64,000 nt of DNA, taken from NCBI GenBank assembly GCA_030432635.1, contig JAUIMB010000004.1, positions 124,001 through 188,000 on the forward strand, read 5' to 3'. A program made the position numbers and the translations under genes. Shown here in pieces: positions 1 through 64,000 of this stretch. Position 1 is the first letter of the stretch. Each line of letters starts with the position of its first letter. The notes beneath the pieces were generated by a model. The model saw nothing but the letters and a program-made list of their open reading frames with translations, ran no database searches and was not told the origin of the DNA. This stretch comes from Bacteroidia bacterium. Lineage in GTDB: Bacteria > Bacteroidota > Bacteroidia > Flavobacteriales > Flavobacteriaceae.

Positions 1-2
1 TT

Positions 3-446
3 CACGACTTAGTACAAGATGCAGTAACCCATGTGCAGTTGATTGTTGAGGATAGAAAAGGCTATGTCAAAACGCATTTGGAAGCTGAGAAATCTTCGGT
101 TCTAGCAAACGATACACATTTTACAAATGTCATTGTCAACATTTTGGACAATGCCATAAAATATAGCAACGATGCACCTAAGATTGATGTTTATACTGAA
201 AATGTCGGTACCAATATACTGCTAAAGGTCACAGATCAAGGTAGTGGTATGTCAAAACAAGTTCAAAAGCGTGTGTTCGAAAAGTTTTATAGAGAACACA
301 CAGGAAATGTACATAATGTTAAAGGTCATGGTTTAGGTTTGGCCTATGTTAAACGAATAGTAGACGACCATCAAGGTCATATATCAGTAGAAAGTGAAAA
401 AGGGAAGGGTAGTACATTCACAATTAAACTACCCCTAATATCATAA
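3..446 (+). CDS. Sensor histidine kinase, C-terminal part (5' end outside window)
   Basis: This is the catalytic ATP-binding end of a histidine kinase that phosphorylates a response regulator. The reading frame is open to the window edge (it reads HDLVQDAVTHVQ before the first possible GTG start at 33), so the gene begins upstream. An N-box (NVIVNILDNAIKYS), a G1 box (DQGSGMS) and a G2 box (GHGLGLAYVK) are all present in the usual order. The stop lies 3 bp before the ATG of an OmpR-type regulator, so the two form a two-component operon. The sensory and dimerisation parts cannot be seen, so the signal is unknown. Confidence 0.93.
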   Translation, partial: HDLVQDAVTHVQLIVEDRKGYVKTHLEAEKSSVLANDTHFTNVIVNILDNAIKYSNDAPKIDVYTENVGTNILLKVTDQGSGMSKQVQKRVFEKFYREHTGNVHNVKGHGLGLAYVKRIVDDHQGHISVESEKGKGSTFTIKLPLIS

Positions 447-449
447 ATT

Positions 450-1160
450 ATGGAAGAGCAAAATAAAAAAATTCTTTTGGTTGAAGACGATCCTAACTTT
501 GGAACCGTATTAAAAGACTATCTTAACATGAATGACTATGAGGTCGTTCATGCCAAAAACGGAATGGAAGGTTTCGAAAAATTTAAAAAAGACGATTACG
601 ACCTGTGCATTCTGGATGTCATGATGCCATATAAGGATGGATTTACTCTAGCTAAGGAGATTAGGGAGAAAAATACCGATGTTCCTATTATATTCCTCAC
701 AGCAAAAGCCATGAAGGAAGACGTTTTAAAAGGGTATAAAGTCGGCGCAGACGATTACCTTAATAAGCCTTTTGATAGTGAAGTGCTCTTGATGAAGATC
801 AAGGCCATCATGCAGCGTAAGGCGACTGATACTATTGCTGATAGTAAGCAGTTTGAATTTAAGATCGGTAGATTTGACCTAAACTCTAAACTACGCTTTT
901 TAAAGTTCGATGGAAAAGATCCTATAAAACTATCGCCTAAGGAAAACGAATTGTTGCGTATGTTAGCGCTACATGAAAATGATTTGATGCCAAGGGAATT
1001 GGCGCTGACCAAAATATGGAGGGATGATAATTACTTTACGTCACGAAGTATGGATGTGTACATTGCAAAGTTGAGAAAATATTTAAAATTGGATCCGAAA
1101 GTCGAAATTTTGAACATTCATGGTGAAGGGTTCAGGCTCGTCGTGAATCAAGATGCTTGA
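450..1160 (+). CDS. OmpR/PhoB-family response regulator
   Basis: The protein (236 aa) has an N-terminal receiver domain, about residues 7-122, and a C-terminal winged-helix DNA-binding domain, about 135-232. The acidic pair D13/D14, phosphoacceptor D56 (in LDVMMP), T84 and K106 (in NKPF) are in place, so it should be phosphorylatable. The DNA-binding half carries the family pattern around RSMDVYIAKLRKYL and the final GEGFRL hairpin. It follows the histidine kinase by 3 bp and is presumably its cognate partner. It resembles the RprY-type regulators of Bacteroidetes, but the target genes are not evident. Confidence 0.95.
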   Translation: MEEQNKKILLVEDDPNFGTVLKDYLNMNDYEVVHAKNGMEGFEKFKKDDYDLCILDVMMPYKDGFTLAKEIREKNTDVPIIFLTAKAMKEDVLKGYKVGADDYLNKPFDSEVLLMKIKAIMQRKATDTIADSKQFEFKIGRFDLNSKLRFLKFDGKDPIKLSPKENELLRMLALHENDLMPRELALTKIWRDDNYFTSRSMDVYIAKLRKYLKLDPKVEILNIHGEGFRLVVNQDA

Positions 1161-1190
1161 TCTTTATCCAAAAACAACATACAGTCATAG

Positions 1191-1219
1191 TAGCCATTCT
1201 TATTTAGGATGGCTATTTT
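1191..1219. terminator. Hairpin between convergent response regulator and miaA
   Basis: TAGCCAT (1191-1197) pairs with ATGGCTA (1209-1215), followed by TTTT on the plus strand. It lies between two convergent genes and overlaps the miaA stop codon, so it could end transcripts from the plus-strand operon. The stem is short. Confidence 0.5.
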
Positions 1220-2129
1220 GTTTGATGGCTTTATGAATACGATTGATAATGGTATCAATATCAGTTTTGTAATCTATCCAAAGTGTGGTCTCATTTTTTT
1301 TGAACCAGGTCAGCTGTCGTTTTGCAAAGCGTCTGGTGTTCTTCTTTATTTCCGAAATGGCAAACTCTAAAGTCCACTCACCATCCAAAAACTTAAAAAG
1401 TTCTTTGTACCCAACGGTATTGAGTGCATTGAGATGTTGTTTAGACTTTAGGTTCTTAACTTCAGCCAATAAGCCATTGTCCATCATAATATCAACACGT
1501 GTATTGATACGATTGTAAATAATTTCCCTATCAGCAATCAGGCCAATAGTAATGGTGTTGAAGTGTCGAGTTTTTTTATTGTCTTTTTTGAGAAAGGACG
1601 AATATGGTTTTCCAGTGGATAAACAGACTTCCAAAGCACGGATAACACGTTTCGGATTATCGATGGCTATGCTCATGTAGGACTTTGGGTCTAAACCCTT
1701 AAGTTGGCGTTGTAATGATTCTAAACCCTCATTGAGTAATCTGTTGTTAAGCGATTGCCTAATTTCCAAATTGGCTTTTGGCAAGTTATCAAGACCTTTA
1801 GTGACTGCATCGACAAACAAACCAGAGCCTCCAACCATGATAACGATATCTTTGTTTTGGTGAAGTGCATTGATTTTTTCAATAGCATCACGTTCAAAAG
1901 TGCCAGCGTTATAGTCTTGTTCAATAGATAAATGCTGAATGAAATGATGTGAAGCAGCATCCAATTCAGAAGCAGAAGGTACAGCAGTTCCAATACTCAT
2001 TTCTTTGTAAAACTGCCTTGAGTCTGCCGAAATAATTTCTGTATTGAAATGTTGGGCTAACATAATCCCCAAAGCCGTTTTTCCAATAGCGGTTGGTCCA
2101 ACAATGGAAATCAGGATTTTACTTGTCAT
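1200..2129 (-). CDS. miaA: tRNA dimethylallyltransferase MiaA
   Basis: MiaA transfers a dimethylallyl group to the N6 amine of A37 in tRNAs reading codons that start with U. The protein (309 aa) has the usual length. It shows a P-loop GPTAIGKT at residues 11-18, the substrate motif DSRQ at 36-39, the GGSGLF loop near residue 100, and the basic tail pattern TRRFAKRQLTWF typical of the family. The ATG at 2129 overlaps the 3' end of the K+ channel gene by 11 bp, so the two are probably co-transcribed. The pairing with a channel looks like chance genome order and is not a known functional link. Confidence 0.96.
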   Translation of the reverse strand: MTSKILISIVGPTAIGKTALGIMLAQHFNTEIISADSRQFYKEMSIGTAVPSASELDAASHHFIQHLSIEQDYNAGTFERDAIEKINALHQNKDIVIMVGGSGLFVDAVTKGLDNLPKANLEIRQSLNNRLLNEGLESLQRQLKGLDPKSYMSIAIDNPKRVIRALEVCLSTGKPYSSFLKKDNKKTRHFNTITIGLIADREIIYNRINTRVDIMMDNGLLAEVKNLKSKQHLNALNTVGYKELFKFLDGEWTLEFAISEIKKNTRRFAKRQLTWFKKNETTLWIDYKTDIDTIINRIHKAIKQNSHPK

Positions 2130-3003
2130 AATTTAATTTGCAACCGCATTTAAAACAAAATTCGGCACCATCTTGATGCTTTTCAGCGAGACAGTTGACA
2201 CAACATTGTGTGTTGAGATGAAGATCTGCGAGGTGTTCTAATTCTTCATCTGTATATGTCTTTCCTTGCTTACCATCATCTGAAGCCTTAGTGTATTCGG
2301 CAGAGACAATGCCAGTAGGTACGGCTATAATACCATAACCCAAAATCATAATGATTGTTGCAATAAATTGTCCAACAGGAGTTTCTGGAGCAATATCGCC
2401 AAACCCAACAGTAGTTAGGGTCACAATACACCAATAAACACTTTTTGGGATATTGGTAAAACCGTGTTCCTCACCTTCGACCATATACATGATAGTTCCA
2501 AAAATAACCGAAGCTATGAGTACGGCAAATAAAAATACAGCAATCTTTGCGCGACTGGCTTTTATGGCAGTAGCCAATTGGTTTGATGCTCCAAGGTATC
2601 TGGCCAGTTTCAAAATTCTAAATACGCGCAGTAATCGCAAGGCACGTAAGGCGACCAGTGCATGTGTTCCAGCTAAAAACAGTGAGATGTATTTTGGAAT
2701 AGTGGACAGCAAATCGATAATACCGTAAAAACTGAGAATATATTTCATCGGTTTTTTTACGGAAATGATTCGGACTATATATTCTATGGAAAAGAGAATG
2801 GTAATGACCCATTCGGAAATATTCAGGAATGAATGGTACTTGTCATCAAAACTCTTGATACTTTCCAACATGACCAATATGATACTGGCAAGTATGGCAA
2901 TGAGCAGTATAACATCAAATAGTTTTCCGGCAGGTGTATCGGCTTCATAAATGATCTCATGAAGTTTCTCGCGCCAACCCATTTGTGACTTATTACTGTC
3001 CAT
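2119..3003 (-). CDS. Voltage-gated K+ channel-type ion transporter with C-terminal zinc ribbon
   Basis: This is a six-helix potassium channel subunit of the Kv type in the inner membrane. An arginine-rich S4-like helix (ALRALRLLRVFRILKLARYL) precedes the pore helix and the selectivity filter TLTTVGFGD. The cytosolic tail ends in a CVNC...CFKCGC cluster, which looks like a zinc ribbon. The frame is open upstream to 3078, but that start would overlap the previous gene by 53 bp and add residues unlike the family. I place the start at the ATG at 3003, giving 294 aa; ATG at 2982 is also possible. The gene overlaps miaA by 11 bp. Confidence 0.88.
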   Translation of the reverse strand: MDSNKSQMGWREKLHEIIYEADTPAGKLFDVILLIAILASIILVMLESIKSFDDKYHSFLNISEWVITILFSIEYIVRIISVKKPMKYILSFYGIIDLLSTIPKYISLFLAGTHALVALRALRLLRVFRILKLARYLGASNQLATAIKASRAKIAVFLFAVLIASVIFGTIMYMVEGEEHGFTNIPKSVYWCIVTLTTVGFGDIAPETPVGQFIATIIMILGYGIIAVPTGIVSAEYTKASDDGKQGKTYTDEELEHLADLHLNTQCCVNCLAEKHQDGAEFCFKCGCKLNYDK

Positions 3004-3025
3004 AGACTCAAATGTACTAAAAAGT

Positions 3026-4987
3026 TTATTGTTTTTTCTCCAAGACAATGAGAGAGTTTTTTTGGACATCGACAACATTTGCCATCAATTTTTTTAATCC
3101 GTCGTAGTAGTTAGAACCATAGACTGCCTCGTTAAAAATGAGCTTGAAATAGATGTTTATCAAATTGCCATCTTGTTGACAGGTCATGACCATTGAACCT
3201 TTGTTTGTGTCCAAATCAATCTTTTGCGCTTTTGGCAACTCCTTGATTTCATAGGTGTCATCTACCTTTAACTGAATTCTATAGGAAAAAGAGTCCTTAA
3301 ATCCAAAATCGATAGGATAACTGCGTTCTTGAAGTTTGAATGGATTTTTACTGAAGAACTTGAAAAGAAACGGATCGACGTATATTGTGTTGGCTACGGC
3401 ATCTGGAGTGATGTTTACCTGAAATTTCGAATTAAACTGTTCGCCAGTTTTTTCAGTATTGACAATTTCAAACGCTGAGATATCTACGCTAGAAAATGAA
3501 TTCGTAAATTCATCAATGGCAGTTGGATTATTGAGATATTTCTTTTTGTCGGAAAGCGCGTGATAACCTCTTGAACCATAGGAAACACTTCCTTTGATCT
3601 CTTGGTTTTCATCTAGTTCCAATTGATAACGATATTGCATGACACTATAATCATCGATGTTGAGGTCGTACCATTGACTTCCGTTGTCAAAATCCAGTAA
3701 TCGACCATATTGATTTAAGCATCTAAATGGAATTTGGCCAAAGGACAGGTAATCATCAGTGGCATCAAGCAAGTAGGTCTTGCCATCTATTTCAGCTTTA
3801 ACAATAAGGTAATTGAACTCTGAAATCACAGGATATATTTTGGTGATTAATCCGTTATTCCTTGTTGAAATTAATATAGGTTTAGCATCTATGCCATTAG
3901 CCACTAAAAGGTTGTGCAATATAGTGTTGATGTTGCCAACGCTTCCAGAGCCGGTTTTTATGGTTTCCTTAACCGAAACGTCATTGAGTACTCTATATTC
4001 TTCATTCCAGGCAAAATTCTCCTGTACATAGGAAAATATTCGTTTTGCTTTTGTGAGTTGGTCATTTTCGGTAACGATATCTTCACTTAGAAGTCCCTTA
4101 ACAGCATTGACTTTCTTGAGTTGTTTGCCAATGTCCATTTCTCTTTCGATTTCCTTATCAGTCGATTTCCAAGTTTTAGTGATATTGTCCTTAACACCAG
4201 TAAAACTTGTAAATGTGGCCAATTCGTATTCAATCCTCGCCAAATAATTTTGTCTCGTGGTCATATAATCTTCCTCTATAAAGGCAGGAATATCTTTCAT
4301 GACATATTTGTAAACCGCACAGTTTGCGCTGCCACCACCTGAAACATGAAGACAATATTTTTCGATGTCAGAAATATTTGTGGTGAGTTTCTGTCCTCCA
4401 ACCAACTTGATATTGTATTGCCAATTTCCTGGGATGCTAGCATTGTATTCGCTATAAAGCTTTGGGATGTCTTCTTGAAAATTCCATCCTTTATATTTAA
4501 AGAAGAAAGGTGAAATCAAGGAGTAACTGTAGTTGATGACTGAACCCTCTTGCACATTAGGAAATGCGACTTTTACAATCGTGTAATTATCGTTGTATTG
4601 TTCTTCATAAATCGCATCCTTATCCAGTTTGGTATTGACTATAGAGCCATTTTCGATATTGTATACGTTTGCTTTTATGTTTTCAACTTTCTCTTTCCGA
4701 CCTTCGTTGTTGTCATATAAATAGATCGAAAGTTCACCATGTTCAAAACCATTTCGATTGAGTATTTTGATTTTTCGATTGATTTCTGTGTGTAATTTGA
4801 AAGTTTCCTGATCGACATAACTCTTCCCAACCTCATAAATAACTAAGGCATTGGCTGTTGAGTCCTTGGCAAATGCTTTTTGATCCAAATCCCCTTTGGT
4901 CACTCCTAAACCCTCTGAATAAAAATCAGATTGCGCATGGGATATAGCGAACCCAATCAAGAAAAAGAAATAAATAAAATGCTTCAT
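3026..4987 (-). CDS. DUF3857/transglutaminase-like secreted protein
   Basis: The protein (653 aa) begins with a signal peptide ending near HAQ (about residue 19) and should be exported. The N-terminal half matches DUF3857 and the middle matches a transglutaminase-like fold. At about residues 344-370 the segment GSGSVGNINTILHNLLVANG aligns with the place where papain-like transglutaminases carry the catalytic cysteine, and none is present there. It is therefore probably a non-enzymatic or altered member, as seems common in this Bacteroidetes family. It lies 3 bp from the exonuclease/GIY-YIG gene, suggesting one transcript. The biological role is unknown. Confidence 0.85.
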   Translation of the reverse strand: MKHFIYFFFLIGFAISHAQSDFYSEGLGVTKGDLDQKAFAKDSTANALVIYEVGKSYVDQETFKLHTEINRKIKILNRNGFEHGELSIYLYDNNEGRKEKVENIKANVYNIENGSIVNTKLDKDAIYEEQYNDNYTIVKVAFPNVQEGSVINYSYSLISPFFFKYKGWNFQEDIPKLYSEYNASIPGNWQYNIKLVGGQKLTTNISDIEKYCLHVSGGGSANCAVYKYVMKDIPAFIEEDYMTTRQNYLARIEYELATFTSFTGVKDNITKTWKSTDKEIEREMDIGKQLKKVNAVKGLLSEDIVTENDQLTKAKRIFSYVQENFAWNEEYRVLNDVSVKETIKTGSGSVGNINTILHNLLVANGIDAKPILISTRNNGLITKIYPVISEFNYLIVKAEIDGKTYLLDATDDYLSFGQIPFRCLNQYGRLLDFDNGSQWYDLNIDDYSVMQYRYQLELDENQEIKGSVSYGSRGYHALSDKKKYLNNPTAIDEFTNSFSSVDISAFEIVNTEKTGEQFNSKFQVNITPDAVANTIYVDPFLFKFFSKNPFKLQERSYPIDFGFKDSFSYRIQLKVDDTYEIKELPKAQKIDLDTNKGSMVMTCQQDGNLINIYFKLIFNEAVYGSNYYDGLKKLMANVVDVQKNSLIVLEKKQ

Positions 4988-4990
4988 GAT

Positions 4991-6355
4991 TTATAGTGAA
5001 ATTGTTTTTAGGCGTTTATTCCGCCTTAAGTAACTTTGAATGATGTGCTGCGTGTCTCTGTTGTTGTTCATGGGAGTAATGATGGATTCAAGAACTTCAG
5101 TATTTGTAATTTGATAATTTAGGTCAAAAAAACCTATACCTTTGAAGATCCCGTTTTTGATGTAAATGACACTGCGCTCATCAAAGTCTCTACCCTTGTC
5201 TATGATAAGCATGTCCTTGTTTTCATAGCTATACTTTTCAATCAGTTGATTGACGCGTTGGTTGTAGGTTTCAGGCGGTTCTTCGTTTACACAAGCACCT
5301 TGACATTCCTTAATGGTATAATTGAAGCACGCATGTTCTGAAGGATAGAGTCCAGTAAGTTTTTGGCAAAGGTTGTAGTCCTCAACAACTTTAAACAAAA
5401 AACTCTTAGCGCTTTGTCTGTTTGAGAATGTTGTGATGGGTTTTTTGTCGCCAACAGCTTTATCTATTTTTAAAACAACATATCCATCTTCATTGGTGTG
5501 ACTGTAGAGTGCTTGAGTGAAGATGTTTCGTCGTAAAGCCCTGTTGAATAATGGTTTGTTTCGTTTTATCTCTTCACTTTCTTTAAGTAATGCTACAAGT
5601 TCACTTCCTGTTTTTTCATAAGTAACTGAAGCAATTTGAAGTTGGATTTTTTTAGATTTCGTATTTGTTTCGGTTAGGTGTTGATTGATGCGATGTTTGA
5701 TGTTTTTACTTTTGCCAATGTAAATTATTCTACCAGATTCATCATGAATATAATAGACTCCAGTTTCAGGAGGAAGCGCTTCAATAATGGCTTTATGGTT
5801 TGGGTTGAGCCTGCGTTCAGTAACTGCTTTTTTAACACTGTTTTTTATGATGTACTTGTCTAAATCTTTTGACAGTAACATCTTAAATAATTTTACAGTA
5901 GCCATAGCATCACCATTGGCACGATGTCTATCACTCACAGGAATTCCTAAGGATCGTGTTAGTTTTCCTAGACTATAGGATGGTTGGTCTGGAATGAGTT
6001 GTTTTGATAATTCAACAGTGCATAAGGTTTTTCTTTTAAACCCAAAACCAAGTCGTTTAAACTCTGTTCTTAAAATACGGTAATCAAAATCTGAATTGTG
6101 GGCTACAATGATGCAATCTTCAGTAATTTCAACAATACGCTTTGCAACTTCGTAAAACTTAGGAGCTGTTTTGAGCATACCATTGTTTATTCCTGTAAGA
6201 TTAACCACAAAGGGTTGAATTTCACGTTCAGGATTTACTAGGCTGATAAACTTGTCAACCACTTTGTGTCCATCAAACCTATAAATGGCGATTTCTGTAA
6301 TGCCTTCTTCGTTGTACTTTCCACCAGTGGTTTCTATGTCTAAAACAGCGTAAAT
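4991..6355 (-). CDS. DnaQ-like 3'-5' exonuclease fused to GIY-YIG (UvrC-N-like) domain; probable ATT start
   Basis: The N-terminal part is a DEDD-type exonuclease resembling the epsilon subunit of DNA polymerase III. It is followed at about residues 195-275 by a GIY-YIG nuclease domain (GVYYIHD...IIYIGKSKNIKHRI) like that of UvrC. The first conventional start, GTG at 6262, would delete the essential exonuclease motif I. In-frame codons upstream read Y-A-V-L-D-I-E-T-T-G-G and are preceded by ATT at 6355, with CAT and then a TAA stop at 6361 just before it. I therefore start at ATT 6355, giving 454 aa. Either ATT is a true rare initiation codon or the assembly has a base error. The domain fusion suggests a DNA repair nuclease; the exact substrate is not known. 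Confidence 0.85.
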   Translation of the reverse strand: MYAVLDIETTGGKYNEEGITEIAIYRFDGHKVVDKFISLVNPEREIQPFVVNLTGINNGMLKTAPKFYEVAKRIVEITEDCIIVAHNSDFDYRILRTEFKRLGFGFKRKTLCTVELSKQLIPDQPSYSLGKLTRSLGIPVSDRHRANGDAMATVKLFKMLLSKDLDKYIIKNSVKKAVTERRLNPNHKAIIEALPPETGVYYIHDESGRIIYIGKSKNIKHRINQHLTETNTKSKKIQLQIASVTYEKTGSELVALLKESEEIKRNKPLFNRALRRNIFTQALYSHTNEDGYVVLKIDKAVGDKKPITTFSNRQSAKSFLFKVVEDYNLCQKLTGLYPSEHACFNYTIKECQGACVNEEPPETYNQRVNQLIEKYSYENKDMLIIDKGRDFDERSVIYIKNGIFKGIGFFDLNYQITNTEVLESIITPMNNNRDTQHIIQSYLRRNKRLKTISL

Positions 6356-6427
6356 ATGTTATAAGTTTAAATTAATTACTAGTTCTTATTTGATCAATGT
6401 GGCATTTTGCCCGTTAGCAATTTAAAA

Positions 6428-6497
6428 TTATCAATTATCAATTATCAATTATCAATTGTCCATTGTCCATTGTCCATTGTCCGTTGTCCGTTGCCTA
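6428..6497. repeat. Ten tandem 7-bp units grading from TTATCAA to TTGTCCG
   Basis: Four TTATCAA units, three TTGTCCA, two TTGTCCG and one TTGCCTA run without interruption and end exactly at the stop codon of the YggS-family gene (6498). The array lies in the gap between the exonuclease start and that stop codon. Neighbouring units are identical and the sequence changes stepwise along the array, which fits slippage plus local spread of point changes. Confidence 0.9.
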
Positions 6498-7163
6498 TCA
6501 ATAATTACGTGTTCCAAATATACTACTTCCAACTCTAATCATTGTGCTGCCACAATCGATTGCCAATTGATAATCACCACTCATTCCCATGGATACGGTT
6601 TGCAGTTGGCAATTTTTAGTTTGAAGCGTTTTAAGTTCATCAAAAACGCTTTTTAATTGATTGAATTCGCGTTTTATTTGATTGGTGTCATCAGTAAATG
6701 TAGCCATTCCCATAACTCCAGTAACACAAATATGTTTTAACTCCTTGAGTGCTTCCGATTGCAATATGTGCTTGGTATCGTTAACTGACATCCCAAATTT
6801 GCTGTCTTCATCAGCTATTTTGATTTGAAGCAAACAGTTGATGATACGATCATGTTTTTTGGCTTGCTTATTGATTTCCTTCAGCAGTTTAAAACTATCA
6901 ACACCATGAATTAAACTCACAAATTCAGCCATATATTTAACCTTGTTGCGCTGTACATGACCAATCATATGCCATTGTATATCTTTTGGCATTTGATTGT
7001 GTTTATCGACCATTTCCTGAATTTTATTCTCACCGAAAATACGTTGTCCTGCATTATAGGCTTCCATTATGTCACCAACTGGTTTAGTTTTGGACACAGC
7101 CACAAGGGTAACGTGTTTGGGAATGTTGGATAGGATTAGTTCTAGATTTTGTGCAATGCTCAT
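6498..7163 (-). CDS. YggS-family pyridoxal phosphate homeostasis protein
   Basis: This is a single-domain PLP-binding protein (221 aa) of the YggS/PROSC family, which buffers free PLP and has no confirmed enzymatic reaction. K25 in VAVSKTKP is the expected Schiff-base lysine. The family signatures FGENKIQEM, WHMIGHVQRNK and the late SMGMSGDY(Q)LAI phosphate-binding region are all present. It starts 3 bp after the DUF1015 gene and is probably co-transcribed with it. A tandem heptamer array abuts its stop codon. Confidence 0.95.
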   Translation of the reverse strand: MSIAQNLELILSNIPKHVTLVAVSKTKPVGDIMEAYNAGQRIFGENKIQEMVDKHNQMPKDIQWHMIGHVQRNKVKYMAEFVSLIHGVDSFKLLKEINKQAKKHDRIINCLLQIKIADEDSKFGMSVNDTKHILQSEALKELKHICVTGVMGMATFTDDTNQIKREFNQLKSVFDELKTLQTKNCQLQTVSMGMSGDYQLAIDCGSTMIRVGSSIFGTRNY

Positions 7164-7166
7164 ATA

Positions 7167-8405
7167 TTAAAACTCATAAATGGTGATGCCACTTCTTAAC
7201 TTCGGAAGGATATAAGTGCTTTTCGGAGGCATTTTTAAACCTTCATTGGCAATTTCCTTTAATTGGTCTACATTGGAAGGGCACATTCCGAAACCAACAA
7301 CAAAATCACCACTGTCCACACAGCTTTTGATTGTAATCATTTCATGTTGTCCGTTGACATATTCTATACGATTGTCATTCCGAAGATCATCGATACCCAA
7401 AATGGGTTGAAGTACAGTCTTGTACAATAATTGTGCATCAAGTTTGTCGAGAGCATTTTCAAATGTGTAATTGGTTTTTCTCAGGTATAAGGAATAAAAT
7501 TCGCCATCCAAATACATACTGAAATGATGCGGTTTTGAAGGATTGTATGGCATCATTCCGCGATTTTCAATACGGTAAAGCGCATCAAGTTTAATTAAAA
7601 ACTCCTCTTTGGTGAGTCCGTTTAAGTCTCTTACCAAACGGTTAAATTCATGAATGATCAGGTCGGATTCAGGAATCAAATACGACATGAAAAAATTATA
7701 GGACTCATGTCCATTATGGCTAGGATTGTTGTTCTTTTCATCTTTAAACAATAAATAGGAAGAAGCCGATCTATGATGGCCATCGGCAATATAAATCTTA
7801 TTCATTTGTTCAAATTCATTTTGAATTGCGGAAATGGTTGCCTCGTTGTCGATTTTCCATAAGTAATGCGTATCGCGATAAGTCATTGTAAACTCAAATT
7901 CGGCATGGCCTTTTTGGGTTTCCGCAATAATCTTCGCAATAGTGTCATTGTCAGGATAAGTCAAAAGTACTGGCTCTGCATTAAAACCAACCGTCTTTAA
8001 ATAGGTTTTAAAGGTTTGTTCCCTTTTTGCCAAGGTGTCTTCATGCTTTTTTATGATGTTTTGTTCATAATCCTCAGCACTGGAAGCAGCTATAATTCCG
8101 TTAAATTCCTGTCTGTAACGATTGACAATCTTGTAAACATAGAACGAAGGTTTGTCATCTTGAATAAAAACACCATCTTCCTTAAACTCCAAATATCTGT
8201 TTTTAACCAGTTTATAACGTTCTTCTCCAGTAATAACCTGATCGTACTTATAACCAGGATTAACAATGTGTAAAAAACTATACGGATTATAGTCCATACG
8301 TGATTCACGTTCATCAACAGTGTAACTTTGGTATGGACGAGAAGCCACCAAACCCACAATTGCTCGGGTTGGTCTTACCGCTCTAAAAGGAATTACTTTC
8401 GCCAA
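7167..8405 (-). CDS. DUF1015 family protein
   Basis: The protein (412 aa) has the conserved N-terminal PFRAVRPT and the PYQSYTVDER/NPYSFLHIVNPG region of DUF1015 proteins (COG4198). Further on it has the ADGHHRSAS motif that marks the family. Several DUF1015 genes in other bacteria sit next to serine biosynthesis genes; here it is 3 bp upstream of the YggS-family gene instead. No signal peptide or membrane segment is seen, so it should be cytoplasmic. The biochemical function is unknown. Confidence 0.92.
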   Translation of the reverse strand: MAKVIPFRAVRPTRAIVGLVASRPYQSYTVDERESRMDYNPYSFLHIVNPGYKYDQVITGEERYKLVKNRYLEFKEDGVFIQDDKPSFYVYKIVNRYRQEFNGIIAASSAEDYEQNIIKKHEDTLAKREQTFKTYLKTVGFNAEPVLLTYPDNDTIAKIIAETQKGHAEFEFTMTYRDTHYLWKIDNEATISAIQNEFEQMNKIYIADGHHRSASSYLLFKDEKNNNPSHNGHESYNFFMSYLIPESDLIIHEFNRLVRDLNGLTKEEFLIKLDALYRIENRGMMPYNPSKPHHFSMYLDGEFYSLYLRKTNYTFENALDKLDAQLLYKTVLQPILGIDDLRNDNRIEYVNGQHEMITIKSCVDSGDFVVGFGMCPSNVDQLKEIANEGLKMPPKSTYILPKLRSGITIYEF

Positions 8406-8487
8406 ATTTTAGTGTTTTAGTACAAATCTTGAATTAAATCATAGCGATGACAAATCACGATATCGTTATGCACTTTTTATTTTACAT

Positions 8488-9375
8488 TTATGAAAACTGC
8501 TTAGCTACTGTTTCGGCCTTTCTACTTTCGGAATAATCATAGAATCCTTCTCCGGATTTTACACCTAATTTACCTGCTCTTACCATGTTGACGAGCAATG
8601 GACAAGGTGCATACTTGGGATTCTTAAAACCGTCGTACATGACATTTAAAATAGACAAACAAACGTCAAGACCAATAAAATCTGCCAATTGTAAAGGTCC
8701 CATTGGATGAGCCATACCAAGTTTCATGACAGTATCTATTTCTTCAACACCAGCCACACCATTGTATAGCGTTTCAATAGATTCGTTAAGCATTGGCATC
8801 AATATACGATTGGCAACAAATCCTGGGTAATCATTAACCTCAGTTGGAACTTTACCCAAAGTTCTGGATAGCTCCATGATGGTATTGGTGACATCATCAC
8901 TAGTGTTGTAACCTCTTATGATCTCGACCAATTTCATGATTGGCACTGGGTTCATAAAGTGCATCCCTATAACTTGCTCTGGACGGGAAGTCACAGCGGC
9001 AATTTGAGTAATGGATATCGAGGAGGTGTTGGTGGCTAAAATCGTATCAGCGTCACAGGCTTCATCGAGTTGTTTGAAGATGTTCAGCTTTAAATCGATA
9101 TTTTCGGTGGCTGCTTCAACAACTAGACTCGTATGTTTTACACCTTCACTAATGCTAGTAAATGTAATAATATTGTCTAAGGTGGCTTGCTTGTCGGCTT
9201 CGGAAATTTTTTCTTTTGCAACCATACGGTCCAAATTTTTGGAAATCGTTGCCAGTCCTTTGTCAAGTGCTGCTTGACTAATATCGATGAGTTGTACCTT
9301 GAATCCAGATTGGGCAAAGGTGTGGGCAATTCCGTTACCCATAGTTCCTGCTCCGATTACTGCTATGTTTTTCAT
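8488..9375 (-). CDS. 3-hydroxybutyryl-CoA / 3-hydroxyacyl-CoA dehydrogenase
   Basis: The enzyme (295 aa) oxidises L-3-hydroxyacyl-CoA to 3-ketoacyl-CoA with NAD, in fatty acid degradation or butanoate metabolism. The Rossmann loop GAGTMG lies at residues 8-13. The catalytic dyad is H139 (in GMHFMNPVP) and E151. The C-terminal dimerisation domain contains NDYPGFVANRILMPMLNE. The length matches the short monofunctional Hbd type, not the large FadB/FadJ fusion. It is followed downstream on the minus strand by DUF1015 and lies 19 bp after a lipoprotein gene. Confidence 0.95.
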   Translation of the reverse strand: MKNIAVIGAGTMGNGIAHTFAQSGFKVQLIDISQAALDKGLATISKNLDRMVAKEKISEADKQATLDNIITFTSISEGVKHTSLVVEAATENIDLKLNIFKQLDEACDADTILATNTSSISITQIAAVTSRPEQVIGMHFMNPVPIMKLVEIIRGYNTSDDVTNTIMELSRTLGKVPTEVNDYPGFVANRILMPMLNESIETLYNGVAGVEEIDTVMKLGMAHPMGPLQLADFIGLDVCLSILNVMYDGFKNPKYAPCPLLVNMVRAGKLGVKSGEGFYDYSESRKAETVAKQFS

Positions 9376-9394
9376 TGAAAATGTTATTGTTTGA

Positions 9395-9910
9395 TTATTC
9401 TTTTTTCATTTTAAATAAGACCTTTAGTTTACCAAACCATTCAGGCTTATTGCCATCAGGATAAGTTTCATCATACATCATAATGTCTAACTTATCATCA
9501 TTGATTTTGTAGTTGTAAAATTGTTTGCCACCTTCAAAGCCAGGGACTTTTGCAATATCAGCAGTAGTTACTACAGTGGAATCTGTCATAATATAACTCC
9601 CAGAATTAAAGACAATGGATTGAAAAGCGGCTTTTATTTCTGTATCTGTTGGTTTGGACAATGTGTCAAAGGCCTTTCTTTGAGTGGTCCATGGATTGTA
9701 TAGTAAACTATAGCGTTTAGGTGCAAAAATAAACGTGCCATAGGTAATAGGGTTTCCTATGTAAGTAGTGTCCTCATAAATATAATGGATCTCCTGCATT
9801 TTCCATGAACCTTCAAGTGGATTAAATGCTACTGTATGCTCTTTTTTTGACATTTGACAAGACGTCAATATCGATAAAACAAAAAATAGACCTACTCTAT
9901 AAAACCTCAT
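9395..9910 (-). CDS. Lipoprotein with lipocalin-like domain, unknown function
   Basis: The protein (171 aa) has a type II signal peptide with lipobox SILTSC, giving an acylated cysteine at residue 18. The mature part starts with PLEGSWKM, a pattern seen in small lipocalin-like domains of Bacteroidetes, and continues with alternating strands. It probably sits in the outer or inner membrane facing the periplasm. It is 9 bp downstream of the Gfo/Idh oxidoreductase gene, so the two are likely co-transcribed, but no shared task is apparent. Confidence 0.7.
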   Translation of the reverse strand: MRFYRVGLFFVLSILTSCQMSKKEHTVAFNPLEGSWKMQEIHYIYEDTTYIGNPITYGTFIFAPKRYSLLYNPWTTQRKAFDTLSKPTDTEIKAAFQSIVFNSGSYIMTDSTVVTTADIAKVPGFEGGKQFYNYKINDDKLDIMMYDETYPDGNKPEWFGKLKVLFKMKKE

Positions 9911-9919
9911 TAATAAAGA

Positions 9920-10879
9920 TTAAAATTGATCAATAATCATGGTTGCCACTCGTAATGCCTCTGTACCATCATGAAGCGTCACGATTGGTGTTGTGTTGTT
10001 GTTGATGGCATCGGCAAAAGTTTCCAATTCATCTAAAATGGCATTGTTGTTGGAAATTTCAGGATTGTCAAAATAAATTTGTTTTTTCACACCTTCAGCA
10101 TTTTGAAGGATCATATCAAAATCACCAGGTTGTTCTGGTGCATCCTTCATTTTGACCACTTCACATTTCTTTTCTAGAAAATCTACTGAAATATAGGCGT
10201 CTTTCTGAAAGAAACGTGTTTTTCTCATGTTTTTCAGTGAAATACGACTGGCAGTCAAATTAGCAACGCAGCCATTTTCAAATTCAATACGTGCATTGGC
10301 TATATCTGGTGTATCACTAATGACCGAAACACCACTTGCCGAAACCGTTTTCACTTTCGATTTGACCACACTTAATATGATATCGATGTCGTGGATCATC
10401 AAATCCAGGACCACAGGAACATCTGTCCCTCTCGGATTGAATTCGGCCAAGCGATGGGTTTCAATGAACATTGGGTTGTTGATCTGCTCTCGAACAGCTA
10501 TAAATGCAGGATTGAAGCGTTCAACATGACCAACTTGTCCGCGAATATCATGTTGGGCCAATAATGTTCTAATGTGTTCAGCTTCTTCAACCGTATTGGT
10601 GATTGGCTTTTCAATAAAAATATGCTTGCCTTTGGCAATTGCTTTTTTGGCGCATTCATAATGCGATAAGGTTGGCGTTACAATATCCACCATATCAACC
10701 GCATCGATAAGTGCCTCAATCGTGTCAAAATAGGTGTAACCAAACTCTTCAACTACTTTTTTTGCATTGGAGGCGTCTGCGTCATAAAATCCAACCAATT
10801 CATATTTTTCGGATTGGTTGAGCAGCCTTAAATGAATTTTTCCAAGATGACCAGCACCAAGAACACCTGCTTTTAGCAT
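9920..10879 (-). CDS. Gfo/Idh/MocA-family NAD(P)-dependent oxidoreductase
   Basis: The protein (319 aa) has an N-terminal Rossmann fold with GAGHLGKIH near residue 8. The EKP motif (IFIEKPITNT, about residues 91-100) contains the lysine that helps bind the cofactor and substrate in this family. The C-terminal beta-sheet domain includes HDIDIILSVV. The family acts on sugars, inositols and biliverdin-like compounds, and the substrate cannot be inferred from this context. It is divergent from pcm across 167 bp. Confidence 0.9.
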   Translation of the reverse strand: MLKAGVLGAGHLGKIHLRLLNQSEKYELVGFYDADASNAKKVVEEFGYTYFDTIEALIDAVDMVDIVTPTLSHYECAKKAIAKGKHIFIEKPITNTVEEAEHIRTLLAQHDIRGQVGHVERFNPAFIAVREQINNPMFIETHRLAEFNPRGTDVPVVLDLMIHDIDIILSVVKSKVKTVSASGVSVISDTPDIANARIEFENGCVANLTASRISLKNMRKTRFFQKDAYISVDFLEKKCEVVKMKDAPEQPGDFDMILQNAEGVKKQIYFDNPEISNNNAILDELETFADAINNNTTPIVTLHDGTEALRVATMIIDQF

Positions 10880-10926
10880 AGTTTTATGTTTTTAACAAAA
10901 ATAAGATATCAAAAATGAAAGTTACG

Positions 10927-11016
10927 AATAAGCGCTGACTTTTTTGAACCTATTTTTATGGATATTTTAATGTGTAGGTTATTCTGAAAATTCACTTTGA
11001 ACTTGGAGCGCTTATT
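10927..11016. promoter_or_regulatory. Perfect 10-bp inverted repeat in the divergent oxidoreductase/pcm promoter region
   Basis: AATAAGCGCT at 10927-10936 is the exact reverse complement of AGCGCTTATT at 11007-11016, with 70 bp between. Each arm contains the palindrome AGCGCT. A second direct repeat, TTCACTTTGAA, occurs at 10991 and 11041, the latter spanning the pcm start. The placement between divergent genes suggests paired operator sites, but no regulator is identified. Confidence 0.4.
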
Positions 11017-11046
11017 TTTAAATTAGCACTCCAAATTAGATTCACT

Positions 11047-11688
11047 TTGAAGGATACGCTCAAACACCAAGGATTACGTCAACAGTTAGTCAAGACAATC
11101 AAAGCCAAAGGTATTGAAGACATAAAGGTTTTAGAAGCTATAGGAAAAATACCAAGGCATTTATTTATGGATTCAGGATTTTTGGATCATGCCTATCAGG
11201 ATAAGGCATTTCCCATTGCTGCAGACCAAACGATTTCTCAGCCTTATACGGTCGCATTCCAAACGGAGTTGTTACAGATAAAGAAAGATGATAAGGTTTT
11301 GGAGATAGGTACTGGTAGCGGTTATCAAACTGCCGTGTTGTGTATTATGGGAGCTAAAGTGTATAGCATCGAGCGTCAGCATGAACTCTACAAGAAAACC
11401 AGTAAGTTCTTGCCAAAGCTAGGGTATCGTGCTAAGAAACTGATTTTTGGTGATGGTTATATTGGTCTTGAGGCAGAAGCACCTTTTGATGGCATCATAG
11501 TCACAGCTGGAGCTCCTTTTGTTCCAAAGGCCTTATTGGGTCAGTTGAAAGTTGGTGGTCGATTGGTCATTCCTATTGGAACTGATACGCAAACCATGAC
11601 CATGTTTATTAGAAAGGGACCAAAGGATTTTGAAAAGCATGAATTTGGTGAATTCCGATTTGTTCCACTTTTGGAAAACAAAAATTAA
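11047..11688 (+). CDS. pcm: Protein-L-isoaspartate O-methyltransferase
   Basis: Pcm methylates L-isoaspartyl residues in damaged proteins using S-adenosylmethionine, allowing their repair. The protein (213 aa) carries the SAM-binding loop VLEIGTGSGYQTAV at about residues 78-91. It also has the family motif DQTISQPYTVAFQ, and AAD just before it, which place the substrate pocket. No ATG fits the conserved N-terminus: the frame is open from 10978, and the expected first residues (KDTLKHQGLR) are directly preceded by TTG at 11047, which I take as the start. A secreted cyanophycinase-like gene follows after 30 bp. Confidence 0.94.
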   Translation: MKDTLKHQGLRQQLVKTIKAKGIEDIKVLEAIGKIPRHLFMDSGFLDHAYQDKAFPIAADQTISQPYTVAFQTELLQIKKDDKVLEIGTGSGYQTAVLCIMGAKVYSIERQHELYKKTSKFLPKLGYRAKKLIFGDGYIGLEAEAPFDGIIVTAGAPFVPKALLGQLKVGGRLVIPIGTDTQTMTMFIRKGPKDFEKHEFGEFRFVPLLENKN

Positions 11689-11718
11689 TACTGAAACCTT
11701 CTGAACACGCTATAAATT

Positions 11719-12996
11719 ATGAAAAAAAATGCACTGTTGCTGTTATTGATGACGCACGTGGTATTGGCACAAAATTACACCGAATATGCAACTGGAAGTT
11801 CAATGGATATTGATACCAACCATCAGTTTGGTATTTGTATGATGGGAGGCGCAAGTGAAAATGACAATGCCATGATTTGGTTTCTGGAAAAGGCCAATGG
11901 AGGCGATGTCGTGGTTTTACGTGCATCGGGAAGTGATGGATATAACAATTATATGTATTCTGAACTTGGAGTTACCATTAATTCGGTAACGACATTTGTG
12001 ATTCACAATGCAGCTGGTGCCTTAGATCCATATGTATTAGATAAAGTAGGCAAAGCTGAAGCCATTTGGTTTGCTGGAGGTGATCAGTTTGATTATGTGA
12101 GTTATTTCAAGGATAATGTCATGGAAGAGGTCCTCAATCAGTTTATAAATGCAAAACAAGGTGTTATTGGTGGAACAAGTGCGGGAATGGCAATTTTGGG
12201 AAGTGCTTATTTTTCTGCGGAAAATGGAACGGTTACAAACGCCCAAGCTTTATCAAACCCTTACCACAACCGAATGACCTTGGGTTATAATGATTTTTTG
12301 GAAATTCCTTTTTTAGAGAATGTCGTTACCGACACACATTATGATGATCCTGATAGACGTGCCAGACATGCTACCTTTTTAGCGCGCTATGCTACCGATA
12401 ATAATATGCGTGCTTTCGGAATTGCCTGTAATGAATATACTGCCGTTTGTATTGACGATGATGGCAGAGCTTATGTCTTTGGCGAATATCCTGATTATCC
12501 CGAATATGCTTTCTTTTTGCAATCTAATTGTACCACCGAGTTTATGCCAGAAACTTGTGTTGATGGTCAGCCTTTGACATGGAATCGAGGTGGAGAAGCG
12601 GTAAAGGTTGCAAAAATTCCTGGATTGATTAATGGTGATAATTACATTGACTTAACGAATTGGACTAATGAACAAGGTGCTATATGGGAAAATTGGTTTG
12701 TTGATAATGGCGTATTTTCAACTGAGGTGACCACTAATCCCGAATGTGATTTATTGGGTGTTTCAAGCGTTGATACCCTGGGTGTATTTGTTTATCCTAA
12801 CCCTTTTCATTCTGAAATAACCATTATGTCTCATGGACAGGAATTTGAATTTGTTCTTTATGATGTACTTGGTAAACGTCAAAATGTCGTTATAACTGAA
12901 AACTCAATTTCAGCAGAACATCTAGATGTTGGTGTTTATTTTTTGGTTGTTTCAGATTCTCAAACTTCGGAAACCTTTAAGCTTCTAAAACAATAA
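11719..12996 (+). CDS. Secreted cyanophycinase-like (peptidase S51) protein with T9SS sorting tail
   Basis: The protein (425 aa) has a signal peptide ending near VLA-Q18. A class-I-amidotransferase-like S51 fold follows, with the GGDQ motif at about 120-123 and the nucleophile elbow GTSAGM, so S154 is the likely catalytic serine. A conserved histidine region (DTHYDDPDRRARH) follows near 225. Residues from about 345 form a type A T9SS sorting domain (VYPNPF ... GVYFLVVSDSQ) for export across the outer membrane. Cyanophycinases cleave the Asp-Arg polymer cyanophycin, but a surface protein in this group may have another peptide substrate. Confidence 0.88.
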   Translation: MKKNALLLLLMTHVVLAQNYTEYATGSSMDIDTNHQFGICMMGGASENDNAMIWFLEKANGGDVVVLRASGSDGYNNYMYSELGVTINSVTTFVIHNAAGALDPYVLDKVGKAEAIWFAGGDQFDYVSYFKDNVMEEVLNQFINAKQGVIGGTSAGMAILGSAYFSAENGTVTNAQALSNPYHNRMTLGYNDFLEIPFLENVVTDTHYDDPDRRARHATFLARYATDNNMRAFGIACNEYTAVCIDDDGRAYVFGEYPDYPEYAFFLQSNCTTEFMPETCVDGQPLTWNRGGEAVKVAKIPGLINGDNYIDLTNWTNEQGAIWENWFVDNGVFSTEVTTNPECDLLGVSSVDTLGVFVYPNPFHSEITIMSHGQEFEFVLYDVLGKRQNVVITENSISAEHLDVGVYFLVVSDSQTSETFKLLKQ

Positions 12997-13023
12997 TGAT
13001 AAAGTTTTGGAAACCGTTTAAGG

Positions 13024-15492
13024 CTAAAAAAGCTTCAGTCCGAAGATGATCGCGTCACTTTGGAATCCGCTTTGGTAGGAGCGTACATAATCCAATCGCA
13101 AAAATCTAAACTTTCCCCATCCTATATTATCCAAACCGACAGTATATTCTTGATAAGGTTTGTTATTTGGCGTTGATAAAGCATGTGCACCAATAACCAG
13201 ATTGAAGTTGAGCTTGTTTAAAAGGGGCACTTTCCCAAGTAAGAATCCGTTGAAATCGTGTTCGGCATGTAATTCCAAATACGAATCATTCGTGCTCGCT
13301 ACGTAATAGGGTAAATTATTGAACACGTTTAAATAAGACCCTTCACCAACCTGTGTTTGGTTACCATTAAAATGCTGAAAATCCGTGAATGCAATAGCAT
13401 CGCCATCAAAGAACTTTCCGGCTTTTATATTGTACTGGAAATTGCCTTTATCTGCAATGTTGAATTCTTGGGTTAGATGTAGTTTTACATGATCGAAATT
13501 GTAATTGTCGATTGATGAGGCAAATCCTTTTTCGTAACCAACAAATACTGTGGGATAAGCGTTGTTTGGTACATTGAACTTTAAATTTGGTTGGGTTAGG
13601 TAGTTTTGCGCAAAGTTAATCTCTGCCGTAACTTCAAGTTTTATCAAGTTGTGGCTCATAAATGGCGCAACTCCAAATGCAAGTTCATCTAATGGATTAT
13701 TACTCGTATAATCACGGCTTGCTTTCGGATACCAAACCTGGTCAGTGGTATTATACAAAGCGCGTCTTCTTTCATAACCTAGACTTGCATCAATTCTGAA
13801 CCCATTGAATAGCTCATCAGAATAGGAGAGTTCGGCAAAGCTTTTTTCGTAGATTTTCATGTAGTTTTTCTCACCAAACAATGAATATCCCGTATTAAGG
13901 ATTTTTGAAATAGGCTCATTTTCATTAAACTGTTCGGTTTTAACACCTCCTGATAATGTTAAAAAAGGCTTACTTACGTTATTGAATTTATAGGTGGCAG
14001 CAACTGTTCCGCGAAGGCGATCATCACTAAAACCATAGTTTAGGTTTCCAACAATCGACAGGTAACGATTGTAATCTTTGTCCATACCTTTGGTATAAAA
14101 TGCGCCTATATTGGCATTCCAGCCTTGAACCGTATTGAAACTGATGGCTTCTATAGGTGACGTTATGCCAACACTGTAATTTTTATAGGAATTGCGATGG
14201 GTATAACCGCTTATGATATTTCCTAACTTGAATTTGTTTCGTACCCTATCAACAGAATCCAAATAGGTTTTTGATCCTCGAATAATTTGAATACTATCCT
14301 TTACAATGTAATCCGTGATTTCCTCGTCGGTCAACGGAACGGGTCTGAGGGATTTCCAAAAGAGGGAATCCTTTTTATTGGCTTCCTCTACAAAGGAGAC
14401 AATCTCCCTTGAAAAATCACGTCGTGAAAGTCCGAGGTTAAAATCATAATTGTTGTACACCGAAATGTAATGGCCATCACCTTTAATCCCTAAAAAGGCA
14501 TACTTGAAATTGATGTTTTGGGATCTCTTAGCCCAAATACTATCATGTTCAGAAAATGAAAAATTTTGGGTAATGGTGACCTTATCGATGGCAGGAATCC
14601 TTGCTTGAGTTCCATTGATGGCTAATTCTGCGGCATATATATTCCATTGGTCTTCGACTATATAAACGTAGCCTTCAAAAACAGGATCATTTTTTCGTTT
14701 TGGGATTACTTTTATCTTATTGATGAGATTTCCCCTTTCATCATAAAAAACACCATCCAATTTGTAGCGATAATATCCAAACGCATTGTTTGCAATAGGA
14801 GATATGATTTGGTTGCCCAATTCGATGCTATTCTCATACAAATCGAAATTGACTTCAGTTGCTGTATTAAAGCTAAACCCATTACTGTTCCCACTAACTT
14901 TAGACGCAATGATTTTTTCCTTGAATTTATTGGGTCTCAAAAAATCGAGCTTCGAGATGGTTTCAGATAAATAAATGACACCGCTTCTTGTAGAATCCAA
15001 TCCTCCGCCTAGATCACCAATGTCTTGTCCGAGAATCTTTTCAGGCGCATCCTCGATACGAATTAATCCTCTTGAATAATAATCGGCTTTAAAACTCTGT
15101 ATTTTTTCTAAATGTTCCTTTCGTTTGCCAATGGCTTTTCTAATAATTTTATCAGCAGGATTTTCTTCAGTTGAAATAACCACTTCATCCAATGAGATTT
15201 CCTCATCTACCAATACGGCATCCAGTTCATAAGGGAATGACTCTATCCTCACTACTTTTTTTACCGTTTTAAAGCCCAAACTTTGAAAGACAACGGTGTA
15301 TGTTCTTGGTTCAGTGATATTGAGCTCGTAATTACCATCTTCATTACTAGTGGTCCCTTTGTAGGTGTTTTCAATGTATATATTGACATAGGCCAACGGT
15401 TTTTCCTTGTTGTCGGAAACAGTTCCTTTGATTTGGGCAAAAGACGAAAGGGCAAAAAGAAAAATGAGGGCTGAAAAAAATCGTGTTTTCAT
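13024..15492 (-). CDS. DUF5686 outer-membrane protein with carboxypeptidase-regulatory-like N-domain
   Basis: The protein (822 aa) has a signal peptide ending at SFAQ (about residue 19). A CarboxypepD_reg-like beta-sandwich follows (GTVSDNKEKPLAYVNIYIENT, about 23-100), and the rest is rich in beta strands with aromatic girdle residues, as in DUF5686 outer-membrane barrels. The final residues AIIFGLKLF end in phenylalanine, a common beta-barrel terminus. It is convergent with the cyanophycinase-like gene. It resembles TonB-dependent transporters in its N-terminal domain but has no plug domain or TonB box that I can identify. Cargo or function is unknown. Confidence 0.85.
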   Translation of the reverse strand: MKTRFFSALIFLFALSSFAQIKGTVSDNKEKPLAYVNIYIENTYKGTTSNEDGNYELNITEPRTYTVVFQSLGFKTVKKVVRIESFPYELDAVLVDEEISLDEVVISTEENPADKIIRKAIGKRKEHLEKIQSFKADYYSRGLIRIEDAPEKILGQDIGDLGGGLDSTRSGVIYLSETISKLDFLRPNKFKEKIIASKVSGNSNGFSFNTATEVNFDLYENSIELGNQIISPIANNAFGYYRYKLDGVFYDERGNLINKIKVIPKRKNDPVFEGYVYIVEDQWNIYAAELAINGTQARIPAIDKVTITQNFSFSEHDSIWAKRSQNINFKYAFLGIKGDGHYISVYNNYDFNLGLSRRDFSREIVSFVEEANKKDSLFWKSLRPVPLTDEEITDYIVKDSIQIIRGSKTYLDSVDRVRNKFKLGNIISGYTHRNSYKNYSVGITSPIEAISFNTVQGWNANIGAFYTKGMDKDYNRYLSIVGNLNYGFSDDRLRGTVAATYKFNNVSKPFLTLSGGVKTEQFNENEPISKILNTGYSLFGEKNYMKIYEKSFAELSYSDELFNGFRIDASLGYERRRALYNTTDQVWYPKASRDYTSNNPLDELAFGVAPFMSHNLIKLEVTAEINFAQNYLTQPNLKFNVPNNAYPTVFVGYEKGFASSIDNYNFDHVKLHLTQEFNIADKGNFQYNIKAGKFFDGDAIAFTDFQHFNGNQTQVGEGSYLNVFNNLPYYVASTNDSYLELHAEHDFNGFLLGKVPLLNKLNFNLVIGAHALSTPNNKPYQEYTVGLDNIGWGKFRFLRLDYVRSYQSGFQSDAIIFGLKLF

Positions 15493-15579
15493 TTATGAGG
15501 AATGATGGTTTTATTATTTAGACGTTGTTTTCGGTGGAAAGGTTGTCTTTAATATCTCAAAATTAGACTTTTTTATATC

Positions 15580-15599
15580 GGATTGTTGTTAAACAATCC
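15580..15599. repeat. Perfect 8-bp inverted repeat upstream of the DUF5686 gene
   Basis: GGATTGTT (15580-15587) and AACAATCC (15592-15599) flank four bases. It lies between the smpB stop and the DUF5686 gene, with an A-run on its plus-strand right side. No T-run follows the hairpin in the minus direction, so it is more likely an operator or structured leader than a simple terminator. Confidence 0.4.
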
Positions 15600-15656
15600 T
15601 AAAAAAAACGTTTATCTGTTAAATCTGAAATTTTTTAAAGCCCAATTAAAAGTTGT

Positions 15657-16115
15657 CTATTTGTAGATTTTTTTGATGCGATCAAGGTTGCGTTTGTTGT
15701 CGCGATCCTTTATGGTTTCTCGTTTGTCGAAAAGTTTTTTTCCTTTACCTAAAGCTATTTCCAATTTAGCCAACCCTTTTTCATTGATAAATAATCTCAG
15801 CGGAATAATTGCATTTCCTTTAATATTGACTTCCTTTTCCAATTTCTTGAGCTCGCGTTTATTCAGTAGAAGTTTTCGTTCGGCTTTGGGTTTATGGTTA
15901 TAATAATTGCCATAGACATATTCTTGGATGGTCATATTGATGACAAACAATTCACCACGATCATTGAATTCGCAAAAACTCTCTGCAATTGATGCCTTGC
16001 TATCTCGAATGGATTTTATTTCAGTACCAGTCAACACAATACCAGCAGTATACGTATCAAGTATTTCGTACGAGAATTTAGCCTTCTTATTTAGTATGTT
16101 CACAGGTTTTTGCAT
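15657..16115 (-). CDS. smpB: SsrA-binding protein SmpB
   Basis: SmpB binds tmRNA and is required for rescue of stalled ribosomes. The protein (152 aa from this start) has the opening [22 protein letters not shown], the family signature [11 protein letters not shown], and the basic C-terminal tail [19 protein letters not shown] that sits in the mRNA channel. The frame extends three codons further to a TTG at 16124, but the ATG at 16115 fits the family. A perfect promoter sits immediately upstream with its -7 box only 6 bp from this ATG, which supports the choice and suggests a leaderless or nearly leaderless mRNA. Confidence 0.96.
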
Positions 16116-16121
16116 AGATGA

Positions 16122-16151
16122 CAAAGGTATAATTTAAGGTAAACATGACAA
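16122..16151 (-). promoter_or_regulatory. smpB promoter, TTG-N19-TACCTTTG
   Basis: Read on the minus strand, TTG at 16151-16149 is followed after exactly 19 bp by TACCTTTG at 16129-16122. This matches the Bacteroidetes housekeeping consensus TTG-N19-TAnnTTTG at every fixed position. Only six bases separate the -7 box from the smpB ATG. Confidence 0.8.
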
Positions 16152-16276
16152 GCTTATACTTTTATTATTTAAGGAGTGCTGGTGTCGTCCTGTTGCATTT
16201 ATTTAAAATATTACTTTTTTTTAGTAGTATTGAAAGTGAATCGTGTGCGTTGCGACAAAACCGAAAACCTTGAATT

Positions 16277-17032
16277 ATGAAATATCTAAGTATCGTGATT
16301 GCTTGTCTTTTTTTGCTCACCTGCAAATCTCCTAAAGGAGCAGATATTTCGGCTCAGGACATTGTTGAAGAGTCCATTGATGTTTCAGGAGGCGAAGTGA
16401 TAAGCGCGTCTGTGATTTCATTTGATTTTAGGAATAGGCACTATAAAGCCATTAGAAAGCATGGCATCTTTAGCTTGGAACGACAATTTAAGGATTCGAC
16501 ATCGCATGCGACCTCTTCAGTGAAGGATGTATTGAACAATGATGGATTTGAAAGGTATGTTGACGACTTACGTATTGAAATTCCAGATTCAATTGCCAAA
16601 AAATACACAGCGTCGGTAAATTCGGTACATTATTTCTCTGTACTGCCTTATGGTTTGAATGATGAGGCTGTGAATACAACTATGCTAGCGGATCAACTTA
16701 TTAAAGACCAAATGTATTTTGCGGTTAAGGTTACATTTGACCAAAATGGAGGAGGCGAGGATTTTGATGATGTCTTTTTGTATTGGATCAATAAGGCGAC
16801 CAAGAAAGTTGATTATCTGGCATATTCGTATCATGAAAGTGACGGCAAGGGTATGCGCTTTCGGGAGGCTTATAATGAGCGATATGTGAATGGTGTACGT
16901 TTTGTGGATTACAACAATTATAAGCCAGAAAAGTCAGACGTCACTTTGTCCGAATTACCTCAATTGTTTGAAAGTAGAGCTCTAAAATTAGTGTCTAAAA
17001 TTGAATTGGAAAATGTTCATGTTGATCATTAA
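16277..17032 (+). CDS. Lipoprotein of unknown function, possibly DUF6503-like
   Basis: The protein (251 aa) has a lipoprotein signal with cysteine at residue 17 (CLFLLTC), so it is likely anchored in a membrane facing the periplasm. The mature part is strand-rich and includes ISFDFRNRHYKAIR and a late YLAYSYHESDGKGMRFREAYNERYVNGVRFVDY segment split over several strands. This resembles a group of Bacteroidetes proteins annotated only as DUF6503, but I cannot confirm the match. Its TAA stop overlaps the stop of the convergent phosphatase gene in a shared TTAA. Confidence 0.7.
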   Translation: MKYLSIVIACLFLLTCKSPKGADISAQDIVEESIDVSGGEVISASVISFDFRNRHYKAIRKHGIFSLERQFKDSTSHATSSVKDVLNNDGFERYVDDLRIEIPDSIAKKYTASVNSVHYFSVLPYGLNDEAVNTTMLADQLIKDQMYFAVKVTFDQNGGGEDFDDVFLYWINKATKKVDYLAYSYHESDGKGMRFREAYNERYVNGVRFVDYNNYKPEKSDVTLSELPQLFESRALKLVSKIELENVHVDH

Positions 17033-17541
17033 TTAATGTTCAATAGTTGAACCATTTTTTCTCCGCCTTCAGTTATGGTTACAATATAAAGGTTGCCGTT
17101 GTTGCTTTCATTCATGTTCTCATATTTTCGTTGACCCAATATCGTATTAACGAATGCAGGAGTCGTATTGCTATGGCCAACAACCAAAACAGTTTTGCCA
17201 ACTGTAGCTTCTGAAAACTCTTCAGAATATAAAGATCTAGGATCATATAGTAATACCTTTAGACTTTTTGACTCAGCAGTAGGTTGTGCCGTTTGTTTTG
17301 TACGATTGTAATTGGTTGAATATATAACATCGAAATCTACATTTTGAAAGACCTCACTCCAGCGTTTGGCCCTTTCCTTTCCGGTTTCGGTTAATTCTGG
17401 ATCACGATTTGTTTTGTCACTTTGATCCTTTTCGGCATGACGAATAAAATAATAGGTTGTATGTCTTTCCGTGTTATCATCTTGTGCAAAAGAAGTTGCT
17501 GTGAATGCACACAGCACCATACATAATAGAAATTGTTTCAT
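17029..17541 (-). CDS. Exported histidine phosphatase family protein
   Basis: The protein (170 aa) has a signal peptide ending at SFAQ (residue 20) and a phosphoglycerate-mutase-like fold. The RHAEKDQ motif gives R34 and the phosphate-accepting H35. A second catalytic histidine lies in VVGHSNTTP near residue 122. It probably acts on a phosphorylated small molecule in the periplasm, but the substrate cannot be told. It lies 3 bp after the alpha/beta hydrolase gene, so these two periplasmic hydrolases are likely one transcript. Confidence 0.9.
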   Translation of the reverse strand: MKQFLLCMVLCAFTATSFAQDDNTERHTTYYFIRHAEKDQSDKTNRDPELTETGKERAKRWSEVFQNVDFDVIYSTNYNRTKQTAQPTAESKSLKVLLYDPRSLYSEEFSEATVGKTVLVVGHSNTTPAFVNTILGQRKYENMNESNNGNLYIVTITEGGEKMVQLLNIN

Positions 17542-17544
17542 TTT

Positions 17545-18345
17545 TTACTTTAAAGGGTTTAAAAAGTCATAAATAGTCTTCCAATTTGAAGTCACATCAC
17601 CTTCGACACGATGCTCTACTAGCATCGAGGATCCATGAACACCATATTCGGCAACATAAGTTTTATGTCCAAATGATTCCGCTAATTTGAGTTGCTCTTG
17701 AACGCTTTCAAATTCTGCTTCACGCTTTGGTCGTAAAAGTAACATAGGTACTTTTAATGTTTCGAAATAAGGATTGGGTAAGCAATTTTTTAGTTGATCG
17801 CCTGATGCTGGTGAAAAAGCCAAAACAGCATCAACATCGTTATGTTTTTTATGTGCAAGCTGTATCGCTAAGGATGCACTGTAGCTACTTCCCCAAACAA
17901 TTTTTTTACCTGAGAAGCCTTCAGAAATCATATAGTTTAAGGCAGCTTCCAAATCTGGATATGCATCACAATATCCATAATCACTTTCAGGCATATTGGC
18001 GACGGTTTTATTATAGTCTCCATAAATTTGACCACCAACGCGTTGGTCAATTGCAAGAATATTGAAACCTTGGTCAACTAGTTTTGGGATAATGGTTCGA
18101 TATTCTGCAGTGTAATTGGAGCCGCCTTGATGAAACAATAAAATACTCGAAGCTTCTTTGCGATGCTCATATAATGTTCCGAAGATCTGAATACTATCCG
18201 AAGTATGGAAATTGATAGCTTGGCCTTCAGTATCACTTTTTGAGGTATTTGTAGTGTCGGTTTTATGCTCTGTGATACAGGAAAAAAGTACTATCGAAAC
18301 CGAAAGTACATAAGGTAATATTGACTTAGAAAAGTTAGACATCAT
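17545..18345 (-). CDS. Alpha/beta hydrolase lipoprotein
   Basis: The protein (266 aa) has a type II signal peptide with cysteine in VLFSC (about residue 23). The fold shows the oxyanion strand LLFHQGGSN, the nucleophile elbow WGSSYSAS (S154 region), an acidic position, and a final VAEYGVHGSSML that supplies the catalytic histidine. This fits a dienelactone hydrolase-like esterase. The start may be either of two adjacent ATG codons (18345 or 18342). A TATATTTG sequence abuts them at 18354-18347, which could be a -7 box for a leaderless transcript. Confidence 0.85.
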   Translation of the reverse strand: MMSNFSKSILPYVLSVSIVLFSCITEHKTDTTNTSKSDTEGQAINFHTSDSIQIFGTLYEHRKEASSILLFHQGGSNYTAEYRTIIPKLVDQGFNILAIDQRVGGQIYGDYNKTVANMPESDYGYCDAYPDLEAALNYMISEGFSGKKIVWGSSYSASLAIQLAHKKHNDVDAVLAFSPASGDQLKNCLPNPYFETLKVPMLLLRPKREAEFESVQEQLKLAESFGHKTYVAEYGVHGSSMLVEHRVEGDVTSNWKTIYDFLNPLK

Positions 18346-18407
18346 CCAAATATAAATGACTCTAATTCTAAAATTGAAAAAACTATGTTAAAAAGTCGCT
18401 GTGGTTC

Positions 18408-19070
18408 CTAATAATCAGCTTCAGAATATTCCTCGTTGACAATGGTAACACCACTTGAGGTTCCTATGCGTTTAACACCAATATCGATATACTTTTTTGC
18501 AGTTTCAAAATCGCGAATACCTCCAGAGGCCTTGATTTTACATCTATTTCGGACGGTTTTCTTAATGATCTTTACAGCGGTAAGGGTCGCACCACCTTTT
18601 GCAAATCCTGTTGAGGTTTTTACGAAATCGGCTTTGGCATCCATGCAAATTTCAGAAGCTTTTACGATGCCATTTTTGGATAGCTCACTAATTTCTATGA
18701 TGACCTTTAAAGGGATTTTTCCAATGGCTGTTTTAACATCACTGATATCTTTAAGCACTTCAACATAGTTCTTGCTTTTAAACACACCAATGTTCATTAC
18801 CATGTCAATTTCATCGGCTCCATCGGCAATTGCGTTTTTGGCTTCAAATATTTTTGTTTCTGTTGAAGAAGCTCCCAAAGGAAATCCGACGACGGTACAG
18901 ATTTTAACTTTGCTACCTTTCAGTAATTGCTTGGCTAAAGGGACATAACAACTGTTGACACAGACTGCGTAGAATTTATGTTTTTTGGCTTGATTGCAGT
19001 GATCGATGATGTCACGTTCAGTGGCAGAAGCACTTAAAAGTGTATGATCAATATATGCGTTAATGTTCAT
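18408..19070 (-). CDS. deoC: Deoxyribose-phosphate aldolase
   Basis: DeoC cleaves 2-deoxyribose-5-phosphate to glyceraldehyde-3-phosphate and acetaldehyde during nucleoside salvage. The protein (220 aa) is a TIM barrel of the normal short bacterial type. The Schiff-base lysine is K151 in FVKTSTGF, with K180 in CKIKASGGIRD and an acidic residue in DEIDMVMN (about 86-93) nearby. No other deo genes are adjacent. A TAACTTTG sequence on the minus strand at 19170-19163 could be its -7 box, but no matching -33 TTG is found at the right spacing. Confidence 0.95.
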   Translation of the reverse strand: MNINAYIDHTLLSASATERDIIDHCNQAKKHKFYAVCVNSCYVPLAKQLLKGSKVKICTVVGFPLGASSTETKIFEAKNAIADGADEIDMVMNIGVFKSKNYVEVLKDISDVKTAIGKIPLKVIIEISELSKNGIVKASEICMDAKADFVKTSTGFAKGGATLTAVKIIKKTVRNRCKIKASGGIRDFETAKKYIDIGVKRIGTSSGVTIVNEEYSEADY

Positions 19071-19291
19071 ATTAAAGTAGGTATATTGTACATCAACTCC
19101 TGATTTGAAGAAGAGCTGAAGTGCTTGAAACTAAATGTAAATTTGGGAATTAATAGCGACTCCAAAGTTAGCAATAAAATCTTAAAATCATAACCTTATT
19201 CCATTTGTTTTATTGTTATAGAAACGTGCTTTTGTCGATTTTATTTCAAAAATCCTCTTTGTCAATGGTTTAAAATAGGGTAGTTTTTCAT

Positions 19292-20158
19292 TTATTTAAC
19301 AGCCTTCACGCTATAGCCAGCCTTACGAAGTAGATTTATAACACCATTTTTTCCTGCGAGATGTGCAGCACCAACACCATAAAAGGTTGGCTGTTCTGAG
19401 GAAAACTCAGTGATTTTTGAAATCCAATTCTTGTTTCTTTTGTCCAACATTTTATCACCATGTTTTGATGAGGTTAAATTCTTGTCGGTCTTCATCATTT
19501 CATCCATCGCCTGAATATCTTCATTGTTGTAAATTTCAATTAATGTCTTGAATGTCTCTCTGTCATAAGCTAGATTGTCTTTTGCTGTTCTCAATAGATC
19601 GATGACTTGGTCTTCGTAAGGAATTTCATCGAAAACTTTCATCTGCTCCTCAACCGTTTCAAGTCCGAGGATTTCCTCTTTTTGATCATGGGCAATTTTC
19701 ATCAATTCTGATTCAATGGATTGGATAGGGCAGTTTAGTAATTTGGGATAGAACATTGCAGTTAAGAGGAAGGGTTTCATATTGCCAATCATATCCAGTG
19801 GCATTCCTAATTGGTCTTTTATAAAGGTCGATAACATGGTGTAGTCGTCTTCACTTACTAAGTCCTTTATTGTTTTGCCATCTTTCATGTAGATGCCTTT
19901 CAGCATTTTCATCTGAAGGTTAGGGTCATCCATGTCTAACTCTAAAACCAAAAGTGAGGTATTGTCCATTGCATCCAGTATGTCTTTATCTAAGGTCGCA
20001 TCACAAGTCATGTGAATTGTACCAAAAAGATAAGACGGTTTATTGAGTCCATTTCCTGAGATTTCCCATAATAAGGATTTTTCAAGCTTTTGAGCCTGTA
20101 AGTTTGAGAAGCATATGAATGAAAGAACGATGGATAATAGGACGGAAGTAATTTTCAT
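19292..20158 (-). CDS. TraB/GumN family protein, exported
   Basis: The protein is 288 aa from the ATG at 20158, chosen because it begins a good signal peptide (MKITSVLLSIVLSFICFS ... LQAQ); the frame is open 13 codons further upstream without a better start. The family motif LWEISGNGLNKPSYLFGTIH near the mature N-terminus and the late GVGAAHLAGKNGVINLLRKAGYSV are characteristic of TraB/GumN proteins, which are proposed metalloproteases. The GTIH and GAAHL histidines are the likely metal-binding sites. It lies 52 bp downstream of a thioesterase gene. Confidence 0.9.
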   Translation of the reverse strand: MKITSVLLSIVLSFICFSNLQAQKLEKSLLWEISGNGLNKPSYLFGTIHMTCDATLDKDILDAMDNTSLLVLELDMDDPNLQMKMLKGIYMKDGKTIKDLVSEDDYTMLSTFIKDQLGMPLDMIGNMKPFLLTAMFYPKLLNCPIQSIESELMKIAHDQKEEILGLETVEEQMKVFDEIPYEDQVIDLLRTAKDNLAYDRETFKTLIEIYNNEDIQAMDEMMKTDKNLTSSKHGDKMLDKRNKNWISKITEFSSEQPTFYGVGAAHLAGKNGVINLLRKAGYSVKAVK

Positions 20159-20210
20159 GACGATATATAATTTTATAGTAAGTTGCTGTTTTAGCAAAGA
20201 TGTTACATTA

Positions 20211-20702
20211 TTATTTGATTTCTAGTTTGGATTTTTTCATTTGTGAAAGGCGCTCTTCGAAGGAGTTGACGTCTAATGGATTAACAATAGATTCGAACAA
20301 TTGGAGAAACTCTTGCGAATGAGTGGCTTTTGATTGTGTTAAGAGATTGAAATGTACAAAACTTGACCAAATTACGGATTTTAGTTGAGTACAATCCTCA
20401 TTATACATACGCATTTCTGCCTTAAGTAGACTTGAATCATAATAAAAAAGCTGTGATTCAATGGTTACGGTTTCCATCAAAAATGTTGGTTGGAGATAGG
20501 CGATTTGATTCCGACTTGAAACCCAACTGATACCCGTTTTTTGAGCAAGCTTATAAATGTCAATGTTGTAATGCTTTAACAATTGATCTTCACGATGATT
20601 CATAAAATAATTGATGTAGCTGGCATTGTTGAGGTGATTAAAAGGATCACAATCCTGAAATCTAATTTTGGTTTGACTGGTAACGATTTTTGGTAATTGC
20701 AT
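20211..20702 (-). CDS. 4HBT-fold acyl-CoA thioesterase
   Basis: The protein (163 aa) is a single hotdog domain with the 4-hydroxybenzoyl-CoA thioesterase pattern RFQDCDPFNHLNNASYINYF, in which the aspartate of DCD is the usual catalytic position. It should hydrolyse acyl-CoA thioesters in the cytoplasm; chain length is not predictable. The 51-bp gap to the upstream tetR gene is mostly filled by a perfect 20-bp palindrome, which marks this gene as the probable main target of that regulator. Confidence 0.88.
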   Translation of the reverse strand: MQLPKIVTSQTKIRFQDCDPFNHLNNASYINYFMNHREDQLLKHYNIDIYKLAQKTGISWVSSRNQIAYLQPTFLMETVTIESQLFYYDSSLLKAEMRMYNEDCTQLKSVIWSSFVHFNLLTQSKATHSQEFLQLFESIVNPLDVNSFEERLSQMKKSKLEIK

Positions 20703-20718
20703 AATTTGTATAATATTT

Positions 20719-20738
20719 AATATACCGTTTGGTATATT
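20719..20738. promoter_or_regulatory. TetR operator, perfect 8-4-8 palindrome
   Basis: AATATACC and GGTATATT flank GTTT with no mismatch. The site lies between tetR and the thioesterase gene, 16 bp upstream of the latter's start codon. A second copy lies in front of tetR itself. Confidence 0.8.
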
Positions 20739-20753
20739 TTTGGTTAAAATTTT

Positions 20754-21353
20754 TTAAACTTTTAGCTCGTTATGGATTATTTGATCGATTTGATTTGTGG
20801 TATCATCCATATAAAATTCATCATTCATGGTATAAGTCATAAAAACGGCACCCTGAATCATGGTGTCAATGCGCTTTGCATATTGTAAGGCATTTACTTT
20901 GGGTGAGATTTCTCCGGCTTCAATGCCTTGCTCAATAATTGTAGCTAACTGGTCTTGAATCTTTTCAATAATAACCCTTACGTTATCAAGAAGCACAGAG
21001 TTTTGATTGTTGGCATCTACACCAATGTTGATAATTGGACAACCACCTAAAGGTCTACTGTAGGCATAATAGTTTCTGTAAAAATCTGAAATTAAAAATA
21101 GCTTTTGAATAGGAGAATCACTTGATTCCAAATGTATTGCTATTTTTTTCAATAGGCCTTTTACGATATATTTGAAGGCTGATATGGCAAGGTCTTCCTT
21201 GTTCTTGAAATTGCCATAAATCGCACCTTTTGTCAGTCCAGTTGCTTCAGTAATGTCACTCATGCTCGTTGCTGCATAACCATTTTTGTTGAAAATGGGT
21301 GCCACAGTTTCGAGAATGAACAACTTGGTAAGTTCAGCTTTGGTATACATCAT
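20754..21353 (-). CDS. TetR/AcrR-family transcriptional regulator
   Basis: The protein (199 aa) has a typical N-terminal helix-turn-helix (GYAATSMSDITEATGLTKGAIYGNFKNKEDL, split at about residues 24-55) followed by an all-helical ligand and dimer domain. Two adjacent ATG codons (21353, 21350) are possible starts. It precedes a thioesterase gene on the same strand and both have a matching palindromic operator upstream. I infer an autorepressed repressor of fatty acyl-CoA metabolism, by analogy with other TetR-thioesterase neighbours. Confidence 0.93.
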   Translation of the reverse strand: MMYTKAELTKLFILETVAPIFNKNGYAATSMSDITEATGLTKGAIYGNFKNKEDLAISAFKYIVKGLLKKIAIHLESSDSPIQKLFLISDFYRNYYAYSRPLGGCPIINIGVDANNQNSVLLDNVRVIIEKIQDQLATIIEQGIEAGEISPKVNALQYAKRIDTMIQGAVFMTYTMNDEFYMDDTTNQIDQIIHNELKV

Positions 21354-21355
21354 TC

Positions 21356-21386
21356 CAAATATACAAAAAATACCGATTGGTATATT
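21356..21386 (-). promoter_or_regulatory. tetR promoter -7 box and overlapping operator
   Basis: The palindrome at 21367-21386 (arm GGTATATT, spacer GATT, left arm with one mismatch) matches the operator at 20719. It lies just upstream of TATATTTG (21363-21356), which is a candidate -7 box, so a bound repressor would occlude the promoter spacer. The -7 box nearly touches the start codon. Confidence 0.65.
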
Positions 21387-21571
21387 TTATGAAGACAAAT
21401 TTTCTTGCCATACTTTTTTATTGAAATTATCTGACATGATTTAATTTTAAACCGCTTTAAAATAAAAAAGAAGTTTTTCATGTGTTTTGAAGTGTTTTCT
21501 GTTATCTTTAATTTGCAATAAATTTTAAATCCCATATATTGCGTTATATTTTATATTAATCAGTCGATATT

Positions 21572-22201
21572 ATGAAAAAAATTATTCTGTGTGCAATTTT
21601 AGTTTGCTTTTTCGTTGTTGATACACAAGCACAAGAGAAAGAAGATATTTTTAGTGGTTTTGATAGGTGGCAAATTCGTGCTAGAGCAATTGCATTTGGG
21701 TCATCACCTTATTTTTATCCAAGTGTAAATGGTGTAGAGTATGATTTTTCTACTTCGATATCACCAGAATTGGACATTACCTTCTTTTTTACTAAAAAGA
21801 TGTCGGTTGAACTGATGCTCACGGCCACAAAGCATGATGTGGATTTGGTTAGACCAGGAATGGTAGATGCAGGTTCAGTCAATTTGTTGCCACCAGCTTT
21901 GACATTTCAATACCATTTTTACTTAGGAAAATTTAAGCCTTATCTTGGTGCTGGATTGAGTTATGTCATGTTTAGTGGCGAAGAAGCTGGCCAGTTTACA
22001 ACCATCGAGTATAAAGACGAAATCGGCTATCTCGTTCAAGGTGGACTTGACTTTATGCTAAATGATAGATGGTTCATAAATCTAGACTTCAAGAAGATGT
22101 TCCTTAAGACGGAAATTACCGTAGATAATGATCCAGATACTACCGTTGAAGCCAATTTAGATCCTATCATAGGTGGCTTGGGTGTTGGATTAAAATTCTA
22201 A
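21572..22201 (+). CDS. OmpW-like outer-membrane beta-barrel protein
   Basis: The protein (209 aa) has a signal peptide ending at TQAQ (about residue 21). The mature part has the repeated amphipathic strand pattern of an eight-stranded barrel, with the OmpW-like segments ELDITFFFTKKMSVELMLTATKHD, PPALTFQYHFY and KPYLGAGLSYVMFSGEE split across strands. The C-terminus GGLGVGLKF ends in phenylalanine. A small-molecule channel role is common in the family, but no ligand can be assigned. It is convergent with clpB and shares a bidirectional terminator with it. Confidence 0.88.
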   Translation: MKKIILCAILVCFFVVDTQAQEKEDIFSGFDRWQIRARAIAFGSSPYFYPSVNGVEYDFSTSISPELDITFFFTKKMSVELMLTATKHDVDLVRPGMVDAGSVNLLPPALTFQYHFYLGKFKPYLGAGLSYVMFSGEEAGQFTTIEYKDEIGYLVQGGLDFMLNDRWFINLDFKKMFLKTEITVDNDPDTTVEANLDPIIGGLGVGLKF

Positions 22202-22230
22202 CACTTCGGTAGATATACCTAAAATAATAA

Positions 22231-22272
22231 AAAAGCAACGCTTATTTCTCAATTGAAACTTGCGTTGCTTTT
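22231..22272. terminator. Bidirectional rho-independent terminator between OmpW-like gene and clpB
   Basis: AAAAGCAACGC (22231-22241) pairs perfectly with GCGTTGCTTTT (22262-22272) around a 20-nt loop. The A-rich and T-rich ends allow termination in either direction for the convergent genes. Confidence 0.8.
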
Positions 22273-22324
22273 CACTAACCAACCAATTAAAAGACTGTTG
22301 TATCAAAAAAATGTTACAAAAGTT

Positions 22325-24931
22325 TTAGAGTTCTTCGGAAATTAGATCACTTTCATTTCTAAAAACGAGCGTATCGTCGAAAGCATCGAGCAATATGATA
22401 CTTTCGGTAGTTATTTTTCCTGATAATATTTCCTTGCTCAAAGCATTGAGTACCTCCTTCTGAATGACACGCTTAACAGGTCTAGCACCATATTCAGGGT
22501 TGTATCCTTTTTCTGCCAAATATACAATGGCTTCAGGTGTAGCATCGAAAGTTATGCCTTGTTTTGCAATCATTTTCTGAACCTGTTTTAATTGCAAGCC
22601 AACAATATCCTTAATGTTGTTTTTGGTTAAAGGTGTAAACATTATAGTATCATCGATACGATTCAGAAATTCTGGTCTAACGCTTTGCTTCAATAATCCC
22701 AAGACATCAACCTTTGCGGCTTCCATGGCAGATTCAATATCATTTGTAGCTTCAAATCGCTCTTGAATGATATGGCTTCCCAAGTTGGATGTCATGATGA
22801 TGATGGTATTCTTGAAATCAGCAACACGACCTTTGTTGTCTGTAAGTCGACCTTCATCCAATACTTGCAATAGAATATTGAAAGTGTCTGGATGTGCTTT
22901 TTCAATTTCATCCAACAATACAACCGAATATGGCTTACGTCTTACAGCTTCGGTTAATTGACCGCCTTCATCATAACCGACATATCCTGGAGGCGCACCA
23001 ACCAAGCGGCTTACACTATGACGCTCTTGATATTCGCTCATGTCGATTCTCGTCATGGCATTTTCGTCGTCAAATAGATACTCGGCCAATGCCTTTGCCA
23101 ATTCAGTTTTACCAACGCCTGTGGTTCCCAAAAACAAAAAGGTTCCAATAGGTTTTTGCGGATTTTGCAAACCTGCTCTAGAGCGTCTGACAGCATCACT
23201 TACTGCTGTAATGGCTTCCTCTTGGCCAACCACACGTTTGTGTAATTCGTTTTCAAGTTTTAAAAGTTTATCACGTTCGCTCTGTAGCATTTTGGTCACA
23301 GGAATGCCTGTCCATTTTGCTACAACTTCAGCAATATCGTCATAAGTCACTTCTTCCTTGATCAATGCGTTTTCCTGTTGGTTTGCCAAAACAGCTTGCT
23401 GCTTTTCAAGGCTTTCTTGAGCTTCCTTGATTTTTCCATAGCGTATTTCAGCTACTTTTCCGTAGTCACCTTCACGTTCAGCACGTTCAGCTTCCAGTTT
23501 GTAGTCTTCAATATTTGATTTAATCGTTTGAATGGTATCAACGACTTCTTTTTCACTTTTCCATTTTGCATTGATTTCATTGCGCTCTTCCTTAAGATTT
23601 GCCAAATCAGAACTTAAGGACTTCAATTTGGTTTCATCTTTCTCTCGCTTGATAGCTTCAATTTCAATTTCGAGTTGCATGATCTTCCTATCAAGAACAT
23701 CCAATTCTTCAGGTTTCGAATTGATTTCCATTCGAAGCTTTGAAGCAGCTTCATCCATGAGATCTATGGCTTTGTCTGGAAGAAAACGATTGGTGATGTA
23801 ACGCTCGGATAGTTCCACAGCACCAATAATGGCCTCATCCTTGATGCGAACCTTGTGATGTGTTTCGTATTTTTCCTTGATTCCTCTTAAAATTGAGATT
23901 GCACTTTCAGTATCTGGCTCATCGACCATGACTTTCTGAAAACGTCTTTCCAGAGCTTTATCTTTTTCAAAATATTTTTGATATTCATCCAAGGTTGTGG
24001 CACCTACAGCACGTAGTTCACCTCTTGCCAACGCTGGTTTTAAAATATTGGCAGCATCCATAGCACCTTGTCCGCCTCCAGCACCAACAAGGGTGTGGAT
24101 TTCATCAATAAACAGAACGATATCGCCTTCACTCGTAGTTACTTCCTTGATTACGGCCTTCAATCGCTCTTCAAACTCACCCTTGAATTTGGCACCAGCA
24201 ATTAAGGCTCCCATGTCTAAGGCATAGATTTGCTTATCGACCAAGTTTTCAGGAATGTCACCATCGACAATTCGATGTGCCAAGCCTTCAGCAATTGCGG
24301 TTTTACCTGTTCCTGGTTCACCAACTAAAATAGGGTTGTTCTTAGTGCGACGGGACAGAATCTGAAGTATGCGTCTAATCTCTTCGTCTCGCCCAATCAC
24401 GGGATCCAGTTTTCCGTCTTTGGCTAACTGATTCAAGTTCTTCGCATATTTGTTGAGCGAATTATAGGTGTCCTCTTGACTTTGGGAAGTCACACGATCA
24501 CCTTTGCGCAATTCGTCAATGGCTAAAGTTAGGGTCTTTTCTGTAACCCCTTGATCTTTTAGCATCTGGGCAATTTTACTTTTAGATTTGAAAATTGCTA
24601 AGAGCAGGTGTTCAACGGAAACGTACTCATCATTCATTTTCTTTGCAATTATTGATGCTTCGTTTAGTGCTTTGCTCGCTTCACGAGAAATCATTAAATC
24701 GGCTCCTGAAACTTTCGCAAAACTTTCAATTTGCTTGTCCAAGGCTAATTTTAATACTTCGATATTTACATTCAGTTTTTTGAGAATGAATGGTAGAACG
24801 TTTTCATCAACATCAAAAATGGCCTTAAAAATATGTTCATTTTCGATTTGTTGATGTCCAAGACCTTGTGCAAGCTGTTGTGCTTGCTGAATGGCCTCTT
24901 GCGATTTTATGGTAAAATTATTAAAGTTCAT
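22325..24931 (-). CDS. clpB: ATP-dependent disaggregase ClpB
   Basis: ClpB is a hexameric AAA+ chaperone that works with DnaK to pull apart protein aggregates. The protein (868 aa) has the usual full length. It has an N-terminal Clp repeat domain (about 1-145), a first ATPase domain with Walker A GEPGTGKT near 206 and Walker [15 protein letters not shown], the long coiled-coil middle domain (about 405-525), and a second ATPase domain with GTTGVGKT near 606 and [13 protein letters not shown]. The middle domain separates it from ClpA and ClpC. No CIRCE-like repeat was seen upstream. Confidence 0.97.
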
Positions 24932-25240
24932 AGTGTTTTTTGTTCATTTATCATTCAGAGCGTCACTTCACTACAGCTAATGCATTAGTGAAAGGGAGAA
25001 TCTTTTCATTGATTCCTCATGATTATTCGGAATGACATTTTTAAATTCATTTTTTGTAGTTATCTTTCAATAATCTTACCACTTCTGAAGTGTAGGAAAT
25101 AAACGACAAAATGACTGTTTTTAGTACTTAGGAATGTGACGTTTCGTCAGTTGTAAGGTTGAAGATTGGTCACGACTTAGAATGAAATACTCTGATTTAC
25201 GTGGAGGGTTTTATAAGAAGTATTGAAGCACTATAATTAT
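24932..25240. repeat. 309-bp gap with a possible short dispersed repeat (24950-25037)
   Basis: No gene is seen here. At 24950-25037 the segment runs from ATTCAGAGCG to TTCGGAATGACA and includes GATTCCTC, wording typical of short imperfectly palindromic elements scattered between genes in some Flavobacteria. Inside it TTCACTA (24967-24973) and TAGTGAA (24986-24992) form an inverted repeat around the palindrome CTAATGCATTAG. Only one copy lies in this window, so its repeat status is inferred. Confidence 0.4.
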
Positions 25241-25624
25241 ATGGGACTATTTAAAACTATATTTGGTTCATCGGAGCCTAAAAAAGAAAAGGTATTGCCT
25301 TGGTTGCCATTAACTGAAATGTCACAGCTAGAGGACATTTTAAAGAAATCCAATGACAAAACCCAACTTGTTTTTAAACATTCAACGCGTTGTGGTATTA
25401 GTCGTATGGTCTTGAATCAATTTGTAGATGCCTATGATTTGAATGCTGATGCCGATTTATACTATCTAGACTTGTTAAGTTACAGAAATGTATCTGATGA
25501 AGTAGGTTATAAATTTCAGGTGTTGCATGAATCGCCACAACTTTTAGTTATCAAAAATGAAATTACAGTAGCGCATGCCTCACATGGCGCGATAAATGAA
25601 ATCGATCTTCGAAAATTTGGATAA
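25241..25624 (+). CDS. ytxJ: YtxJ-family bacillithiol system redox-active protein
   Basis: The protein (127 aa from the ATG at 25241; the frame extends to a less likely TTG at 25223) has a monothiol thioredoxin-like fold. The motif KHSTRCGISRMV contains a single conserved cysteine where thioredoxins have CxxC. This pattern is characteristic of YtxJ, a proposed bacilliredoxin that removes bacillithiol from proteins. The later ESPQLLVIKN carries the cis-proline position. It stands alone between clpB and a convergent surface-protein gene. Confidence 0.9.
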   Translation: MGLFKTIFGSSEPKKEKVLPWLPLTEMSQLEDILKKSNDKTQLVFKHSTRCGISRMVLNQFVDAYDLNADADLYYLDLLSYRNVSDEVGYKFQVLHESPQLLVIKNEITVAHASHGAINEIDLRKFG

Positions 25625-25657
25625 GCAATTATAACTCCTCATAGCCTTAAGAACCAA

Positions 25658-28600
25658 CTATTCTTTAACGATTTTTACAGTTTGTTGGTTTTCGTTACTC
25701 GTCAATGTCATTAAATATACACCATTGGCAAGTGAAGTGATATCAATTGAACTTTCAGAAGCATCAATTTTCTGAGACAAAACCCTTCTTCCAAGGATCG
25801 AAGTTATTTCAACATTATTTAATATTGTAGCGTTTGAAATCCAAATGGTTCCATTACTAGGATTAGGGAAAACAGATAGTTGATCAAAGCTGTTATCATC
25901 AACACTTAGGTTGTCTTCAACAAATTCTGTGGTCCAAGTATTCGTAATGATAGGCGGATTAAAATCGAAGTAAATTTCTGCCGTATTTGGGATAATATCA
26001 CCAACAGCATAACCTGAAAACGGCTTTATTTTGAATGTTAAATAGCCATGTCCGATTTGGGTGTCGTCTTCCTCAGAAGGTGGTAAATTAATACCATAGA
26101 AGTTCCATTCCAATTGCTTTCCAACGCGTTCTAAACTATAAGTGTGGCTTGCACTCACCATTTTTAAAGTAGATTCATCTAGTTGTTCATCAAGTAAATC
26201 TTCAATTCTTATGTTAATTGCGTTTGCCGTTCCTGTGTTTTCGAATCGAATGGTATATGTTAGATAATCTTCAGAAGTGAATTCAGAATGGACAACTTCA
26301 GGACCATGACGCTCGGTAATGTCATTAGGGTCATATGAACCCACAATGGTCTGTGTTAAATTAGAGCTATTATTGGAGGCAACAATGTCTCCTGGCAGTA
26401 ATTCAATAGAAACAGAATTATTAACCAATTGTCCGAGGCTTACAGTTGGTAATGTAGGCACAGACATTCTTACACGTAAACGTCGTGTTTCGAATGGCTG
26501 AAGGTTGTTAAACGTGTAAACGAAGCCGGTTGCAGTTGGAGTTACCGTTACGGGATTTAGGGTCCAATATTGCGAAATTTCGGTAACATCTTCTAAATTT
26601 AAAGCACTATCCATTGTAAATTCAATGCTGCCTGCAGAAACGACTTGATTTGAATTATTGGTAAAACTTATATTATTATAACTGTGAAATCCAGGAATTG
26701 GCGGTCTCCAATATTCTGTAAGTTCAACAGCTAAATCATCGTAGGGAGTAACAGTTACTGGAAAATCATATGGTGTAATACCTGACCCAATTGGTATTGT
26801 AACATTTGAATAGCTAGCTGAACTCGTTATCACTGACGCATAATCACTATCAACTTGATGATTTAAATCATATGTTGTGTTTGGGTTTGACTCGTATAAA
26901 TAATGTGGTGATACATATAAGAAATTACTGTTACCATCATTATTGACTTCATACTCAAAGACTCCCAAAGGGAAGTTGATTTCCCCACTTTCTTGAGTGC
27001 CATTTCCATTGGTATCGATAAATGCGTTGAACTCTATTCCATCTGATTGTTGTATTTGAAAACTTTGAGACGGATTGTATAGGTAATCAATCACTTCATA
27101 ACCATAGTAAGTGCCATAAAAGTAAGCACCTTCTAAATCACCTCCATAGAACCCAAAATTGATGTCCTCTTGAGTAAGAATATGCAAAGCAGTGAACGTA
27201 GTATTGTCTGTTTCGCCAGGTGCTAGGGTAGCTAGTGAACCTCCTACAATTTCTATATCTTGATATGGCACTTCAGCATCTATGTCAGTAATAACTGCAT
27301 TACCATTGTTGGTAATTGTAAATTCGAATTCAATGGTATCTCCTACGCTTGTATATCCATCGCCATTAGAATCTACATATGTTGCTATATGAGTCGCTTC
27401 TAAGGGAGATAAAACTCTAATATTCAAAAAAGCTATGTCACAATTTGTTGGATTTGCAGTTTCACAAATTTCATATTGTAGGGAATAATAACCAATTGGT
27501 GTATTAGAAGGTACGTCCAATAAACCAGACGCGTCTAATGTAATGCCATATGTATATATGCCGAGCAAAGAAATATTCAAATTACTTGCATTTACGGACA
27601 GACCTTCGAAGGTATCGTTATCTAGGACTTGGAATGTGGTGCCGACTTCTAGTATAGAATTAATTTCATCATTTTGAGCATTAAGATGATAATTGTTAAT
27701 GATAGTGGCTTCTACAGTTTCACTAGTGTTAAATGTGTTTCCCGTCGTTGCAGTTGCCGTAATAAAAAAGTTTTCGTCTACTTCGTCAATTTGATCCAAG
27801 ATTGTCGGATAGTTCAATGTATCATAGGAACCATATGTTTGACCAGCAGGAATAGTAACATTAAATGTTGAAGTCGTATAATCTGAGGCATCTGCAGTAC
27901 CGTCTGAAGTCGTAATTGTAAAATCAGTATCTACAGGGCTTGAATGCGTCAATCCAACTCTAAATCTAATCGGATACCCTTCTTCGGCACTTAAACCATA
28001 TGAAGCATTACTGGGATCGTTATCATCGTAGTAGCCATTAATTGCAATATCTGGTAAGCCATCATTATCAACGATTGTAACAATCCCATTTACGCTAGAA
28101 TTGGCAGTGTTACCAGATGTAACTGTTGCAGTTACATTAATAGTTTCTTGAGGTTCGTCAAGAGTATCATCAATAATATCGAGCAGATAATTAGCACTTC
28201 TATTTCCAGCACTTATGGTTATAGTTTGGGATATTGGCGTATAATCAGCATTATCAGCTGTTCCATTTGATGTGGTTAGCAGTATGTCGACATCTTCAAC
28301 ATATTCTCGATCTAAACGAACATATATATACCGATCATTTTGCTCTCTTACACTTTGTTCATCTAACGGTAAAACAGTAGGAGGTGTGTCATTGTCAATG
28401 ATATTGACCGTAATGTTTATACTAGCGTTCGTTGTATTTCCTGTGGTAACATTACCAGTTAATGTATAGTCTTCATCACTTTCTATTAGTGCATCCTCCT
28501 GTGTACTTATTGCTATTGATGCTGAGAGTTGGCCAACTGGAATAGTAACAGTTGTTGATGTATCATTATAATCTGAAGTATTAGCAGATCCAGGAGAGGT

Positions 28601-29110
28601 AGAGAAGTTAATGGTTACATCAGAAGTGAAATAATTGCTCAAGGAAACTGAAGTAAAATAGCTGTCGCCTTCAACGATATTGGCTACACTGTTGAAATTA
28701 ACGGTTGGAGTCGTATCATTATCCCAAATGATTATTGAACGACTCACATTTGTGTTTCCTGTATTATTTGATGTTATTACAGCTTCTATCGTAAAATTTT
28801 CGTTCAATTCTATCGTAGAATCGTTAGTGGTAGGAATTGATAACGGACTACTACTTAATTGTCCAGCAGGTATCGTTATTGTCGTCATCATTGGTGTGTA
28901 ATCTGATACATCAGCAGAATTTGCTATTGTAGTTACATCAATAATAACATCAGTTGTCGCAGCACTATACATACTCACTGTAAAATCATAAGAATTTCCT
29001 TCAATGACTGAATATCCAGAACCCCCATTTGTAATATAGACTGTTGGGTCTTGTGAATAGCTTAGTGTTGTAAAAAGTATGGATAAAAGGATAAGGTATA
29101 TATTTCTCAT
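25658..29110 (-). CDS. Large secreted Calx-beta repeat protein with T9SS sorting tail
   Basis: From the ATG at 29110 (chosen for its signal peptide ending TLSYSQ) the protein has 1150 aa; the frame is open 22 codons further upstream. The first half holds four Calx-beta-type repeats of about 110 residues, each with an EGDSY-like start, a TxDxTADASDYT motif and a closing I-x-DND. Next come a DUF11-like domain (IEFEFTITNNGNAVITDI) and a DUF7619-like domain (DYLTYTIRFENTGTANAINI). The last 75 residues form a type A T9SS tail (VFPNPSNGTIWISN ... GVYLMTL). It is probably a surface adhesin binding calcium, but its ligand is unknown. Confidence 0.88.
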   Translation of the reverse strand: MRNIYLILLSILFTTLSYSQDPTVYITNGGSGYSVIEGNSYDFTVSMYSAATTDVIIDVTTIANSADVSDYTPMMTTITIPAGQLSSSPLSIPTTNDSTIELNENFTIEAVITSNNTGNTNVSRSIIIWDNDTTPTVNFNSVANIVEGDSYFTSVSLSNYFTSDVTINFSTSPGSANTSDYNDTSTTVTIPVGQLSASIAISTQEDALIESDEDYTLTGNVTTGNTTNASINITVNIIDNDTPPTVLPLDEQSVREQNDRYIYVRLDREYVEDVDILLTTSNGTADNADYTPISQTITISAGNRSANYLLDIIDDTLDEPQETINVTATVTSGNTANSSVNGIVTIVDNDGLPDIAINGYYDDNDPSNASYGLSAEEGYPIRFRVGLTHSSPVDTDFTITTSDGTADASDYTTSTFNVTIPAGQTYGSYDTLNYPTILDQIDEVDENFFITATATTGNTFNTSETVEATIINNYHLNAQNDEINSILEVGTTFQVLDNDTFEGLSVNASNLNISLLGIYTYGITLDASGLLDVPSNTPIGYYSLQYEICETANPTNCDIAFLNIRVLSPLEATHIATYVDSNGDGYTSVGDTIEFEFTITNNGNAVITDIDAEVPYQDIEIVGGSLATLAPGETDNTTFTALHILTQEDINFGFYGGDLEGAYFYGTYYGYEVIDYLYNPSQSFQIQQSDGIEFNAFIDTNGNGTQESGEINFPLGVFEYEVNNDGNSNFLYVSPHYLYESNPNTTYDLNHQVDSDYASVITSSASYSNVTIPIGSGITPYDFPVTVTPYDDLAVELTEYWRPPIPGFHSYNNISFTNNSNQVVSAGSIEFTMDSALNLEDVTEISQYWTLNPVTVTPTATGFVYTFNNLQPFETRRLRVRMSVPTLPTVSLGQLVNNSVSIELLPGDIVASNNSSNLTQTIVGSYDPNDITERHGPEVVHSEFTSEDYLTYTIRFENTGTANAINIRIEDLLDEQLDESTLKMVSASHTYSLERVGKQLEWNFYGINLPPSEEDDTQIGHGYLTFKIKPFSGYAVGDIIPNTAEIYFDFNPPIITNTWTTEFVEDNLSVDDNSFDQLSVFPNPSNGTIWISNATILNNVEITSILGRRVLSQKIDASESSIDITSLANGVYLMTLTSNENQQTVKIVKE

Positions 29111-29232
29111 GATTAGCAGATTTTTTATAAGATACATTTTTATTCGAAAGGTTGCGTCTAAAAAGCAAATTTCCATATTGTATGGAGAATATAATCAATA
29201 GATTTTGAACAATCTAAGCATTCTTGTAAAAT

Positions 29233-29268
29233 AAAAACTCCCAAAACAATACGTTTTGGGAGTTTTTT
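29233..29268. terminator. Strong bidirectional rho-independent terminator
   Basis: AAAAACTCCCAAAAC (29233-29247) and its exact reverse complement (29253-29267) surround a 5-nt loop, followed by a T-run on both strands. It lies downstream of the lipoprotein gene at 29286-30473 and insulates it from the Calx-beta gene. Confidence 0.88.
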
Positions 29269-29285
29269 GCTATTAATACATTACA

Positions 29286-30473
29286 TCAGCCTCTTCGCAT
29301 TCGATATGAGCTTATAATATCTTTCAATTGAGCCTTCAAGTGCTCGCCTGTGTCATACACCATCTGTGCATCGTTTGGAAAATATAATGGTCTTATTTGG
29401 GTTAGCTCTCGCTCATTTTGGTTCAGTGCTCTAATGTCACCTCTAAAACTGGCGTAAACATGTTCAAAAATAAATTCACTTTCAATAGGAAATGCGTCCA
29501 TTGCTTGATTAGTTCTTAAGTCGGTATAAACAACATCAGCTTGAAGTAAAGTAGATTTAAATTGATGTACCTCAAAGTAACGTGCTCTTACATTGACAAT
29601 TTTATCAACTTTAATTTTGTTGCCAAGACTGTCCAAAACGACATTGCCGTTGTCATCTTTCAAGTATTCCCAGCCATCTACAATATTTCGTTGCTTAAGT
29701 TCTTGACGTCTATTCACTTGCTCAGGAGAAATATGTATGCTTCTTAATTTGAGCTGCATTGCAAAATCATAATCGATTTCTGAAACAGGATTAGCGTGAT
29801 AGCTTGTCCAGAATTGATCAAGACCATAGGTGTCAAAATTGAGCAAGTCTGTTTCCAATTGCTGCGGAATGATTTGTTGCGTTTGGTTTTCGATAGACAC
29901 TATAACATAATCAATACCTTTATCGTGTGCTTCGTTTAACAAGCTTCTGGTGTCTTTGAAGTTTGGATTGATCTGTTCTATGTAGCTAAATAGTTCATAG
30001 GCTTCCCTTGCAGCATATTTATCATTTGAGTCTAAAAGCGCTAAGCCTTGTTCTAATAAATAATCTGAAGTCTTATACCTGTATTCAACAATTTCAGAAG
30101 TGTAATCATTGAATTTTAGATCCAAATTTTTACCATTGATTTGTAATGGCAATACACGTTTGATGGCATTTTGTCTCGCATCAAGATCTAAATAGATGTT
30201 ATAAATTGTTTTGTACTGTTCTGGATTTCCATCTTTTTTGAGGTGGTCCAAATCTTGTAGGTCCTGCTCAAGAACCTTGTAATAGGCTTCCTCAAGCATG
30301 ACGATAAAGTCCTGCTTTCGCTTTTTGTCCTTATTGTTTTCGAGTTTACGTAGCGCAACTGAAATCGCATGGTCGTAATTACCATGACTGATTGCTTTTT
30401 CAATGTGTTTTCTTCCGCTACATGATGTTAGTACCAGAAGAAGTCCTGCTGTGAATAGTAGTAGTTTCTTCAT
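29286..30473 (-). CDS. Lipoprotein of unknown function
   Basis: The protein is 395 aa from the ATG at 30473, which opens a type II signal peptide (MKKLLLFTAGLLLVLTSC) with the acylated cysteine at residue 18. Translation could in theory begin 12 codons upstream, but that would spoil the signal. The mature region is mostly helical, with repeated polar residues (SHGNYDHAISVALRKLENN) that look like TPR-type helices. A C-terminal part is richer in strands. I do not recognise the family. A strong terminator follows it, so it appears to be transcribed alone. Confidence 0.75.
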   Translation of the reverse strand: MKKLLLFTAGLLLVLTSCSGRKHIEKAISHGNYDHAISVALRKLENNKDKKRKQDFIVMLEEAYYKVLEQDLQDLDHLKKDGNPEQYKTIYNIYLDLDARQNAIKRVLPLQINGKNLDLKFNDYTSEIVEYRYKTSDYLLEQGLALLDSNDKYAAREAYELFSYIEQINPNFKDTRSLLNEAHDKGIDYVIVSIENQTQQIIPQQLETDLLNFDTYGLDQFWTSYHANPVSEIDYDFAMQLKLRSIHISPEQVNRRQELKQRNIVDGWEYLKDDNGNVVLDSLGNKIKVDKIVNVRARYFEVHQFKSTLLQADVVYTDLRTNQAMDAFPIESEFIFEHVYASFRGDIRALNQNERELTQIRPLYFPNDAQMVYDTGEHLKAQLKDIISSYRMRRG

Positions 30474-30624
30474 AATTCTGGATTTAAATTTTACTGTTCC
30501 CAAACCCATTTCGGGAACTTGTTAAGTTAAATTCCAATCATCATGCCAAACTAAAAAGCCACAAACTAAAAGGATGAACTTTTAATTTCTGGCTTGGTTA
30601 TTTTTTAAGCGAAACGGTTGGCTG

Positions 30625-31917
30625 CTATTTCTTCTTCTTCGGATTAAAAACAGGTAATAATTGCGTTTTTACTTGTCCGAAACCTATACGAACATCATCG
30701 TTTTCACAATAGCCTCGCATCACGACAGTATCATAATCATTGATAAACTTACGTTCGGTGCCATCTTTCATCTTTAAGGGTTTTGATCCTTTCCATGTCA
30801 ACTCCAACATAGAACCATAAGAATCTTCAGTAGGACCAGAGATTGTACCGCTTCCCATCATGTCTCCTGAGTTTATCGGACAACCATTGACAGTGTGGTG
30901 TGCCAATTGCTGAGCCATATTCCAGTACATATACTTAAAATTAGATTTACAAACGGTTGTTTCTTTTCCTCCTTTTGGGATGATTCCAGCTTCCAAATGA
31001 ATGTCAAAACTATGTTTTCCTTTTGTTTGAAGATAGGGTAGTGGTTTTGGATCTTGTTTCGGACTTTCAACTCTAAAAGGTTCTAAGGCATCAAGTGTTA
31101 CGATCCATGGCGACATCGATGAGGCAAAGTTTTTTCCGAGGAAAGGTCCTAGAGGGACATATTCCCATTTTTGAATATCTCTTGCAGACCAATCATTGAA
31201 TAATACCAACCCGAAGATATACTCTTCAGCTTCTTCAATAGGAATTGGTTCGCCTAAATCATTGGCATCTGTGGTAATAAAAGCCATTTCCAATTCAAAG
31301 TCCACCAATTTACTGGGTCCAAACACAGGAGTTTTGGCATCAGCAGGCATAGTTTGCCCTTGCGGACGATGGATTGGGATGTGCGTTGTTACGATTGAAG
31401 AACTGCGTCCATGATAACCAACAGGCATATGTACCCAATTTGGAAGTAAGGCATTTTCAGGATCCCTAAACATCATTCCAACGTTTGTAGCATGTTCCTT
31501 GCTCGCATAGAAATCGGTATAATCACCAACCAAAATAGGCATTTGCATTTCGATTTCATCCAATCTAAAACATACAATTTCCTTATGCTTGGTATGGTTT
31601 TTTAAGGTGTCGTTATTGGCATCAAAAATATCAGCAATTCTATCTCGCACAGCACGCCATGTTTTTCTGCCATCAGCAATAAAATCGTTCAATGAATCTT
31701 GAAGAAAGATATCATCGGTCAATGGGATGCCATCAAAATAGCCTAATTGGTGAAGCGCTCCAAGGTCAATTGCTGTGTCACCAATTCGTGTTCCAATGGT
31801 TATAATGTCCTCTCTGGTAAGAAACACTCCGAAAGGTATGTTTTGGATAGGAAAATCGGAGTACTTGTTGACGTACAGCCAAGATGTTCTATTGGGATCA
31901 TTTGCAGATAAAGGCAT
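30625..31917 (-). CDS. fahA: Fumarylacetoacetase
   Basis: This enzyme hydrolyses fumarylacetoacetate to fumarate and acetoacetate, the last step of tyrosine breakdown. The protein (430 aa) matches the long eukaryote-like FAH form. It contains the metal-site segment DYTDFYASKEHA near residue 127 and a downstream acidic residue in ELEMAF. It also has the GYHGRSSSIV loop and the MSPWIVTLDALEPFR region. Homogentisate dioxygenase and other pathway genes are not in this window. A TACGTTTG sequence on the minus strand at 31960-31953 could be its -7 box. Confidence 0.96.
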   Translation of the reverse strand: MPLSANDPNRTSWLYVNKYSDFPIQNIPFGVFLTREDIITIGTRIGDTAIDLGALHQLGYFDGIPLTDDIFLQDSLNDFIADGRKTWRAVRDRIADIFDANNDTLKNHTKHKEIVCFRLDEIEMQMPILVGDYTDFYASKEHATNVGMMFRDPENALLPNWVHMPVGYHGRSSSIVTTHIPIHRPQGQTMPADAKTPVFGPSKLVDFELEMAFITTDANDLGEPIPIEEAEEYIFGLVLFNDWSARDIQKWEYVPLGPFLGKNFASSMSPWIVTLDALEPFRVESPKQDPKPLPYLQTKGKHSFDIHLEAGIIPKGGKETTVCKSNFKYMYWNMAQQLAHHTVNGCPINSGDMMGSGTISGPTEDSYGSMLELTWKGSKPLKMKDGTERKFINDYDTVVMRGYCENDDVRIGFGQVKTQLLPVFNPKKKK

Positions 31918-32075
31918 ACTGTATGAATGTTTTTGATGTTAGTTTTTCTATTCAAACGTACATATTTAATTGCATAAAACCATAAAAAAATAAATGAAAT
32001 TTGACTGTTGATAACCTGCTCATAAAACATGAGGTTAAACTCCGTTTTTTGAATCTATTTCAGTGTGTGTTTTCT

Positions 32076-32083
32076 TATTTTTG
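32076..32083 (+). promoter_or_regulatory. Candidate glyA -7 box TATTTTTG
   Basis: TATTTTTG fits TAnnTTTG and lies 26 bp before the glyA ATG. No TTG occurs exactly 19 bp upstream (the nearest, at 32049, is 5 bp too far), so the match is partial. Confidence 0.4.
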
Positions 32084-32108
32084 ATAAAATTAATTTTAAC
32101 AAAAGAAT

Positions 32109-33380
32109 ATGCAACGTGATTCTCAGATTTTCGAGCTTATAAATGCCGAAAAAGATAGACAGGTTAATGGTTTGGAACTTATAGCTTCTGAAAACTTTGT
32201 AAGTGATCAAGTGATGGATGCAGCTGGCTCTGTACTCACTAATAAGTATGCCGAAGGTTATCCTGGAAAGCGTTATTATGGTGGTTGTGAGGTCGTCGAC
32301 GAAGTTGAGCAGATTGCTATTGATAGGGCAAAAACCTTATTTGGTGCCTCATATGCTAACGTTCAACCACATTCTGGAAGTCAGGCTAACACTGCAGTTT
32401 TTGCGGCTTGCCTAAAACCTGGAGATACTATTTTGGGATTTGATTTGTCTCATGGTGGTCATTTAACTCATGGTTCTCCAGTTAACTTTTCTGGAAAGTT
32501 ATATAGGCCTACGTTTTATGGTGTAAAGAAAGATACAGGTCGTATTGATTATGATATGCTTTCTGATATGGCTCAAAAGGAAAAGCCAAAAATGATCATA
32601 GCAGGCGCTTCTGCGTATTCACGTGATATGGATTTTGCGAAGTTTCGGGACATCGCAGATAATGTTGGCGCGATTTTATTGGCAGACATTTCCCATCCTG
32701 CAGGTTTGATTGCCAAGGGTATTTTGAGCGATCCAATTCCACATTGTCATATCGTGACAACAACAACACATAAAACACTAAGAGGACCTAGAGGTGGAAT
32801 GATAATGATGGGTGAAAATTTTGATAACCCATTTGGATTGACCCTTAAAAGTGGAAAACTCAGAAAGATGTCCGGACTTTTGGATTCTGCTGTATTTCCT
32901 GGCAATCAAGGTGGTCCTTTGGAACATATTATTGCAGCCAAAGCTGTGGCATTTGGTGAGGCTCTATCTGATGAATTCATGCACTATATGTTGCAAGTGA
33001 AGAAAAACGCTGCTGCTATGGCTAAGGCCTTTGTTGAAAAGGATTATGATATCATTTCAGGAGGCACCGATAATCATATGATGCTTATAGATTTGCGTAA
33101 TAAGGATATCACTGGAAAGGATGCGGAAGAAGCTTTAGGAAAAGCTGATATTACGGTAAACAAAAACATGGTACCCTTTGATGATAAGAGTCCGTTTGTT
33201 ACTTCAGGAATACGTATCGGAACCGCTGCAATTACCACTAGAGGTTTAAAGGAAAATGACATGGAAACCATCGTAGGTTTTATCGACGAAGTTATTGCCA
33301 ATTATGAAAATGAAGAAAAATTATGGTCTATTGCAGATAAGGTTAACACAATGATGAGTGGAAAACCATTGTTTGCTTAA
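32109..33380 (+). CDS. glyA: Serine hydroxymethyltransferase
   Basis: GlyA converts serine and tetrahydrofolate to glycine and 5,10-methylene-tetrahydrofolate, supplying one-carbon units. The protein (423 aa) has normal length and the fold type I PLP architecture. K222 in [14 protein letters not shown] binds PLP. The [13 protein letters not shown] substrate loop lies at 48-59 and [10 protein letters not shown] at 88-97. It is transcribed away from fahA. The strong GGC-free codon pattern seen in its neighbours is unchanged, so there is no sign of transfer. Confidence 0.97.
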
Positions 33381-33447
33381 GCCATAAAGCGCTTAGTATG
33401 TCAGAAATAAGGTGCTTTTTTATTGATCGTATATTTCTGAAAGGTAT

Positions 33448-34035
33448 TTACAGTTTTGCAAATAAGTCGTCAAGAGATTTAAAATCCCTTCTTCGGTAGT
33501 TCATTCCATCGCGTTTGTTGATATAGTTGATCAAGTCTTTCTTTGGGCCAGACGTCCAAAAGTCAAAAATGCTTACAAGTTTTCCTTGTGCCTTGATATG
33601 AATGTCATTCATGATTCTGCCATCAAAGGGTTTTTCCAATAGATCATAAACAATGGTTTGGTCATTCTTTCTGTAAAGCTCCCTAAAAAGTTTACTTTGC
33701 CCTTGAATTGACACAAACTTTGTTTTTGACGATTGGTCGTTATCGGATACCAGTACGTAATTAATTTCATCATTAGGAATATAAGTATGCTCATCCTTAC
33801 CAATTAATAATGTGGCATATTGTCCATGGTTCTTAAGGTTTAAGCTGATGCTGCCTTTTAGGATTTCAGAGTTTTTCAAGTGAATTTCGCCATCATAAAA
33901 TGAATTGTCATCAGCAGTATAAGTACCGAAAATAAGTTGTTGTTCGATAAAACTTAACTCCTGACCTTTGACAAAATTGACAGATACAGTTAAGAATAAA
34001 AAAAGAAGAATAGGAAATTGTAGTTTAGCCATCAT
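33448..34035 (-). CDS. Exported protein of unknown function
   Basis: The protein (195 aa, or 194 from the second ATG) has a signal peptide ending near KGQ (about residue 24). The mature part contains strand-rich segments with a GEIHLKNSEILKGSISLNL motif and ends in a charged helix (RRRDFKSLDDLFAKL). No known domain is recognised. It is transcribed toward glyA and follows, after 56 bp, a larger lipoprotein gene on the same strand, so the two may be co-transcribed. A periplasmic or surface location is the only property I can support. Confidence 0.65.
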   Translation of the reverse strand: MMAKLQFPILLFLFLTVSVNFVKGQELSFIEQQLIFGTYTADDNSFYDGEIHLKNSEILKGSISLNLKNHGQYATLLIGKDEHTYIPNDEINYVLVSDNDQSSKTKFVSIQGQSKLFRELYRKNDQTIVYDLLEKPFDGRIMNDIHIKAQGKLVSIFDFWTSGPKKDLINYINKRDGMNYRRRDFKSLDDLFAKL

Positions 34036-34091
34036 TGTTGCGACATTTAGAAGTTCAACTTAACAATGAACATCAAGAACTGTTCCGAAAC

Positions 34092-35657
34092 TTAATTATC
34101 TTCATCAAAAGTGACATGTTGAAAAGCTCCCAAATCAGGAGGACTTGTTCTAGTCGTTCCAAGAATGTCAGTTGCAATCAAAAATAAAGGGTTACCTTGT
34201 TCGTTAGCGGCAGAATCATCGCCAATTCTCAAATCATTTTCAAATGGTAAATTAAAATCTGGATTGCCGTTGAAAATACAGTTCTCATAAATTGCAGGAT
34301 TATTGGTGTCGTAATTAGGACCAGCAAAGGTGTTATTACTATCCTGAAAACGAATTAGGCAGTTGGTGAACTTAAAATTGAAATCAAAACTGCTATTTGA
34401 AGTTTGGTCTAAAATGATTTCAGGGTTATCATTTCCGTAGATGATACAATTATTGAAATTGGCTTCATCTAAATGATTGCCATTTTCCATGTTGTTTTCA
34501 TCAATAATGAAATTATTCAAGAGTACTGATGGAAACTGTCTAAAGCTACTATTCCAATAATTGGCAATTGTACAATGCGTAAAATTGTATTTACCGCCAA
34601 AGGTACCTGCAAAGGCAGATTGACCAGAGTTGTTGATAACTACGTTTTCTCCAGAAATGGAGGTGGCTCTCCCAAGGATTCCAAAGTTACTTGAGTTGTA
34701 TATCTGTGAGTTTTTTATGGTCAACTTATTATTGACAGCATCTTGATTGCCTTCAGATAAAATTCCTATTGTGCCATTCTTTATGGTGGCATAGTTAATG
34801 TCATTGTCTACGCTACCGTTAAATAACCAAATCGTTCCCCATTGTCCTGGTACTTCGGCAAACAAAGGTTCAAGCCGATCACCTTCAAAAATGACCTCAT
34901 TCTCCAGAAGATCTTGGTCTTCACTTATTTCACCATTGATTTTTAATGATGCATTATTGGTGATTAACAATCCGGAATTGGCATGAAAATGGACGCGAGC
35001 TCCAGGGTCGATTGTAAGTACATCGCCTTCATCTACAGCAGCATAACCATATATTACATACGGTTTTTCATTGGTGAATGTCAATTCATCATCTTCAAGA
35101 AAGCGACCTTGAAGTGTTGTCTCATCTGGAGTGCCATCACCATCGACATCAAATACGAGTGTTTCTATGACTTCGGTGGTAGCGTCCCGATTTGGATAGA
35201 TAAAAATCGCATCCTTAATTAGCGTTACCAATTCCACTTTTTGTAGGTTGGTTCCACTGTCGAACTCAATGGCATCTGTATATAAAAACTCCAAGCTGTT
35301 TTGCGCCAAAGTTTGGATATCGGCTGTGGTTTCCACGAAAATAAACAAACTGTCATTTGCTAGCAGTTCAACGTTTTGAAACTCTTTTCCTGGGAGTCCG
35401 TCAACATTTAGCCTATAATTTGAGGCTTGACCTTGACCCAAACGAACCGTTGGTATCGAGATATCATCATCACTTCGATTATACACCTTGAGATTATAGG
35501 TGCTTGAACCAATATTGGTAAATACTGTATCCAAATAAATGGTGTCTTTAGAAAACCCTAAGCTACCTGTGCTTGGTGCAAAATCAAAGTCCTTTCTACA
35601 GGAACTCCAAAATATGAGTATAAAAATGGTAAGCAAAAAACAGAGTACTCTTTTCAT
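34092..35657 (-). CDS. Lipoprotein with probable right-handed parallel beta-helix
   Basis: From the ATG at 35657 the protein is 521 aa and begins with a lipoprotein signal (LIFWSSCRKDF). After a strand-rich region of about 170 residues there is a long stretch of repeated short strands with asparagine-rich turns (INYATIKNGTIGILSEG, LTIKNSQIYNSSNFGI, VVINNSGQSA), as in pectate-lyase-like parallel beta-helices. The C-terminal sentence GTTRTSPPDLGAFQ is common in such proteins, where it often closes a beta-helix adhesin. It is probably a surface-anchored polysaccharide-binding or adhesive protein, with no catalytic residues identified. Confidence 0.75.
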   Translation of the reverse strand: MKRVLCFLLTIFILIFWSSCRKDFDFAPSTGSLGFSKDTIYLDTVFTNIGSSTYNLKVYNRSDDDISIPTVRLGQGQASNYRLNVDGLPGKEFQNVELLANDSLFIFVETTADIQTLAQNSLEFLYTDAIEFDSGTNLQKVELVTLIKDAIFIYPNRDATTEVIETLVFDVDGDGTPDETTLQGRFLEDDELTFTNEKPYVIYGYAAVDEGDVLTIDPGARVHFHANSGLLITNNASLKINGEISEDQDLLENEVIFEGDRLEPLFAEVPGQWGTIWLFNGSVDNDINYATIKNGTIGILSEGNQDAVNNKLTIKNSQIYNSSNFGILGRATSISGENVVINNSGQSAFAGTFGGKYNFTHCTIANYWNSSFRQFPSVLLNNFIIDENNMENGNHLDEANFNNCIIYGNDNPEIILDQTSNSSFDFNFKFTNCLIRFQDSNNTFAGPNYDTNNPAIYENCIFNGNPDFNLPFENDLRIGDDSAANEQGNPLFLIATDILGTTRTSPPDLGAFQHVTFDEDN

Positions 35658-35827
35658 TTGATTGGGTATAAAGGATGTTTTTATCAAGTTCATCAAGTTA
35701 TAAATAACATGAGATATGTTCATCGCAATAGTTCAAGTATAGCAATGAAATCATAAATGCCACTTGAGGCTCTAAAAGTATAACTTTTGTTATTGTCTTT
35801 TAGTATGAAGTTGAAAAAAAATGGATT

Positions 35828-36559
35828 CTAATCGCTTTGGTGTTCAGTCAATAATTTGTGAAATGCCTTGCTGTACTGAAGGAGTTTGTCTAACAATTCA
35901 AGTTCCTTGTCCTTGGAAAGCAATGCTGCATGTATCTGTTGAGCCTGGACGTACTCAAAAAACAGGTAATGATAGGTTTCTATGATACCGAGTTCTTCTT
36001 GTAAAAAAACGTTGTTGAAGAAATCACTGGTTTCGAATACATTGATGAGGTCTGAGGTCTTTATATAAGGAATCTCAGTTTTTTCCTTTTTGAATAATTT
36101 ACCGATAGCCTCAGCCAATCGTATGATGTTTATAGTAGGCTGAAGATTTTTTCCGCTTCCAAAAATTCGTTCCTTAAAGGCAATTTGCCCATGTTTAGCA
36201 GTGGTGTTTTTAATGCTTAATGAATCGAATGCCTTGTCATTTACCTTTGTGATGTCGACTTCATCAAGTTGATTGGTGATTTTTTTCAACTCTATCACAA
36301 TGGTTTTGTTAAAATGATTGGACGTCACTATCAACGTCTGTGATTCATGAAAATAAGAGCTTGAAACTATGGTGTCATTTGGTTTTGCTGATATTTCAAA
36401 GTAGCCTTTGTCATCAGAATAGGCGAGACTATTTTGAGTGCTATTGATGAGCTTAGCTCCTTTAATCGTGGTTTCAGCATCATAAATATAACCTTTAATT
36501 GTTTGGGAAGTTCCTGATAAGGGAAGTAATAAAAAAACAAGTAGCCTTAAAAGTTTCAA
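35828..36559 (-). CDS. Exported carboxypeptidase-regulatory-like domain protein, unknown function
   Basis: No ATG begins this frame. TTG at 36559 would give 243 aa with a good signal peptide (KLLRLLVFLLLPLSGTSQ); TTG at 36595 adds 12 residues. After the signal a CarboxypepD_reg-like beta-sandwich is seen (IKGYIYDAETTIKGAKLINS), about residues 20-100 of the longer form. The rest is helical and polar. This layout is common in Bacteroidetes proteins of the outer envelope. Its partner or cargo cannot be inferred. Confidence 0.7.
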   Translation of the reverse strand: MKLLRLLVFLLLPLSGTSQTIKGYIYDAETTIKGAKLINSTQNSLAYSDDKGYFEISAKPNDTIVSSSYFHESQTLIVTSNHFNKTIVIELKKITNQLDEVDITKVNDKAFDSLSIKNTTAKHGQIAFKERIFGSGKNLQPTINIIRLAEAIGKLFKKEKTEIPYIKTSDLINVFETSDFFNNVFLQEELGIIETYHYLFFEYVQAQQIHAALLSKDKELELLDKLLQYSKAFHKLLTEHQSD

Positions 36560-36651
36560 ATGCGTTAATGTTGGTTGGTATGTGTAAGTAACCAAAATAA
36601 AACGTGATGCAATTACAATTAAGATACTTTAACAGCTACCTTAATGTTCTT

Positions 36652-37041
36652 TTAACTAAAAAGTGAAATAATCTCTTTTGGAATTCGTGTTGGTCGATTC
36701 GTGTCTTGTGACATAAAACACCAAATCGTTTCAGAGGTTGAAAGTAATTTTTTAGTTTTAGCATTATAGATTTCGACCATTCTTGTGGACCTTACGCCTT
36801 CAGATTGGACAACAAAAGTCTTCAGTAACAATTCGTCACCTAAAACTGCTTCAGCCTTGTATTGAATATGGTGACTAATCATGACCCAATAAAATTGTGT
36901 CCTGATGTTTTCGGGAGACCTCAATATCCAATGTGCTTCAGCAAGATCTTGTACCCATTGTACATATTGCACATTGTTGACATGCATTCGAGCGTCGAGA
37001 TGATTATGCGTTACTGTTAGACTTTGCTCGTAAATCTGCAT
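36652..37041 (-). CDS. 4HBT-fold acyl-CoA thioesterase
   Basis: The protein (129 aa) is one hotdog domain with the catalytic-loop pattern LDARMHVNNVQYVQW, where the aspartate is the likely active-site residue. It resembles the YbgC type. It is 3 bp downstream of the glutaminyl cyclase gene, so the two are probably co-transcribed. A second thioesterase of this fold is encoded at 20211-20702, but the two are clearly different in sequence. Confidence 0.88.
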   Translation of the reverse strand: MQIYEQSLTVTHNHLDARMHVNNVQYVQWVQDLAEAHWILRSPENIRTQFYWVMISHHIQYKAEAVLGDELLLKTFVVQSEGVRSTRMVEIYNAKTKKLLSTSETIWCFMSQDTNRPTRIPKEIISLFS

Positions 37042-37044
37042 CTA

Positions 37045-38076
37045 TTATTGTTCTAGGACTTCTACCTCAAATAATTTATCCCAACGTTTCCCTGTAACAA
37101 AAATAGTTTTGGTATCGGGATTGTAGGCAATGCCATTCAATACATCCAATCCGTCATGTTGCGTGACCAATTTTCTCAAAGGTGAAAAATCCACAACACC
37201 TTCAATAGCTCCATTTTCCGGATTGATTATTGCCACGCCATTTTTTTGATACCGATTGGCATAAATTTTTCCATGGATATATTCAAGTTCGTTCAATCCG
37301 ATGATTTTACCTTTGTTGGTATAGACTTGAAGATGTCCTTCTTCAGCCAAGGTTTCAGGATTCAACAACCAAATGTTTTCTGTGCCATCAGATTTATATA
37401 GTTGTTTACCATCGTTACAAATGCCCCAACCTTCCTTGCTTTTTCCGTATTTAAAGCTGCTGGTTTTTTCGAAGGTATCAACATCATAAACAAAGCCGAT
37501 GTTCTCTTGCCATGTTAATTGGTAGATTTGATTATCAAGAATGGTTAGGCCTTCAGCAAAAAAAGTAGATGCCAAATCAATATTTTTTAAAACTTCTCCT
37601 GTAGTATAATCTAGCTTTCTCAGTTTCGATTCACCATATTGACCTGTGCTTTCATATATAGTACCATTATGAAATTCCAAGCCTTGGGTGTAGGAAGTAA
37701 TGTCATGTGGATACTCATTGATGATTTTGTAACCATACACTTTGGGAGCATTATTATTTAGAACGGTAATCTTGGTTGTGATCTTTTCAGAAGTGTCCTC
37801 AAAATTCACGGTTGCAGTAATCGTTTGAACACCCAATCGTACGTCATTTAATGTAAACGACTGCTCAATAGGACGTTCGTTGAGTGTATATGAAGTAGAT
37901 TTGATGTCCAAGCCTTCGGGATTATTCAATGAAAGCGCTACGGTCTCACCAATTGTAAAGACATTTTTGTCATTGTTTGTTGTTATAGATAGGCTTGTTT
38001 TTTGGTTTTCAGAATTACCACACGATACTATTGTAAAGGCTAAAATGATGATTGTGAAAGCTTTAAATAAGTGCAT
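37045..38076 (-). CDS. Glutaminyl-peptide cyclotransferase, beta-propeller type, lipoprotein
   Basis: The protein (343 aa) has a lipoprotein signal (FTIVSC, cysteine at residue 19) and a beta-propeller of the plant/bacterial glutamine cyclotransferase type. The conserved segment YPHDITSYTQGLEFHNGTIYESTG (split here by position, about 122-145) includes the motif that surrounds the active site. The late RKLVTQHDGLDVLNGIAYN is also characteristic. The enzyme converts N-terminal glutamine of exported proteins to pyroglutamate, an activity that fits the many Gln-starting mature proteins of T9SS bacteria. Confidence 0.9.
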   Translation of the reverse strand: MHLFKAFTIIILAFTIVSCGNSENQKTSLSITTNNDKNVFTIGETVALSLNNPEGLDIKSTSYTLNERPIEQSFTLNDVRLGVQTITATVNFEDTSEKITTKITVLNNNAPKVYGYKIINEYPHDITSYTQGLEFHNGTIYESTGQYGESKLRKLDYTTGEVLKNIDLASTFFAEGLTILDNQIYQLTWQENIGFVYDVDTFEKTSSFKYGKSKEGWGICNDGKQLYKSDGTENIWLLNPETLAEEGHLQVYTNKGKIIGLNELEYIHGKIYANRYQKNGVAIINPENGAIEGVVDFSPLRKLVTQHDGLDVLNGIAYNPDTKTIFVTGKRWDKLFEVEVLEQ

Positions 38077-38129
38077 TTTTAATCAGATTTTGCTGCAAGG
38101 TATTTAATAAAATTCAGTTTAAAAAATCA

Positions 38130-38159
38130 TTGCAAAAGTATTAAAAGGTTGTATCTTTG
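38130..38159 (+). promoter_or_regulatory. SRP RNA promoter, TTG-N19-TATCTTTG
   Basis: TTG at 38130-38132 is followed after exactly 19 bp by TATCTTTG at 38152-38159. This is a full match to the Bacteroidetes consensus. On the other strand TACTTTTG (38140-38133) overlaps it and could be the -7 box of the divergent glutaminyl cyclase gene. Confidence 0.85.
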
Positions 38160-38163
38160 CAGT

Positions 38164-38260
38164 CGGCAAGTCCTACACAACCAGCTCCTGCTTAATCCTC
38201 CAGGTCGGGAACGAAGCAAAGGTATGCGGTCGTAGCGGTGTGATGTAGGTAGCTTGCCTT
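38164..38260 (+). ncRNA. ffs: Signal recognition particle RNA, small bacterial type
   Basis: This RNA forms the SRP with Ffh and directs membrane proteins to the translocon. The central segment CCAGGTCGGGAACGAAGCA has the conserved internal loop and GNRA tetraloop stem of SRP domain IV. The ends pair: GGCAAG (38164-38169) with CTTGCC (38253-38258), extended by TCCTACA with TGTAGG. A T-run follows as terminator and a perfect promoter precedes it. The exact ends are inferred from the terminal stem. Confidence 0.92.
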
Positions 38261-38354
38261 TTTTTATGCCTTAAACTGAAATGCGCTAAAGTTACTTGAT
38301 TAGAGACTATTTTAAACTTTGTACATTTAACTTCCAATTTTCAACTAAATAATA

Positions 38355-39158
38355 ATGTCTAAAGTCGTTTTAATAACTGGAGGTTCTTCAGGCATCGGAA
38401 AGTCGATAGGTGAGTTTCTTTTTGAAAAAGGATATGTGGTGTATGGCACCAGTCGTACGCCAGAACGTTATCCAGACTCAAAAATAAAATTGGTGGCTTT
38501 GGATGTGACAGACCTTCAAAGTATTAAGACAGCCATAACCACTATCATCAATTCCGAAAATCGCCTAGACGTCCTCATTAATAATGCTGGAGCAGGCATT
38601 ACGGGTCCAATAGAAGAAATACCTGAAGAGGAAATTAAACGAAATTTTGAAACCAATCTTTTTGGTCCTATAAATGTCATTAAAGCTGTTTTGCCGCAAA
38701 TGCGTCATCAGGAATCTGGGCTTATCATCAATATCACATCGATTGCAGGTTATATGGGATTGCCGTATCGAGGAATTTACAGTGCAAGTAAAGGTGCTTT
38801 GGAGTTAATTACTGAAGCGTTCCGTATGGAAATCAAGCCTTTTAATATACAAATGACCAATGTCGCACCAGGAGATTTCGCAACCAATATAGCAGCAGGA
38901 CGCTATCACGCTCCAGTTATGGAGACCTCTCCTTACAGGAACAATTATGGGAAAACCTTAAAAATGATGGATGCACATGTGGATCATGGTAACGATCCTC
39001 AGCAAATGGCCTATGCTATATATGAAATCATTCAAACAAAACACCCTAAGATACATTACAAAGTGGGCGCTTTTATGCAGAAGTTTTCCATTGTTTTAAA
39101 ACGAATTCTTCCCGATAAAGTTTATGAAAGGCTGTTAATGAATCATTATAAGTTGTGA
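38355..39158 (+). CDS. SDR family oxidoreductase
   Basis: This is a classical short-chain dehydrogenase (267 aa). The cofactor loop GGSSGIGKS lies at 9-17, the NNAGAG motif near 77-82, and the catalytic set is serine in ITSIAGY followed by YSASK. The acidic or basic cofactor selector after the second strand reads TSRTPER, suggesting NADP. The substrate cannot be inferred. The gene follows the SRP RNA by about 95 bp and seems to be monocistronic. Confidence 0.92.
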   Translation: MSKVVLITGGSSGIGKSIGEFLFEKGYVVYGTSRTPERYPDSKIKLVALDVTDLQSIKTAITTIINSENRLDVLINNAGAGITGPIEEIPEEEIKRNFETNLFGPINVIKAVLPQMRHQESGLIINITSIAGYMGLPYRGIYSASKGALELITEAFRMEIKPFNIQMTNVAPGDFATNIAAGRYHAPVMETSPYRNNYGKTLKMMDAHVDHGNDPQQMAYAIYEIIQTKHPKIHYKVGAFMQKFSIVLKRILPDKVYERLLMNHYKL

Positions 39159-39374
39159 TAAACTAAAAACGAAATACGAATTAAAAAGTGATTCGTGTTT
39201 GGTGTGAACTGTAAATCACAAAATACCAATCTGGATTCTCTCACTTTCTTGTTAATATCATTTAATAACATTTATTTTCGAACCTATATTAGTATTGTAA
39301 ATTCGTGAGCGAAAACAATAAATCAACATAAACGTTGTATTCCTCTTTAACTAAAATTCTAAACTAGATTTTTT

Positions 39375-40028
39375 ATGAAATTTTTTATAGATACAGCAAA
39401 CCTCGAACAAATAAAGGAAGCTCAGGATCTCGGCATTTTGGATGGTGTGACTACCAATCCGTCATTAATGGCAAAGGAAGGCATAACAGGACATGATAAT
39501 ATCATGAAACATTATGTCAATATTTGTGAAATCGTTGATGGTGATGTATCTGCTGAAGTTATTTCCACTGATTTCGAAGGAATGATTCGTGAAGGTGAAT
39601 TGTTAGCCGATTTACATGACCAAATTGTTATAAAGCTCCCAATGATAAAGGATGGTGTCAAGGCTTGTAAATATTTTAGCGATAAAGGAATTAAAACCAA
39701 TGTGACCTTGGTGTTTTCACCAGGACAGGCCCTTTTGGCTGCAAAAGCTGGAGCAACCTATGTCTCACCGTTTATTGGACGTTTGGACGATATTTCAACC
39801 GACGGACTGAACTTAATTGCTGAAATCAGAATGATTTATGACAATTACGGTTTTGATACAGAAATTCTAGCAGCATCTGTTCGTCATACCATGCATGTTA
39901 TTGATTGTGCAAAACTTGGAGCGGACGTGATGACAGGTCCATTGAGCTCTATCATAGGCTTGTTAAAGCACCCTCTAACTGATATTGGGTTAGAAAAATT
40001 TCTTGCTGATTATAAAAAAGGCAACTAG
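39375..40028 (+). CDS. fsa: Fructose-6-phosphate aldolase / small transaldolase
   Basis: The protein (217 aa) belongs to the short single-domain transaldolase group. K87 in IVIKLPM is the Schiff-base lysine, corresponding to K85 of E. coli FSA. The opening FIDTANL and the segments VTTNPSL and [10 protein letters not shown] are typical. Members of this group act either as transaldolases or as fructose-6-phosphate aldolases, and sequence alone does not settle which. It is convergent with a lipoprotein gene and ends before a terminator hairpin. Confidence 0.92.
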
Positions 40029-40052
40029 CAGAATATCGTAAGTACTTAAACT

Positions 40053-40087
40053 AAACTCCTTTCCTTAATTACTGGTTAGGAGTTTTT
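40053..40087. terminator. Terminator hairpin between fsa and a convergent lipoprotein gene
   Basis: AAACTCCT (40053-40060) pairs with AGGAGTTT (40078-40085) and is followed by a T-run in the plus direction. It overlaps the 3' end of the convergent gene. Confidence 0.65.
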
Positions 40088-41504
40088 CTTTTGGTGCCAA
40101 CGCTTTTTCAATATCGTGATTGATGTGGTCACTAAATAAGTCTGCATTAGGGTTTACGATAATTTTGTCTTCATCAACCACCATAACTTTTTGAGAGTGA
40201 CCAATGGCAAAGGTTTTTATGGCTTCATTTGGATTCTTGAACATGTACTCGTTTTGCGTAGGATACTTCAGTAGGTTCAAGGTTTTTTTCCATGAATGAC
40301 TGTCCATATCATTGATATTGATGGCAATGAAGTGCATGTTAGGATACTTCTTTTTGAGACGTCTCATCATATAATGATTGTTGCGATAGCTCATCTTAAA
40401 ATTGGAAGACCAGCAGTAAATGACGGTTGGACTTTCAATAATATGATGCAAATCCAAGGTGTTGTTACCAAAATCAATGACCTCTATACTTGGAATAACA
40501 TTACCAGGAAACAGATTTATCGTAGATTCTGCCATGGTATTCATATAATCCTTATGCTCATTATTGGTACAAACCTCGAAATAGGCATGCAACATGCTCT
40601 TGGTTTTTTGTTCATTATCACTATTAAATATAAACTCACGAGTGGTATGCATTAATAGGTAATTTTTAATGGTTTCATTCTCAACAATACTGTCAATCAG
40701 TTTCAATTTGTCGAGATTGTAACTCAGTGCATGTCTATCGAAGACATTATGTGAACCATCCTCATAATATTCTTTTAAGGCAATATTCTGAAAATGCCAC
40801 AACAAAAAACGATTGTAAGCATAAAGCGCACTGATGCTTTCGTCATTAAAATCCACATCCTTGCGATAATCATAGAAGTTTTCAGGAAGATCCTTAAAGT
40901 GAATTAATTGATTATTTCCAAAATAACCAAAAGGATACATTTCCATGTAAGTGTAATAATTATAATGAATACCAGCTTCAGCAACTTTTTTAAACAAATC
41001 TGAAGTTTGGTGCGTCGCAGTAAAACGCTCCAGGCTTTCTAGTTTTTGTTTTTTTAGATCTCTTACAAATTTTTCAAATGCTTCTGGTTCAAGATGCTGA
41101 TTGTTCGCGATTTTCTTACTCTCAACCTCATCACTTAAGAAAGCCTTGATAATAAAGTTGTTCTTGATGGAGCCCTTACCAGTATAAACCAGTGATTCGT
41201 CAAAATCGTTCGTATTTAGCCTAAACAGAATGCTGTCATTGGGTTCGATAAGCAAGGTTTGGTATTCACCACCATGTGTAAATGAATATAAGCCAGTTTT
41301 CAGGTTGTCGATTTTGTAAATGAAACGATTGTCCCTGTCAAGAAAAATGGTATCCCTTTCGGCTTCATTCGAATATACGGTTACGTAATTGTTCTTTGGG
41401 TTAATGATAACACCTCCTAGATAGGCAATCTCATCCTGTGGCTTATTGGTATTACAACCCAAGAGTAGAGACATCAAAACACATGTAGCAATATAGAGCT
41501 TCAT
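40065..41504 (-). CDS. Lipoprotein with C-terminal thioredoxin-like fold lacking CxxC
   Basis: The protein is 479 aa from the ATG at 41504, which opens a lipoprotein signal (CVLMSLLLGC); other ATGs at 41510 and 41513 and a TTG at 41528 are possible. After a DUF4369-like strand region and a long helical part, the last 130 residues resemble a TlpA-type thioredoxin domain. The place of the active-site motif reads YCWSSNFKMSYRNNH, with no CxxC, so redox function is doubtful. It is convergent with fsa. Confidence 0.78.
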   Translation of the reverse strand: MKLYIATCVLMSLLLGCNTNKPQDEIAYLGGVIINPKNNYVTVYSNEAERDTIFLDRDNRFIYKIDNLKTGLYSFTHGGEYQTLLIEPNDSILFRLNTNDFDESLVYTGKGSIKNNFIIKAFLSDEVESKKIANNQHLEPEAFEKFVRDLKKQKLESLERFTATHQTSDLFKKVAEAGIHYNYYTYMEMYPFGYFGNNQLIHFKDLPENFYDYRKDVDFNDESISALYAYNRFLLWHFQNIALKEYYEDGSHNVFDRHALSYNLDKLKLIDSIVENETIKNYLLMHTTREFIFNSDNEQKTKSMLHAYFEVCTNNEHKDYMNTMAESTINLFPGNVIPSIEVIDFGNNTLDLHHIIESPTVIYCWSSNFKMSYRNNHYMMRRLKKKYPNMHFIAININDMDSHSWKKTLNLLKYPTQNEYMFKNPNEAIKTFAIGHSQKVMVVDEDKIIVNPNADLFSDHINHDIEKALAPKEKLLTSN

Positions 41505-41641
41505 TGGCATCATTATAAAGTAGGTCAATCTATTTCTAACAAAAATAAACCTTGAAAACAGGAACTGTTGTTAATTCGTTGTTAAATGTTGATTTTACTA
41601 TTATTTTAGGTTAATTGGTACCTTAAAAATAAGTGTATTTA

Positions 41642-41673
41642 CTTCGTTCAACGAAGAGAATTTTCTACTTTTG
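41642..41673 (+). promoter_or_regulatory. ABC-F gene promoter with inverted repeat at the -33 position
   Basis: TACTTTTG at 41666-41673 fits the -7 consensus. At the -33 position the sequence is TCG instead of TTG, inside a perfect inverted repeat CTTCGT-TCA-ACGAAG (41642-41656). The repeat may be an operator. Confidence 0.45.
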
Positions 41674-41752
41674 CATCCTGAAACTTTAGAGCCTTATTCA
41701 TCCGTTTTCGATGTAGATTATTTTGGGGATTTTAATGTCTAAGGAAAGTTAA

Positions 41753-43390
<1,638 letters not shown>

Positions 43391-43441
43391 AAAGTCAAGA
43401 TGGGTTTATTTATAAAACCCAATTAGTCTTTGGTTCCAGTC

Positions 43442-43678
43442 TTAAGAAGCTAAATCTTCATTTACACTGGCAATGATAGCTTGAGCATGTTCAAGTTCAG
43501 CGTCACTTACATATAATTCTTGATACCCTTGAATCGATGCGCCAAATCCAGCTAAACGTCCAGATTCAGATTCATCCTTGATGATAGGATTGATTCCTGC
43601 ACTCTCAAGGCGATCCTTGGCCAATTGTACAATAATGAAGCTTCCTGAGAATATTTTGTTATAATTCGTATCTGTCAT
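43442..43678 (-). CDS. DUF2007 family protein
   Basis: The protein (78 aa) is a short single domain matching DUF2007, which is described as a putative signal-transducing domain related to the PII fold. The segments VQLAKDRLESAGI, FGASIQGYQELYVSDAELEHAQAII carry the family pattern, here split at residues 18-30 and 45-69. It has no signal peptide or membrane helix. It lies convergent with the ABC-F gene and divergent from the fasciclin gene. The function is unknown. Confidence 0.82.
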   Translation of the reverse strand: MTDTNYNKIFSGSFIIVQLAKDRLESAGINPIIKDESESGRLAGFGASIQGYQELYVSDAELEHAQAIIASVNEDLAS

Positions 43679-43814
43679 GATCTTAAGTTTTACAGTTAAT
43701 AATTAGAGTATAAAACTGTTATTAAGTTACAAAAAATAGTTTTTATAAAACCGAAAGGATCAAAATTTCGTTTGTATAAGCAGAAAGAAAATTTTGAAAT
43801 TAAATCTGAATATT

Positions 43815-44393
43815 ATGAAAACTAAAAACTTTTTTAACTCATTACTATTAACATTGTCAATGTTTGTGTTTTTATCTGGATTATCCCAGGAAAAAATAAC
43901 TAAGGAAAAAACCAAGATGGTTGGAGGTGCCGAAATGTATCCTAGTAAGAACATTGTTGAGAATGCTGTCAATTCTAAAGATCACACAACATTGGTTGCT
44001 GCTGTGAAAGCAGCTGATTTGGTCGATGTACTTGCAAGTAAAGGACCGTTTACGGTATTTGCACCTACCAACAAGGCGTTTGAAAAATTACCAGAAGGCA
44101 CAGTCCAAAATTTAGTCCAGAAAGAAAACCAAAGCAAATTGCAGCATATCTTAAAATACCATGTAGTATCAGGAAACTGGAGTGCAAATGCCATCGTAAA
44201 ACTTATAAAAGAAGGAAATGGAAAAGCTAAGATAAAAACAGTCAGTGGAGGAATATTGATCGCGTGGTATAAAGATGGTAATGTTTATGTATCAGACGAA
44301 AATGGGAATTCAGCAAAGGTCACAATTGCAGATGTGAACCAATCCAATGGCGTCATTCATGTGATTGATACGGTTTTGCTGCCAAAGTCTTGA
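43815..44393 (+). CDS. Exported fasciclin-domain protein
   Basis: The protein (192 aa from the ATG at 43815; a TTG at 43794 is less likely) has a signal peptide ending near LSGLSQ. A single fasciclin (FAS1) domain covers about residues 45-190, with the H1 motif TVFAPTNKAFEKLP and the closing NGVIHVIDTVLLP. FAS1 domains mediate adhesion or bind small lipids; bacterial single-domain forms are often secreted or surface-exposed. It is not clearly in an operon with katG: a gap of 353 bp with its own terminator separates them. Confidence 0.92.
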   Translation: MKTKNFFNSLLLTLSMFVFLSGLSQEKITKEKTKMVGGAEMYPSKNIVENAVNSKDHTTLVAAVKAADLVDVLASKGPFTVFAPTNKAFEKLPEGTVQNLVQKENQSKLQHILKYHVVSGNWSANAIVKLIKEGNGKAKIKTVSGGILIAWYKDGNVYVSDENGNSAKVTIADVNQSNGVIHVIDTVLLPKS

Positions 44394-44517
44394 TGTCAAT
44401 AAAATAGTTAAACTTATTTTAAATGTTTTTAATTTGTTTAATTAATTTGTATATTTGTTAAACAATAATTATTAGTTATCGAGAGATAATAATTTTGATT
44501 GATTTAGTTAGGTTGTT
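44394..44517 (+). ncRNA. Possible small RNA upstream of a strong terminator (44458 onward), in the 353-bp gap before katG
   Basis: TATATTTG at 44450-44457 fits a -7 box, though no TTG lies at the right spacing. Downstream, TTATC-GAGA-GATAA (44476-44489) forms a hairpin with a GNRA tetraloop, and the unusually strong terminator at 44518 follows. No open frame of note is seen. A transcript of about 95 nt from near 44460 to 44552 would be a small structured RNA. It could instead be a long 3' untranslated region of the fasciclin gene. Confidence 0.4.
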
Positions 44518-44555
44518 AAGAAAGCCGTATTCGCTAGGATACGGCTTTCTTTGTT
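44518..44555 (+). terminator. Rho-independent terminator with 13-bp perfect stem
   Basis: AAGAAAGCCGTAT (44518-44530) pairs without mismatch with ATACGGCTTTCTT (44539-44551) around an 8-nt loop, followed by T-rich sequence. Confidence 0.85.
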
Positions 44556-44663
44556 TCAGTTATCTAAAAAGTACTTTTTGTCTTACAGAAAATATACTTT
44601 AACTATTTAGATGTTCGCTTCAATAAATTTTATCAATTTTATTATGTCTTATTAATATACAGT

Positions 44664-44699
44664 ATAGTTATTTTCTAGACTGATAATTTTCTAACTTTA
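44664..44699 (+). promoter_or_regulatory. katG promoter region with OxyR-like half site
   Basis: ATAG-N7-CTAG at 44664-44678 resembles one half of the OxyR pattern ATAG-N7-CTAT with one mismatch. It is part of a larger imperfect inverted repeat, CAGTATAG/CTAGACTG (44660-44682). A -7-like TAACTTTA lies at 44692-44699, 47 bp before the katG start. The second OxyR half is not convincing. Confidence 0.3.
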
Positions 44700-44725
44700 G
44701 GGAATTCAAAATTAAATCTTATTAA

Positions 44726-46963
<2,238 letters not shown>

Positions 46964-46985
46964 GTAAAAGTAAAAACTTTAAAAG

Positions 46986-47017
46986 AGGAATGGATCATTT
47001 GGGTTCATTCCTTTTTT
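46986..47017 (+). terminator. Terminator after katG
   Basis: AGGAATGGATC (46986-46996) can pair with GGTTCATTCCT (47002-47012), using two G-U pairs, followed by a T-run. It lies between katG and the ankyrin gene, so read-through may set the level of the latter. Confidence 0.7.
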
Positions 47018-47036
47018 GTTAAACGGATAATAGATT

Positions 47037-47507
47037 ATGGATAATAAAACGCATTTTTTTGAAGCCATACGAATGGGAAACCTAAAGGAATTGATAGCTT
47101 TGGCAACAACCTATCCTAAACTGATAAACTCAAAAGACTCTAGAGGTTTTACGCCATTGATTTTCGCGACTTACTTTGATAATAAAGCAGCTACCAAAAT
47201 GTTACTTGACCACAATGTAGATATCGATGCCCAAGATGGTACAGGTAATACGGCTCTCATAGGCGTAAGTTTTAAAGGCAATGTTGAATTGGCTGAATTA
47301 TTGTTGACCCATGGAGCAAATGTAAACGCAAAGAATAATCTTGGAACAACACCTTTAATATTCGCCTCGATGTATAATCAAGAAGCTGTAATCAAATTAC
47401 TGTTGAAAAATGGAGCAGATAAACTAGAACAGGATCAAGAGGGTAAAACCGCCTTTGATCATGCCAAAGAAAAGGGATTTGACAATTTAATGGGATTACT
47501 TCAATAA
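47037..47507 (+). CDS. Ankyrin-repeat protein next to katG
   Basis: The protein (156 aa) consists of about four ankyrin repeats, with the TPLIFATYFDNKAATKMLL and GNTALIGVSFKGNVELAELL patterns and no signal peptide. In Pseudomonas aeruginosa the ankyrin protein AnkB is encoded beside a catalase gene and supports its activity; this position just after katG suggests a comparable role. A terminator-like hairpin lies between the genes (46986-47017), so coupling may depend on read-through. Confidence 0.9.
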   Translation: MDNKTHFFEAIRMGNLKELIALATTYPKLINSKDSRGFTPLIFATYFDNKAATKMLLDHNVDIDAQDGTGNTALIGVSFKGNVELAELLLTHGANVNAKNNLGTTPLIFASMYNQEAVIKLLLKNGADKLEQDQEGKTAFDHAKEKGFDNLMGLLQ

Positions 47508-47514
47508 GAAAAAG

Positions 47515-47550
47515 AAAGCCACTTACTCCAATTTCCGTAATAAGTGGCTT
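47515..47550. terminator. Bidirectional terminator between ankyrin and peroxiredoxin genes
   Basis: AAGCCACTTA (47516-47525) pairs perfectly with TAAGTGGCTT (47541-47550) around 15 nt. An A-run precedes it, which gives a T-run on the minus strand, so it best serves the peroxiredoxin gene. Confidence 0.75.
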
Positions 47551-47574
47551 AGTATTGTTAAAACTTTATATGAA

Positions 47575-48213
47575 TTAGTTAACATGCTTTTCTAAAAACT
47601 CAGCTACACCTTCATGGGTTGCTTGCATGCCATCCTTTCCTTTGTTCCAGTTAGCTGGACAAACTTCACCATTTTCTTCAACAAATTGTAAAGCATCTAC
47701 CATACGTAAGGCTTCGTCAACGTTTCTCCCTAATGGTAAGTCATTCACAATTTGATGACGTACTATACCTTCCTTGTCAATTAAGAATAACCCTCGATAT
47801 GCAATCATTTCGCCTTCGGCTTGTAGCATATCGTTCTCATCATAATAGTAATCGCCAGCTAAAACATCGTAATTTTTTGAAATCGTTTTATTGGTGTCAG
47901 CTACCAAAGGATAGGTAATTCCCTTTATGCCTCCATGGTTTTTATCAACTTGTAACCATCCAAAGTGGGATTGTTCTGTATCTGTCGAAACTGCTACAAC
48001 TTCAGTGTTTCTGGATTTAAAAGCATCTAGCTTTTCTTGAAAGGCGTGCAATTCGGTTGGACATACAAAAGTAAAGTCCTTTGGGTAAAAGAAAAGAACA
48101 ACATGTTTTTGCCCAATGAATTGATCCAATGAAAAGTTATCTACAAATTCGCGACCATTTACAACCGCTTGTGCATTAAATTGAGGTGCTTTTTTTCCTA
48201 CTAATACAGCCAT
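47575..48213 (-). CDS. Typical 2-Cys peroxiredoxin (AhpC/Prx1 type)
   Basis: The protein (212 aa) reduces hydrogen peroxide and organic peroxides. The peroxidatic cysteine is C51 in FTFVCPTELHAF and the resolving cysteine is C185 in NGEVCPANW. This pair and the C-terminal extension fit the typical 2-Cys class; an AhpF reductase is not in the window, so a thioredoxin partner is possible. It is convergent with the katG-ankyrin pair. A perfect promoter is found upstream, so it is expressed independently of katG. Confidence 0.95.
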   Translation of the reverse strand: MAVLVGKKAPQFNAQAVVNGREFVDNFSLDQFIGQKHVVLFFYPKDFTFVCPTELHAFQEKLDAFKSRNTEVVAVSTDTEQSHFGWLQVDKNHGGIKGITYPLVADTNKTISKNYDVLAGDYYYDENDMLQAEGEMIAYRGLFLIDKEGIVRHQIVNDLPLGRNVDEALRMVDALQFVEENGEVCPANWNKGKDGMQATHEGVAEFLEKHVN

Positions 48214-48254
48214 TTTTAATCTATGTTTTTTATGTTAAAATTTTAATTCGGCTG

Positions 48255-48284
48255 CAAATTTACGCATTGATGAAGGATTGGCAA
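48255..48284 (-). promoter_or_regulatory. Peroxiredoxin promoter, TTG-N19-TAAATTTG
   Basis: On the minus strand TTG (48284-48282) is followed after exactly 19 bp by TAAATTTG (48262-48255). It is a full match to the Bacteroidetes consensus and lies 41 bp upstream of the start codon. Confidence 0.8.
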
Positions 48285-48325
48285 TGGTAAACTATTTTAA
48301 AAATTTATTAAAAGATTTGATTCAT

Positions 48326-49792
48326 CTATTTACTGATTAATTGTCTTATTTTAATGCGAAAAGCCGCAAATAACAATGTTGTGAATGGGCTTAACCAATT
48401 GAATATGGCATAGACAAAATATTCACCCACACCAACACCTAATACGCCAGATTGATAGGCACCACAAGTGTTCCAAGGAATCAATACAGAGGTAACCGTA
48501 CCTGAATCCTCTAGAGTTCTACTCAAATTTTCTGGAGCTAAACCTCTATCATGATACGCTTTTTTAAACATTTTTCCCGGAATGACAATCGCTAAATACT
48601 GATCACTAGCAATAGCATTTAGTCCCAAACAACTTATAACAGTGCTCGCAAAGAGTCCGAAAACAGTAGTGGCAACGGAAAGCAATGCTTTTGTGATTCT
48701 AGAGAGCGCACCAATACCGTCCATGATGCCTCCAAAAACCATTGCGCAAGCAATAAGATAAATGGTCCATAACATGCCTTTCATTCCTCCAGCAGAAAAC
48801 AGATCATTTAATTTTTCGTTATCGGTTACAATGGAAGTATCCACAAAAACTGAAGACACAATGGCACCAATATGGGAATCAGAAAGTGTGGATAAGGTCT
48901 CTTTCTGAAAGATCAAGGCGAACACGCCAGCCAAAACCACTCCAGTACCCAACGCCATTAAGGGTTTGGTTTTCATGAGTATCAAGGCAATGACAATCGC
49001 TGGAACCAAAAATAACCAAGGCGTAATATTGAAAGTAGATTTGATCGTCGATAAAAGGTTGCTAATGTCTGCACTTCCAGAGGTTTCTATTGATGCACTT
49101 ATTATTCCGAAGACAATTAAGGTTATAACAATGGTAGGAACCGTTGTGAAGGCCATATACTTGATGTGCGTAAACAAGTCCGTGCCAGCCATAGCAGGAG
49201 CGAGATTGGTGGTATCACTTAAAGGAGACATTTTATCTCCAAAATATGCTCCAGAAATAACAGCTCCAGCAATCATGCCAGGATTTATACCCAAAGCCGT
49301 ACCAATACCAACAAGTGCAATACCTACTGTTGCTGATGTTGTCCATGAACTGCCTGTGGCAATAGAGATGACTGCAGCAATGATAACTGAGGCAGGAAGA
49401 AAAATTTCCGGACTTAATACTTGCAGACCGTAATATACCATGGCAGGAATAACACCACTTATAAGCCATGTTCCAGCAAGTGCACCAACCAAAAATAAAA
49501 TCATTATTGGTATGAACACACTTTTAAGATTTTCCCATACTTCTGATATCATTAAAGAAAGTGACACTTTATTCAAAAATCCACCAATCATGGCTACAAA
49601 TCCACCAATCAAAAGTATGTATTGGTTAGAATATTCGCCAAGCATCTCACCATCTGCAAAAATGATATTGTAAAAAAGAAGTCCCATTAATATCACTACT
49701 GGGACTAACGCTTCAAAAATATTTAGTTCCTTATTATCTACAATAGTTTGTTTGTCAGCTTTAAAATTAGAAATATTATTGTCTTCACTCAT
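48326..49792 (-). CDS. NhaC-family Na+/H+ antiporter
   Basis: The protein is 488 aa from the ATG at 49792; the frame is open 19 codons upstream without a better start. It has about 12 hydrophobic segments after a polar N-terminus and belongs to the NhaC type. Characteristic segments are GAVISGAYFGDKMSPLSDTTNLAPA and the late SDQYLAIVIPGKMF and WNTCGAYQSGVLGV. It should exchange sodium for protons across the inner membrane, a common need in marine bacteria; some NhaC relatives instead carry malate and lactate. It is divergent from a membrane hydrolase gene. Confidence 0.92.
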   Translation of the reverse strand: MSEDNNISNFKADKQTIVDNKELNIFEALVPVVILMGLLFYNIIFADGEMLGEYSNQYILLIGGFVAMIGGFLNKVSLSLMISEVWENLKSVFIPIMILFLVGALAGTWLISGVIPAMVYYGLQVLSPEIFLPASVIIAAVISIATGSSWTTSATVGIALVGIGTALGINPGMIAGAVISGAYFGDKMSPLSDTTNLAPAMAGTDLFTHIKYMAFTTVPTIVITLIVFGIISASIETSGSADISNLLSTIKSTFNITPWLFLVPAIVIALILMKTKPLMALGTGVVLAGVFALIFQKETLSTLSDSHIGAIVSSVFVDTSIVTDNEKLNDLFSAGGMKGMLWTIYLIACAMVFGGIMDGIGALSRITKALLSVATTVFGLFASTVISCLGLNAIASDQYLAIVIPGKMFKKAYHDRGLAPENLSRTLEDSGTVTSVLIPWNTCGAYQSGVLGVGVGEYFVYAIFNWLSPFTTLLFAAFRIKIRQLISK

Positions 49793-49894
49793 TAGGATGT
49801 GGTGTCTGTTAGTTCTTGTAATGTTACAATAATGTTGTCTATTCTGCAAATCATAATTGTTGCGTACTTTAGCGCTTTAATCACGTTATTGTCT

Positions 49895-50917
49895 ATGGAT
49901 TCATTGACTCAAATAGTATTAGGAGCAGCATGTGGAGAGGTGGTACTTGGCAAGAAAATCGGTAATAAAGCCTTAATGTTTGGCGCAATTGGTGGCACCA
50001 TTCCCGATTTAGATGTACTCGTAGGAAGTATGCTTTATGGTAATGAAATTGATGCTATGCTTTTCCACAGAGGATTTATGCATTCTATTGTATTTTCAAT
50101 TTTAGCCGCATTTGGGTTAGGTTGGTTGGTCTATAAGTTGTATAATTCAGGAAAGCGCCTAAACACAACAACTCAGAAGGATTGGATATCACTTTTTTTC
50201 TGGTCACTATTTACGCATCCAATTCTAGATTGTTTTACACCTTACGGAACCCAACTATTTGCACCATTTTCCAATTATCGTGTTGCACTTAATACCATTG
50301 CTGTTGCAGATGTGCTTTATACAACACCATTTTTAATCTGTATGCTTGTATTGATGTTTTTCAACCGCAAAACTGAGAAACGTCGTCTTTGGCTGAAAAT
50401 AGGATTGGGAATAAGTTCGGTTTACATGTTGTTCACTGTGTTCAATAAAATGTATGTCGATAGTGTTTTTAAATCCTCCTTATACGAACAAGCTATCGTT
50501 TTTGAGCGCTTTAGTACCCAACCTTCCATATTGAACAATATTTTATGGTATGGCATTGCTGAAACTGATGATAATTATCAAGTGGCATTTTATTCATTAC
50601 TAGATGAGACCCATCGTTTTTCTGAATGGAAGACTATTCCTAAAAAGCGTCTTATTGATACCACATATGAAAACGACATTCATTGTTTGGCGTGGTTTAG
50701 CAACGGATATTTCAACGTAGAGCAAACGGGTCAGGGCGAATATCTGTATTATGACTTAAGATACCCAATGGTAAAGACCAGGAAAGGCTACAAGCCTGTA
50801 TTTAATTTGAATCTATACGAAGTGGATCATCGCTTAGACATGAAACCCTTTGAGCCCGAAATGGAAGATTTTGAGTTTACGATGAAATCACTTTGGGAAC
50901 GATTGAAAGGGATTTAA
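49895..50917 (+). CDS. YdjM-like membrane-bound metal-dependent hydrolase (DUF457 type)
   Basis: The protein is 340 aa from the ATG at 49895, chosen because MDSLTQIVLGAACGEVVLG is the conserved family start; the frame is open 32 codons upstream. It contains the histidine-rich motif FHRGFMHS and a GTIPDLDVL segment near the N-terminus, plus TPYGTQLFAPFS, and about four to five membrane helices. The C-terminal third is soluble. The family includes LexA-regulated YdjM of E. coli, whose exact substrate is unclear. Its stop overlaps that of the LytTR gene in a shared TTAA. Confidence 0.88.
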   Translation: MDSLTQIVLGAACGEVVLGKKIGNKALMFGAIGGTIPDLDVLVGSMLYGNEIDAMLFHRGFMHSIVFSILAAFGLGWLVYKLYNSGKRLNTTTQKDWISLFFWSLFTHPILDCFTPYGTQLFAPFSNYRVALNTIAVADVLYTTPFLICMLVLMFFNRKTEKRRLWLKIGLGISSVYMLFTVFNKMYVDSVFKSSLYEQAIVFERFSTQPSILNNILWYGIAETDDNYQVAFYSLLDETHRFSEWKTIPKKRLIDTTYENDIHCLAWFSNGYFNVEQTGQGEYLYYDLRYPMVKTRKGYKPVFNLNLYEVDHRLDMKPFEPEMEDFEFTMKSLWERLKGI

Positions 50918-51651
50918 GTAGTATTGAGCCAATTCTTTGCATCGGCTTTCTTTCGTCTCGATACTCGTATTTGCATGCTGTTTTTTAATTTGAAATAGTC
51001 GTCTTTTAATTCGTTAACATGAATTTTATTGACCAAAAACGACCTATGGCATCTAAAGAACCCTTTATCGACCAAAATGTCTTCAAAATGAGCCAAGTTT
51101 TTAGACGTTAGTTTTTTGTTGCCATTATTTAAGTGAATATAACTGTAGTTGCGTTCACCTTCAATATGGGTGATTTGTTTTAAGGTAAACCGTAATGTTC
51201 CAGTCTGTGTAGGTAAGATTAGTTTTTGATCGGTAACTGATTTTGTTTCAAGGTTTGACAAAGCAGTTTGCACTTCAACAACATTATTAGTAGAATTAAG
51301 GCAGCGTGTAATCGCTTCAGCCAATTCATCTTCCTTAATGGGTTTTACCAAATAGTCCAAGGCATTGAATCGAAAGGCTTTTATGGCATAATGACTATGC
51401 GCAGTTGTAAAAATGGTTTTGAAATTTATTTCTTCAAGTTGGTTAAGCAGCTCAAAACCTGTCATGTCTGAGAGCTCTATGTCTAGAAGTACAATGTTTG
51501 GTTGGACTTTCGATATCATTTTCAAGGCTTCCTTTCCAGAATGGGCAATCCCTAAAACTGAAATTTTTTCAGAATAGGGTTGCAACATGTCTTGTAGTAC
51601 TATTGCCATGTAGGTGTTGTCCTCTACAATTAAAGTCTTGAGTTTTTCCAT
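50914..51651 (-). CDS. LytTR-family response regulator
   Basis: The protein (245 aa) has a receiver domain (about 5-120) with phosphoacceptor D57 in IVLLDIEL and K103-type lysine in YLVKPIKEDE, then a C-terminal LytTR DNA-binding domain (about 145-243) with ITHIEGERNYSYIHL and the closing FFRCHRSFLVNKIHVNEL. It is divergent from a hybrid histidine kinase operon, and the intergenic region holds tandem LytTR-type sites. I infer that it is the output of that phosphorelay and may control its own transcription too. Confidence 0.93.
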   Translation of the reverse strand: MEKLKTLIVEDNTYMAIVLQDMLQPYSEKISVLGIAHSGKEALKMISKVQPNIVLLDIELSDMTGFELLNQLEEINFKTIFTTAHSHYAIKAFRFNALDYLVKPIKEDELAEAITRCLNSTNNVVEVQTALSNLETKSVTDQKLILPTQTGTLRFTLKQITHIEGERNYSYIHLNNGNKKLTSKNLAHFEDILVDKGFFRCHRSFLVNKIHVNELKDDYFKLKNSMQIRVSRRKKADAKNWLNTT

Positions 51652-51681
51652 ATAATAGTTGAAAGATACATATTTTTTACA

Positions 51682-51752
51682 ACCGTTTGATAAGTTATTT
51701 AACCATTGGATAATTGATTTTCAAATTTTTACATCTTGTAGTCGTATCTTGA
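51682..51752 (+). promoter_or_regulatory. Tandem LytTR-type sites and promoter of the hybrid kinase operon
   Basis: ACCGTTTGATAA (51682-51693) and ACCATTGGATAA (51702-51713) are direct repeats with a 20-bp period, close to the LytTR consensus of a GTT-containing 9-mer pair. A -7-like TATCTTGA lies at 51745-51752, 31 bp after the second repeat. No TTG -33 box is present, as expected for an activator-dependent promoter. A near-identical block lies at 55187. Confidence 0.7.
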
Positions 51753-51771
51753 AGTCATAATTATAAAGGTT

Positions 51772-54402
51772 ATGGTTAATATTAAGTCAATTCTGGTGGT
51801 TTTACTTCTAACAAGTATGTCTTGTCAATTGCTTTCCCAAGAAAAAAATAAGGATTCGCTCTTTGCCGTTTGGAGCGATACTTCAAACCTGCCTAAAGAA
51901 CGTGTTAATGCCTTCTATCATCGTTTTTATCCATTTGAAAAGGTAATGTTGACTCCTGAAGTATTGCGATGGGAAAAAGGCAGTGAAAAATTACAAGAAC
52001 TAGCCGTTGAAGCAGAACTAAACAACTACTTACCGTATTTAAAATTACTGGAAGCTGGAAAATTTATCTTGCTCAATGATTTAGAAACGGCTTGCCCTTT
52101 GGCTAAAGAAGCATTTTATCTAGCTGTTGAGCAACATGATTATGAGACGATTCAAGAATCATATGAGGTTATTCGTGACCTATGTGATTTACTTGAAGAT
52201 ACTTCCATCGAAGAGGCCTTGGTAGAATTGCAGCAAAAAATAACAGACCCTTATTTTAAAATAGTCCTTACTGAACCCATAACATTTTATCTATATAGAC
52301 AAAGTAGATACTCTGAAGCATTGCCACTATGTCAAACCGTTATTGATTATTATGATACACATCACTTGCAACCAGATGATGTGTTAGCGTTTACCCTAAT
52401 GAATGTTGGAAATATCCACAAGCACCTTCAAAATTTTGAAGAGGCAAAACCTTATTATCGAAGATCTAAATTCGTATTTGGCTTGCTAAATGACGAAATA
52501 AATAGGATGAAAATAGATTTGAATCTCGCAGAAACCTTTGCACTTGAAAAGAGCATAGACAGTGCACAAGTCCATATCGAGGATGTGTTCGATTACTATT
52601 CCAATGTTCCAGAATGTGTTCCTTGTCTTGGGCGAGCATATGTCGTAGAGGCTCAAATTATGAATCTAAGACACGATTATGAGAAAGCCATAAAATCTTT
52701 GGAATCATTGGCGTCTAGATTTGACGAAACTGGATCAAAATCTGATGATGACATTAAATATTCAGGTCCTTTTAATATCGAATCGTATCACTTCACCTTG
52801 GCGGAAGCGTATCTTGGTTTAAAGCAGTACAAAAAAGCCATCGAAACAGCCAAAAAAGGAATAAACCGTAATATAAGGAGCTCTTATATTATAAGAAATT
52901 ATGATGTATTGTATAGAGCTCAAAGGGCAGCAGGGCAGTATAAAAATGCGCTTGAGACCCATATACGGTATAATAAAATGAATGACTCTGTAGCGCAACT
53001 TCGCAACAGTCAAATGGTTTTGCGTAAGGAACTGGGCCTTCAGTTTGAAAAACAGCGCTTGGCAGACAGTTTAAGTTTGGAACAAAAGCGCCTTAAAAAC
53101 GAATTGGATTTACAAACAGAAATTAACCAACAGAAAACCACCAAGAATATTTTAATCGCTTTTGGTCTTGTCATATTTTTATTTGCCATTGGCTTGTGGT
53201 ATCGTTTAAAATATATTAGAAAAACGCAGAAGATAATTCAACAGGAAAAGGAAAAGGCACAAGCTTCAGAAAAAGCCAAACATCAATTTCTTGCCAATAT
53301 GAGTCACGAAATCCGTACACCGATGAACGCCATAAAGGGCATGACAGATATTCTATTGCGACGCAAACCGAGAAAGGATCAAACCGAATATTTGGATGGC
53401 ATCAAACAATCCAGTGATTCGCTGTTGGTTATCATCAACGATATTCTGGATATTTCAAAAATTGAAGCAGGCAAGATTGAATTGGAGCACGAACCCTTTT
53501 CTGTGAAAGAGGTTGTGTATAACGTGCAGACTATAATGCAATTTAGAGCCGAAGAAAAAGGACTTCAACTGAAAACTAACTTGCCACCTGAAGAATTAAT
53601 GGTTAATGGTGATGATACGCGCTTAAAACAAATCCTAATCAATTTAATTGGGAATGCCATCAAGTTTACCGAAAAAGGAATGGTCACTACAACGGTTACT
53701 TCCGAAGAAAAAAACAGTAAACTAAATCTTCATTTTACGGTTTCTGACACAGGCATTGGCATAGACAAAGACCGTATTGAAAAAATTTTTAAATCCTTTG
53801 AGCAAGCCTATAGCGATACCACACGAAAGTTTGGCGGTACAGGTTTGGGTTTGAGCATTTCCAAAAAGTTGGTAGAACTGCACGAAGGCAACATTTGGGT
53901 AGAAAGCGAAAAAGACAAAGGCAGTCAGTTTCATTTTACCATTGCTTATGATGTTGCAAAAGATGTTTCAGTAGAAAAAGAAACCTTAATCATTTCAGAA
54001 AATAATACAGCCGAACAACTTAAAGGTATTAAAGTCCTGTTGGTTGAAGACAATCAGTTTAACGCTGTAGTAGCACAAGAAGAACTTGAGGATGCCATAG
54101 AAAATGTTGTTATTGATGTAGCCGAAAATGGTGCCATTGCTGTAGAAAAGGTAAAGTCTATTGATTTTGATATCATCCTAATGGATGTACAAATGCCCAT
54201 AATAAACGGTTACGAAGCCACAGAAAAAATACGAGCATTATCCAACGGAAAAGCCAACACCCCAATCATTGCTATGACAGCCAATGTGCTCAAAGAAGAA
54301 GTCGATAAATGCTACGAAGCAGGTATGAACGATTTTATCGGTAAGCCATTTGATACAGAAACATTACTGAACAAAATACACAAACTCACAAAAAATCAAT
54401 AG
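51772..54402 (+). CDS. TPR hybrid sensor histidine kinase / response regulator
   Basis: The protein (876 aa) has a signal-like N-terminus, then a long periplasmic region of helical TPR-type repeats (about 60-410), a coiled coil, and one membrane helix at about 460-478. The kinase core follows, with H512 in ANMSHEIRTPMNAIKG and the ATP-binding boxes NLIGNAIKF, DTGIGI and GTGLGLSI. The C-terminal receiver domain has phosphoacceptor D805 in IILMDVQMP. The REC and HPt genes follow with 2-bp and -1-bp spacing, giving a complete phosphorelay set. No DNA-binding domain is present. Confidence 0.94.
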   Translation: MVNIKSILVVLLLTSMSCQLLSQEKNKDSLFAVWSDTSNLPKERVNAFYHRFYPFEKVMLTPEVLRWEKGSEKLQELAVEAELNNYLPYLKLLEAGKFILLNDLETACPLAKEAFYLAVEQHDYETIQESYEVIRDLCDLLEDTSIEEALVELQQKITDPYFKIVLTEPITFYLYRQSRYSEALPLCQTVIDYYDTHHLQPDDVLAFTLMNVGNIHKHLQNFEEAKPYYRRSKFVFGLLNDEINRMKIDLNLAETFALEKSIDSAQVHIEDVFDYYSNVPECVPCLGRAYVVEAQIMNLRHDYEKAIKSLESLASRFDETGSKSDDDIKYSGPFNIESYHFTLAEAYLGLKQYKKAIETAKKGINRNIRSSYIIRNYDVLYRAQRAAGQYKNALETHIRYNKMNDSVAQLRNSQMVLRKELGLQFEKQRLADSLSLEQKRLKNELDLQTEINQQKTTKNILIAFGLVIFLFAIGLWYRLKYIRKTQKIIQQEKEKAQASEKAKHQFLANMSHEIRTPMNAIKGMTDILLRRKPRKDQTEYLDGIKQSSDSLLVIINDILDISKIEAGKIELEHEPFSVKEVVYNVQTIMQFRAEEKGLQLKTNLPPEELMVNGDDTRLKQILINLIGNAIKFTEKGMVTTTVTSEEKNSKLNLHFTVSDTGIGIDKDRIEKIFKSFEQAYSDTTRKFGGTGLGLSISKKLVELHEGNIWVESEKDKGSQFHFTIAYDVAKDVSVEKETLIISENNTAEQLKGIKVLLVEDNQFNAVVAQEELEDAIENVVIDVAENGAIAVEKVKSIDFDIILMDVQMPIINGYEATEKIRALSNGKANTPIIAMTANVLKEEVDKCYEAGMNDFIGKPFDTETLLNKIHKLTKNQ

Positions 54403-54404
54403 TT

Positions 54405-54791
54405 ATGCAAAACACCAATCCCACCATTTTTATAGTAGATGACGAGCCTTTATTGACCGAAATGCTTGCCGATTACCTAAAGGAACAATACGTAGGCTTT
54501 AACATCAAAACCTTCCCAACAGGAGAAGCTTGTTTAAAACACCTACACGAAAACCCTGATGCTGTGGTGCTGGATTATTACTTGAATTCCAAGGAAAAAG
54601 ATGCAGCCAATGGTATTGATATACTTAAGGAAATAAAACACCAAGATAAATCACAGCCAGTAATAATGCTATCCAGTCAAAAAAGTTATGTTACCGCTTC
54701 GCAAACCATAATGTATGGCGCAGTACATTATGTTATAAAAGGACAAGATGCTTTTGAAGAAATTTACGAACTCATTAAAGCCAATGTGTAA
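54405..54791 (+). CDS. Stand-alone response regulator receiver
   Basis: The protein (128 aa) is a single receiver domain with D12/D13 in FIVDDEP, phosphoacceptor D57 in VVLDYYL, and K112 in YVIKGQD. It has no output domain. It starts 2 bp after the hybrid kinase gene and overlaps the HPt gene by one base (TAATG), which indicates translational coupling. It may serve as a phosphate sink or as an intermediate or CheY-like regulator within this relay. Confidence 0.93.
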   Translation: MQNTNPTIFIVDDEPLLTEMLADYLKEQYVGFNIKTFPTGEACLKHLHENPDAVVLDYYLNSKEKDAANGIDILKEIKHQDKSQPVIMLSSQKSYVTASQTIMYGAVHYVIKGQDAFEEIYELIKANV

Positions 54792-55129
54792 TGGTAGATT
54801 TAAGTTTTCTGGAAAAATTCACAAAAGGCGATATCAATAAAATGAAACGCTACATCAAGCTTTATTTGGATGTGGCACCACAAACCTTTGTACAAATGCA
54901 ACAAAATATTGACGATAACGATTGGGAACAGTTGCGCATCCATGCTCATTCCCTAAAACCACAAGTTGAATTTATGGGCATAACAACATTAAAAAACGCT
55001 TTGATTAAGATAGAATTTGCTGTAAAAGAGCAATACAGAAATGAGATCATCGAAAACTTCAGACTGGCAAATACTATTTTTATCAGTTCATCTAAACAGC
55101 TAAATACTATTTTAGCAACCTTGAAATAA
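54791..55129 (+). CDS. Histidine phosphotransfer (HPt) protein
   Basis: The protein (112 aa) is one HPt four-helix bundle. The phosphorylatable histidine is H53 in IHAHSLKPQVEFMG, which matches the AHxLK motif of the family. Encoded as the last gene of the hybrid kinase operon, it should carry phosphate from the kinase's receiver to a separate regulator; the divergent LytTR protein is the obvious candidate. The start ATG overlaps the stop of the REC gene. Confidence 0.92.
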   Translation: MVDLSFLEKFTKGDINKMKRYIKLYLDVAPQTFVQMQQNIDDNDWEQLRIHAHSLKPQVEFMGITTLKNALIKIEFAVKEQYRNEIIENFRLANTIFISSSKQLNTILATLK

Positions 55130-55186
55130 AATGACATTCTGTTATATTATCCGTTTGAATTCAAGATAAAATACCGCTGTTTTTGT

Positions 55187-55257
55187 ACCGTTTGATAAGT
55201 CATCTAACCGTTTGATAATTAAAGTATAGTAAAGTGTATTGGCGTATACTACCTTTA
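55187..55257 (+). promoter_or_regulatory. Tandem LytTR-type sites and promoter of the S74 surface protein gene
   Basis: ACCGTTTGATAA occurs at 55187-55198 and 55207-55218, a 20-bp period. The 34-bp block differs from the one at 51682 at only four positions. A -7-like TACCTTTA lies at 55250-55257, again 31 bp after the second repeat and without a -33 TTG. A related single TCCGTTTGA lies further upstream at 55150. Confidence 0.72.
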
Positions 55258-55274
55258 GGTAAAAGGATAGTATC

Positions 55275-57614
55275 ATGGAAAATAAGTACGCAACAATTAT
55301 CGGTTTCTTTTTAATGGTTAACATGTTACAGGCGCAAGTGGGTATCGGTACAACATCGCCTGATGCCTCATCGGTATTGGATATTACTGCAATCGACAAA
55401 GGTGTGTTGGTGCCAAGGGTAAGTCTGACCGATGTCACCAATACCACAACACCAGTGGCAACACCAGCAACTGGCTTATTGGTTTGGAATACTAATGCCA
55501 CTACTACAGGAGGTAATGGTGTAGGGTTTTATTTTTTTAATGGCGTACAATGGATGCCCATAAGTTCTGGTACTGGCGTAGAAAAAATAGACGATTTATT
55601 AGATGGCAAAAGCGATAATGATGGCACCAATAATGGCTCTTCTGTGTTTTTGGGTTTAGATGCCGGCGCTAATGATGATGAAGCCGATAATAGAAATGTA
55701 GGTATAGGGTATCAAGCTTTATTTTCGGGAACCAGTGGAGGTAATAATACCGCAATAGGATATCAAGCTTTATTCTCAAATGGCGTAACTGGTATTCGCA
55801 ATATAGCTGTTGGTAATCTATCATTATATTCGAATACTGAGGGTGATATGAACATAGGTCTTGGTTACCAAGCCTTATACTCAAATACTACAGGGGACTA
55901 TAATATAGCTCAGGGATATCGAGCTTTATATTCAAATACTACAGCTAGGTTTAATATTGCTATTGGGTCTACTGCATTATACTACAATATTACAGCTGAA
56001 GCTAATACGGCAATAGGACACGGATCTTTACTTTCTAATACCACAGGAGAAGCAAATACCGCAATAGGCTATCAATCTTTATACTCCAACACCACAGGTG
56101 AAAACAATACAGCCATTGGGTATCAATCCTTATATTCAAATAGTACCACTGGGCACCAAAACATAGGGATTGGTCGTCTGTCTTTATACTCAAATACTAC
56201 TGGAGACAATAATATTGCCCAAGGATACCAAGCTTTGTATAATAATACTACGGCAAGCAGTAATATTGCATTTGGTAATAGAGCTTTATATTCAAACACT
56301 ACTGGTGCTAACAACATTGCCCAAGGCTATCAAGCGTTAAATACCAATACAACAGGAAATGACAATATTGCCAACGGCTCTCAAACCTTATACACCAATA
56401 CCACGGGAGATAATAATATAGCGCAAGGGTATCGCGCTTTGTTTTCGAATACTACGGGTTATGACAATATTGCTAATGGCTATCAGGCTTTGTATTTAAA
56501 TACTACAGGAAGAAGAAATATAGCTCAAGGATATCAGGCACTCTACTCAAATACTACAGGAGACTATAATATAGCTCAAGGATATCAGGCACTCTATTCT
56601 AATACTATTGGAGATAGCAATATAGCAAATGGCTATCGAGTTTTGGACTCCAATACTACTGGAAACCATAATATAGGGATTGGACAATTTGCTTTAACTT
56701 CCAACACAACAGGTAGCGATAACATTGCCTTGGGTTATTCGTCATTGCACTCAAATACTACAGGTTCTGGAAATATTGTTTTTGGAAATAATTCACTGAG
56801 CAATAATACTATTGGTTCAAGAAATTTGGTGTTTGGGTATGATGCTGCAACCTTACTAGATGGAAGTTTTAATATAATCATGGGTAATCGAGCAGGTTTT
56901 GGTGCAAATGGAAGTCATCAATTATATATTGAAAATAGTGCTATTGCTCAAACCAATGACGATGTTTTAATATATGGAGAATTTGATAATGACTTGCTAC
57001 GGTTTAACGCCACTTTGCAAATGGGTCAGGCAGGCAATGCATCGTATTTGGAGATCGCCAATTTAGGAACAGACAATCTGGGTTTAGATGGCGATGTGGT
57101 TCCATATCAAGGTACAGCCTTAGGTTACGATATGGGTAATAACAATGCCGCAGAGCATTGGGATGACGTTGTAGGTGACGACTTTATCAATTTTAGTGAT
57201 AGACGACTTAAAAATAGCATTGTTGCTGTCCCGTACGGATTAGAAGTAGTACTACAATTACGTCCAGTACAATATCGATATAATAAGTCGTATACGCCAG
57301 ATACACGTTTGCGACTGGGTTTAATCGCACAAGAGGTAGAACAGTTTTTGCCTGAAGTGGTGATGAATGACGATGTCGATGTCAATCCAGAAACCGGTGA
57401 ACTTGTGGTTACAACATCAGACTATAAGTCGATGAACTACATACAACTTATTCCTGTGCTCATTAAAGCTATTCAGGAGCAACAAGCACAAATAGATGAC
57501 CTAGAGAAAGAAAGCAAGGCTAAGCAGAAGCTTGTTCAAGACAATAAAGATATGAAAAGCAGGATTGATGCATTAGAAAAACACATTTCCAACTTAGAGA
57601 TTAACCATAAATAA
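55275..57614 (+). CDS. Repeat-rich surface/tail-fibre-like protein with S74 intramolecular chaperone
   Basis: The protein (779 aa) has a signal peptide ending near MLQAQ (20) and a head motif VGIGTTSPDASSVLDI common in Bacteroidetes fibre-like proteins. Residues 145-520 are about 22 tandem units of 17 residues of the type GYQALYSNTTGDNNIAQ, expected to fold as a trimeric beta structure like YadA heads. The C-terminus has a peptidase S74 domain: FSDRRLKNSI, where the serine is the expected self-cleavage residue, then GLIAQEVEQFLPEVV, then a coiled coil. Such domains assemble the trimer and then cut themselves off. Confidence 0.9.
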   Translation: MENKYATIIGFFLMVNMLQAQVGIGTTSPDASSVLDITAIDKGVLVPRVSLTDVTNTTTPVATPATGLLVWNTNATTTGGNGVGFYFFNGVQWMPISSGTGVEKIDDLLDGKSDNDGTNNGSSVFLGLDAGANDDEADNRNVGIGYQALFSGTSGGNNTAIGYQALFSNGVTGIRNIAVGNLSLYSNTEGDMNIGLGYQALYSNTTGDYNIAQGYRALYSNTTARFNIAIGSTALYYNITAEANTAIGHGSLLSNTTGEANTAIGYQSLYSNTTGENNTAIGYQSLYSNSTTGHQNIGIGRLSLYSNTTGDNNIAQGYQALYNNTTASSNIAFGNRALYSNTTGANNIAQGYQALNTNTTGNDNIANGSQTLYTNTTGDNNIAQGYRALFSNTTGYDNIANGYQALYLNTTGRRNIAQGYQALYSNTTGDYNIAQGYQALYSNTIGDSNIANGYRVLDSNTTGNHNIGIGQFALTSNTTGSDNIALGYSSLHSNTTGSGNIVFGNNSLSNNTIGSRNLVFGYDAATLLDGSFNIIMGNRAGFGANGSHQLYIENSAIAQTNDDVLIYGEFDNDLLRFNATLQMGQAGNASYLEIANLGTDNLGLDGDVVPYQGTALGYDMGNNNAAEHWDDVVGDDFINFSDRRLKNSIVAVPYGLEVVLQLRPVQYRYNKSYTPDTRLRLGLIAQEVEQFLPEVVMNDDVDVNPETGELVVTTSDYKSMNYIQLIPVLIKAIQEQQAQIDDLEKESKAKQKLVQDNKDMKSRIDALEKHISNLEINHK
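55707..56834 (+). repeat. Coding tandem array of about 22 units of 51 bp
   Basis: Each unit encodes G-Y-Q-A-L-Y-S-N-T-T-G-x-x-N-I-A-x; units 2 and 9 have 18 codons. Adjacent units at about 56520-56620 are almost identical at DNA level, while others differ, which points to recent local duplication or gene conversion. Copy number may vary between strains. Confidence 0.9.
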
Positions 57615-57619
57615 ATTAT

Positions 57620-58186
57620 ATGATGAAAAAAGTAAATGCTTTAAAGCTAGTATTCATAGTCCTAATTTCTATATGCAATTATGCCTGCATTGATAGGGTA
57701 ACAATCCCTGAAACAGATACAACACCACCAACCTTTTCGTTTAAAATAGAGGGCGATGGTTTTAGTAGAACCTTTACTCAAGATGATAATTTTAGCAGCA
57801 TGCAATTGAATTTAAGAGTCAATAAAGTGTATTCTTTTGTGTTTTCAGGAGATGATTCTGGAGGTTTGGCACTGCTACAATGGCAGTTGGGAGGCAACGA
57901 TATCATCGAATTTGATGATGATTTCCCTAGTGGTGAATGGACAATAAGGGATATTTCTGCTTTCAATAGGATGATAGAATGGCAAGGTGATAGATCCAAT
58001 CCTTATGTTGGAATGGTTTTAACAGGACGATTTGTTGCAAGAAGTGGCGGTTCTGGAACCTTTGATACTACTGATTTTGGCTTTTTTGCTATGGACTTTG
58101 GTGGAAGATCTGGTACAGCAAATCAGGCCACAGGAAATTTATATGTATCAATTGGTGATTCTCCAACGGAGTTGGTTGAATTATAG
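57620..58186 (+). CDS. Lipoprotein of unknown function after the S74 protein
   Basis: The protein (188 aa, or 187 from the second ATG) has a lipoprotein signal with cysteine at residue 23 (SICNYAC). The mature part contains TPPTFSFKIEGDGFSRTF and several strand pairs with glycine-rich turns. It starts 5 bp after the S74 protein, so the two are probably co-transcribed. It may be an envelope anchor or export partner of that fibre protein, but the family is not recognised. Confidence 0.72.
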   Translation: MMKKVNALKLVFIVLISICNYACIDRVTIPETDTTPPTFSFKIEGDGFSRTFTQDDNFSSMQLNLRVNKVYSFVFSGDDSGGLALLQWQLGGNDIIEFDDDFPSGEWTIRDISAFNRMIEWQGDRSNPYVGMVLTGRFVARSGGSGTFDTTDFGFFAMDFGGRSGTANQATGNLYVSIGDSPTELVEL

Positions 58187-58279
58187 TAAGACCTAAAGTT
58201 TTTGAATTTAGCACTTTAAGCTAAATATTAAAATAAAAACAAATAGAAAATTAAGATCCTACTAAAGCATGAGTGGGAA

Positions 58280-59500
58280 CTAAACTGTTGCTGCTTCTAT
58301 GTCCAAGATGTTGAGCTCTTCCATACAACTACGCATCATTCTGTAAGTACGCTCAATATCAGCATCCAAACCTATTGAGAATCGAATTAAGCCATCGCTT
58401 AATCCCATTTCTTTTTGTTCATCCTCAGGAATTTCGGAAGATGTCGAACTTCCTGGTGCGGAAAATAAGGTTTTATAAAATCCTAAACTTACCGCCAAAT
58501 AACCAAGATTTTTGTCTTGCATCATTTCCATTAATTCATTGGCTTTACCTAGGCTTCCAACATCAATGGTAAGCATACCTCCAAATCCGTATTTCTCATT
58601 CATCATTGATTTAAATAAGTCGTGTGATGGATGTGACTTCAACCCAGGATATACCGTTTTTAATCCGTCTTGCTCAAATTTTTCGGCTAAATAGGTAGCG
58701 TTCAAACTGTGCTGTTGCATACGAATGTGTAATGTTCGTAGGTTTTTTAATACCGAAGCAGACCGCAAACTGTCCATGGTAGAGCCTAAGAGCATAGAGG
58801 CACCATCATTAACATTTCGCAATTGATCGATAAATTCTTGAGTGCCACAAACGACACCTCCAACAGTATCACTTGAACCATTGATGAATTTGGTCAAACT
58901 GTGAATAACAACATCAGCACCTAATTTGGCTGGTGATACTGATAAAGGGGAAAAGGTGTTATCAACAACCAATTTCAAATTATGACGTTTGGCAATTTTG
59001 GCCAATCCTTTAATATTTGCTACTTCAAGTAATGGATTGCTTACCGATTCACAATATAAAACCTTGGTGTTTTTTGTGATGGCTGCCTCAACACTTTCAA
59101 GATTTGTGATGTTCACAAAGGAAGTCTCAATGTTGAAACGTGGTGTGAAGTTTTTTAAGAAGGCATAGGTGCCACCATAAATGGTACGGCTGGATACGAT
59201 ATGGTCACCAGCACCGCATAATTGCAAGATGACTGGAGTAATGGCTCCCATTCCGGATGCAGATACATTGGCGGTTTCGGTACCTTCCATAGCTGCCAAT
59301 GCTTCTCCTAAATACAAATTGGAAGGCGATGAATGTCGAGAGTATAAATAGCAACCATCTGCATTGCCTTCAAAGGTGTCGAACATGGTTTTTGCCGATA
59401 AAAATGTATAAGTTGATGAATCTGAAATGGATGGGTTGACACCTCCAAATTCTCCAAAATACTGTAGGTCCTGAATGTTGTTTGCGGGTTTAAATGCCAT
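58280..59500 (-). CDS. Trans-sulfuration-family PLP enzyme (cystathionine gamma-synthase/methionine gamma-lyase type)
   Basis: The protein (406 aa) has the fold type I architecture of the Cys/Met metabolism family. The PLP lysine lies in VVIHSLTKFINGSSD (about residue 210), with YSRHSSPS near 54 and DNTFSPL near 188. It looks most like methionine gamma-lyase, but the position of its essential cysteine (LYGCTFAF in the Pseudomonas enzyme, Cys116) is glycine here (IYGGTYAF). The exact reaction is thus uncertain. It is divergent from an Lrp/AsnC regulator with an inverted repeat between them. Confidence 0.88.
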   Translation of the reverse strand: MAFKPANNIQDLQYFGEFGGVNPSISDSSTYTFLSAKTMFDTFEGNADGCYLYSRHSSPSNLYLGEALAAMEGTETANVSASGMGAITPVILQLCGAGDHIVSSRTIYGGTYAFLKNFTPRFNIETSFVNITNLESVEAAITKNTKVLYCESVSNPLLEVANIKGLAKIAKRHNLKLVVDNTFSPLSVSPAKLGADVVIHSLTKFINGSSDTVGGVVCGTQEFIDQLRNVNDGASMLLGSTMDSLRSASVLKNLRTLHIRMQQHSLNATYLAEKFEQDGLKTVYPGLKSHPSHDLFKSMMNEKYGFGGMLTIDVGSLGKANELMEMMQDKNLGYLAVSLGFYKTLFSAPGSSTSSEIPEDEQKEMGLSDGLIRFSIGLDADIERTYRMMRSCMEELNILDIEAATV

Positions 59501-59592
59501 GGTTTTGTTTTAGTTGTATTCACATCAAAAGTCATTATAATGGGATTAAAAATCAACTGAAAATGAATATTGTAAAAAATAAAACTATGATT

Positions 59593-59618
59593 ATGTAATA
59601 TTTTAGGTAATTTTACAT
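59593..59618. promoter_or_regulatory. Candidate Lrp operator ATGTAA-N14-TTACAT
   Basis: A 26-bp inverted repeat with 6-bp perfect arms lies between the divergent PLP-enzyme gene and lrp/asnC, 45 bp before the regulator start. Lrp-type proteins bind such AT-rich palindromes. Confidence 0.45.
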
Positions 59619-59662
59619 GATTATTAGGGTTGTGTTAGTCAAAACAGAAAATTTTTCAATCA

Positions 59663-60124
59663 ATGATACCATTAGACCATATAGATAGGCAATTATTACA
59701 TTTTATTCAGAAAGATAGTAAGCAAACCAATAAAGAATTATCCCACAAACTTGGGCTATCTGTGACTGCTATTTATGAACGCATAAAAAAACTGGAACGT
59801 GAAGGCGTAATTTCAAAATATGTAGCGCTTGTTGATAAAAAACTTGTGGATAAATCCTTTGTGACATTTTGTAGCATTAAACTGCTGCAACATACCAAGA
59901 CTTATGTCGTACAATTTGAAAAGGAGGTCGCCAAACTGGAGGAGGTACTGGAATGTTATCATATTAGTGGCGATTATGATTATTTATTGAAGGTGATGGT
60001 TGCTGATATGGATGAATTTAGGGAATTTATGGTCAAGAAGTTAACTACCATAAGTCATATTGGAAGTACCCAAAGTGCTTTTATGATCAATGAGGTCAAG
60101 CATACGACTGAAATTTCGATTTAA
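59663..60124 (+). CDS. Lrp/AsnC-family transcriptional regulator
   Basis: The protein (153 aa) has an N-terminal helix-turn-helix (NKELSHKLGLSVTAIYERIKKLEREGVI, split over residues 23-50) and a C-terminal RAM effector domain (about 68-145) with the CYHISGDYDYLLKVMV core. It is divergent from the trans-sulfuration enzyme and is likely its amino-acid-sensing regulator. A CPBP membrane-protein gene follows after 20 bp. Confidence 0.93.
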   Translation: MIPLDHIDRQLLHFIQKDSKQTNKELSHKLGLSVTAIYERIKKLEREGVISKYVALVDKKLVDKSFVTFCSIKLLQHTKTYVVQFEKEVAKLEEVLECYHISGDYDYLLKVMVADMDEFREFMVKKLTTISHIGSTQSAFMINEVKHTTEISI

Positions 60125-60144
60125 AATTTATGTACATTTAATTC

Positions 60145-60771
60145 ATGCAATCCAACGTATACAGACTTTCAGAATTATTCATAATCTTTTTCTTGATTCC
60201 CGTGAGTTACGCGCTAAGTTATCCTATATGGATCAAGGTGTCACTTGGTGTTATTGGTTTTCTGTATGTTGTATTCGTTTTGATTCGGATTGAGAATAAT
60301 AAATTCAGAGTCGCTCCAAACCTTAGTTGGAAAATATTTTGGAAACGAACCTTAATTCAATTTTCAATCATTGCGGTTATAACAATACTTTACATGTGGT
60401 TTGTGGATCGTGACAACTTATTTGTGGTCATATTGAATAAGCCTTTATTTTGGTTGGTGATTTTGTTTGTTTACAGTTTACTTTCAGTGTATCCTCAAGA
60501 ATTAATTTATAGAACGTTCTTCTTTCAGCGCTATAGAGGTTTGTTTAAAAGCGATGTGCTTTTCATATTGCTCAATGCGACCGTTTTTTCACTGGCACAC
60601 CTCTTTTTTAAAAATAGCCTCGTCATGTTTCTCACGTTCATAGGCGGAATTTTATTTGCTTTGACATTCAAAAAGACAAAGTCAACTCTGTTGGTTTCTA
60701 TTGAGCATGCCATTTATGGTTGTTGGTTGTTTACGGTCGGAATGGGTGAAATGCTAGGCTTTCCAACTTAA
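60145..60771 (+). CDS. CPBP-family intramembrane protein (Rce1/CAAX-protease-like)
   Basis: The protein (208 aa) has about six hydrophobic segments. The active-site region reads YPQELIYRTFFFQRY: where the family usually has EExxxR this has QExxxR, so the first glutamate is replaced. A later FSLAHLFFKN supplies the second motif histidine and EHAIYG the third. Whether it is an active protease is uncertain. Its stop shares a TTAA with the stop of the convergent LytTR gene. Confidence 0.85.
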   Translation: MQSNVYRLSELFIIFFLIPVSYALSYPIWIKVSLGVIGFLYVVFVLIRIENNKFRVAPNLSWKIFWKRTLIQFSIIAVITILYMWFVDRDNLFVVILNKPLFWLVILFVYSLLSVYPQELIYRTFFFQRYRGLFKSDVLFILLNATVFSLAHLFFKNSLVMFLTFIGGILFALTFKKTKSTLLVSIEHAIYGCWLFTVGMGEMLGFPT

Positions 60772-61454
60772 CCTAATTTATTGTCCAAAATAGTTTTATA
60801 GCGATTGCTCATTGGAATTCTATTGGAGTTAATAAGCACATGTTTAGACTCGATAACCTCAATGTGCGGTAATGAAACAATATAGGATTTATGGACTTGT
60901 ACAAAGGTATCGGGCAATTTCTCAAGAGCTTCATTTATCGTTTCCCTAGCTAATATCTTTTTTTTGAGGGTATGGTAATTCATATAATTGCCATCCTTTT
61001 CAAGGTATAAAATAGAGTCTATTTCGATTTGATGTTTTTCGTAACCACTTTTAATAATAAGGGTTGGTTTAGGATGTTCCGATGTTAGTCGAGTTGAAGT
61101 AGTTATCATATCGGAAACTTTATCTATTGCTGCTCTAAAACGTTTATATGTGATGGGTTTTAGGAGATAGTCAGTGGCATTAAGGTTATAACTTTCCACA
61201 GCATATTCAGAATATGCAGTTGTAAATACTATATGGGTTTCGGCTGGAATTAATTTGGCCAATTGTATGCCAGACAGATTTGGCATGTTGATATCGAGAA
61301 GTATGAGTTGAGGTTTTTTTGTTTCAATATATTGAAGGGCTTCAATAGAATTTCTAAAGGACTTCATGCAAAGTATATCACGTGAGCGTTCACAGTAATT
61401 TTTCAAAAGCTCTATGGCTTTTGGTTCATCGTCAATAATAATGGCTTCAATCAT
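60768..61454 (-). CDS. LytTR-family response regulator, second copy
   Basis: The protein (228 aa) has a receiver domain with D8/D9 and phosphoacceptor D54 in LILLDINMP, K103-type lysine in YLLKPITYKR, and a C-terminal LytTR DNA-binding domain with ILYLEKDGNYMNYH and the closing VQVHKSYIVSLPHIEVIE. It overlaps the LytS-type kinase gene by 8 bp, which marks them as a two-component pair. It differs from the LytTR regulator at 50914 and no site for it was identified. Confidence 0.94.
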   Translation of the reverse strand: MIEAIIIDDEPKAIELLKNYCERSRDILCMKSFRNSIEALQYIETKKPQLILLDINMPNLSGIQLAKLIPAETHIVFTTAYSEYAVESYNLNATDYLLKPITYKRFRAAIDKVSDMITTSTRLTSEHPKPTLIIKSGYEKHQIEIDSILYLEKDGNYMNYHTLKKKILARETINEALEKLPDTFVQVHKSYIVSLPHIEVIESKHVLINSNRIPMSNRYKTILDNKLG

Positions 61455-62505
61455 ATTCCAATTTTAGATTTACGTTGTAGGTATTGCCTTTTTCGGAAAT
61501 CGATAATTCGTGCTTTTCAGGATATAATATACGCAGTCTACGCTTTACATTTTGCAGGCCAATGCCAGAATTATGCTTTTCCAAGGAATTGCCATTGGGT
61601 TTTGTGCTTAGGGAGTTTTCACATTCGAATTCCAAAGTCTTACCAACTCGTCTTAGCCGCATCTTAATGAAAGACGTATTGTATATGTCAATTCCGTGTT
61701 TAAAGGCATTTTCAACAAAAGGAATTAAAAGTGCAGGCGCAATTTTTATGTGGTTCAACTCGCCTTCAGTAGTAAGTGAAATATCGAGGTCATCTGTGTC
61801 ATCAAACCTAAGTTTATTGAGTTGGATGTAGTTGTTGATGAATTCGATTTCCTTGCTTAGGTATATAGTATCTCCCGAAGTATCATGCAACAAAAACCGC
61901 AGTAATTCCGATAGTTGTGCTATTCCAGAAGATATTTCAGTTTGTTTGTGTTTTTCAGAGATGGACAAAAGATTGTTTAGGGCATTGAATAAAAAGTGCG
62001 GATTGATCTGTGATTTTAATAGTTGTAATTCGGCTGTTAGTTTGTCTTCGCGCAATTGCCTTTTTAACGCTTCTTCTTTTTGCCACCTCAATATCATGAT
62101 ATGAACAAAGGACATACCTACAAAAAAGATGTATAGCCATAAAATAGTGATGAGGTTTTCGGCCAACAAGAATTCAAAGCCATAAATTAATTTGTTTTTG
62201 AAAAGTTCCAGTACAATTGCTGAAATTGTCGCTAGTAGAAGATAAGATCCATATCGCCTAAACTGCCTCTTGTTGAAATATTTGGAGAGTACATATACAT
62301 TAAAATAGTAAAGCGATAGTTTTAGGATAAAACCAATAATGGTTCCAAATACACTAATCCCATCATAGGATATCTCAACAATTTCCTGTCCGTTTATAAT
62401 TTCGACTTCCCTGTTTTGCGGACTGATAATCGCAAAGATTAAATAAAAACAGATCAGCCAAAAAAGGAGATTGATTCCTATTTCTATAAATCGATTTGTG
62501 GTCAT
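61447..62505 (-). CDS. LytS-type sensor histidine kinase
   Basis: The protein (352 aa) has four membrane helices (roughly 8-28, 51-73, 87-105, 116-138) and no large periplasmic domain. The cytoplasmic part is the His_kinase type that partners LytTR regulators: H170 in INPHFLFNALNNLL is the phosphorylated residue, and PALLIPFVENAFKHG is the N-box. The stop overlaps the downstream LytTR gene by 8 bp. A small-molecule or membrane-stress signal is likely but not known. Confidence 0.94.
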   Translation of the reverse strand: MTTNRFIEIGINLLFWLICFYLIFAIISPQNREVEIINGQEIVEISYDGISVFGTIIGFILKLSLYYFNVYVLSKYFNKRQFRRYGSYLLLATISAIVLELFKNKLIYGFEFLLAENLITILWLYIFFVGMSFVHIMILRWQKEEALKRQLREDKLTAELQLLKSQINPHFLFNALNNLLSISEKHKQTEISSGIAQLSELLRFLLHDTSGDTIYLSKEIEFINNYIQLNKLRFDDTDDLDISLTTEGELNHIKIAPALLIPFVENAFKHGIDIYNTSFIKMRLRRVGKTLEFECENSLSTKPNGNSLEKHNSGIGLQNVKRRLRILYPEKHELSISEKGNTYNVNLKLEYD

Positions 62506-62690
62506 AATAGTGTAAATGTAAACTGAAATTTTATAACCTTGTTAACATTCAGTCAATTTGTGACAAGAGCATCCTCATATGTGATGAAATGGTTATTTTT
62601 TGTCTAGATAACTTTAAACTATGTCTTATCACTTTTACTTTATAACCCTTCGTAAAATGAATAAGTTTGATAAAACGTAAAATGTATACC

Positions 62691-64000
62691 ATGAAATCAA
62701 TCTTAAAATTTGCAGTGATGTTGCTATTGTGTATGGGCTGCCAAGCACAGCATAACAAAAAAGACTTTAAAACTGATGTGTCCAACTACCTCAAGGAATT
62801 AGAACAGCGTGGTTTTTCTGGAAGTGTTTTGGTCGCTTATAAAGGAGATGTTATCAATGCTGAAGGTTATGGTTTTGCGGACAAAGAAGCCAAAATCATG
62901 AATACCTCCAAAACAATTTTCGATATAGGGTCGATCACAAAGCAATTTACAGCGGCAGGAATCCTAAAGCTTGAAGAGCTAGGAAAGTTAAAATTGAGCG
63001 ACAAGGTCAATGTGTATTTTGATAATGTCCCAACAGATAAAAGTGAAATGACCTTACACCATCTGTTGACGCATTCCTCCGGATTGCCACCAGCTTTGGG
63101 ACATGATTATCACCTGATCTCCAAGCAAGATTATGTTGCCAAGGCTTTTTCTTCTAAATTGTTGTTTCCTGTTGGAGCCCAATACGAATACTCGAATACA
63201 GGTTACACATTATTAGCTATGGTTATTGAGGAGGTTTCTGGGCAAACGTATGAAGCGTTTCTTTATAATCAACTTTGGAAACCTGCCCAAATGGAGCATA
63301 CAGGTTATTTGAGACCTGATTTCAATAAAAATGACATTGCAGTAGGATATAAAAGCGATGAAAAATGGGGAAAGCCTACTGAAAAGTGGAACCATGAAGT
63401 CTCCTGGCATCTTAAAGGGAATGGTGGTGTGCTATCCACTATTGAGGATATGTACAAATGGCACCAAGCCTTGATTGGAACAAAAGTACTTTCCCAAACA
63501 TCAAAAGAAAAAATGTATACCAAGCATATTGAAGAAGGCGAAGGTGCCGGATCGTATTATGGTTATGGTTGGGCACTGTTTCCAACACCTCGAAATACCT
63601 ATTTAATTGCGCATAATGGAGGCAATGGGATTTTCTTTGCGGATTTTTGGAGATACCTTACTGAAGATATTACCATAATTATGATGACCAACCAATCTAA
63701 TAAAGGATACGATGCCCTAACATCACAATTGGCTGGGATCTTGCTAACACCTAACTTTAAGCCAAATTCCGATCTAAAAGTATCTCAAGCTGACGCTGAA
63801 GCAGAACGGCAAATGGAGCAAATTGTAGACAATTTTTTGAATGTTATTAAAATGGACGATTCACAACTTTGGGAAACATTTATTGCCGAAAACTTCTCAA
63901 GGGAAATGATTGACCTCATGCCAATGAAAGACCATATTGCAATGTTCAAGAAATTCCATGATGCACTTAATGGTCAGGCTGTTGAAGGAGTGTTGCTGAA
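62691..64000 (+). CDS. Serine hydrolase, beta-lactamase family lipoprotein (3' end outside window)
   Basis: The frame is open from the ATG at 62691 to the window edge (at least 436 codons); an ATG three codons earlier is possible. The N-terminus is a lipoprotein signal (MLLLCMGC). The class C beta-lactamase/DD-peptidase motifs are all present: SITK at 81-84 with S81 as nucleophile, YSN at 167-169, and HNGG at 308-311. The remaining C-terminal residues follow a common extension in Bacteroidetes relatives. It could be an esterase or peptidase, not necessarily a resistance enzyme. It is divergent from the LytS-type kinase gene. Confidence 0.93.
   Translation, partial: MKSILKFAVMLLLCMGCQAQHNKKDFKTDVSNYLKELEQRGFSGSVLVAYKGDVINAEGYGFADKEAKIMNTSKTIFDIGSITKQFTAAGILKLEELGKLKLSDKVNVYFDNVPTDKSEMTLHHLLTHSSGLPPALGHDYHLISKQDYVAKAFSSKLLFPVGAQYEYSNTGYTLLAMVIEEVSGQTYEAFLYNQLWKPAQMEHTGYLRPDFNKNDIAVGYKSDEKWGKPTEKWNHEVSWHLKGNGGVLSTIEDMYKWHQALIGTKVLSQTSKEKMYTKHIEEGEGAGSYYGYGWALFPTPRNTYLIAHNGGNGIFFADFWRYLTEDITIIMMTNQSNKGYDALTSQLAGILLTPNFKPNSDLKVSQADAEAERQMEQIVDNFLNVIKMDDSQLWETFIAENFSREMIDLMPMKDHIAMFKKFHDALNGQAVEGVLL

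What the first reader, a model, noticed from the sequence alone, without database searches (positions are those of the whole stretch)
51682..55257. A shared 34-bp tandem site links a LytTR regulator, a phosphorelay operon and a surface fibre gene
The blocks at 51682 and 55187 are nearly identical (four differences in 34 bp). Each has two ACCGTTTGATAA-like units with a 20-bp period, close to the GTT-centred direct repeats bound by LytTR regulators. In both cases a -7-like box follows the second unit by exactly 31 bp and no -33 TTG exists. One block lies between a LytTR regulator gene and the divergent hybrid kinase operon; the other lies before the S74 repeat protein. The same geometry at two otherwise unrelated promoters is strong evidence for one activator. 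The proposed circuit is kinase to HPt to LytTR to kinase operon and surface fibre.
Basis: partly seen in the sequence, partly recalled or inferred. Interest (0 to 1): 0.78.

Follow-up and report, generated by a model that had tools for sequence, protein, structure and literature searches.

The report
Shared switch for a surface-fibre cassette
Two nearly identical DNA landing sites in a marine bacterium sit at the same distance from the promoters of a signalling operon and a surface-fibre operon, and the same sites travel with the same regulator gene through many related bacteria, so one LytTR regulator very probably switches both.

Summary
In detail: two blocks, 4 differences in 34 bp, the only full matches in the 3.5-Mb genome. 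The reading also holds, at the level of comparative genomics. In the genus, 4 of 23 genomes carry the LytTR orthologue and the same 4 carry the motif. In a family sample of 299, 9 carry the orthologue and 6 the motif, 5 shared. One unnamed relative keeps the whole cassette with the site at both promoters. In 26 of 44 tandem sites a TAnnTT(T/G) box starts 30 or 31 bp after the last unit; no other gap has more than 2. The regulators form one clade, usually with an HPt (30 of 35 loci) and a hybrid kinase (32 of 35); neither was found at 26 shorter control loci. Targets differ between genomes. Distant members keep the half-site in 12-bp and inverted arrays. Best explanation: a phosphorelay-fed LytTR activator that switches on its own kinase operon and a neighbouring surface-protein operon. 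DNA binding, activation and phosphotransfer were not tested. New variant of a known kind.

The parts
50914..51651 (-). LytTR response regulator (REC + LytTR, 245 aa), the proposed activator; Asp57 invariant in four aligned orthologues
51661..51668 (-). candidate -7 box TATCTTTC of the LytTR gene, 13 bp from the outer edge of operator 1; a similar box at 14 bp in L041, L061, L136 (4 of the 10 divergent loci printed)
   Evidence: coordinates read
51682..51713 (+). operator 1: ACCGTTTGATAA-N8-ACCATTGGATAA, 20-bp period
51745..51752 (+). -7 box TATCTTGA of the kinase operon, 31 bp after operator 1
51772..54402 (+). hybrid histidine kinase, 876 aa: hydrophobic N-terminus, TPR sensor, one transmembrane stretch near 455-480, HisKA, HATPase, REC
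54405..54791 (+). stand-alone receiver protein, 128 aa
54791..55129 (+). HPt phosphotransfer protein, 112 aa; His53 invariant in four aligned homologues
55187..55218 (+). operator 2: ACCGTTTGATAA-N8-ACCGTTTGATAA, 20-bp period
55250..55257 (+). -7 box TACCTTTA of the S74 operon, 31 bp after operator 2
55275..57614 (+). repeat protein with signal-like N-terminus and C-terminal Peptidase_S74 (endosialidase chaperone) domain, 779 aa; predicted surface fibre
57620..58186 (+). 188-aa lipoprotein-like protein starting 6 bases after the S74 gene, probably same operon; the pair is kept in L136

Best explanation
The window holds a self-contained phosphorelay cassette. A membrane hybrid kinase with a periplasmic TPR sensor passes phosphate from its own receiver to the HPt protein and on to the LytTR response regulator (inferred). 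Phosphorylated LytTR binds the two tandem sites, one monomer per unit, two helical turns apart (inferred). There it stands in for the missing -33 element and activates RNA polymerase at -7 boxes 31 bp downstream (inferred). It thus raises its own kinase-RR-HPt operon (positive feedback) and the S74 fibre-lipoprotein operon. The site between the divergent genes also covers the -33 region of a candidate LytTR promoter, so the regulator may check its own gene at the same time (inferred). Shown here: the sites, their spacing to the box, their conservation, the co-occurrence with this LytTR clade, and the gene order.
For: Only two full sites in the genome, at these two promoters. Motif presence equals orthologue presence in the genus: 4 of 4 against 0 of 19, Fisher 1.1e-4. 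Family sample: motif in 5 of 9 with the orthologue, 1 of 290 without; 3.9e-8, or 1.1e-6 without the own genome. Complete cassette with both sites in L136. Box at gap 30 or 31 in 26 of 44 sites, about 0.4 expected from the other gaps. 34 regulators form one clade against 17 others, 100/100. HPt in 30 of 35 and hybrid kinase in 32 of 35 loci, against 0 and 0 of 26 other LytTR loci. Geometry fits LytTR activation: with the 9-bp core ACCGTTTGA the repeats are 11 bp apart and end 33-34 bp before the box; of the PMC6193735 table rows that I saw, the four complete Table 3 rows add up to 32-34 bp and the S. mutans rows to 27-31 bp (my sums).
Against: No binding, expression or phosphotransfer data. 9 of 35 orthologue loci have no tandem 20-bp site at up to 4 mismatches, and L064 shows no half-site within 170 bp upstream of its HPt gene. 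18 of 44 sites lack a strict box at 30/31; these rows include degenerate boxes at the same place and probable chance hits at 3-4 mismatches. Two hits at up to 3 mismatches lie away from the cassette in G020 and G004 without a box. The stand-alone receiver has no assigned role. The 26 control loci are short (about 3.7 kb against up to 20 kb), so a distant HPt or kinase there would be missed. In the family search only 8 candidates per genome were scored.
Confidence: 0.85

Rival explanations
1. The tandem sites are bound by another regulator, encoded elsewhere, that happens to travel with this cassette.
For: Binding itself was not tested; the genome has 36 matches to this LytTR protein at E<=0.001, itself included, which could have similar specificity.
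Against: The motif is absent from all 19 genus genomes searched that lack this LytTR orthologue. Other LytTR loci have no site (0 of 26 at up to 3 mismatches; 1 at 4, equal to the control). Of the cassette proteins scanned, the LytTR protein is the only one with a DNA-binding domain.
Confidence: 0.08
2. LytTR binds the sites but represses or merely tunes the promoters, and another signal drives them.
For: Direction of control cannot be read from sequence. In the divergent region the site also sits 13-14 bp from a candidate -7 box of the LytTR gene in 4 of 10 loci, a position that suits repression of that gene.
Against: At the kinase and S74 promoters the site ends 31 bp before the box and no -33 TTG is present, close to the geometry of LytTR-activated promoters.
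Confidence: 0.12
3. The blocks are copies of a small mobile or simple repeat with no regulatory role.
For: Two near-identical copies 3.5 kb apart.
Against: Only two copies in the genome, flanks unrelated. Same position relative to promoter box and gene in distant genomes. Same-direction half-sites 12-58 bp apart occur only at spacings 12, 20, 32 and 52 (42 pairs).
Confidence: 0.01

Closest known systems
LytTR response regulators with tandem operators (PlnC/PlnD, YpdB; AgrA, ComE, VirR as recalled or from titles)
   Same: REC+LytTR protein; two direct repeats separated by 11 bp (PMC4847170 passage: 9-11 nt repeats, 11-13 nt apart) placed upstream of the promoter core as for PlnC (9-bp repeats, 12-bp spacer; PMC2714321 passage).
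   Different: Linked to a hybrid kinase and HPt (simple LytS/AgrC-type partners are recalled for the others); half-site ACCRYTNGATHA; Bacteroidota -7 promoters; targets are exported proteins that differ between genomes; some members use 12-bp and inverted arrays.
LytTR Regulatory Systems (LRS), including LRS-like operons of Bacteroides thetaiotaomicron and B. ovatus (PMC6193735, passages)
   Same: Autoregulatory direct repeats; the Bacteroides repeats are 11 bp long, 11 bp apart and 11 bp before a TGTA/TGTG-19-TATCTTTG promoter, i.e. 34 bp before the -7 box (my sum). That is the nearest published geometry I saw.
   Different: LRS regulators work with a membrane partner and in Bacteroides carry transmembrane segments; this one is a receiver-domain protein beside a phosphorelay operon.
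Hybrid two-component systems of Bacteroides (PMC11253607, abstract start in a search listing only)
   Same: Hybrid kinase in Bacteroidota.
   Different: There sensor and DNA-binding regulator are one protein; here the kinase shows no DNA-binding domain in Pfam and the output is a separate LytTR protein.
Flavobacterial sigma-A and SM5 promoters (PMC9723704, passages)
   Same: -7 boxes TAnnTTTG (sigma A) and TAnnTTGY (SM5) at -12 to -5. The boxes at gap 30/31 here split evenly, 13 TAnnTTT and 13 TAnnTTG.
   Different: No -33 TTG at either window promoter; a TTG 15-21 bp before the box at only 6 of 26.

Membership tests
LytTR response regulator | Receiver domain plus LytTR DNA-binding domain | tested here: met
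   Pfam Response_reg 1.5e-21, LytTR 2.1e-16
LytTR-type operator | Two repeats of 9-11 nt separated by 11-13 nt | tested here: met
   9-bp core ACCGTTTGA, 11-nt spacer, period 20; range from a passage of PMC4847170
LytTR-type operator | Fixed short distance to the promoter core | tested here: met
   Box at gap 30 or 31 in 26 of 44 sites, no other gap above 2; 18 of 44 without a strict box there
LytTR-type operator | Binding by the cognate regulator | not testable with these tools
   Only co-occurrence was tested
Hybrid-kinase/HPt phosphorelay | Hybrid kinase with own receiver, separate HPt, separate output regulator | tested here: met
   Domains in the window; HPt in 30 of 35 and hybrid kinase in 32 of 35 orthologue loci
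Hybrid-kinase/HPt phosphorelay | Phosphate flows kinase to HPt to LytTR | not testable with these tools
   Needs purified proteins; Asp57 and His53 are invariant in four-row alignments
LytTR Regulatory System (LRS) | LytTR regulator in an operon with a membrane partner, no receiver domain | tested here: not met
   Regulator has a receiver domain; the YdjM-like membrane protein gene next to it is convergent, not in one operon; definition from passages of PMC6193735
Bacteroides hybrid two-component system | Sensor kinase and DNA-binding regulator in one polypeptide | tested here: not met
   No DNA-binding domain among the Pfam hits of the 876-aa kinase
S74 fibre protein | C-terminal Peptidase_S74 domain | tested here: met
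   4.2e-14, residues 641-696 of 779
S74 fibre protein | Surface location and trimeric fibre | not tested
   Inferred from the N-terminal signal-like sequence and the S74 domain

The most novel reading that the evidence does not exclude
This is one member of an undescribed family of portable surface-display cassettes spread through Bacteroidota: an HPt-fed LytTR regulator whose operator outlives its targets. The half-site, the 12/20-bp grammar and the distance to the -7 box stay fixed, while the surface gene behind it is exchanged (S74 fibre, T9SS adhesin-like protein, lipoprotein, small exported protein). The operator is then a socket into which new surface genes are plugged.
Probability: 0.55. 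Interest if true: 0.7.

Novelty: new variant of a known kind. Interest (0 to 1): 0.62.

Why it matters
It gives a concrete operator, regulator and promoter geometry for a LytTR phosphorelay in Bacteroidota; my literature searches (library of open PMC papers only, listings capped) showed no description of one. It also predicts which surface proteins are switched together with a sensor, and lets the local regulon of a genome with this LytTR clade be read from sequence. If the socket idea is right, it shows how bacteria add new surface proteins to an existing signal without evolving a new promoter.

Tried and rejected
Mobile or simple repeat: rejected, two copies only, flanks unrelated. Further sites in the own genome: with the wider 20-bp pattern 3 extra hits at 3 mismatches equal the reversed control (3); a 12-bp array pattern gives 1 hit against 4 control hits. 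So no further target was found.

Target without regulator: homologues of the 188-aa lipoprotein outside the cassette (7 loci, L156-L162) gave 0 believable sites; the one hit, at 4 mismatches, lies about 9.5 kb from that gene in L161. For the own-genome paralogue (L156) the contig ends inside the S74-like partner, so its promoter cannot be read.

Structure of the 220-aa lipoprotein target: AlphaFold from 4 sequences gave mean pLDDT 38.5, so it was not used. Solved structures: 60 of 131 hits were shown, nearly all over the receiver domain, so no base contacts were compared. Plasmid search for the 188-aa lipoprotein: no match.

Control hits of the reversed pattern: 1 of 23 genus genomes (G016), 2 of 24 named genomes (G059, G061; the pattern itself hit 12 of 24), 1 of 299 family genomes (G146). 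G240 is the one motif hit without the orthologue in the family sample; one search shows no box and no gene start within 200 bp downstream, and I take it as chance.

Sites without a cassette gene in the fetched stretch: L112, L113, L115, L118. L113 has a box at 30 and an exported-looking target, so some true targets may lie away from the cassette; L115 and L118 are probably chance.

Rows dropped: of 42 loci (L041-L068) were used as orthologues; L069 (37%) and L070-L082 were left out. L108 and L111 carry the cassette with its own LytTR gene but were not added to the 35. The tree used 34 of 35 orthologues (L068 is partial) and 17 of 26 controls. The 34 sites include weak sites (L086, L087, L093, L099) without boxes.
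Full report
What was checked. They differ at 4 of 34 bp, have two 12-bp units with a 20-bp period, and are followed 31 bp later by TATCTTGA (51745) and TACCTTTA (55250). No TTG lies at -33 spacing, and the flanks are not alike. The pattern at up to 3 mismatches is found twice in the window against 0 in 100 shuffles and twice in the 3,508,160-base genome against 0 for the reversed pattern. A wider pattern adds 3 hits at 3 mismatches, the same number as its reversed control.

Genes. Pfam gives REC+LytTR (50914-51651, minus), a hybrid kinase with TPR repeats (51772-54402), a receiver (54405-54791), an HPt (54791-55129), and an S74 protein (55275-57614). The 188-aa protein after it has no Pfam hit and no NCBIfam hit. 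Hydropathy of the kinase shows only an N-terminal stretch and one near residue 455-480, so the TPR part probably lies in the periplasm (inference).

Relatives, first pass. Among 57 genomes (the own one included) the LytTR protein has close orthologues (48-49% identity) in three genus members; the next match is at 39%. In these three the order is lipoprotein, HPt, hybrid kinase, LytTR on one strand. Upstream of the lipoprotein lie half-sites in a 20-bp register and TATATTTA 30 bp after the last one. The window kinase and that of L034 share 35% over the full alignment, mostly in the catalytic part; the window's sensor part has no match at 1e-20 in the other 56 genomes.

Co-occurrence. In the genus the orthologue is in 4 of 23 genomes and the motif in the same 4 of 23 (reversed control 1 of 23, in G016); Fisher 1.1e-4. 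G020 and G004 each have one further hit at 3 mismatches away from the cassette, without a box. In a family sample of 299 the orthologue at 1e-75 is in 9 (8 candidates scored per genome) and the motif at up to 1 mismatch in 6 (reversed control 1 of 299). Five overlap, which leaves 4 orthologue-only and 1 motif-only genome; P is 3.9e-8, or 1.1e-6 without the own genome. Three of the 299 were also in the genus sample. Among 24 genomes reached through the named loci, 12 have the stricter pattern at up to 3 mismatches (reversed control 2 of 24).

Independent cassettes. G165 (L136) has the full arrangement: LytTR divergent from kinase-RR-HPt, then S74 and the 188-aa lipoprotein, with a site at both promoters and the box at 31 in both. 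G262, G330 and G109 have the site next to LytTR with the box at 31; G278 has TATATTCG there, which is not a strict box. In G330 and G109 the first gene of the operon is a 410-aa protein with a signal-like start. G222 has no tandem site at up to 4 mismatches.

Box distance. In 44 sites, a TAnnTT(T/G) box starts at gap 30 in 13 and at 31 in 13; all other gaps from 0 to 39 together have 8. The binomial P printed is not a real probability, because the sequences are related. Half of the 26 boxes are TAnnTTT and half TAnnTTG, near the SM5 box TAnnTTGY described for Flavobacterium psychrophilum (PMC9723704, passages).

Family-wide half-site. In 35 orthologue loci, 26 have a tandem site at up to 4 mismatches (reversed pattern 3 of 35); of 26 other LytTR loci 1 has (reversed 1). 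Pairs of half-sites with at most 1 mismatch each within 60 bp occur in 27 of 35 (reversed 2) and 0 of 26 (reversed 0). Of the loci without the tandem site, most that I printed have the half-site upstream of HPt as inverted units 12 bp apart, often facing a further direct unit. Same-direction spacings between 12 and 58 bp are only 12 (16), 20 (16), 32 (5) and 52 (5). Opposed pairs are more varied: 19 of 27 lie at 16-17, 28-29 or 40-41. L064 shows none upstream of HPt.

Tree. 34 orthologues form one clade against 17 other LytTR proteins (100/100). A sub-clade of 9 (95/92) holds the window and L041, L042, L061, L136 and L138-L141, whose LytTR genes lie divergent from the kinase operon; the window's nearest row is L136 at 76% identity.

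Targets. Genes behind the sites include the kinase itself (window, L041, L042, L061, L108; also L136, L138, L139), the receiver (L108), S74 proteins (window, L057, L110, L136) and lipoproteins of one family (L050, L053, L056, L060, L111; phmmer). A small exported family (L043, L107 twice, L111 twice; phmmer) has no Pfam hit in the L043 member and no NCBIfam hit in the L107 member. Proteins with a T9SS sorting domain are in L048, L049 and L065. Most begin with a signal-like sequence by eye; no signal-peptide program was run. Loci L108 and L111, reached by the motif alone, carry their own LytTR, HPt and hybrid kinase genes.

LytTR side. On the other strand, TATCTTTC, TATCTTTA or TATATTCA lies 13-14 bp from the operator towards the LytTR gene in the window, L041, L061 and L136; the other 6 of 10 divergent loci printed do not show it at that place. 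Bound regulator would cover the -33 region there. Autorepression is an inference.

Mechanism. With a 9-bp core the repeats are 11 bp apart and end 33-34 bp before the -7 box. Passages of PMC6193735 say that LRS repeats are mostly 12 bp apart, a minority 11 or 13, usually 10 bp before the -35. By my sums the four complete Table 3 rows that I saw lie 32-34 bp from the -10 or -7 box (the Bacteroides rows 34, before TATCTTTG) and three complete S. mutans rows 27-31. The window promoters fit that scheme at its long end, which is why activation is preferred to repression. The step from HPt to LytTR rests on gene linkage only.

Literature. Searches gave no paper on this LytTR/HPt family in the listings I read. 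The library holds only open PMC papers and the listings are capped, so this does not prove absence. Papers seen: passages of PMC8895600, PMC10197871, PMC4847170, PMC2714321, PMC9723704 and PMC6193735; PMC11253607 as a listing only. What I say of AgrA, ComE and VirR is recalled or from titles.

Noticed in passing
   Followed up: partly
35 orthologue loci: Same-direction half-sites 12-58 bp apart occur only at spacings 12, 20, 32 and 52; this 12/20 grammar goes beyond the two-repeat LytTR sites I read about.
   Followed up: partly
window 57620-58186; own genome contig C9 101704-102234: The 188-aa lipoprotein has a 52% paralogue near a contig end in the same genome, also just after an S74-like gene; homologues in six other family genomes show no operator.
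   Followed up: partly
L043, L107, L111: Small exported-like family with VTWxGGTPGxE...NWS...VPNE near the N-terminus, repeatedly behind the operator; no Pfam hit (L043 member) and no NCBIfam hit (L107 member).
   Followed up: partly
window 60768-62505: A second LytTR regulator beside a His_kinase-domain protein (LytS-like by recall), a separate pair; no tandem site of this type beside it.
   Followed up: no
L110 8273-14458: 2062-aa S74 protein with Kelch and LVIVD beta-propeller repeats behind the operator.
   Followed up: no
   Followed up: no
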